32,432 bases of DNA. Source: Gammaproteobacteria bacterium (GTDB lineage Bacteria > Pseudomonadota > Gammaproteobacteria > Thiohalospirales > Thiohalospiraceae). A model generated the notes under the pieces. That model was given only the letters and a program-made list of their open reading frames with translations, had not been told where the DNA came from and searched no databases. The number at the start of each line of letters is the position of its first letter. The first letter of the stretch is position 1. The translations under genes and the position numbers were made by a program. The stretch lies in assembly GCA_029883105.1 (NCBI GenBank), contig JAOUJT010000004.1:1-32432 (forward strand), read 5' to 3'. Positions 1-32,432 of this stretch are shown piece by piece.

Positions 1-1025
1 TCCCGTCCCGCTTGTGGATAGTCGCCCAGCTGCTCAAACAGCCACAACACGCGGGTGGAATTGTCGTCCAGCAAACCGCCACGCCCTTTATTGCGGGCAA
101 AGATGGGGGCGATAATGCGTAACAGATGCGCCAGATCCATGGCACTCAGGTGTTGCTCAACGGCCGGGTCTTTTAGCAAAGCCACCACATAGTCCAGCAA
201 AGGCAACACCTTCTCTTTGGTTCGGCCTATATATTGGCTTAGGGCTCGCACATAGTTCTGTGGGGAGATGATAAACGCCGTGGTCAGCCAATAAACCTTG
301 CGGCGTATGTCTGCCACCGACAAGGCTTCGATTCGCTCATCGGCAATCTGTAACAGGCGTTCTCTATCCTCACTATGTAAGGCCCACTGCATTAATCGTC
401 GCATGGTGGCCACATCGCATTGCGGCCATAGTGCCAACAGTTGCAGCGCCAGTGGTGTCGTAATGTGCGCATACCGTGTACCACGAATAAGGCTTTGCAG
501 CCCCGGTAGAAATTCCTTTTCTTGCTGTAGCCATGGAGACCAGAATTGTTGCAGTACTTCGATCACCCATTGCGGACGCTGTTGCAGTATATGCTCATGC
601 CAGGCAAGGGTTTGATAGTTCGCATGCAAAAAGGGATAACACAGCAGGGCAGCCTGCGTCGTTTCATTCAACAGTAACACCCGGCGACTATCCTCACCAC
701 AGTGTTCTTCCACCGCTGCCAGTAAAACATAGCCATAGCCGATGCCCTCTCCATCCAGATAGTCTTCTCCTATCTGTACCGCGCTAGGCGCATCCCCTTC
801 CTGCAACCGGGTTTGCATACCCTGCATGATCGCGCCGACGACATCATCATTCGCCAGTGCCGCGACGCGTTGCCGAGGCGCTACAGAATTATCCAGCTGA
901 TAATAGAGACCAAGGTAGGCCTTGGCGAAGGGTTCCAGGGCATCAATCATCTGTCCCTGGGCAATGTCCTTCAAATGGGGAGTAAGACGCTGATTATTTT
1001 CCACGCGGGTTTGCTGTAGATCCAA
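1..1025 (-). CDS. Unrecognised alpha-helical protein, 3' end cut by window edge
   Basis: An open frame of about 341 codons runs from here off the left edge without a stop, so only the N-terminal part of the protein is present. The frame has no ATG near its 5' end. The TTG at 1025 is chosen because AGGGA lies a few bases upstream; a GTG and an ATG (in GGACAGATG) further in are alternatives. The product looks cytoplasmic and almost wholly helical, rich in Leu, Gln, Ala and Trp, with no signal peptide or membrane segment. Segments such as RRKVYWLTTAFIISP and DLAHLLRIIAPIFARN remind me of the helical regions that follow NACHT-type NTPase domains in some large bacterial proteins, but no NTPase motif is visible. 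It begins 60 bases after the GGDEF-EAL gene and may be cotranscribed with it. The reading frame is well supported; the function is unknown. Confidence 0.6.
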   Translation of the reverse strand, partial: MDLQQTRVENNQRLTPHLKDIAQGQMIDALEPFAKAYLGLYYQLDNSVAPRQRVAALANDDVVGAIMQGMQTRLQEGDAPSAVQIGEDYLDGEGIGYGYVLLAAVEEHCGEDSRRVLLLNETTQAALLCYPFLHANYQTLAWHEHILQQRPQWVIEVLQQFWSPWLQQEKEFLPGLQSLIRGTRYAHITTPLALQLLALWPQCDVATMRRLMQWALHSEDRERLLQIADERIEALSVADIRRKVYWLTTAFIISPQNYVRALSQYIGRTKEKVLPLLDYVVALLKDPAVEQHLSAMDLAHLLRIIAPIFARNKGRGGLLDDNSTRVLWLFEQLGDYPQAGR

Positions 1026-1085
1026 ACTGATGGTCCCTAATACTCGAATGAAAATAGATGATTGAACGACATGTAGCGATGTAGC

Positions 1086-3503
1086 TTATAGGTACTTACG
1101 TACATAATGTAAAAAATCGTCATAATCCAATGGCCGACTGTAATAATTGCCCTGAATAATATGTGCGCCATGTTCGTACAGGTATTCCACCTGCCCCTCC
1201 GTCTCGACCCCTTCGGCCACTATATTTAAATCCAACTGCGCGGCCATCGCAATAATGGCGGCACACAGGCGAGCGTCTGCCTCATCGGTTTCGATATCAC
1301 GAATATAACTGCGGTCTATCTTGATCTCACTAAAGGGAAAGTTTTTCAAATAACTGATGGCAGCATATCCCGTACCAAAGTCATCCAGCGCCAGGGTGAA
1401 ACCCGCCTTTTTCAGTAACAGTAGTTTGGAGATATTGGTCTCACTCACATCCATCAGCAAACCTTCGGTAATCTCCAGTTCGATATCCGAGGGACTCAAA
1501 CCATTAACAACAAAACTACTGCAGAGTAGTTCTACAAAATCGTCTTCCTGTAATTGCCGCGAGGAGACATTCATTGCCAGACGCAGGTCATGTAATCCCT
1601 CCTGCTTCATACGAAGGAGATCTCGCTGGCATCGTTGTATCAACCATTTGCCGATCTCGACGATTTGACCACTCTCTTCCGCGAGAGGAATAAATTCTGC
1701 TGCCGCGACCACGCCCAATTCTGCATTATTCCAACGTAGCAATGCCTCCATGCCAATGACTTCATGTTTTGCAATATCGATCTTTGGCTGATATTGAAGT
1801 TCAAATTCGTCATGGTCTACCGCATAGGCTAGTCGCATCTCCAGTTCCAAACGGCGCTCCACATCCGCATTCATTCGCGCATCATAGAAACGATAGGTAT
1901 TGCGTCCTGCTTGCTTGGCTTTATGTAATGCCGAATCGGCATAACTGAGAAGATTCTCGGCAGTAATTCCATGTTCCGGATAGATCGACATACCGATACT
2001 GCATCGCAACATGATCTCCTTCCCTTCGATGACACAAGGACTGGCGACTGAGCGCAGAAGTTTTCCCGCCAGTGCTTCTGCTTTTTTCAGGCCCTGGAAT
2101 TTCGGTACCATAAGCAAAAACTCATCACCGCCCCAACGAGCCAGACTGTCTATATCACGACATGATTGTTGCAGAATTTTTACAACGTGGACCAACACCT
2201 TGTCACCATACTCATGCCCAAGGGTATCGTTAATATGTTTGAAGTGATCCAGATCGATAAACAGGCATAACAGATGCTCGTCGTTCAGGTCGGCACGCTT
2301 CACCGCCTGTTCCAGCCGATCCGTAGCCAGACGTCGATTGGCCAACTTGGTCAGCTGGTCAAAATTACTTTCCTGCAATAAGGCTTCTTCTGCCTCACGG
2401 CGGTCAGAAATATCAGAATGAAAATGGATCATACCCAATCTACCATCGGCAAAATGCATCGGGGTCAGGGTATAGGACTTCCAGCTGACTTTAGCCTCAT
2501 CTTTTACCTCCAGGTTCATCACCGGCAGTCTGTCTGCCAGATTTTGACAAACCGGGCATAAATCGATCTCGATAGAAGGATGAAATACGCTGTGGCAATT
2601 TTTGCCCATTAAGATTTGTTTGCCTGCTTTTGCCTCATGCTGTGCGGTTTTATTGGCATCTTCAATGAGGCCATTCTCATCCACCAGGAGAATGGAAAAT
2701 GGAATGGCATCATAAATATTGTCACTCTCCGCCGAAATGCTTATCGACTTATCGCTTAACCACCCACGTAAGGCCAGCAGCAGAAAATTGTAGGTAAAAA
2801 ATTTCAACACCAAAGACAAGTAGTGCATATACGCCGACTCAAGTGCAAAGGGAGTCAATAACAGCTCTGCCGCCAATGCAAATAGAACGGCCAGCATGAC
2901 GTACCAATAGGTAATACGAGCCAACCTGTGTAGCTGACTGTATAAACTGATGATGGCTGCCAGCAATAAACCGGTATTAATCGAGTGCCAGCCAAAATAG
3001 AAACCTGCGAAGGAAGCGAAGTGTTCGCCATACTCCGGCAGATAGTCGGCCATGGCCAGCATCAGTCCGGCGGCACCGATTAAAAGATACGCACCACCAT
3101 ATGCCAGCAGAGGCAGACGCCAGCGATAGGCCCAGATGGCAAACAGAATAACCGTGGATTCCAGCAGGTGTGTCAACCACAATAGTGAACGGTGACCATC
3201 GTCACCATGCTGCATCGTCGGTGTTATAGATATGCCGCTCAATGTTGCCAGCATCAGTGCCAGGACAAAGATGTATCCCATGGCGACATAAGACAAGAAG
3301 TGATATTTGTTGATCGCGTGAAAACGCCACAGGGCAAGAAGGAAGATGAACAATAGACTCAGATTTACCCAGGCCAAGCTTACGGCCAGGCTGGTGAATT
3401 CAAGGGGATTTACGCTAAGCAGGAAGATCGACGCAAGACTAAGTAAAATGATCTGACTTTTTTCTGATAATCCGGACTGAATCCACGTTAAAGTGTTCTG
3501 CAT
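1086..3503 (-). CDS. Membrane PAS-GGDEF-EAL cyclic-di-GMP synthase/phosphodiesterase
   Basis: This 805-residue protein should make and/or degrade cyclic-di-GMP at the inner membrane. Residues 15-250 hold about seven or eight hydrophobic helices. A PAS domain follows (about 260-365), then GGDEF (380-545) and EAL (555-800). The GGDEF site is intact (GGDEF 458-462), and an inhibitory I-site RxxD is present at R449-D452, exactly five residues upstream. The EAL domain keeps all expected motifs: EALLR 586-590, N645, the glutamate in EITE 677-680, DDFGTG 707-712 and EGVE 764-767. Both activities are therefore possible; in such proteins one often dominates. The PAS domain carries cysteines C303, C316 and C319 in a C-x12-CPVC arrangement that could bind a metal or sense redox. 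The ATG start follows CAGGGA. The family call is firm; the signal is unknown. Confidence 0.95.
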   Translation of the reverse strand: MQNTLTWIQSGLSEKSQIILLSLASIFLLSVNPLEFTSLAVSLAWVNLSLLFIFLLALWRFHAINKYHFLSYVAMGYIFVLALMLATLSGISITPTMQHGDDGHRSLLWLTHLLESTVILFAIWAYRWRLPLLAYGGAYLLIGAAGLMLAMADYLPEYGEHFASFAGFYFGWHSINTGLLLAAIISLYSQLHRLARITYWYVMLAVLFALAAELLLTPFALESAYMHYLSLVLKFFTYNFLLLALRGWLSDKSISISAESDNIYDAIPFSILLVDENGLIEDANKTAQHEAKAGKQILMGKNCHSVFHPSIEIDLCPVCQNLADRLPVMNLEVKDEAKVSWKSYTLTPMHFADGRLGMIHFHSDISDRREAEEALLQESNFDQLTKLANRRLATDRLEQAVKRADLNDEHLLCLFIDLDHFKHINDTLGHEYGDKVLVHVVKILQQSCRDIDSLARWGGDEFLLMVPKFQGLKKAEALAGKLLRSVASPCVIEGKEIMLRCSIGMSIYPEHGITAENLLSYADSALHKAKQAGRNTYRFYDARMNADVERRLELEMRLAYAVDHDEFELQYQPKIDIAKHEVIGMEALLRWNNAELGVVAAAEFIPLAEESGQIVEIGKWLIQRCQRDLLRMKQEGLHDLRLAMNVSSRQLQEDDFVELLCSSFVVNGLSPSDIELEITEGLLMDVSETNISKLLLLKKAGFTLALDDFGTGYAAISYLKNFPFSEIKIDRSYIRDIETDEADARLCAAIIAMAAQLDLNIVAEGVETEGQVEYLYEHGAHIIQGNYYSRPLDYDDFLHYVRKYL

Positions 3504-3587
3504 TCCCTGACCAATTTGTAGAGGATAGACGTGGCAAATCGCCGTTGTGCCGCTTTATTCGGCGTCAGGCGCTAAGGTAGAAGTATA

Positions 3588-4307
3588 TCATGCTGTGCCG
3601 CTATCCACATGGCCACTGATCGAGGCGATCTCCATTGGACTTAAACTACGGTATTCCCCGAATGCCAGGGATTGATCCAATTCTATGCGCCCAATCTGAC
3701 TGCGGTGCAGGTGGTGTACGTGATTACCCAGAGCCGCAAACATTCTCTTTACTTGATGATACTTGCCCTCATGTATCACCAGACGAGCCTTTAGTGGTGA
3801 GATGATCTCCAGCTCCGCAGGATGGGTACGTTTTTTCTCTCCCTCCAGCCAGATGCCCTGGGCAAACTTCTCTACCAATTCGGGCGCTAATTCTCTGTCC
3901 ACATCCACCCAGTAAACCTTGTTACATTGTTTTCGAGGGGTAATGATTTGATGTGTCCATTCACCATCATCGGTGAGCAACAACAGTCCGGTCGCGTCCT
4001 TATCCAGTCTTCCGGCAATGTGCAACCTCTCTTTATTCGGCACATCCAATAGATCGATCGCGGTAATGTGGTTTCTGTCTCGTGTAGCGCTGACAATATC
4101 TTCAGGCTTGTTGAGCATGTAATACCGGTATTGGGCATATCGAACCGAGGTTCCGAACAGCTCAACTACATCCGTCTCTGTGATCTTCATCGCCGAACTG
4201 GAAGCCAGGACACCGTTTATTTTAACGTTCTGCTGTTTAATCGCCTTTTTAACCTCAGAGCGACTGAAATCGGTAGATTGTGCGAGGAATTTGTCGAGCC
4301 GGATCAT
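3588..4307 (-). CDS. rsuA: RsuA-type 16S rRNA pseudouridine synthase
   Basis: RsuA converts U516 of 16S rRNA to pseudouridine during small-subunit assembly in the cytoplasm. The 239-residue product has an S4 RNA-binding domain at residues 1-50 (starting MIRLDKFLAQ). The RsuA/RluB/E/F catalytic domain follows, with the signature GRLDKDATGLLLL, in which D102 is the catalytic aspartate. KVYWVDVD and the late EGKYHQVKRMF motif are also typical. Length fits RsuA. The gene is embedded in the cyclic-di-GMP block, 33 bases downstream of the degenerate GGDEF gene and 84 bases upstream of the GGDEF-EAL gene, all on the same strand, so it may share a transcript with them. RluE or RluB paralogues are the main alternative; the short S4 linker and length favour RsuA. 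Confidence 0.88.
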   Translation of the reverse strand: MIRLDKFLAQSTDFSRSEVKKAIKQQNVKINGVLASSSAMKITETDVVELFGTSVRYAQYRYYMLNKPEDIVSATRDRNHITAIDLLDVPNKERLHIAGRLDKDATGLLLLTDDGEWTHQIITPRKQCNKVYWVDVDRELAPELVEKFAQGIWLEGEKKRTHPAELEIISPLKARLVIHEGKYHQVKRMFAALGNHVHHLHRSQIGRIELDQSLAFGEYRSLSPMEIASISGHVDSGTA

Positions 4308-4340
4308 GCAGGTGTCGCCAGCAATATGAGAATAGCACCA

Positions 4341-5345
4341 TTATATATGTGCAGCGACAGACTGTCTCTTACTGCTATCCAATGCCTGCTGAGCCAGGGC
4401 CAGCAATTCGATATGGCTCTCATGCTGCAAAGCGGCAATACCATAGCGCATATCCAGAGAATCTAATCCAGGCAAACGCATGTGACAAATAATTTGGCCT
4501 AATTTTGCCAGTAATTTCTCACTACCTTGCTGATCACTCTCCGGGACGATAATCACAAAACTGTTGTCTTTCCACTTTGCCAGTGTATCACCACGGCGGA
4601 TGTTGGCAGAAACACAGGCCAACAAAGCACGTTCAAGCTTACTGCCCGGTGTTATTACTGCCTTATGCCTGTCTGATGCAGAATAAAATTCAAACATCAC
4701 CAGCGACATCTTGTGCTGATAACGCTGAGTATTCGCCACACTGGTTTCCAACACACGCAGCAAAGCCTTGGGATTGAACACCTCGCTCTCTTCGTCGTAG
4801 CTCATATAGGATTTCAGTCTCGCCCTATCGCGGCGATGCACTATGCCCTCGATCAACAAGGCCGCCCACACCACCGAGTAGGCCAGCAACACCAGTCCTA
4901 TATACTCAAATTGACTGACCTTCGACAGCAAATCAATCTCACGCACAGCTACTAACATGGCAAGAAATAAGCCGCTAAGCGTATTAAATAACCACAGAGG
5001 ATTGAGAAAATAGAACAGCAAGGGCAGTAGTGGAATAATCAGTGTCTGGATACGGACATCCACGTCGGATAGATATATTGCCAGACATACATAGGACAGC
5101 ACCGCATTAGCCAGTACACTGTAGAGGCCAGGCCAGGAATATTGCTTAACCAAAACATGTGTGCCAACTATCGCTATGGTAAAGGCAAAAAGCACGGGTA
5201 GAGAAAGAATATCACTCGCCACCTTCGACCATAGCTGAACACAGGCGATGAAGACAAAACCCAGAGCGATGCTTATTTGTGCCATTAGCTGACGTTTAGC
5301 CCAGACTTCCCCTGTCTCGATAAATACTCTTTTTAGGTAGCTCAT
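4341..5345 (-). CDS. Membrane protein with degenerate GGDEF domain and preserved I-site
   Basis: This 334-residue protein has about six membrane helices (residues 20-170) followed by a cytoplasmic GGDEF-like domain (about 180-334). The active site is ruined: the GGDEF position reads KDNSF (259-263), the usual DxLTGLxNR opening is EESEVFNPKALL, and the metal-binding LDxDxFK segment is MFEFYSASD. It should not make cyclic-di-GMP. An RxxD I-site (R250-D253) nevertheless sits exactly five residues before the degenerate motif, the spacing seen in the intact cyclases of this window. I infer that it may act as a membrane cyclic-di-GMP receptor, comparable in principle to the degenerate GGDEF of PelD. 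It lies directly upstream of rsuA and about 70 bases downstream of the REC-EAL gene. The start is an ATG; the upstream region has no strong Shine-Dalgarno sequence. Confidence 0.85.
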   Translation of the reverse strand: MSYLKRVFIETGEVWAKRQLMAQISIALGFVFIACVQLWSKVASDILSLPVLFAFTIAIVGTHVLVKQYSWPGLYSVLANAVLSYVCLAIYLSDVDVRIQTLIIPLLPLLFYFLNPLWLFNTLSGLFLAMLVAVREIDLLSKVSQFEYIGLVLLAYSVVWAALLIEGIVHRRDRARLKSYMSYDEESEVFNPKALLRVLETSVANTQRYQHKMSLVMFEFYSASDRHKAVITPGSKLERALLACVSANIRRGDTLAKWKDNSFVIIVPESDQQGSEKLLAKLGQIICHMRLPGLDSLDMRYGIAALQHESHIELLALAQQALDSSKRQSVAAHI

Positions 5346-5412
5346 TCTTATAATTCGGTTATTGGCTTATTTGAGCGACCCACCAGCCCCTCATTCATTC
5401 GTGTACAGTACA

Positions 5413-6582
5413 CTATAAATGTGCGTGTGCTGTTAAATAGTCCACAAAATCATCAGGATTAACTGGGCGCGAGTAGTAGTAACCCTGGCAATAATCACAG
5501 CCTTGCGCTATCAGCTCATTGGCAACATCCAGTGTTTCCACCCCTTCAGCGAGGACATGCATACCCAGCTCATGACTCAATTCAATACTTTTGCTTATTA
5601 TTATCCCTGCATCTTGTTCAAAGATATCCATAACAAAACTTTGATCCAGCTTCATCTCTGTAAAAGGGACGTTTTTTAATTGTTGCATGGTCGAATAACC
5701 CGTGCCGAAGTCGTCTATAGATAAGTACACACCTTTCATCCTTAAGCGCGTCAACACATCCAGACTCACTGCGTAGTTTTCCACCAGCGCAGATTCTGTT
5801 ATCTCTATAGTAAAATTATCTGTACGCAATTTGGCAGTATTTATCTTCATGACTAAATCATCGGTCATACTTACATCACCCAATAATTTGGCCGGCATAT
5901 TAATGGCGATATTCAGATCGTAACCCAAGGCCTTTAAGCGGGAACAAAATGCGATGGATTGTCTTATTACCTCGCGTGTAATCTCCACTATCGCACCAGA
6001 CTTTTCTGCTACAGCAATAAACAGACCTGGTGGAACAATATTACCTTCCGCATCACGAATGCGAACCAGCGCCTCTGCACCAAACACCTGATTATTACTC
6101 AGGTCTATTTTCGGCTGATACTGGACGAATACTCTATCCTCACTAATGGCTTGCTCAATCTCTTGCGCAGACAATTCTTTACCTGCCATGATCCGTATCG
6201 CGGCAGGACTTTCACATTGGCTTATTGTTTTTCGCAAGTGTTTTATACTAAAGGGTTTGTTGAGCTCAGTGGCCACCGTTATCCCTTGTGTTTTTGCCAT
6301 GATAGATGCTGACTTTAAAACCCGTTTATCAAACCCACTCATTAATATCAGTTTTGCCTTTAACTTTATCTTCTCCAAATAACGGATCACTTCAATACCA
6401 TCTTCATCTGGCATCATCAGATCAAGAAAAAGTATCTCCATGTTGTGATCAATTTCTTCCTTAAATGCTTTCACGCTGGTAAAGGTCCTTACCTCATAGT
6501 TCATGTCTGATGCAACCTCTCCTATAAGGAGACATATGGCTTCGTCATCATCAAGAACAGTTAGTACGGGCTTGGATTCCAT
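5413..6582 (-). CDS. Response regulator with REC and EAL domains
   Basis: The product pairs a receiver domain with a cyclic-di-GMP phosphodiesterase domain. Counting from the chosen start, the receiver (about 1-125) has the acidic pair DDD near residue 11, phospho-acceptor D54 in LFLDLMMPDEDG, and the conserved lysine in NKPFS. The EAL domain (about 140-385) is complete: EALVR at 170, the asparagine in INMPAKL, EITE, DDFGTG and EGVET, so it should hydrolyse cyclic-di-GMP. The frame extends to an ATG at 6663, but those extra 27 residues do not resemble receiver sequence, so the ATG at 6582 (MESKPVLTVLDDDE) is preferred. Neither start has a convincing ribosome site. No histidine kinase is adjacent. 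It is transcribed divergently from the HD-GYP gene. Confidence 0.9.
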   Translation of the reverse strand: MESKPVLTVLDDDEAICLLIGEVASDMNYEVRTFTSVKAFKEEIDHNMEILFLDLMMPDEDGIEVIRYLEKIKLKAKLILMSGFDKRVLKSASIMAKTQGITVATELNKPFSIKHLRKTISQCESPAAIRIMAGKELSAQEIEQAISEDRVFVQYQPKIDLSNNQVFGAEALVRIRDAEGNIVPPGLFIAVAEKSGAIVEITREVIRQSIAFCSRLKALGYDLNIAINMPAKLLGDVSMTDDLVMKINTAKLRTDNFTIEITESALVENYAVSLDVLTRLRMKGVYLSIDDFGTGYSTMQQLKNVPFTEMKLDQSFVMDIFEQDAGIIISKSIELSHELGMHVLAEGVETLDVANELIAQGCDYCQGYYYSRPVNPDDFVDYLTAHAHL

Positions 6583-6767
6583 TCGAACGAATACTCTCAT
6601 GGCATGGCATGGCAAAAAAGGGGACATAAGACAGTAATGGTGTGTAGATAGCTTCTGTCGCATGAATACTACTACCTAATATATACAGGATAGGCTAACT
6701 ATCTGATAATCAACCGTGTAAATTAATTGTAAAAGAGGCTTCCAGGGATTAGCTTTTTTATCGAATA

Positions 6768-6790
6768 TGCCGTAATTTCTATATACGGCA
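6768..6790. repeat. Inverted repeat in divergent intergenic region
   Basis: Perfect 7-base arms TGCCGTA and TACGGCA are separated by 9 bases. The repeat lies between the divergent REC-EAL and HD-GYP genes, about 60 bases upstream of the HD-GYP start, in AT-rich DNA. No T-tract follows on either strand, so it is not an obvious terminator. It could be an operator, but nothing identifies a regulator. Confidence 0.35.
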
Positions 6791-6852
6791 CTAATTACAA
6801 TATATTTCCAAATTAAATCAATGGCCTAAGTCAAACGGCAAGTTCAGGGCGT

Positions 6853-8199
6853 ATGAGCGAAACAAAGAACCAGGTTGAAGACAGTCATTATGTTGCCCAC
6901 GTCAAAAAGGCGGGGAGTACACATGATATATCCACCAACGAAGATATTATCAGCGAAAGTGGCCATAAGCTGATCGCCAAGAATGTCACCCTTAGTGGTG
7001 ATATGTACGAAAAATTGATGCAGCATAAGCTGTTGAAGCCGCTAGACATGTCGATCAGCGTTGGTGGACGTCTGGACAGCAATACTCTGCAGGAGGAGTT
7101 TGAAACAATATTTCGTTCTGAACCCTTGTGTAAGGCCATTCTGCAACATGCTGAAAACGCCAACCTTATTAAAGCCAGTCTTAAGAATATCAAATTACCC
7201 GAGGCGATCGCCGGTAAAATGACCGTGATGCGTAGCAGTATGCCGGAAATGTTTCGTCATTCCCTGATCACCGCTTTGCTTGCCAGCTATAGCGGCACAC
7301 TGTGTGGGTTTAACGACAAGGAATGCATCGTTCTCGCCACCGCTGGTCTTCTACACGACATGGGCAACATGCACGTTGATCCGCTGATCTTTGCCAAGCG
7401 GGAGCGCCTGGACCTCCCCAACCTGAAGCAATTCTACGCCCATCCGATTATCGCCTTTATGATCATGCAAAACTTTGCCGAGTTTAAACCTCTGATCAGC
7501 GCTGCGGTGGTGGAGCACCACGAACGTATGGATGGCAGTGGTTACCCACATCAACTGCAAGCCGATATGCTGTCTCCGTACGGTCAACTCTTATCTATCC
7601 TTGAGGTATTTGTTAGCGTCTATACCCGTTCCAATAGCCTGAAGCAGGCCTTAACCGTCATGCGCACTAATATGCGGCACTTTCCAGCAAAACTGCTCGC
7701 CCCGGTGGTTACCGCATTAAACAATCTATCTATCAATGAGCCGAGGGCTGACATCGGTCATTTAAAACAAAATATCGTGCAAAAGCTGGTACTCATAACC
7801 CAGGCCATTACCGCCTGGCAGCAACCATTCTTAATGGTGAGTGACAAAGATGCCGCTAAATCTCCTGCCAGCCTCACCACTTTACACCTGGACCATATCA
7901 AGATTTCTATGATCCGTTGCGGACTAATTAATCACCATTTGGAAAATGTGACCAAACTTAATATCGAAAACATGCTGGCCAATAATTTTGACAATGAGCT
8001 GGAATATCTCGTCGAGATGTCCACCCTTGTAGATGACCATGTCTATCAACTGGTCGAATTGATCCGTAACCTGCTACGTCGTTGGCCGATTATTGATAAA
8101 GACATTAAAACAGACAAGGATACGCCACTTATCAACTGGATCAGCTTCGTCGATCAGATGTTGGGGAAATTACCACACAATATGTTTTGCGTGCGCTAA
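6853..8199 (+). CDS. HD-GYP domain cyclic-di-GMP phosphodiesterase
   Basis: This 448-residue protein probably hydrolyses cyclic-di-GMP. The central HD-GYP domain (about 125-300) shows H136 in MFRHSLIT, the HD pair at 168-169 in GLLHDMG, a histidine at 197, the HH pair at 222-223 and the diagnostic DGSGYP at 227-232. The usual HDxGK reads HDMGN, so the lysine after the HD pair is replaced; metal ligands appear kept. Flanking regions (1-120 and 300-448) are helical and unrecognised, with no signal peptide or membrane segment. The start ATG follows a weak AGGGCG site. The gene ends at a bidirectional terminator. With the neighbouring EAL proteins it gives the block two unrelated types of phosphodiesterase. 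Confidence 0.88.
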   Translation: MSETKNQVEDSHYVAHVKKAGSTHDISTNEDIISESGHKLIAKNVTLSGDMYEKLMQHKLLKPLDMSISVGGRLDSNTLQEEFETIFRSEPLCKAILQHAENANLIKASLKNIKLPEAIAGKMTVMRSSMPEMFRHSLITALLASYSGTLCGFNDKECIVLATAGLLHDMGNMHVDPLIFAKRERLDLPNLKQFYAHPIIAFMIMQNFAEFKPLISAAVVEHHERMDGSGYPHQLQADMLSPYGQLLSILEVFVSVYTRSNSLKQALTVMRTNMRHFPAKLLAPVVTALNNLSINEPRADIGHLKQNIVQKLVLITQAITAWQQPFLMVSDKDAAKSPASLTTLHLDHIKISMIRCGLINHHLENVTKLNIENMLANNFDNELEYLVEMSTLVDDHVYQLVELIRNLLRRWPIIDKDIKTDKDTPLINWISFVDQMLGKLPHNMFCVR

Positions 8200-8204
8200 A
8201 AAAT

Positions 8205-8228
8205 GCCGCTAACAATAGCGGCCTTTTT
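8205..8228. terminator. Bidirectional rho-independent terminator
   Basis: Stem arms GCCGCTA and TAGCGGC enclose a 4-base loop. A-tract lies on the left and CTTTTT on the right, so the hairpin ends transcription from both strands. It sits between the convergent HD-GYP gene (stop at 8199) and the DUF302 gene (stop at 8250). Confidence 0.9.
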
Positions 8229-8249
8229 ATTATCTTGGCGCACGACTAT

Positions 8250-8738
8250 TTAAAGGTCGCCATCCACACCTGCCTGCATAATATCATTCAGCACATCTCG
8301 TACTTTTACCGCCTTGGTCTTCAGTTCCGGCGACATGGTGGTACCATTAATCATCAGATCAAGATTCATCATCACCAACCAACCCTGGCCTTTTTTATCT
8401 TCGACCAGCGCGATTCGGCAAGGAAGATAGGCGGCAAAATGAATATTTGCCTCCACCATACGCTGTGCGGTCAGCGGATCACAAAATTGAAATATTTCCA
8501 TACGACGAGCCTTCTGACCCATCGACTCTACCTGTTTGGAGAGAGGCAGATGACCCACCAGTTTCATGTTGTGCATATTGGCACGCAATTTCATTGAGGC
8601 GATGGCATCATCCATCGATACATCTTCAGCTATCTTCTTTTTTACCACCGTCTGCTCGATACTCATCTGCGGCATATCGGCCAGAGCCAGAGGCGTGGCC
8701 AGGAACATCGCGATGATTACTGCTGAAATTTTTCTCAT
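8250..8738 (-). CDS. Secreted DUF302 domain protein
   Basis: This 162-residue protein is exported: a signal peptide with a hydrophobic core (ISAVIIAMFLATPLALA) is probably cleaved after residue 20. The mature part is a DUF302 domain, recognisable from MEIFQFCDPLTAQRM, YLPCRIALVED and GWLVMMNLDLMI. Two cysteines (C86 and C107) could form a disulfide or bind a ligand. DUF302 proteins have no settled function; relatives are frequent in sulfur-metabolising bacteria. The start ATG follows CAGGG at a suitable distance. Its own promoter can be read upstream, and a terminator shared with the convergent HD-GYP gene lies downstream, so it is probably monocistronic. Confidence 0.85.
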   Translation of the reverse strand: MRKISAVIIAMFLATPLALADMPQMSIEQTVVKKKIAEDVSMDDAIASMKLRANMHNMKLVGHLPLSKQVESMGQKARRMEIFQFCDPLTAQRMVEANIHFAAYLPCRIALVEDKKGQGWLVMMNLDLMINGTTMSPELKTKAVKVRDVLNDIMQAGVDGDL

Positions 8739-8776
8739 ATTATTACCCTGTTAATGACTCGAATTCTGCATGCTTC

Positions 8777-8806
8777 ATATTAGACAGGATTGTCACCTTT
8801 GCCCAA
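8777..8806 (-). promoter_or_regulatory. Putative sigma-70 promoter for the DUF302 gene
   Basis: Minus-strand TTGGGC and TAATAT are separated by 18 bases, about 40 bases upstream of the DUF302 start codon. The -10 is close to consensus; the -35 is weak, which would suit an activated promoter. Confidence 0.5.
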
Positions 8807-8811
8807 TAGAG

Positions 8812-8827
8812 AGAATGTTATCATTCT
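8812..8827. repeat. Inverted repeat next to the DUF302 promoter
   Basis: Perfect 6-base arms AGAATG and CATTCT are separated by TTAT. The repeat lies five bases upstream of the proposed -35 box, where an activator would bind. It does not match a Fur or FNR consensus well enough to name a regulator. Confidence 0.4.
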
Positions 8828-8841
8828 GTAAAAGCAACAAA

Positions 8842-8858
8842 GCCGGTAGTTCACCGGC
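8842..8858 (-). terminator. Probable terminator after the DsrC/TusE-like gene
   Basis: On the minus strand GCCGGT and ACCGGC form a 6-base stem with a 5-base loop, followed by the imperfect T-rich run TTTGTTGCTTTT. It sits about 30 bases beyond the stop of the DsrC/TusE-like gene and just upstream of the DUF302 promoter. Confidence 0.55.
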
Positions 8859-8887
8859 CTTGCCATTTACATTGAGGAGCGAGTCCC

Positions 8888-9181
8888 TTAGACACATCCG
8901 GTCGGCTTGGGCAGGCCACCATATTTGGTAATGGGCTTCATCGGTCCGGTCATCCACTGTTTGAATAGCAGCTTTTGATCCTCACCCATCCATTTGGAAA
9001 ACTTACGAATAGGTGGTACGACGTTGAACTCCTCGTAGTATTCACGAGCCTTGATGATCTGATTCCATTTGGCATCATCCAAGTCGACACCATCGGCTTC
9101 AGCCATGCCGCGACCGACCTGCTCGGTCCACTCATTCATATTGACGAGATAGCCATCTCCGTCACGTTCGGGAAGTGACAT
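8888..9181 (-). CDS. TusE/DsrC/DsvC family sulfur relay protein
   Basis: This 97-residue protein belongs to the DsrC/TusE family, small carriers that pass sulfur as a persulfide or trisulfide on a C-terminal cysteine. The family tail GGLPKPTGCV is present, with C96 as the penultimate residue. At the position of the second redox cysteine of true DsrC, 11 residues before C96, there is T85, as in TusE. The protein can therefore carry sulfur on one cysteine but cannot form the intramolecular disulfide of DsrC. It is shorter than E. coli TusE and stands alone, with no tusBCD or dsr genes nearby. The start ATG follows AGAGGG. It has its own promoter and a likely terminator. A specialised DsrC-like paralogue is as likely as TusE itself. 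Confidence 0.85.
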   Translation of the reverse strand: MSLPERDGDGYLVNMNEWTEQVGRGMAEADGVDLDDAKWNQIIKAREYYEEFNVVPPIRKFSKWMGEDQKLLFKQWMTGPMKPITKYGGLPKPTGCV

Positions 9182-9267
9182 AGGTGTAACCCTCTTAGAT
9201 TTGATTAACGGATAAAGGCGAACCGCTGTAGAGGGATTCCCCTACACAACCTCGCCAAACTGAGGAC

Positions 9268-9296
9268 ATTTAACTATACCCAAGCAAAATAGTCAA
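9268..9296 (-). promoter_or_regulatory. Putative sigma-70 promoter for the DsrC/TusE-like gene
   Basis: Minus-strand TTGACT and TTAAAT are separated by 17 bases. The resulting leader of about 80 bases contains an imperfect hairpin at 9228-9245 (GTAG and CTAC outer arms). The promoter lies directly downstream of the YigZ gene, so the DsrC/TusE-like gene need not depend on the Bat operon transcript. Confidence 0.55.
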
Positions 9297-9330
9297 GATT
9301 TAGACATAAAATAAATAAGGGTTCTCTAAT

Positions 9331-9942
9331 TTACTTTCGCCCAGGTTCTTTTCCTACACGCATCCCCATACTCGCCACATAATCGTTCAACTGCGCCTCA
9401 TGTAGCTGTGGTACCTGTATCCTCGCCACCACGAGTGTCCCATAATCCAGCGCTAGCAGACGCCCCTGGTGACATTCCAGCCAATGGCGCAGATCCGCCT
9501 CCTGGGAAAATTCCAGGCTCAGTTGACACTCAAACAGGGCTTGATACAACTGGCGCGGACACTGTGACAGCACCGCCTCAGTGGCACCGCTATAGGCGCG
9601 AGTCAGCCCCCCGGCACCCAGCTTGATACCGCCAAAATAGCGCACCACAATGACCAGGGTATCTCTGAGTTTTTTGTGTTGGATGACATTAAGAATGGGA
9701 CGACCTGCCGTTCCGGAAGGTTCTCCATCGTCATTCATCGCGGCGCTGGAGTTGGCAGCAGAACCGAGCAAATAGGCCCAACAGAGGTGCCTGGCCTGTG
9801 GATGTTGCGCCCGTAGCTGCTCGATATAGGCCATCGCTTGTGAGCGCTCACTCACTCTGAAGACTCTACCAATAAAGCGACTCTTCCTTACCACCAGCTC
9901 GGCCTCGGTTTCCGCTGCCGGAACCTCGTAGGTGTCTGTCAT
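9331..9942 (-). CDS. yigZ: YigZ/IMPACT family protein
   Basis: This 203-residue protein belongs to the UPF0029/YigZ (IMPACT N-terminal) family, whose fold resembles a ribosomal protein S5 domain 2-like module; the bacterial role is not settled. The family block is clear: DDGEPSGTAGRP (71-82) and VRYFGGIKLGAGGLTRAY (100-117), preceded by KSRFIGRVFRV. Length matches the family. It is the last gene of the Bat operon: its ATG directly abuts the BatD stop codon (TAG-ATG), so translation is probably coupled. No terminator is evident between it and the next promoter. The link with the Bat genes is positional only. Confidence 0.92.
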   Translation of the reverse strand: MTDTYEVPAAETEAELVVRKSRFIGRVFRVSERSQAMAYIEQLRAQHPQARHLCWAYLLGSAANSSAAMNDDGEPSGTAGRPILNVIQHKKLRDTLVIVVRYFGGIKLGAGGLTRAYSGATEAVLSQCPRQLYQALFECQLSLEFSQEADLRHWLECHQGRLLALDYGTLVVARIQVPQLHEAQLNDYVASMGMRVGKEPGRK

Positions 9943-11454
9943 CTACACGGCACCCATCAGCGATAAGAGCCGATACCAGGATAGACGCCAGGCCAGTCGC
10001 TGTTGCAGCATCAGCAACATCTCACGTCGAAGCCTCGGTAAGCTATCCACATCTCCACGATAACAAAGCTCCTGTATCCCCTTTTGCCAGGCAGATAGAT
10101 TCTGCTGCGGCATCAACGCTTGCCAGTGTTGCAGCCACGCATCGGTGCCTACATGAGATGGCCAGCCCTCCGCCTCGGCGATACATCCCTGGGCCTGACG
10201 CAGAGCCGTGGCATCACGAGCAGATCCCAGCAACTCCCAGGCCTGTAGATAAGCCGCCGCCATTTTGCGCTGCTCTTGTATCCGAGCCACCACCCGTCGT
10301 ACGCACCAGAACATCAAACCCAGCAGCAACAGAGTCAGCCACCACCATTGCAGTGTCGATATGATCCAGGGGGTGCGTAGCGACAGGGTTTGTGTCATGC
10401 GTTTTCCCAGTACCGGATCAAAGTATTCCAACACTAGCGCCTGCGACGACCAAAATTGATTGGCCCGGGTCTCAAATGGCAGGCTTAACTGGTATTCACT
10501 TGTTACCCCGTCAGGACTGACCGTCTCCAACAGGCGGCCCGTCACTGGTAGCGGCTCTATTGCAGCGTCCCCTTTCAACTCTGGCAGCGCCAGCGACCAC
10601 AAAGCCCCCGCCACTCCCTCTGCCCGAATCTGCAGTCGCAGTTCACCACTATCACCGCTTCGTAACCACGCATAGTTGGACGACAATAGCTCCATACTCA
10701 CATTGCCCACCTGAGTCGATGCGGGAAGATAGGCGGGCAGGGCCTTTACCTTCAGAGTCATAGGAGGTGGATAAAAACGGTGGCTGGCGACACCATCATG
10801 CAGATAACTCAGAGCCGGCAGTTGCAGGGTTTGGGTACCAGCCTGTAACGGGAACAGCCAGAGAAGATAACGGTGTCGATAGCGTGGAGTGGGACTCTCT
10901 GTTATGAGCTCGGTTTGCGCATCGGTGAGGCGCGCCAGCCAGTGGCTATCCAGAGCTTCGTCCAGTTGCAGACGGATAAAACGTTGTGGACTCTCCACCT
11001 CGATCGTATAACCCACTTGCTGACGCTGCCAGGGACTGCTCTGCTGCGCATGAAAGAATAGTTGTATCGGTTCCCGGGTCTTGGGATCACGTGCGGCCAT
11101 GATCCGGCGTTTTTCTACCCCCCACTCGGGCAGTGAAACAATCCCGCTGTGTATCGGCACGAGTTTCAAGCGCCGGCGCTGTTGGTGCTGCCCTTGCCTA
11201 GTTTGAGTACCTAGCACCTCGCCGGCTTCTTCGATGTGAAAGAAACCCTCTAGTGGCTGCAGTGACAGGGTGTGCAGATCCGGACTCTGCCCGCTGACCA
11301 CAAGTTCCGCCTGTATCAGACGTCCCTGTTCCAGTATGGTCGGCAGCTGCAACTCTATGGCTGCGTGTAATTCCAGTGGCAGCAACACAGCCAGCAGTAG
11401 GTATGTCCGCAACCATCCGCCTCGCTGTCGTCTGGCAACTCCGGTGTCTACCAT
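9943..11454 (-). CDS. batD: BatD-like exported membrane protein
   Basis: This 503-residue protein resembles BatD of aerotolerance operons. It has an N-terminal signal segment (about 14-32, RTYLLLAVLLPLELHA), a long beta-rich periplasmic part with repeated Ig-like segments such as IELQLPTILEQGRLIQAELVV, and a single C-terminal membrane helix near 368-390 (WWWLTLLLLGLMFWCVRR) before a helical cytoplasmic tail of about 110 residues. BatD proteins are thought to partner VWA proteins in the envelope. The start overlaps the end of the BatB-BatC gene by seven bases. Sequence conservation in this family is low, so identification leans on topology and gene order as well as sequence. Confidence 0.82.
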   Translation of the reverse strand: MVDTGVARRQRGGWLRTYLLLAVLLPLELHAAIELQLPTILEQGRLIQAELVVSGQSPDLHTLSLQPLEGFFHIEEAGEVLGTQTRQGQHQQRRRLKLVPIHSGIVSLPEWGVEKRRIMAARDPKTREPIQLFFHAQQSSPWQRQQVGYTIEVESPQRFIRLQLDEALDSHWLARLTDAQTELITESPTPRYRHRYLLWLFPLQAGTQTLQLPALSYLHDGVASHRFYPPPMTLKVKALPAYLPASTQVGNVSMELLSSNYAWLRSGDSGELRLQIRAEGVAGALWSLALPELKGDAAIEPLPVTGRLLETVSPDGVTSEYQLSLPFETRANQFWSSQALVLEYFDPVLGKRMTQTLSLRTPWIISTLQWWWLTLLLLGLMFWCVRRVVARIQEQRKMAAAYLQAWELLGSARDATALRQAQGCIAEAEGWPSHVGTDAWLQHWQALMPQQNLSAWQKGIQELCYRGDVDSLPRLRREMLLMLQQRLAWRLSWYRLLSLMGAV

Positions 11455-13292
11455 GGCACCACCCCATCCTGTGTTTGTGGCTCTGCCGGAGGTGCGGCCA
11501 GTCCCTCTTCGTGGGCAAATAACCGACGCCAGAATAATTTGTGATCCCGTCTTGGCAGGATACGTGCCCGTTGCAGACTCGACAGATCATGGATCTCATA
11601 CTCCAGGTTGTCGGTCTCGCCGTCGCCACCGGCCTGCGAGGCCAGTGCGGCAAATTCCACACCCTTGATCACCAGCGCCTTGCGCTCTGTATCAGACCAG
11701 GAGAGGGCCACCGGTTCGGTTTTATCCTCACCCAGGGTGGCACCTTTATTCTCCAAATCCTCGCCCGCTTCCGCATCGGCGGTACGCGGACCACGTCCGG
11801 CACCCCGTCCCTCTGGCTGACGAAACAAGGCCATCTCAGCTTGCAGTGCTCGCGCATATTCAAGATTAACCATCGCCGCAGCATGTGCCGGGTGATATCT
11901 CAGGACATCCTCATAGCTGCCCACCGCCGCTGTGTAGTCACCCATTTGATAGGCGCTATTGGCCATACTAAACAGCGCATCGGCACGTTGTTCATCGTCA
12001 CGTGCCGCCATAAAGGCCAGGACATATTGTTGGCGTGCGGCACCGAAGCGTGCCATTTGATAGGCCGATTGGGCCTGGCCCATGCGTGCCGCGTAACCCG
12101 CAAGGCCTGCGTAACGCTGCCAGGCCAATTCATAATCCCGCTCTGCGTAGGCGCTGTAGGCATCCCGCCAGGTATCCAGTTCTGCCGCATAGGCCGATGC
12201 TGATGGCGTGCCGCTCCACAGGCCGACACAGAGCAAAAGCACTGCGCCATGAGAGCCGACCGGCCCGGATCTGTAGCCCACAAGACTCAGCAACAGCAAA
12301 CCCAACCCGGCATAAAGGAAGGGGGCATACAGCTCCTGCCATTGCCGAGTGGCACCGTCAACCACGCTATGGGTCTGTGTCGTCAGCGGCACGATGCCCG
12401 CTTCATAGATGCGTTGCCAGTCCGCTTCCACGCTGCCCCATTCCTGATACATCGCATCATGTGTACTGGCCAATTGCCTTAGTTGGTTCCGTGGCAGGGT
12501 AGTGGTGACGGCCTGCCCCTCGTGTTGCAGCCACTCGCCCTTGTCCGTTTGCAATCCGCTACCCTGCACACTGCCCACGGCATAGATGATCAATCTGATC
12601 CCTTCTTCTTGCAGCCCCTTAAGCTCGCTATCCAGGGCTGCGAGATCACTCACATCACCATCGCTGATCCAGAGAATGGCTCGTCCGGCCTGCTTGTCCG
12701 TTTGTGATTCGGCCCGTAATTCGGCCCTGGCCAATCTGATCGCCGCAGAGACCACGCTGCCCTCACCGGGCAGCAGGCCATGTTCTACAGAACGCAGATA
12801 GTGAGCCGCCGCCAGGCGGTCCGAGGTAAGCGGGAACAGCAGATGGGGTTTCAGGCCATACAAGACCACGCCATAACGTGTATTGCGGCTATGTCGCAGC
12901 AGGGCCTGCAGGGTTTGCCTGCTACGTGCCAAACGACTGGGGCGGATATCGGTGGCGGTCATCGAACGCGACAGATCCAGCACCACCATCACATCACGCA
13001 GAGACTGTTGTGCACTACCCGCCAGCAACTGTGGCAGTCGCGGACCGGCCAGGGCGATGGCCAACAGGATCCAGGCTCCTGCCCATAGCCAGCTGCGATT
13101 GAATAGCCAGTGCCAGATCTGCATGCGATGACGATAACGCATCCACGGCAGCAGTTTTGACTCCAGCCATGGCTGCCTCAGTAATAACCCCTGCACACTC
13201 GACCACAACCAGATCAATAACGGATAGGCCGCCAGCCATAACCACTGAGCCTCGCGCCATTGCCACTGCTCCCACATCATTAACACCGTCAT
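11448..13292 (-). CDS. batB: BatB-BatC fusion: VWA domain plus TPR membrane protein
   Basis: This roughly 614-residue protein joins a BatB-like VWA domain to a BatC-like TPR region. After two N-terminal membrane helices comes the VWA domain with an intact MIDAS start DLSRS (about 106-110). Two further helices lie near 320-370 (FLYAGLGLLLLSLVGY and AVLLLCVGLW). TPR-type helices follow, for example ALFSMANSAYQMGDYTAA, and then a charged tail. The frame extends to an ATG at 13325, but the ATG at 13292 is preferred because it overlaps the BatA stop as ATGA and avoids a 37-base overlap. VWA-TPR fusions of this kind occur in other gammaproteobacteria. The protein probably works at the inner membrane with BatA, BatD and MoxR. 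Confidence 0.88.
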   Translation of the reverse strand: MTVLMMWEQWQWREAQWLWLAAYPLLIWLWSSVQGLLLRQPWLESKLLPWMRYRHRMQIWHWLFNRSWLWAGAWILLAIALAGPRLPQLLAGSAQQSLRDVMVVLDLSRSMTATDIRPSRLARSRQTLQALLRHSRNTRYGVVLYGLKPHLLFPLTSDRLAAAHYLRSVEHGLLPGEGSVVSAAIRLARAELRAESQTDKQAGRAILWISDGDVSDLAALDSELKGLQEEGIRLIIYAVGSVQGSGLQTDKGEWLQHEGQAVTTTLPRNQLRQLASTHDAMYQEWGSVEADWQRIYEAGIVPLTTQTHSVVDGATRQWQELYAPFLYAGLGLLLLSLVGYRSGPVGSHGAVLLLCVGLWSGTPSASAYAAELDTWRDAYSAYAERDYELAWQRYAGLAGYAARMGQAQSAYQMARFGAARQQYVLAFMAARDDEQRADALFSMANSAYQMGDYTAAVGSYEDVLRYHPAHAAAMVNLEYARALQAEMALFRQPEGRGAGRGPRTADAEAGEDLENKGATLGEDKTEPVALSWSDTERKALVIKGVEFAALASQAGGDGETDNLEYEIHDLSSLQRARILPRRDHKLFWRRLFAHEEGLAAPPAEPQTQDGVVPW

Positions 13293-14353
13293 CGGCGCAG
13301 CCCCACGCTGATGCTCTGTATCCACATCAGCAAAAGCAGGGCTAACATTAACGGCCAGTGATACAACGGGATGCGGATAAACACCGGCGTCTGCTTCTGT
13401 TGTCGCATCTCACTACGCTGGATCTCCAGCACCGCCTGTTGCATGGATGGCATGTCTTTGGCCCAAAAGAAACGACCTCCTCCGCGTTCGGCCATCTGCT
13501 CTAATAACTGAAAGTTGGTGGTTTGATAGATCAGACCGCTACTGGACTTGTCTTGCGCCTCTTTACTGGCCGCGCCGATGGCGATGGTGTGCAGGGTATA
13601 ACCCTGTTTGCGTACATGCGCGGCCACCAGGCGCGGGTCCAGCTTACGCCCACTTTGCTGCACGTCGCTGATCAACACCAACAACGGTTTGACCTCATCC
13701 TCGCCCACATAATCCGACAATTCACGCTCCACCGAGATCAATGCCTGACCCACATCGGAACGTCTGCCGGTGAGCATGGCCGGTTGCAGTCGTTGCAACA
13801 TGCGCATACTCAGGCCCATGTCACTGGTCATCGGCACCAGGGTGTAACTCAGTTCAGAGAAGACGGTAATGCCCATGCGGTTCTGACTTAACTGTTGCAA
13901 CAGATGTTGCATCACCGTCTTCATCATGGCGATACGATCCACGCGCTGGCCATCTACTTTGTAATCCTTTAACACCATGCTCACCGAACTATCCAGCACA
14001 AACATGATCTCGCGCTGCGGCGCTCCCTGCGGGATCTCTTCCCCCATACGATAGGGTTGTGCAAGGGCCATCAGTAGCATCAGGTAGAGCAGTAACAACA
14101 GGATCCCATTCAGCATCTGTCGCCAACGTCGGCCAGGACCATCTCGACTTGTGGACATCAAGGCCGCAAGACGTTCCATCATGGGATGACGGTAAAGCCT
14201 GTGCCGATCGTCAAACGGCAGTGCCAACATAGAACGCAGATAGACCCGTCCGCGATCTCTGTATAGATACAACATGAGCAGCGGCAAAAGCAGCACAAAC
14301 CAGTAGGGCTGCTGCCAGTGAAGTGTTTGCCAGAGAAAAAACACCTCCTGCAT
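13289..14353 (-). CDS. batA: BatA-like VWA membrane protein
   Basis: This 354-residue protein has membrane helices near 17-30 and 80-98, a VWA domain (about 113-310) with MIDAS residues DSSVS at 121-125, and a C-terminal helix near 325-345 (WPLMLALLLLMW). This is the BatA arrangement, with the VWA domain held at the membrane. VWA domains coordinate a metal and bind protein partners; in MoxR-linked operons they are thought to work with the ATPase in folding or assembly of other proteins. The start codon shares one base with the stop of the DUF4381 gene, and its own stop overlaps the next start as ATGA, indicating translational coupling on both sides. Confidence 0.9.
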   Translation of the reverse strand: MQEVFFLWQTLHWQQPYWFVLLLPLLMLYLYRDRGRVYLRSMLALPFDDRHRLYRHPMMERLAALMSTSRDGPGRRWRQMLNGILLLLLYLMLLMALAQPYRMGEEIPQGAPQREIMFVLDSSVSMVLKDYKVDGQRVDRIAMMKTVMQHLLQQLSQNRMGITVFSELSYTLVPMTSDMGLSMRMLQRLQPAMLTGRRSDVGQALISVERELSDYVGEDEVKPLLVLISDVQQSGRKLDPRLVAAHVRKQGYTLHTIAIGAASKEAQDKSSSGLIYQTTNFQLLEQMAERGGGRFFWAKDMPSMQQAVLEIQRSEMRQQKQTPVFIRIPLYHWPLMLALLLLMWIQSISVGLRR

Positions 14354-14745
14354 CAGCCGCGGTTCCAGGTTTGCAGACGCTGTATCACGGACAGTACAGC
14401 GGCGTGTGATGGAGCGGCGCTGTGAAAACGCAGTGCCAGAGCATGGCGTAACTCTTCGGGTAGCGTCTTCTGCATTGACTGCAAGGCAGGAGCTTGTAGT
14501 CGTTGTGCGAGGGCGAACAAGGCCTGACGTTCAGAAACACGCTGATGCAAAAGGGCTCGGCGTATACCTAGCAATCCGTACCAGAACCTTAGCCTTGGTT
14601 GTCTCAATAGCCACCACAAAAGGAGGCCCACGCAGCCAAGCAATACCCACCACGGCCACATCAGCAATAGCCATTCACCGACACTCACTGGAGGCGACGC
14701 CAGCGGCGGAATCTCTATCCATGCCTGTAGTTTTTCACTGGTCAT
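14353..14745 (-). CDS. DUF4381 single-pass membrane protein
   Basis: The product is about 130 residues with one strong membrane helix (EWLLLMWPWWVLLGCVGLLL) and a helical cytoplasmic tail. This fits DUF4381 proteins, which occur between the DUF58 and BatA genes in proteobacterial Bat operons. The frame is open from an ATG at 14781, but the ATG at 14745 (MTSEKLQAWIEIPPL) gives a normal N-terminus and reduces the overlap with the DUF58 gene to 11 bases. Proline-rich residues before the helix (IPPLASPPVSVGEW) are typical. The molecular role is unknown. Confidence 0.82.
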   Translation of the reverse strand: MTSEKLQAWIEIPPLASPPVSVGEWLLLMWPWWVLLGCVGLLLWWLLRQPRLRFWYGLLGIRRALLHQRVSERQALFALAQRLQAPALQSMQKTLPEELRHALALRFHSAAPSHAAVLSVIQRLQTWNRG

Positions 14746-15709
14746 ATAGATGCTCCCGCAACACGCCCGCATCAAACACATTATCGATGGTGGAGAAGCT
14801 GTGTGTCTCTACGCCCAAACTACAAAGGCGTTGCGCAATGTTATTCCGATGGTGTTGCATGGCCTGTTGGTATCGCTGTGCCTGCTCCGCATCGCGGCCG
14901 TCCAGTTCGATAATCTGCCCATCATGCGGAGAGCTGAAACGCATTGCCTTTTGTTTTGGCAGTTGCCGTTCCAGTGGATCATGGATGGTCAGGGCGATAA
15001 CACGGTGCTTGCTAACCAGGGCCCATAGCGCGGCCTCATGCCGCTCATCCAGCTCCTGAAAATCACTGATCAACACCACCACGCTGCCCGCCGGTAGCTG
15101 GCTTTGAAGATGGCTTAGTATCTGTTGCAGATCCGCGTCCGCATCATCCTCCAGAGGCGGAGCGGGGGCGATGTAATCCTCGATCAATCGATGCAACGCC
15201 TTCTCACCGCTCATGGGGCGGTGCCAATGTGTAGTAGTATTCATCACCGCCGCACCCACTGCCATCTTCTCTTTCTTCGCCAGACAAGAGAGCAGCGTCG
15301 CCAGACGCGCCGCCTGGGTGACCTTCAAACAGCCTTGTGAGCCCATGCGCATAGTGGCGCGGCGATCCAGCAGGAGAAATAATTGGCTACGACGTTCTTC
15401 ATGAAACAGTTTCAGATACATCTCACCGGTACGGGCCAACAGACGCCAGTTGATAAAGCGACGATCATCCCCGGCCACATAGGGACGGCTTTCATCAAAG
15501 TCCATCCCGCTACCCCGTTGCGGGGAACGAACATCACCCAACTGGGCATGATGCGAATCGCGCTGAGTCAGTATAGATAGTGCGGAGCTGTGTGCCTGCT
15601 GGCGCAGAGCCAACACCTCGGCAGGCGTCAGCAAAGGTTGCTTAAGCCGGGCCTGAGAGGGAAAAACAAAGGCGCGAGTAAGCATCTGTAACGAACGCGA
15701 CAGACTCAT
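14735..15709 (-). CDS. DUF58 domain protein of the Bat operon
   Basis: This 324-residue cytoplasmic protein carries the DUF58 signature RPYVAGDDRRFINW (75-88), followed by the region TGEMYLKLFHEERR. The C-terminal half (about 105-290) is a VWA-like fold: FLLLDRRATMRMG marks its first strand, though the MIDAS is not canonical. DUF58 proteins almost always sit next to a MoxR ATPase and are presumed to be functional partners. The ATG overlaps the MoxR stop codon by four bases (ATGA), so the two are translated together. Confidence 0.93.
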   Translation of the reverse strand: MSLSRSLQMLTRAFVFPSQARLKQPLLTPAEVLALRQQAHSSALSILTQRDSHHAQLGDVRSPQRGSGMDFDESRPYVAGDDRRFINWRLLARTGEMYLKLFHEERRSQLFLLLDRRATMRMGSQGCLKVTQAARLATLLSCLAKKEKMAVGAAVMNTTTHWHRPMSGEKALHRLIEDYIAPAPPLEDDADADLQQILSHLQSQLPAGSVVVLISDFQELDERHEAALWALVSKHRVIALTIHDPLERQLPKQKAMRFSSPHDGQIIELDGRDAEQAQRYQQAMQHHRNNIAQRLCSLGVETHSFSTIDNVFDAGVLREHLYDQ

Positions 15710-16668
15710 GGTCGCGGGATGGCTGCCAGCAGACCTTGTACCAGCGCTTCCGCATCCAGGCCCTGGGCCTGGGCGGTAAAGCTGGGGATGATGCGATGGC
15801 GCAAGATATCTGGTGCCACCTCAACGATGTCCTCAGGCATGAGGAATTCTCGTCCCTGCAGGTAGGCATGGGCACTACCGGCACGCACCATCGCCAGGGT
15901 CGCGCGCGGTGAGGCCCCCACTTCGATCATCTCGTCCCAGCCATCCACATAGTGCCCCGGATGACGGGTGCTATCAGTAATGCTCACCACGAACTCATCT
16001 ACTGCCGCCTCCACGTGTATTGCTGCCACCTCTTTACGTGCCGCGATCACCGTATCCGGATGCAGGGGGGTATTCAGCGCCACGGGGGCGGCGTTGGTGC
16101 TTTGTCGACGATCCCGACGCATGATCTCCAGTTCCTCTTCCTTGCTGGGATAGTCGATCAGCACATGCATCATAAATCGATCCAACTGCGCCTCTGGCAG
16201 GGGATAGGTACCGGCCTGCTCCAGTGGATTTTGTGTGGCCATAACGATAAACAGTTCGGGCAACGCACGAGTTACACCACCAACGGTAATTTGGTGTTCT
16301 TCCATTGCCTCTAACAAGGCCGACTGTACCTTGGGCGGGGCACGGTTGATCTCATCCGCAAGAATAATCTCGTGAAACAGGGGCCCATTGACGAAATGAA
16401 ACTCACCGTTCTTGGGATCAAACACATCACTACCGGTCAGATCGGAGGGTAATAGATCCGGCGTGAACTGAATACGCTGAAAGCTGGCGTGTACCCCCTC
16501 GGCCAGGGTTTTCACCGCAGTGGTTTTGGCCAGGCCGGGGGGGCTTTCCAGCAACAGATGGCGGCCGGTGAGCACACTAATCAGTAAACGGTCGAGTAAA
16601 CGCTTTTGACCCACTATAACGCTTTGCAGGTGTTGATAAAGTTGTAGTATTTCGCCTTGGCTTTTCAT
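15706..16668 (-). CDS. MoxR family AAA+ ATPase
   Basis: This 320-residue ATPase is the first gene of the Bat operon. It shows a MoxR-type Walker A (ESPPGLAKTT, 41-50), Walker B (IILADEINRAPP, from 101) and a sensor-1 asparagine in ATQNPLEQAGTYPLPEAQLD, followed by the C-terminal helical lid. MoxR proteins are chaperone-like ATPases that act with VWA proteins to mature or assemble other proteins; the target here is unknown. A good ribosome site (GGAGAAGGA) precedes the ATG. A promoter presumably lies in the roughly 170 bases before the upstream terminator, but I could not fix its position. Confidence 0.95.
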   Translation of the reverse strand: MKSQGEILQLYQHLQSVIVGQKRLLDRLLISVLTGRHLLLESPPGLAKTTAVKTLAEGVHASFQRIQFTPDLLPSDLTGSDVFDPKNGEFHFVNGPLFHEIILADEINRAPPKVQSALLEAMEEHQITVGGVTRALPELFIVMATQNPLEQAGTYPLPEAQLDRFMMHVLIDYPSKEEELEIMRRDRRQSTNAAPVALNTPLHPDTVIAARKEVAAIHVEAAVDEFVVSITDSTRHPGHYVDGWDEMIEVGASPRATLAMVRAGSAHAYLQGREFLMPEDIVEVAPDILRHRIIPSFTAQAQGLDAEALVQGLLAAIPRP

Positions 16669-16842
16669 TATTTTTTCCTTCTCCCCGAATGAGCCATCTT
16701 ATCACAGCCCTATTATTCCGACATCGGTATAGGAACGGTTATATCAAGCAACACTGAGTAGTTGGAGACAGGGCGATACAAGGACGAGAAGTAGGTGAAG
16801 TCGATAGAGAATGTTGATATGGCGGACGAAAAACCAGAAGAC

Positions 16843-16871
16843 AAAAAAAAGCCCACATAGGATAGTGGGCT
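16843..16871 (-). terminator. Rho-independent terminator after the membrane microprotein
   Basis: On the minus strand AGCCCAC and GTGGGCT form a perfect 7-base stem with an 8-base loop, followed by a run of seven or eight T. It lies about 50 bases beyond the stop of the 32-residue frame and insulates the MoxR operon promoter region. The T-run is on the minus strand only. Confidence 0.85.
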
Positions 16872-16923
16872 AAAAACCTCTTTTGGGAGGATGGGAGGAA
16901 TGCTTTACAAAAACATGAAACCT

Positions 16924-17022
16924 TTACACTATGGCTAAACCAATTAAGACCAGCCAAAACAAAATCGAAACTGGTATAAACAACAAAACCGACACGGGCA
17001 GAACCCAAGTTAAAGATTGCAT
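16924..17022 (-). CDS. Probable 32-residue membrane microprotein
   Basis: A short frame encodes a peptide made almost entirely of one membrane helix (beginning MQSLTWVLPVSVLLFIP), ending GLAIV. Its ATG is preceded by AGAGAG about nine bases upstream, and a textbook terminator follows the stop, so the locus has the layout of a real short transcription unit. The same frame is open upstream to a TTG at 17112, which would give 62 residues with a second hydrophobic segment; the ATG is preferred for its ribosome site. I do not recognise the peptide. Candidates are a small regulatory or oxidase-type subunit, but nothing specific supports either. Translation is inferred, not shown. Confidence 0.5.
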   Translation of the reverse strand: MQSLTWVLPVSVLLFIPVSILFWLVLIGLAIV

Positions 17023-17360
17023 AATAAATATCTCTCTTTGCCTGCCCCTGGTATTTAAGATAACAAACACAGAAAAATAAAGAAGCAAAGTCTGTAGCAA
17101 ACTCGTAAACAATCTGAAAACACCGTGTTAAATCCTGTTAAATATCATGCAAAACGATATTTATGTCAGAACAAGTTCACAACAGAGAGACAATAAAAAC
17201 CAATACATACAACGCATACAAATCTCACAAAAAAACCAATACAAGCATTAATGACAAAACTGTAAAATAACTATTAAATCTGACACACAAAGAGAACCGT
17301 AAAGATTTATATTATAGATGCCGACATATACTAAATAGAATCACCTGTTGGATCTAGAGC
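17023..17360. other. AT-rich non-coding stretch
   Basis: No gene is visible on either strand. The sequence is strongly AT-rich, unlike the Bat operon to its left. It presumably holds the promoter of the microprotein: on the minus strand TGTTATCTT near 17060 resembles an extended -10 element, but no good -35 accompanies it. Confidence 0.4.
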
Positions 17361-18075
17361 ATTACAAAAACCACGTCATCGTTATTCTTCCTCTATCTTT
17401 TGGGTGCATGCAGCAATGCCCTTCAAGAAGCCAGTAACTATCACCGCTTATGCACCATCGCCTTGTCTGCATCGGCATTTGCCGACATCGACTAACTCAC
17501 TTATGCAAAGCGGATCCTTAACTATATCCAACCAAGAATAGAAACCCTGTTACAGCATAATCAAAAAAAGCATTTATTAAGCCTTAGCGCCATGGCCAAG
17601 GCAGGCTAGACAAATCAACAAGATGCAAACATAAAATAATAGCTACATAAAACGAAAGCCCTTTGCGCAACTGTTTATGTCACGCAGCTATACCTATATG
17701 TACCAGTGTGACAAAACCAACAAATCTGCCGGCAAGATTAAGCATCGCGAGTTGCGATGCCTATAGCCTGTATTCCCTGGCCTACGCCTATTATCAACAC
17801 AACCGTCAGAACAGACCTTTTAGTTATTAGAAGAGTCCTGGGCCCGGACAGAAAACCTGAAGAGCAATATCTATCGCAGCAAGGAAGGTATACAGAAAAA
17901 TCTTTTGTCTGACATTGTATTCACCTTCACCCGCCTGGGCCTGCATCACAAAACCGAGAAGCTGACAAAGATGTTGGATGAACCCTATCGACGGGCAGAG
18001 GTTTATCTGGATTCGGCACAATCCACTCAGGATCACTGGTTGCCGTTTAGTTTGGAAAATCAGGATTGTCTTTGA
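17361..18075 (+). pseudogene. Decayed lipoprotein gene
   Basis: The remains of a plus-strand coding sequence can be followed through several frames. The 5' part reads SSLFFLYLLGAC then SNALQEASNYHR, a lipoprotein signal with lipobox LGAC (Cys codon 17409-17411), but the start codon appears lost: ATT stands at 17361, just after an in-frame stop. In-frame nonsense codons follow at 17493 (TAA) and 17607 (TAG). A middle part (DAYSLYSLAYAYYQHNR) lies in another frame. The last part, opening at 17824 (LLEESWARTENLKSNIY), is in yet another frame and ends at a TGA at 18073. The helical, repeat-like content suggests a TPR-type outer-membrane lipoprotein, but I do not recognise it. Two nonsense codons plus at least two frameshifts make sequencing error unlikely. 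Confidence 0.7.
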
Positions 18076-18106
18076 TTATTATTGGTGATATTGAAGGCTT
18101 CATGTT

Positions 18107-18474
18107 TGTCATTTCGAGCGAAGGAAGAAACATTAAGATGCCTCCTTCGTCGGCATGACAGGATAGTCGTTATGGCACTACTCTTGTCATCTCGACCAGC
18201 GGGAGGAGTCTTAAAGATACCTCCTTCGTCGGTATGACAGGATAGTCGTTATGGCACTACTTTTGTCATTCCGACCAACGGGAGGAATCCTAAGATGCCT
18301 CCTTTCGTCGGCATGACAGGAATAAAATACAGTGCAAAGTATTGTCATTCCGACCAACGGGAGAGATCCTAAGATGCCTCCTTCGTCGGCATGACAGGAT
18401 AGTGTTATGGCGCTACTTTTGTCATTTCGACCAGCGGGAGAAATCTTGAAGATGCCTCCTTCGTCGGCATGACA
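18107..18474. repeat. Tandem array of five palindromic repeats
   Basis: Five units of 54-55 bases start at 18107, 18185, 18264, 18343 and 18420, giving a period of 77-79 bases. Each begins TGTCAT and ends ATGACA. The inner arms CGAC and GTCG continue the pairing, and most units also pair GGGAG with CCTCC, so each can fold into a long hairpin. The 23-25-base linkers are also related: linkers 1, 2 and 4 share GGATAGT and TTATGGC, while linker 3 differs. No coding sense is evident; an open frame across it on the minus strand only reflects the repeat. It resembles dispersed GTCAT/ATGAC palindromes of other bacterial genomes, here amplified in tandem. Confidence 0.9.
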
Positions 18475-18545
18475 GGAATGTTTTAACAAGTAGAGAGACT
18501 CTCATGTCGCCAAGAATGCTCAGTCTGTCTAAAAAATAACCGTTA

Positions 18546-18582
18546 AAAACTCGAGACACAGAACCATCCCTTAACGTCTCGA
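18546..18582 (-). terminator. Possible terminator after the Vat-like gene
   Basis: On the minus strand TCGAGAC and GTCTCGA form a perfect 7-base stem around an 18-base loop, followed by GTTTTTAAC. It lies about 25 bases beyond the stop of the acetyltransferase gene. The long loop and short T-run make it weaker than the other terminators here. Confidence 0.45.
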
Positions 18583-18606
18583 TTATAAGTATCCTCTCGT
18601 AGCTCT

Positions 18607-19248
18607 TTATTCTATATCCAGTGCCCGTTGCAAGGCGACCAGCTCGCCCTTAACCAGATAGGGTAGATGGCGAGTCAGCTTACTGGCATCCCACTCCCAC
18701 CACTTTATTCCCTGCAATATACCGATGTCTTCATCACTAAATCGCTTGCGTATCAATCTTGAGGGGTTGCCAGCAACTATGCTGTAGGGTGCCACATCGG
18801 TACTCACCACCGAACCACTGGCGATAATGGACCCATCACCGATATTGACGCCCGGCATGATCATGGCTTTATAACCGATCCACACATCATTGCCGATCAC
18901 AGTGTCTCCCTTGTATGGATAGTGGACGCTATCCCCCAGTGACTCTTGCCATCCGCCAGTAAAGATCTCAAACGGATAGCTACTCAAACCAGACATATTA
19001 TGATTGGCGCCATTCATGATGAACGTCACATCACGGGCAATAGAACAGTATTTTCCGATGATGAGTTTATCGCCAATAAACGGATAGTGATAAAGCACAT
19101 TGCGTTCAAAGTTTTTTGCATCTATGGCATCATCGTAGTAGGTATAATCACCGACGATAATGTTAGGATTATCAATGCTGTTTTTTAGAAAACAAACTTG
19201 AGGAAAATCTTGCAGAGGATGCAGGACATCAGGATTGGGGCCGTACAT
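18607..19248 (-). CDS. Vat/CatB-type hexapeptide O-acetyltransferase
   Basis: This 213-residue enzyme belongs to the xenobiotic acetyltransferase family (Vat and CatB), trimeric left-handed beta-helix proteins that transfer acetyl from acetyl-CoA to hydroxyl groups. The resemblance to streptogramin A acetyltransferases is strong: NIIVGDYTYYDD, NVLYHYPFIGDKLIIGKYC, FIMNGANH with the likely catalytic H83, and GNDVWIGYKAMIMPGV. Hexapeptide repeats run from about 60 to 165, and KRFSDEDI and WWEWD follow. The ATG has a good ribosome site (AGGAGA). It is transcribed alone, divergent from bioA, next to a decayed and repeat-rich stretch. Chromosomal relatives are common in environmental bacteria, so resistance to an antibiotic is not implied by family alone. 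Confidence 0.9.
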   Translation of the reverse strand: MYGPNPDVLHPLQDFPQVCFLKNSIDNPNIIVGDYTYYDDAIDAKNFERNVLYHYPFIGDKLIIGKYCSIARDVTFIMNGANHNMSGLSSYPFEIFTGGWQESLGDSVHYPYKGDTVIGNDVWIGYKAMIMPGVNIGDGSIIASGSVVSTDVAPYSIVAGNPSRLIRKRFSDEDIGILQGIKWWEWDASKLTRHLPYLVKGELVALQRALDIE

Positions 19249-19473
19249 AAATGTCTCCTGGTTTATAAATAAACCCAGTGGAATGATGTTGCCTGATGGT
19301 GCAGGAAAATAGTGATGGGCAGCCGCTCATCGAGACATTTAGTGAATCATTGGACCATACTCCTTAAGAAGTCCCAATACTAGAACAGCAAGACATATGA
19401 GTCAAAGCATGTCTCCTCTGCATAATCCTCTTCGTGTTACACTGCATATGAGTTAACCCACGACATACAGACC

Positions 19474-20763
19474 ATGAATGATACACAAAAGATGCAGGAG
19501 CTGGATGCACGCCATGTCTGGCATCCTTATAGCGCTACCGATTCAAACCTGCCGGTTTACCCGGTAGTTTCTGCCCATGGTGTCAGGCTTAAGCTGGCAG
19601 ATGGTCGCGAGCTACTGGATGGCATGGCCTCATGGTGGTGTGTGATCCACGGTTATAACCATCCGCGTCTTAATCAGGCCATTACCGATCAGCTGCAAGA
19701 TATGGCACATGTGATGTTTGGTGGCCTGACCCATCCGAAGGCCGTCGCGTTGGCAACGAAACTGGTTGATATCACCCCCGCAACTCTGCAATCGGTTTTC
19801 TTTTCCGACTCCGGTTCAGTCTCGGTAGAGGTGGCGATGAAGATGGCCATTCAGTACTGGCACGCCAAAGGTAAGCCGCACAAGCAACACTTTGCCTCGC
19901 TGCGCCACGGTTATCACGGCGATACCTTTGCCGCCATGTCGGTATGTGATCCCATAACCGGTATGCACTCGCTGTTTGCCGACAGTCTGAGCCAGCAGTT
20001 CTTTATCGATGCACCGCCCGCAGGTTTTGATCGTCCTTGCAGCGATGCAGATATGCACTCATTACAACAGACCCTGCAACAACATGGTGAACAGATCGCC
20101 GCGCTGATCCTTGAACCCGTCGTACAGGGTGCTGGCGGCATGCGTTTTTATGCGCCGGACTATCTGCGTCGTGCACGCGAACTGTGTAATGAATACCACG
20201 TTTTGCTGATAGCCGACGAGATCGCCACTGGCTTTGGCCGTACCGGCAAGCTGTTTGCCTGTGAACACGCCGACATCAGTCCTGACATTATGTGTGTGGG
20301 TAAGTCGCTGACCGGTGGCTATCTCACCCTGGCAGCGACCCTCACCACCAGCGAGATCAGTCATACTATCAGCAACGGTGACCCCGGCATATTTATGCAC
20401 GGCCCCACCTTTATGGCCAACCCTCTTGCCTGTGCCGTATCGCTGGCTAGCATAGAACTACTACTTGAAACGGACTGGCAGGAAAACATTCAGCGTATCT
20501 CTCGGGCACTGGAGCAGGGCCTAGCTCCCTGTCGTGAACTAGATACCGTACAGCAGGTTCGCATACTCGGTGCCATCGGCGTCGTCGAGATGAAACAATC
20601 CGTAGATATGAAACGTATGGTGCCAATGTTTGTGGAGGCGGGCATTTGGATTCGACCATTTGGCAAGCTGGTCTATCTGATGCCGCCATTTGTAATGAGC
20701 GATAAAGATATAGACACCCTAACATCGGCGGTGCACTCTGTATTACAGATCTATTCTCATTGA
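19474..20763 (+). CDS. bioA: Adenosylmethionine-8-amino-7-oxononanoate aminotransferase
   Basis: BioA makes 7,8-diaminopelargonate from 7-keto-8-aminopelargonate, using S-adenosylmethionine as amino donor and PLP as cofactor, in biotin synthesis. The 429-residue product has the class-III aminotransferase layout: HVWHPYS near the N-terminus, the substrate loop MASWWCVIHGYNHP (51-64), the PLP-contacting ADEIATGFGRTG (247-258) and the Schiff-base lysine K277 in VGKSLTGGY. The late WIRPFGKLVYLMPP supplies the conserved substrate arginine. Length equals that of typical BioA. It stands alone, away from other bio genes. No BirA-type operator could be recognised upstream, and the ATG lacks a strong ribosome site. 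Confidence 0.96.
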   Translation: MNDTQKMQELDARHVWHPYSATDSNLPVYPVVSAHGVRLKLADGRELLDGMASWWCVIHGYNHPRLNQAITDQLQDMAHVMFGGLTHPKAVALATKLVDITPATLQSVFFSDSGSVSVEVAMKMAIQYWHAKGKPHKQHFASLRHGYHGDTFAAMSVCDPITGMHSLFADSLSQQFFIDAPPAGFDRPCSDADMHSLQQTLQQHGEQIAALILEPVVQGAGGMRFYAPDYLRRARELCNEYHVLLIADEIATGFGRTGKLFACEHADISPDIMCVGKSLTGGYLTLAATLTTSEISHTISNGDPGIFMHGPTFMANPLACAVSLASIELLLETDWQENIQRISRALEQGLAPCRELDTVQQVRILGAIGVVEMKQSVDMKRMVPMFVEAGIWIRPFGKLVYLMPPFVMSDKDIDTLTSAVHSVLQIYSH

Positions 20764-20791
20764 TTCTCGACTTTAATCAGATTCGAATAAC

Positions 20792-20864
20792 GAGCCTGAC
20801 TAGTTCGGTTATCTAAGACAGGACTAGTGAGCATCCTTCACTGCTTTGTTTTTGGTTCAGGCTC
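20792..20864. repeat. Spaced inverted repeat between convergent genes
   Basis: GAGCCTGA at 20792-20799 and TCAGGCTC at 20857-20864 are perfect 8-base inverted arms about 57 bases apart. Two ACTAGT palindromes lie between them. The site is between the convergent bioA and three-helix membrane protein genes. No T-tract follows either arm, so it is not a standard terminator. Confidence 0.3.
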
Positions 20865-20893
20865 TGTAATTATCGCAGCTTGTTACACTCACA

Positions 20894-21184
20894 CTAACTG
20901 ATCGCCATCCAAAGATTCATTCCAAAGTTTAAAAAGTAAGCCAGCAAAAGACCATTCCCTACCGTGGTCAGAAGACCATGCAATTGAAAGCCACGATTTA
21001 GTTGTTCTCGAATACTCACCAGCACAGCTACCAGACAAAGCAGTGCGCCCAGTTCCGTCATAAATAAAATCGCCAGCAGCGGAATAGCTGTTTCACCACC
21101 TGGGGGAAGTGGATTGGCCAGCATAGTAAGCAGAGCCAAAAACAGACCTATGCCCAGACTCAACCAGGGTAAATTCTTCATCAT
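20894..21184 (-). CDS. Small three-helix membrane protein
   Basis: This 96-residue protein is hydrophobic throughout, with membrane helices near 5-25, 33-55 and 70-93. A proline- and glycine-rich loop (NPLPPGGE) follows the first helix and a polar loop (SIREQLNRGFQ) the second. GAGG lies about eight bases before the ATG. It starts 25 bases after the GAF-GGDEF gene stop on the same strand, so the two form an operon. I do not recognise the family; a membrane partner of the cyclase is a guess from position alone. Confidence 0.75.
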   Translation of the reverse strand: MMKNLPWLSLGIGLFLALLTMLANPLPPGGETAIPLLAILFMTELGALLCLVAVLVSIREQLNRGFQLHGLLTTVGNGLLLAYFLNFGMNLWMAIS

Positions 21185-21209
21185 TTCGTTGCCTCTATTT
21201 ATTCAGTAC

Positions 21210-22562
21210 TTAAGCCGTTATTAGTCTATTCTTGCCGTTATCTTTGGCGATGTACAGCGCCTCATCCGCCAAACGTATCAAGTCGTCGCTACATTCCAAG
21301 CGCTGGTCCGGGCAGGCCGATAGTCCCAGACTAACCGTTTGCCTGATCTGTTGTTCATTCTCGATGATAAAGCTGTCGTCTATGGTACGTCGTATGCGTT
21401 CACCGACCTGCTGTCCATCCTCAAGAGAGGCACCGGGAAGTATGATGAGAAATTCTTCGCCACCATAACGCACCAATACATCCCCCTCACGCAGGTTATC
21501 TTTAATACAACGCACCACGTTTACAATCGCCTTATCACCCACCATATGACCATAGGTGTCGTTTAATACCTTGAAGTCATCGATATCCAACATCATCACG
21601 GCGAGGCTGGAGTTGTCACGTACCACACGCGAGTATTCTTCTTCCAAACGACCCAGACCGAAGCGCCGATTATATACATTGGTTAACGGGTCCAGCACTG
21701 CCAACCTTTGCAGGCGTTCATGACTGAGCGCATTACGCAGTGCCAAGCCAAGTCCTGGTGCATAGCGTTCTAGCACGGGTTCCATATCCTGAGCGTATTC
21801 ATTTTGCGATGCCAATATCACCATCGCTTCGGAAACACCTTTAAAAAATATCGGTACCAACAGCGCTTCGCGTGGACGAAATTCTGTTAATACTCCGGCC
21901 ACCTGAATGTCATCGGGGAGGTGGATACGTTGTATTCTGCCTTGTATCAGACCATTCAGGACCAAATCATTCTGTTCCAACCGAACGGGATCATGGATGC
22001 CTTTGCTGGCCATTAGCATCATTTGCCCATCATGTACCACATAAAAGGCACCCGCTAATGAGCCACTATCCTCCAATAGCTGTTGCAATGCCTGCTTGGT
22101 CAAGGCTTCCACATCCAGATGTGCAGAGACCATTTTGGTAAAACGGCTTATGTCCTGCCCAACCTGATTCGAGCGGCTCAGTGAATCTACCAGTTCATTA
22201 AAACTGCGAGCGGCCTCACCCACGTCATCATCGGAATCGACCGTCAATTTAAGCGTCGCGACATCAAGGCGCAGCTCTTCATGTACAGCTTGCTGCTTTA
22301 TCACTGCGGAGACACTGCGCATACGTTCTGTTTGCAATGCCAGGCGTTGTCCTATGATGCTTCGTACTAGAGCGTAGTTGATGAGCGCGACGATGATGCC
22401 AGCGATCAGCGTTGCGCTATAAAACTCCAAGGTCAGCACCTGGGTCTTATCAAAACCCAGTGTCAGCATAAAATAAGGAAAGGAAAATCCCATAAGGAAA
22501 CCGAAGCCCAACATCCACAATGCAAGGTCGACGAACAATTTTTTTGATATTCTTGGTAACAT
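21210..22562 (-). CDS. Membrane GAF-GGDEF diguanylate cyclase
   Basis: This 450-residue protein should make cyclic-di-GMP from two GTP. Two membrane helices (about 10-35 and 45-68) are followed by a HAMP-like or coiled linker (70-140), a GAF-type sensor domain (145-280) and a GGDEF domain (285-450). The active site GGEEF (367-371) is intact, as are DPLTNVYNRR and the metal-binding LDIDDFK. An I-site RxxD (R358-D361) lies five residues upstream of the motif, so product inhibition is likely. The ATG follows a GGGAGAA region. It is cotranscribed with the small membrane protein downstream. Unlike the two membrane GGDEF proteins at the left of the window, it combines a short two-helix anchor with a GAF sensor. 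Confidence 0.94.
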   Translation of the reverse strand: MLPRISKKLFVDLALWMLGFGFLMGFSFPYFMLTLGFDKTQVLTLEFYSATLIAGIIVALINYALVRSIIGQRLALQTERMRSVSAVIKQQAVHEELRLDVATLKLTVDSDDDVGEAARSFNELVDSLSRSNQVGQDISRFTKMVSAHLDVEALTKQALQQLLEDSGSLAGAFYVVHDGQMMLMASKGIHDPVRLEQNDLVLNGLIQGRIQRIHLPDDIQVAGVLTEFRPREALLVPIFFKGVSEAMVILASQNEYAQDMEPVLERYAPGLGLALRNALSHERLQRLAVLDPLTNVYNRRFGLGRLEEEYSRVVRDNSSLAVMMLDIDDFKVLNDTYGHMVGDKAIVNVVRCIKDNLREGDVLVRYGGEEFLIILPGASLEDGQQVGERIRRTIDDSFIIENEQQIRQTVSLGLSACPDQRLECSDDLIRLADEALYIAKDNGKNRLITA

Positions 22563-22760
22563 GCAGTTCTCCCGGCAGCCTATATTTTTACTATTGTTAT
22601 CATTATCTGGCTTTATAATTTCGCGCTAGTATAGCGTATCCGGCTTAATCCAAGCTTATATATTTTGACTCACTCTAATTTAGCAAACCTATCGTGACAT
22701 GTGTCACCGTGTACGTCGTGCGCCGGACATTTTCACACGCACATATGATAGTTTATGGCA

Positions 22761-22783
22761 AAAAAATACCGACTGATGTCGGC
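22761..22783 (-). terminator. Possible terminator after the DUF5610 gene
   Basis: On the minus strand CCGAC and GTCGG form a short stem with a 4-base loop, followed by TATTTTTTT. It lies about 75 bases beyond the DUF5610 stop. The short stem makes it moderate at best. The rest of the 296-base gap up to the GAF-GGDEF gene is AT-rich and holds no gene I can see. Confidence 0.5.
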
Positions 22784-22858
22784 ATTTATCGTAGGCAGTA
22801 CTGCTACTCTCTGTCGTGTAATCTATCATACAAACTGCGAAGCGATTATTCCCAGTAT

Positions 22859-24076
22859 TCATCCTTCAAGGAAGGCTTTATGATCTGCAAATCTTTGCTG
22901 TTGTTGCTCCATTAGTTCCATGAGATTTCGATGTAAGGCAGATAGGCTTTGTCCTGATCGATGCTCCAGAGCATTGGCAAGTCCACGTGTTTTTTCATCA
23001 AGCTTGCTAAGCTTTTCTACACCATCCGCCAGGGCCTGCCCTGGTTGCGCTATAACAGGATTGCTCACCAAACGACTCAGGCTGTTACCCACCTCTTGCA
23101 GATAATCCTGTATGGGTTTGATCAGTGTCTTAGGGTAGGTTTCTTCTGACTTGCCTTCGTTAATCTCATTCACAGACTGATAGGCATAGGTCGCCAATTG
23201 ACTACGTTGCTGTGATACACGCAAGGCATAACTAACAATGTCGGAACTCTTATTACCTTGTTCCAGAAGATGGTTAAAGGCTGCCTGGGCATCACCGCTG
23301 AATAATTTATCTGCCAGTGTACGGGATTCATCGATGAGTTGATTGATCGCTGCGCGCTCTTCATCGTCCAATTCACCCTCAACACTCAAATAAAGATGCT
23401 CAGAACGCTGCCAGGCATCCACTTGTACAGAGCCACTGGTATTTTCTTCGCGGTAATGCAGTGCACTTTCCGAACTTGCCATCCGCAGATGTACCTTATC
23501 ACCGTCGCGAGTGGTTAAGGATAGTTCCATAGACTCACGCTGTGACGACTGCACTGCAAGCGTCTCACGATTAACACTATCCGTTGCAGACACATCGGCT
23601 TCCATTTCGTCCAATCCAGCCTGCAACAGATCCCAGGTTTTATTGGCATTCTCAGCCGCCAGACCTTCAAAGGCACCCATGCCTTGCAGCATCTTGCGTG
23701 CTTCGTTGAAACCTTGTTCTATGCCCTTGCGAGCTTGGCGTAATTTTTCCTCGGCGGCGTCATCGCCACCATTTAAACGTGCCAGCTTCATGGCCCCGTC
23801 TACCACGCCTAATATCCGTTCGGCCACCGCCTCTGGTGTATAATCACTGGGTTCCAGGCTTTCGATATGCTGTTCGCCCGTATAGCCGACAGCTTCATTC
23901 AATCTGGCCAACAACTCTCGATATAAAGCCTTGTTGGTAACCTTTCCAACATTCAAACCTTCATCATGATCCTTTTGATTCTGCTTCAACAGCCCCAGCT
24001 TTAAACCCTTACCTTGTAGGGTGGCGTGTTGCTGGCCGAATAAACTGCGCTGATTTTTCAAGCTCTCTATGCTCAT
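22859..24076 (-). CDS. DUF5610 domain protein
   Basis: This 405-residue cytoplasmic protein is rich in charged helices and has no signal peptide or membrane segment. The N-terminal half carries the DUF5610 pattern: LNVGKVTNKALYRELLARLN, then YTPEAVAERILG (79-90) and a helical segment with ARKGIEQGFNEARKML. The centre (about 180-235) is beta-rich (SLTTRDGDKVHLRM), and the C-terminal half is helical again, ending in a glutamine-rich coil. DUF5610 has no assigned function. AGGAGAG directly precedes the ATG, an excellent ribosome site. The gene appears monocistronic. Confidence 0.82.
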   Translation of the reverse strand: MSIESLKNQRSLFGQQHATLQGKGLKLGLLKQNQKDHDEGLNVGKVTNKALYRELLARLNEAVGYTGEQHIESLEPSDYTPEAVAERILGVVDGAMKLARLNGGDDAAEEKLRQARKGIEQGFNEARKMLQGMGAFEGLAAENANKTWDLLQAGLDEMEADVSATDSVNRETLAVQSSQRESMELSLTTRDGDKVHLRMASSESALHYREENTSGSVQVDAWQRSEHLYLSVEGELDDEERAAINQLIDESRTLADKLFSGDAQAAFNHLLEQGNKSSDIVSYALRVSQQRSQLATYAYQSVNEINEGKSEETYPKTLIKPIQDYLQEVGNSLSRLVSNPVIAQPGQALADGVEKLSKLDEKTRGLANALEHRSGQSLSALHRNLMELMEQQQQRFADHKAFLEG

Positions 24077-24298
24077 GCCGCTCTCCTGAGAAGGCTATCT
24101 TCTATAGCTATCATCGGCCCCCGTCAGGCAGGCTTAAGCACCATACTGGGTCAATCAATGATCTATTTTTTAGTTGTAAACATTTCCAACTGGTTAATGA
24201 GCAAAGTTAATGTAGAATCTAGCCGACGTATTATCGATTTTATTGAGTTACTCTAACGTAAGCATGAAGCGGCATGCCATCTTTGGGGCGCAAACTGA

Positions 24299-24440
24299 TC
24301 GCTAATCCGGGCTGTGGAGGCCTTGCTTGCCTGTACTCGATCCGTAGTGTGTGTAGCAATAGAACTTGACCACTACACCATCATTACTGAACAACTTTGT
24401 CATGAAGACGAGAAAATATTTCTTCACCTCCTTAATAACG
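24299..24440 (+). pseudogene. Possible remnant of a GGDEF domain
   Basis: The frame opening at 24299, after an in-frame TGA, reads VVCVAIELDHYTIITEQL and then CHEDEKIFLHLL. This aligns without gaps to the GGDEF segment LDxDHFKxINDxxGHxxGDxxL, but several conserved positions are changed (N to T, D to E, both G and the D lost). Neither the GGDEF motif nor the rest of the domain can be found downstream. The surrounding 441-base gap (24077-24517) holds no other gene; a 32-codon frame at 24158 is not convincing. This is either a degraded cyclase fragment or a chance match. Confidence 0.3.
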
Positions 24441-24517
24441 GTCATTTACTCATCGATTTCACTATCAGTCCTTTAATTATATTGCGCCCATTATCTAGAC
24501 ATGGTTGTATCAGATAT

Positions 24518-24838
24518 TTACTCTTCCGTTATGCGATAGGCATCCATATCACTGCCGATAATATCTATACCGAGCATAATAATCTTGCCCTGATAACGTT
24601 CCCGTCCATCACTGGCAAATTCAAACCGGAACACTCGCTTAAAACTCACACTACCCTGTCTGTTTCTTGCCAGAGACAATCCCTTTAGTGCCACGGAATC
24701 ATCCAACAACATTACCTGAGCCTTTGTACAAAGGTGTTTGGCAATTCCTGTCGCTATTTCCTTTGCGCGAAGGGAAGCCAGCCAAAACCAGATCACACCG
24801 GCAAGCAGCAGACCTACAATTATTTCTTCACTCGTCAT
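24518..24838 (-). CDS. DUF3301 membrane-anchored protein
   Basis: This 106-residue protein has one N-terminal membrane helix (IIVGLLLAGVIWFWLASL) followed by a soluble domain of DUF3301 type: AKHLCTKAQVMLLDDSVAL, the LARNRQG stretch, and VFRFEFASDGRERYQGKI. Length fits the family, which is common in gammaproteobacteria and has no known function. Its ATG lies eight bases after the stop of the decayed secreted-protein gene, so it was probably the last gene of that operon; it now depends on transcription through the pseudogene or on an unseen promoter. Confidence 0.85.
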   Translation of the reverse strand: MTSEEIIVGLLLAGVIWFWLASLRAKEIATGIAKHLCTKAQVMLLDDSVALKGLSLARNRQGSVSFKRVFRFEFASDGRERYQGKIIMLGIDIIGSDMDAYRITEE

Positions 24839-24845
24839 ACACTAC

Positions 24846-25410
24846 TCAGATATTTAACTTTTCTTTTATTGCCGATTCCAGATCGTTTGGCTCTAAAACA
24901 TGGCGACCTTGCGGATGTAAATTCTTATAACCAAAAATCTCACCTTGAGTCTTTTTAGCCAATGAATCTTCGTATCAAAGTCTTGCGCAGATAAATACTT
25001 GGCCCATGAATCTATCACATACTTGCAGTCATCATCGCCTGTTTTAATCAACGCATGCTTCTTCCAACTTTCTAGTTGCGGCTTAAACCCTTCGCTTTCA
25101 GAACAAACCTTTACTATCTGTTCCAGATCATAAACGGCTCCAGATGCAGACCGATTATTATCCGCATTTATGCCGGCAAGTTTGCTGACGGGGTACTGAG
25201 CGCAATCATACCCCTAAAGTTCACATTTCGATATAAATCTATTTCTAATATAGAAGCGGGATCTATGGATTCCTCAAAGCTAACTATATATATCCTTTTT
25301 ATTTGGCACGGTTACAATCTCAGGAGACAGTAAGGTATAACGTTCCAGAAGCTTCTAAGGATGAATAACAACCTGCATATTTCCGATATTAATGTTTTTG
25401 TAATAAACGA
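24846..25410 (-). pseudogene. 3' part of a decayed secreted-protein gene
   Basis: Coding sequence continues here from the short secreted frame at 25411-25620 but changes frame repeatedly. In order on the minus strand one reads VYYKNINIGNMQVVIHP, an in-frame TAG at 25355-25357, then LLERYTLLSPEIVTVPNKK. A frame change near 25285 gives SFEESIDPASILEIDLYR. A change near 25205 gives SASGAVYDLEQIVKVC and later CKYVIDSWAKYLSAQDF. A change near an A5 run at about 24955 gives GEIFGYKNLHPQGRHVLEP, ending at a TGA at 24846. Joined, it would have been a secreted protein of roughly 250 residues. I do not recognise the family. One nonsense codon and about four frameshifts indicate real decay, although homopolymer sequencing error could explain single events. 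Confidence 0.65.
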
Positions 25411-25620
25411 TTATACAGACTGTGAATTTTTGTAAATAATCGATTGCATGCCTTCAAGATGACTAAAGTACACACTCCAGGATTCAAATTGTTTTATTCT
25501 TGTATAATTATTTCCATCCTTGATATAAACCCCATAATATTTTATCGATTCGAATTTAGCATATAGATTTGCAGAACAAACCATTGAAAACAGAGCAGCA
25601 AGAATCACAGACATCCTCAT
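25411..25620 (-). CDS. Short secreted protein, probably 5' fragment of a broken gene
   Basis: This 69-residue frame starts with a clear signal peptide (MSVILAALFSMVCSANLYA, probably cleaved near residue 21) and continues KFESIKYYGVYIKDGNNYTR. It ends abruptly. Directly downstream, in another frame, sequence of matching character resumes (VYYKNINIGNMQVVIHP), so I read this as the intact front part of a once longer secreted protein rather than a complete small gene. No strong ribosome site is visible before the ATG. It lies about 50 bases downstream of the RquA-like gene on the same strand. An independent small secreted protein remains possible. Confidence 0.5.
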   Translation of the reverse strand: MRMSVILAALFSMVCSANLYAKFESIKYYGVYIKDGNNYTRIKQFESWSVYFSHLEGMQSIIYKNSQSV

Positions 25621-25672
25621 CGTAAACGCCCTTTGTTAACATTTTCTTATACTACAAAATAAAACATAAAAT

Positions 25673-26461
25673 TTACACATCAATAATTCTAAATTCAGTG
25701 ACACGATAAAAACCCGAGAATATATTCGTATGGTATATGACTTCTATGTCCTTGCCATAAGGTCGTGCCAAATCTTTAAGTAATACGGTGATATCTTCTT
25801 GCCAATAACCAGCCAAGAATGGCTCCAGTCGGATTAAAACCCAACGACAAACAAAACATCTATAGAGAAAGTGCTCGACAGGTAAAGCCCCGTACTCTGT
25901 ACACAATAAGCGCCCTCCCGGCGAGATAACACGCAAACATTCAGAAAGCGTGTTCCTCCTCGCCTTTGCTGGCATTTCATGCAAGAGAAAGAACAACACC
26001 ACCGTGGAGAATGTATCCTCTTTATAGGCAAGCTGCTCTGCATTCATCCTGCTCGCAAGTAGCTTCTTATTGCCTGAAAGTTTTCTCCGAATATTATCGA
26101 GCTGTACCTTGGCCACATCGGTAATATGCAAAATCTCTGGTGAAATACTTTTAAGGATATTTGGTGTTAGAGAGCCATATACACAAGAAAGTTGTAATAT
26201 TCGCTCGCTTTTTATGACTTCTATCCGTTTCATGGTTGTCGTCATCAGCTTCTTGTATTGAAAAAACAAGATCCCATTGATGATAAATTGATGATCAAAA
26301 AACCAAACAGCAGGTCGCCATAGATAGGCCCACCAGTAATGCCGAGCAAGATACTGAGGTATGCCATCGAGAAAATAGTGGTAGAACTTCAATTTTATGC
26401 GCATAGGTAATGTTATTTCACAAATATACGATAAATCATCATCTTGCTTGCGGCCACACAT
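25673..26461 (-). CDS. rquA: RquA-like rhodoquinone biosynthesis enzyme
   Basis: This 262-residue protein has a class-I SAM-binding fold and resembles RquA, which uses S-adenosylmethionine to convert ubiquinone to rhodoquinone, a low-potential carrier for anaerobic fumarate reduction. RquA-like features are YLARHYWWAYL (37-47) in the N-terminal extension, LQLSCVYGSLTP (89-100) in place of the normal glycine-rich motif I, QLDNIRRKL (120-128), LFFLLHEMP (156-164) and SECLRVISPGG. In remembered RquA sequences the CVYG motif is followed by D; here it is S, and the C-terminus is divergent. The ATG at 26461 has GGGAT upstream; M20 (MRIKLKFYHYFL) is an alternative. The gene is AT-rich, diverges from the histidine kinase, and looks laterally acquired. 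A different SAM-dependent enzyme of the same subgroup is possible. Confidence 0.7.
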   Translation of the reverse strand: MCGRKQDDDLSYICEITLPMRIKLKFYHYFLDGIPQYLARHYWWAYLWRPAVWFFDHQFIINGILFFQYKKLMTTTMKRIEVIKSERILQLSCVYGSLTPNILKSISPEILHITDVAKVQLDNIRRKLSGNKKLLASRMNAEQLAYKEDTFSTVVLFFLLHEMPAKARRNTLSECLRVISPGGRLLCTEYGALPVEHFLYRCFVCRWVLIRLEPFLAGYWQEDITVLLKDLARPYGKDIEVIYHTNIFSGFYRVTEFRIIDV

Positions 26462-26813
26462 TAACCACTATCCCGGTACAAATATTGCTGTAGAACATCT
26501 ATTAATTCGGCTTAACACTACCCAAATGTATCTTATGGACACTAAGACAAGCGTGATGGTATTCGAATGCTGGACCTATTCATGCTATTGCATAACGGTC
26601 GAAATATTACTTTCACTAACTGTATGGTTTTATCGTCTATAAAGTTTTGAGTCTTTCATTAAAACTTAGTAACAAAAAATGATGAAAACGTTAACTTGTT
26701 TATATTTATAGCTACTTTGTATTCGTTCTATTTAGATAAAATGCTATTGTGTCAAAACACTGCGATGCCTACCTTAACCAAGGCCACTGCACCCTAAACA
26801 CTCAGGTTTTTAC
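26462..26813. promoter_or_regulatory. Divergent AT-rich intergenic region
   Basis: These 352 bases separate the RquA-like gene from the divergent histidine kinase gene and must contain both promoters. No gene is visible. TTGTAT near 26716 and TAAAAT near 26736 resemble promoter elements for the kinase, but the 14-base spacing is too short. No clear operator was found. Confidence 0.35.
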
Positions 26814-29159
26814 ATGAATTTAACAAACCAGTCTGTCCAGACGCGAAATACAAATTGGTTACTACTTGCTCTTTTTGCACTATTTCTGCTGGCCTGGTTC
26901 ACCCCTGATCTGACCATTTTGGAAGGTGTTGTACTTATGTCGCTGCCAACGCATATGTTTGCAGAGACATTTTCTATTATCGTCTCCATCCTTGTTTTTG
27001 CTCTTATTTATAGTAGCCGAAATGATGATCAAAAATACAATCTATTTGTGCTTGCCGGTGCATTTCTTATCATAGGTTTATTGGATTTTGCACACACTAT
27101 ATCCTACCCTGGTATGCCAGATTTTGTAACACCAGGCAGTCCTGACAAATCCATTTATTTTTGGCTGGTGGCACGATACATTGCAGCCATTGGCCTACTT
27201 ATAACTGCACTGCAACTACTTAATGTTTCAATTCGTTTACCAAATCGACATTGGATGCTATTTGCAAGCATATCACTCACAGCCTTTTTCTATTGGCTGG
27301 GTCTATATCATTTAGATATTCTTCCACGTACTTTTATCGAAGGCCAGGGCCTAACACCTTTCAAAGTATGGGCTGAATACGGAATCATTGCCATACTACT
27401 GGTACCTGCTATAGTTTTTCATCTGCAGGCAAAAAAACAACAACCCTACGACGCTCATAGTCTTTTTGCTGCAACTATAATTACTATACTTAGTGAATTG
27501 TGTTTCACCTTGTATGGAAATATCACTGGTTTATTTATTTTTATGGGACACGTGTACAAGGTCATTGCTTATATCTATATCTTTAAAGCAATATTCCTAT
27601 TTGTGGTTAGAGAACCCTATCAAAAATTGTACCAAAGTGAACAGTACAATCGCACATTATTTGAAAGTGCAACCATTGGCCTTGCCTTATGCAAAACCGA
27701 TGGCACTCTGGTCGATATCAATCAAGCATACGCTGATATCATTGGTCGCAGCATAGAGGAAACCAAAGGTTTAACCTACTGGCAGATCACACCGGACGAT
27801 TATACCAGCCAGGAAGAGGTACAACTTAATATACTTGGTGCTACAAAGCACTATGGACCCTATGAGAAAGAGTATCTACATAAAGATGGGCACAGGGTTC
27901 CTGTACGACTCACTGGCAAACTTATTGAAAGAGATGACGAGAGTTTAATCTGGTCAAGTGTTGAGGATATTTCAGAGGAAACGGCTGCACAATATGCACG
28001 TTACGAATCTGAGCAACACTTGCGACAGTTGGCTGAACATATTCGCGAGGTGTTCTGGCTGAGGGATATCAGAAAAAACATTATAATTTATGTCAGCCCT
28101 GCCTATGAAACTGTATGGGGCCAGTCTTGTGAAAGTCTATACAAGGACCCGGCATCCTTTATAGATGCCATTCACCATGAAGATCGTGACAGAGTACTAC
28201 GCGCCATCCAACGCCAAAGCCAAGGTCCATATATGGAGGAATACAGAATTGTACGCTCGGATGGTTCAATCCGCTGGATTAAAGAACAGTCATTTCCAAT
28301 ACAAGATCAAAACGGTGTTACCTATCGTATTGCGGGTATTACGGAAGATATTACTAGCGAGAAGTTCACCCAGGATCTTCTCGAACAAAGAGTTGAAGAA
28401 CGCACAGATAGTCTACATAAAAAAGAAGCTGAGTTAATTGCCGCCAAAGAAGAGGCTGAACGTGCCAACCTGGCCAAGTCTCAATTCCTCTCCAAGATGA
28501 GTCACGAGTTACGGACTCCGCTTAATGCCATTCTGGGATTTTCTCAGTTACTCGAGATTGATACCACATTAAATGACAACCAAAAAGATTCTATTAGCGA
28601 AATCATACATGGCGGAAATCATTTATTATCACTGATAAACGAAATTCTTGATCTTGCCAAGATTGAGCATGGTAATTACGAACTAAAACGGAAATCCGTT
28701 GATGTTCGTGACGTCCTGAAAGAATGCATATCACTATCTACTCCCTTGCGCAATCAGTATAAGGTATCGTTGACTGTTAATCTTGACACCAATAATAAGA
28801 TGAATGTCTATGCTGATACCACCAGACTAAAACAAATATTACTTAACCTTATATCTAATGCCTGCAAATATAATACCAAGGGTGGGTTAATAGACATTGC
28901 ATGCGAGCTTACGGCTGAACATATGATCCGCGTAAGTATCAAAGACACCGGCAAGGGTATCTCTGAAGCTAACCAAAGCCATCTATTCGAACCATTTAAT
29001 CGTCTAAATGCCGAGTCCAGCGGCATCGAAGGCACCGGTATCGGACTGACGATTACAAAGCAATTAATAGAATTAATGGGCGGAAGCATTGGTGTTAAAA
29101 GCAAAATAGGTGAGGGCAGTACGTTTTGGATTGAGCTGCCGGCATACAAGAAGGATTAA
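26814..29159 (+). CDS. MASE3-PAS-PAS sensor histidine kinase
   Basis: This 781-residue kinase senses through a MASE3 membrane domain (about 11-265, typical HMFAETFSIIVSILVFALIY and LLDFAHTISYPGMPDF), then two PAS domains (about 278-390 and 400-515), a coiled coil (520-555), a HisKA domain with phospho-acceptor H564 in KMSHELRTPLNAILGF, and a HATPase with N-box LNLISNACKYN (N682), DTGKG (711-715) and GTGIGL (740-745). All catalytic motifs are intact, so it should autophosphorylate. It carries no receiver or Hpt domain, and no response regulator is adjacent, so its partner is encoded elsewhere. The gene is more AT-rich than metH or the Bat operon. It diverges from the RquA-like gene, a possible functional link in respiration control. 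Confidence 0.94.
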   Translation: MNLTNQSVQTRNTNWLLLALFALFLLAWFTPDLTILEGVVLMSLPTHMFAETFSIIVSILVFALIYSSRNDDQKYNLFVLAGAFLIIGLLDFAHTISYPGMPDFVTPGSPDKSIYFWLVARYIAAIGLLITALQLLNVSIRLPNRHWMLFASISLTAFFYWLGLYHLDILPRTFIEGQGLTPFKVWAEYGIIAILLVPAIVFHLQAKKQQPYDAHSLFAATIITILSELCFTLYGNITGLFIFMGHVYKVIAYIYIFKAIFLFVVREPYQKLYQSEQYNRTLFESATIGLALCKTDGTLVDINQAYADIIGRSIEETKGLTYWQITPDDYTSQEEVQLNILGATKHYGPYEKEYLHKDGHRVPVRLTGKLIERDDESLIWSSVEDISEETAAQYARYESEQHLRQLAEHIREVFWLRDIRKNIIIYVSPAYETVWGQSCESLYKDPASFIDAIHHEDRDRVLRAIQRQSQGPYMEEYRIVRSDGSIRWIKEQSFPIQDQNGVTYRIAGITEDITSEKFTQDLLEQRVEERTDSLHKKEAELIAAKEEAERANLAKSQFLSKMSHELRTPLNAILGFSQLLEIDTTLNDNQKDSISEIIHGGNHLLSLINEILDLAKIEHGNYELKRKSVDVRDVLKECISLSTPLRNQYKVSLTVNLDTNNKMNVYADTTRLKQILLNLISNACKYNTKGGLIDIACELTAEHMIRVSIKDTGKGISEANQSHLFEPFNRLNAESSGIEGTGIGLTITKQLIELMGGSIGVKSKIGEGSTFWIELPAYKKD

Positions 29160-29203
29160 GCAATCACTACTCGAACAATTTTGTGACAAGCCAAAACAAC
29201 AAT

Positions 29204-29233
29204 AAAAAAGGCCGACAAAACGTCGGCCTTTTT
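29204..29233. terminator. Bidirectional rho-independent terminator
   Basis: Arms GGCCGAC and GTCGGCC form a perfect stem with a 5-base loop, flanked by six A on the left and five T on the right. It lies between the convergent histidine kinase and metH genes and should stop transcription from both. Confidence 0.95.
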
Positions 29234-29255
29234 CTATTCTCGTAACATATGGCGG

Positions 29256-32200
29256 CTAGTTGTCATAGCCAAGATTAGGTGCCAGCCAATATTCGCAATC
29301 CGCCATGGACTTACCAATACGCCGGCCATAATCCGCCACTTGATCACGGTTAATCTTACCCACCGCAAAGTAACGCGCATCTGGATGGGCGAAGTACCAG
29401 CCACTAACCGCCGCCGCCGGCATCATCGCCTTGGCCTCGGTAAGGACGATATCAGCACGTTTTTCCGGCTCGAGCAACTGCCACATCAAATCCTTTTCCA
29501 GATGATCCGGACAGGCGGGATAACCGGGGGCAGGACGGATACCAGCATAATCCTCATGGATCATTTCCGCATTGCTTAAATGTTCATCAGAGGCATAGCC
29601 CCAGATCTCTTTACGTACCCGTTGATGCATCAGTTCGGCAAAGGCTTCCGCCAGACGGTCCGCCAGAGCCTTTAACATGATGGCATTGTAGTCATCATGG
29701 TTGGCTTCGAACTCGGCCAGTTTTTCTTCTATGCCAATACCCGCGGTCACGGCAAAGCTGCCCATGTAGTCTTTTATCTTGGTGGACTTGGGTGCCACAT
29801 AATCCGCAAGACAGTGGTTAGGCTTGCCTTCTGGCTTTACCGTTTGCTGACGAAGATGGTGTAGCGTTGTGAGTACAGTCTTACGTGTGTCATCGACATA
29901 GATCTCGATGTCGTCGTCGTTGATCTGGTTGGCAGGGAAGATGCCGATCACCGCCTTGGCGGTGAGCCATTTCTCATTAACGATCTGTTCCAGCATGATG
30001 GAGGCATCGGTGAACAGCTTGCGCGCCTCTTCGCCCTTATGCTCATCGGTAAGGATCTTCGGATAGACGCCCTTCATCTCCCAGGTGTAGAAGAAGGGTG
30101 TCCAGTCGATGTAGTCGCGGATTTTCTCCAGCGGATATTCCTGCCAATGACCAACGCCGATGAAGTTTGGTTTCTTCGGTGTGTAGCCCTTCCAGTCTAT
30201 CTGTTGTTTATTTTGACGCGCCTCTGCCAGTGACAGCCAGTTGGTGCCTTTACGACGCAGGGCATGATTCACACGCACCTCTTCGTATTCCACCTTAAGG
30301 TCGGCGACAAATTTTTCCCGCATGTCCTTACTGATCAGGGACTGCGCCACACCTACCGCACGCGAGGCATCTTTAACCCAGACAGTGGGCTCATCGTAGT
30401 TGGGATCGATCTTCACTGCGGTGTGGGCCTTGGAGGTAGTGGCACCACCGATCATAACCGGGATCTTGTAGCCCAGTCGCTGCATCTCTTTGGCAATGTG
30501 GGCCATCTCTTCCAGCGAGGGGGTGATCAGACCAGATAGACCGATGATGTCCACATCGTGCTTGATCGCCTCTTCAAGAATGGTCTTGGCTGGGACCATC
30601 ACGCCGATGTCGAAGACCTCAAAATTATTACACTGCAACACCACGCCAACAATATTCTTGCCGATGTCATGCACATCCCCCTTCACCGTGGCCATGAGGA
30701 TACGACCATTAGAGCGGGCACCCTCCTCTTTGGCAGCATCGATAAAGGGGATCAGATGGGCTACGGCCTTCTTCATTACGCGGGCAGATTTCACCACCTG
30801 CGGCAGGAACATCTTGCCCTCGCCAAACAGATCACCCACGACGTTCATACCATCCATCAGCGGGCCTTCGATCACGTGGATCGGCTCATCAAAGGTGAGA
30901 CGACACTCTTCGGTATCCTCTACCACAAAGGCATCAATACCTTTCACCAGGGCATGCTCCAGACGCTTGGCCACTGGCCAGCTACGCCACTCCAGCTCCT
31001 CCTTCTTCACTTCAACACCATCGCCGCGATAGTTGTCGGCGATCTCCAGCAGGCGGTCGGTGGCATCGTCACGACGGTTGAGGATCACATCCTCCACCCG
31101 TTCGCGCAGCTCAGCGGGGATCTCTGCATAGACCTCAAGCATCGCCGCATTGACGATGCCCATGTCCATACCGGCCTTGATTGCGTGATAGAGGAACACC
31201 GAGTGGATCGCCTCGCGTACCGGGTTGTTACCACGGAAGGAGAAGGAGACATTGGAGACGCCACCGCTGATCATCGCATGCGGCAGTTTCTGTTTGATAG
31301 CGCGGGTGGCCTCGATGAAGTCCACCGCGTAGTTATTATGTTCCTCGATGCCGGTAGCAACGGCAAAGATGTTGGGGTCGAAGATGATGTCTTCAGCAGG
31401 AAAGCCCACCTCGTTGACCAGAATATTGTAGGAGTTGCTGCAGATCTCTACCTTGCGCTCGAAGGTATCTGCCTGACCCTTTTCGTCAAAGGCCATCACC
31501 ACCACTGCAGCACCGTATTTGCGACACAGATTGGCGTGATAGACGAAGGCCTCCTTGCCCTCCTTCAGTGAGATGGAGTTGACGATGCCCTTACCCTGGA
31601 TGCACTTAAGGCCCGCCTCGATGATCTCCCACTTGGAGGAGTCCACCATCACCGGCACGCGGGAGATGTCCGGCTCCGAGGCTACCAGGTTCAGGTAGTT
31701 GGTCATGGCAGCCTTGCCATCCAGCATCGCCTCGTCCATGTTGACATCGATGATCTGGGCGCCGTTCTCTACCTGTTCGCGACAGACGTCCAGCGCCTCA
31801 TCGTACTGCTCCTCCAGGATCAGGCGCTTGAACTTGGCCGAACCGGTGACGTTGGCACGCTCACCCACATTCACAAACAACGAATCCGCGTCGATGGTCA
31901 GTGGTTCCAGGCCGGAGAGGTGACAGGCCACCGGCAGATCCGGGACCTTACGGGGTTGGTATCCGCTTACTGTTTCGGCGATAGCCTTGATGTGGGCGGG
32001 CGAGGTACCGCAACAACCACCAACGATGTTGAGGAAACCGTTCTTCGCCCAGTCCTCGATCTCCACTGCCATGTCGGCCGGACCCATATCGTACTCGCCG
32101 AAGGCATTGGGCAATCCGGCATTGGGATGGACGTTAACGCATACATTAGCGACACGGCTCATCTCTTCCACATAGGGACGTAACAGGTCTGGACCCAGGG

Positions 32201-32432
32201 CACAGTTCAGACCGATAGAGATCGGATTAATATGGCGCAGCGAGTTATAAAAGGCCTCGGTGGTTTGACCGGAAAGGGTACGACCGGAGGCATCGGTGAT
32301 GGTGCCGGAGATCATCACCGGCCACTTCCGCCCCTGCTCCTCGAAGAAGGTCTCCACAGCAAAGATCGCCGCCTTGGCATTCAGGGTATCGAAGATGGTT
32401 TCGATGAGGATGATATCTGCACCACCCTCGAT
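29256..32432 (-). CDS. metH: Cobalamin-dependent methionine synthase, N-terminus beyond window
   Basis: MetH transfers the methyl group of 5-methyltetrahydrofolate to homocysteine through cobalamin. The window holds 1058 residues and the stop codon; the frame runs off the right edge, so roughly the first 170 residues are missing. All four modules are represented. The homocysteine domain has zinc cysteines in GLNCALGP and GGCCGTSP. The folate domain has [14 protein letters not shown]. The cobalamin domain has [12 protein letters not shown] with the cobalt-ligating histidine, plus [11 protein letters not shown]. The reactivation domain has [12 protein letters not shown], which binds S-adenosylmethionine. 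Length and motifs match the E. coli enzyme. A terminator lies just downstream. Any riboswitch or promoter is outside the window. Confidence 0.98.

Follow-up and report, generated by a model that had tools for sequence, protein, structure and literature searches.

An RquA-like protein of a gammaproteobacterial genome from a third clade shared mainly with marine iron-oxidizing bacteria

A gammaproteobacterial genome encodes a true relative of RquA, in a separate branch shared mainly with marine iron-oxidizing bacteria. RquA converts ubiquinone to rhodoquinone, a low-oxygen electron carrier. The gene lies in a 32,432-nucleotide stretch of contig JAOUJT010000004.1, which was analyzed whole and is called the window here (Table 1). 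Its best explanation is an enzyme from a third clade of the RquA family (clade C), sister to canonical RquA, that makes rhodoquinone from ubiquinone, and we consider this reading fairly probable.

Table 1. Features of the window. Coordinates are positions in the window.
Feature	Coordinates	Strand	Basis
Low-GC stretch (about 0.38–0.42) with rquA and the MASE3 kinase gene; probably acquired	24077–29159		Composition; congener comparison
rquA-like gene, clade C	25673–26461	−	NF038261, 180.4 bits (cut-off 175); tree
Motif I region ILQLSCVYGS, residues 88–97, in which the SAM glycine motif is replaced as in RquA	26167–26196	−	Alignment
His161-Glu162 (with M163), aligned to the UbiE/Coq5 Arg-Asn dyad; invariant in clade C	25973–25981	−	Alignment
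Low-GC histidine kinase gene, MASE3 membrane sensor and PAS	26814–29159		
Cyclic-di-GMP gene cluster (GGDEF, EAL, response regulator-EAL, HD)	1086–8199		
Another GGDEF protein gene	21210–22562		

The rquA reading frame encodes 262 amino acids, and the plus strand there is stop-rich. An earlier note on this DNA had picked out the segments HYWWAYL, CVYG, QLDNIRRKL, and LFFLLHE, all of which are present in the minus-strand translation. The start codon of most relatives corresponds to codon 20 (MRIKLKFYHYFLDG), so a 243-amino acid protein starting at about 26404 is possible, and the first 19 residues of the frame may be untranslated.

Homology to RquA, as claimed in the earlier note, is borne out by the match to the NCBIfam RquA equivalog model NF038261 (E = 4e-53), which passes the cut-off, and by 55–62% identity to Mariprofundus proteins. 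These are the nearest relatives of the query, together with proteins from Rhodospirillales metagenome-assembled genomes (MAGs; 56–59%). Against the UbiE/MenG models the query scores at most 39 bits, well short of the curated cut-offs of 158 or more. Pfam gave generic class I methyltransferase domains only, and a sequence search of solved structures found distant methyltransferases only. An AlphaFold2 model from seven sequences is weak (pLDDT 62.7) with an unreliable N-terminus. The predicted class I fold is the sole feature accepted from it, and its PDB matches include yeast Coq5 (4OBW).

NF038261 was searched against 143 genomes of the host's class. Six genomes scored 225–314 bits, and ten, including the host, scored 170–183 bits. 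Phylum-wide, the low-score group is made up mostly of one family. Its member G160 encodes a protein (L079) that is a duplicate of L003 from Mariprofundus micogutta, which identifies the family as Mariprofundaceae. The many high-scoring families of the same phylum appear to be Magnetococcia, and the Magnetococcus marinus RquA has been shown to work (PMC11707229). Clade C scores range from 155 to 186 bits, with about half the members under the cut-off, so the database naming of clade C is arbitrary.

The phylogeny was rebuilt with 99 proteins and a UbiE outgroup, replacing a first tree that was poor in alphaproteobacterial canonical sequences. Canonical RquA makes up a single clade of 53 rows (100/100), split into two subclades; judging by composition, these are similar to groups A and B of Stairs et al. 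2018. The query falls outside this canonical clade, in which R. rubrum itself was not identified among the sequences of the set. The 38-row clade that contains it (95/92) also holds sequences from Mariprofundaceae, from Rhodospirillales, and from scattered members of the host's class. The first tree too places it outside the canonical clade and in clade C. Judged from these trees, clade C is a third clade of the RquA family, sister to canonical RquA. An AU test that grouped the query with A+B gave a borderline p = 0.055, in a poorly posed comparison that also allows A+B nested beside the query. The earlier note had asked for a phylogeny with verified RquA proteins, and clustering outside the canonical A+B clade is close to the outcome that it held against its own reading. 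The RquA-like proteins L160–L170 have a degenerate motif I (IASG, ATFG, NSYG) and are nested in the A-like subclade. Their genomes are about 1.2–2.1 Mb, apparently reduced, and alphaproteobacterial, the class of genome G510.

Clade C appears to be undescribed so far. Stairs et al. found rquA in seven bacterial orders, none of them Mariprofundales (PMC5953543). A literature search of main texts found no report of RquA in Zetaproteobacteria. Carriers of clade C make up 31 of 78 Zetaproteobacteria species, with a patchy distribution even within Mariprofundus. Further members occur in some Rhodospirillales MAGs and in scattered members of the host's class. Genome G359 has two clade C copies (L070 and L097) on different branches, which its 5% estimated contamination may explain.

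Residues were counted in 40 clade C and 42 A+B proteins, with eleven degenerate alphaproteobacterial sequences left out of A+B. The query retains residues specific to RquA and missing from UbiE, namely Q90, C93-V94-Y95, W44, Y46, Q120, K127, H161, E162, P164, E213, W220, and Y252. An N-terminal YWWAY block is common to clade C and canonical RquA and is not found in UbiE. The published motif I marks of RquA, Gln for Asp and Val for Gly (PMC7813818), are present as Q90 and V94. H161-E162 aligns with Arg-Asn of UbiE. The proposed general base of Coq5 is Arg201 (PMC5289526), which in our own reading would be the arginine aligned to H161-E162. A metal or catalytic role of the His-Glu pair in RquA is proposed here.

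Four positions distinguish clade C from canonical RquA. D115 is the equivalent of R. rubrum D118 (SAM ribose) and N140 that of D143 (SAM adenine), with the same 25-residue spacing; Asp143 is thus not kept in the query. Asn occupies position 140 in 36/40 clade C and 2/42 A+B proteins, and also in E. coli UbiE. The R. rubrum D118A/D143A double mutant is dead, and it is the only mutant of the two residues tested (PMC9814641). Because only this double mutant is known to be dead and two A+B proteins also have Asn, N140 is not decisive against RquA. Position 189 is Glu in 39/40 clade C and Asp in 40/42 A+B proteins. His is missing from position 191 in 39/40 clade C proteins (the query is on the side with Gly/Ala) and present in 39/42 of A+B. 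Position 253 is Arg in 35/40 clade C proteins and Gln in all 42 of A+B. The earlier note had flagged the Ser after CVYG (position 97) as a divergence, which proved uninformative: 18/40 clade C proteins have Ser, the position varies in canonical RquA, and the canonical-clade protein L014 has Ser. On alignment evidence, the informative differences are positions 140, 189, 191, and 253, not 97. The idea of a histidine swap between positions 57 and 191 was rejected, as L014, L042, and L020 break the pairing.

These four positions, fixed in clade C and in part UbiE-like (E189, N140), favor the strongest alternative. Clade C would then be a separate quinone-modifying SAM enzyme, built on the RquA scaffold and perhaps with its metal site, that takes another quinone or catalyzes another SAM-dependent reaction and makes no rhodoquinone. 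This is also favored by the occurrence of clade C mostly in genomes without the O2-independent ubiquinone pathway, and in microaerophilic iron oxidizers, unlike canonical rquA. However, clade C has the His-Glu dyad, a replaced motif I, and YWWAY in common with canonical RquA, and UbiE lacks them; a few proteins inside the canonical clade (e.g., L154 and L159) likewise lack His191 and Asp140. We consider a different enzyme rather unlikely.

The pathway contrast was measured by UbiV, which is present in 25/29 canonical carriers versus 5/31 clade C carriers, one of the five being a weak match below cut-off. The difference has a Fisher p of 7e-8 that is inflated by relatedness and becomes p = 0.10 without the two dominant groups. 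Carriers of clade C therefore often appear to depend on O2 for ubiquinone, the present host excepted. Among published rquA carriers, 73/84 have the O2-independent ubiquinone pathway (PMC11707229).

The host genome (3.03 Mb, 391 contigs, 90% complete, 2.97% estimated contamination) encodes UbiA, UbiG, a UbiE of its own (L008), UbiT, UbiU, UbiV, SdhCDAB, NadB, and RuBisCO. Neither MenD nor a fumarate reductase or second FrdA-type protein separate from Sdh was found in this 90% complete genome. Its complex II is one SdhCDAB (sdhA_forward, 895 bits). The search for a rhodoquinone-type fumarate reductase suggested in the earlier note thus returned no dedicated enzyme, only an ordinary SdhCDAB. The congener G532 has dsrA and no ubiV, and the host has ubiTUV and no dsrA match, a difference in respiratory gene content.

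Ubiquinone amination is the most likely activity of the query, judging from the conserved core, and our best guess, which we hold as probable, is that the clade C gene makes rhodoquinone. SAM would be bound in a class I methyltransferase fold with an RquA-type motif I, and Mn2+ would sit at or near His161-Glu162. A methoxy group of ubiquinone would be replaced by the SAM amino group, yielding rhodoquinone. The substrate would be available at low oxygen because the host UbiTUV makes ubiquinone without O2. Rhodoquinol could then drive the single SdhCDAB backwards. Fumarate respiration by this route is possible, a proposal with no specific support and weaker than rhodoquinone synthesis. Of the earlier note's reading, the homology to RquA stands; the query lies outside the verified A+B clade, and rhodoquinone is its presumed product. 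When a divergent GWC2-55-46 rquA was tested in E. coli, no rhodoquinone was formed (PMC13386864).

The rquA-like gene is native to this assembly and was probably acquired by the host. It is flanked by metH (80% identity) and a MoxR-DUF58-VWA operon, and the same flanks occur on one contig of G532. The gap between these flanks is 12.6 kb in the window, with rquA inside, and about 4.7 kb in G532, without rquA. GC content is 0.41 for rquA and the adjoining MASE3 kinase gene versus 0.55 for metH. Two other genomes of the genus have no rquA, nor does most of the family; one family member, G538, carries a clade C gene that is more distant. Acquisition is probable because the low-GC segment is missing from the matching stretch of G532. 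Uneven occurrence and this missing segment also support the patchy distribution and transfer between lineages described in the earlier note.

Recent acquisition, low GC, and absence from the two same-genus genomes would fit a host copy that is non-functional or decaying. This is improbable, as the frame is full-length and the checked family-invariant residues are all kept, except for the usual clade C differences. A zetaproteobacterial contaminant contig would account for closest protein relatives that are mostly Mariprofundaceae, in an assembly with 2.97% estimated contamination, but is very improbable because the metH and MoxR-DUF58-VWA flanks match same-genus G532 best, on one contig, and the window encodes a protein with DUF3301, which is mainly gammaproteobacterial.

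The kinase gene is divergently oriented to rquA and was possibly co-acquired. In three Mariprofundus genomes (L136:9439–11875, L140:9130–11566, and L003:6833–9208), rquA lies between genes for a CPA2-type antiporter and a small PGPGW membrane protein in the same orientation. No neighbor gene is common to the whole of clade C. The window also encodes several cyclic-di-GMP proteins (Table 1). No match was found in a plasmid collection, no relative in viral contigs, and no FNR box beyond chance within the window. No tRNA or Rfam family was found.

Clade C could, tentatively, be a widespread and unrecognized third RquA-like enzyme of microaerophilic lithoautotrophs, making rhodoquinone in iron oxidizers or another modified quinone, and it would mark an intermediate stage from UbiE-like methyltransferases to canonical RquA. 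Genome-based inference of rhodoquinone depends heavily on HMM cut-offs, and the one in NCBIfam divides clade C nearly at random. Should clade C make rhodoquinone, about 40% of sampled Zetaproteobacteria species would have a low-potential quinone pathway of which no literature report was found. Such a quinone in iron oxidizers could ease reverse electron flow to NAD+, and reverse electron transport models for marine iron oxidizers would need revision. If clade C does not make rhodoquinone, present rhodoquinone annotations contain false positives, and the differing residues indicate what makes RquA aminating.

Features that the query has in common with RquA (NF038261; R. rubrum Q2RPC3; groups A and B) are the class I SAM fold, the Gln and CVYG of motif I, the YWWAY block, Asp115, His161-Glu162, E213, W220, and Y252, and it scores above the curated cut-off. 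It differs in its third-clade position, in N140 for Asp143, E189 for Asp, Gly/Ala for His191, and Arg253 for Gln, and in a longer C-terminal part; its rhodoquinone-forming activity is putative. With the UbiE/Coq5 C-methyltransferases, it shares the class I SAM fold and, with E. coli UbiE, Asn at position 140. Unlike them, it has a replaced motif I and His-Glu for the Arg-Asn dyad, and it scores far under the UbiE cut-offs.
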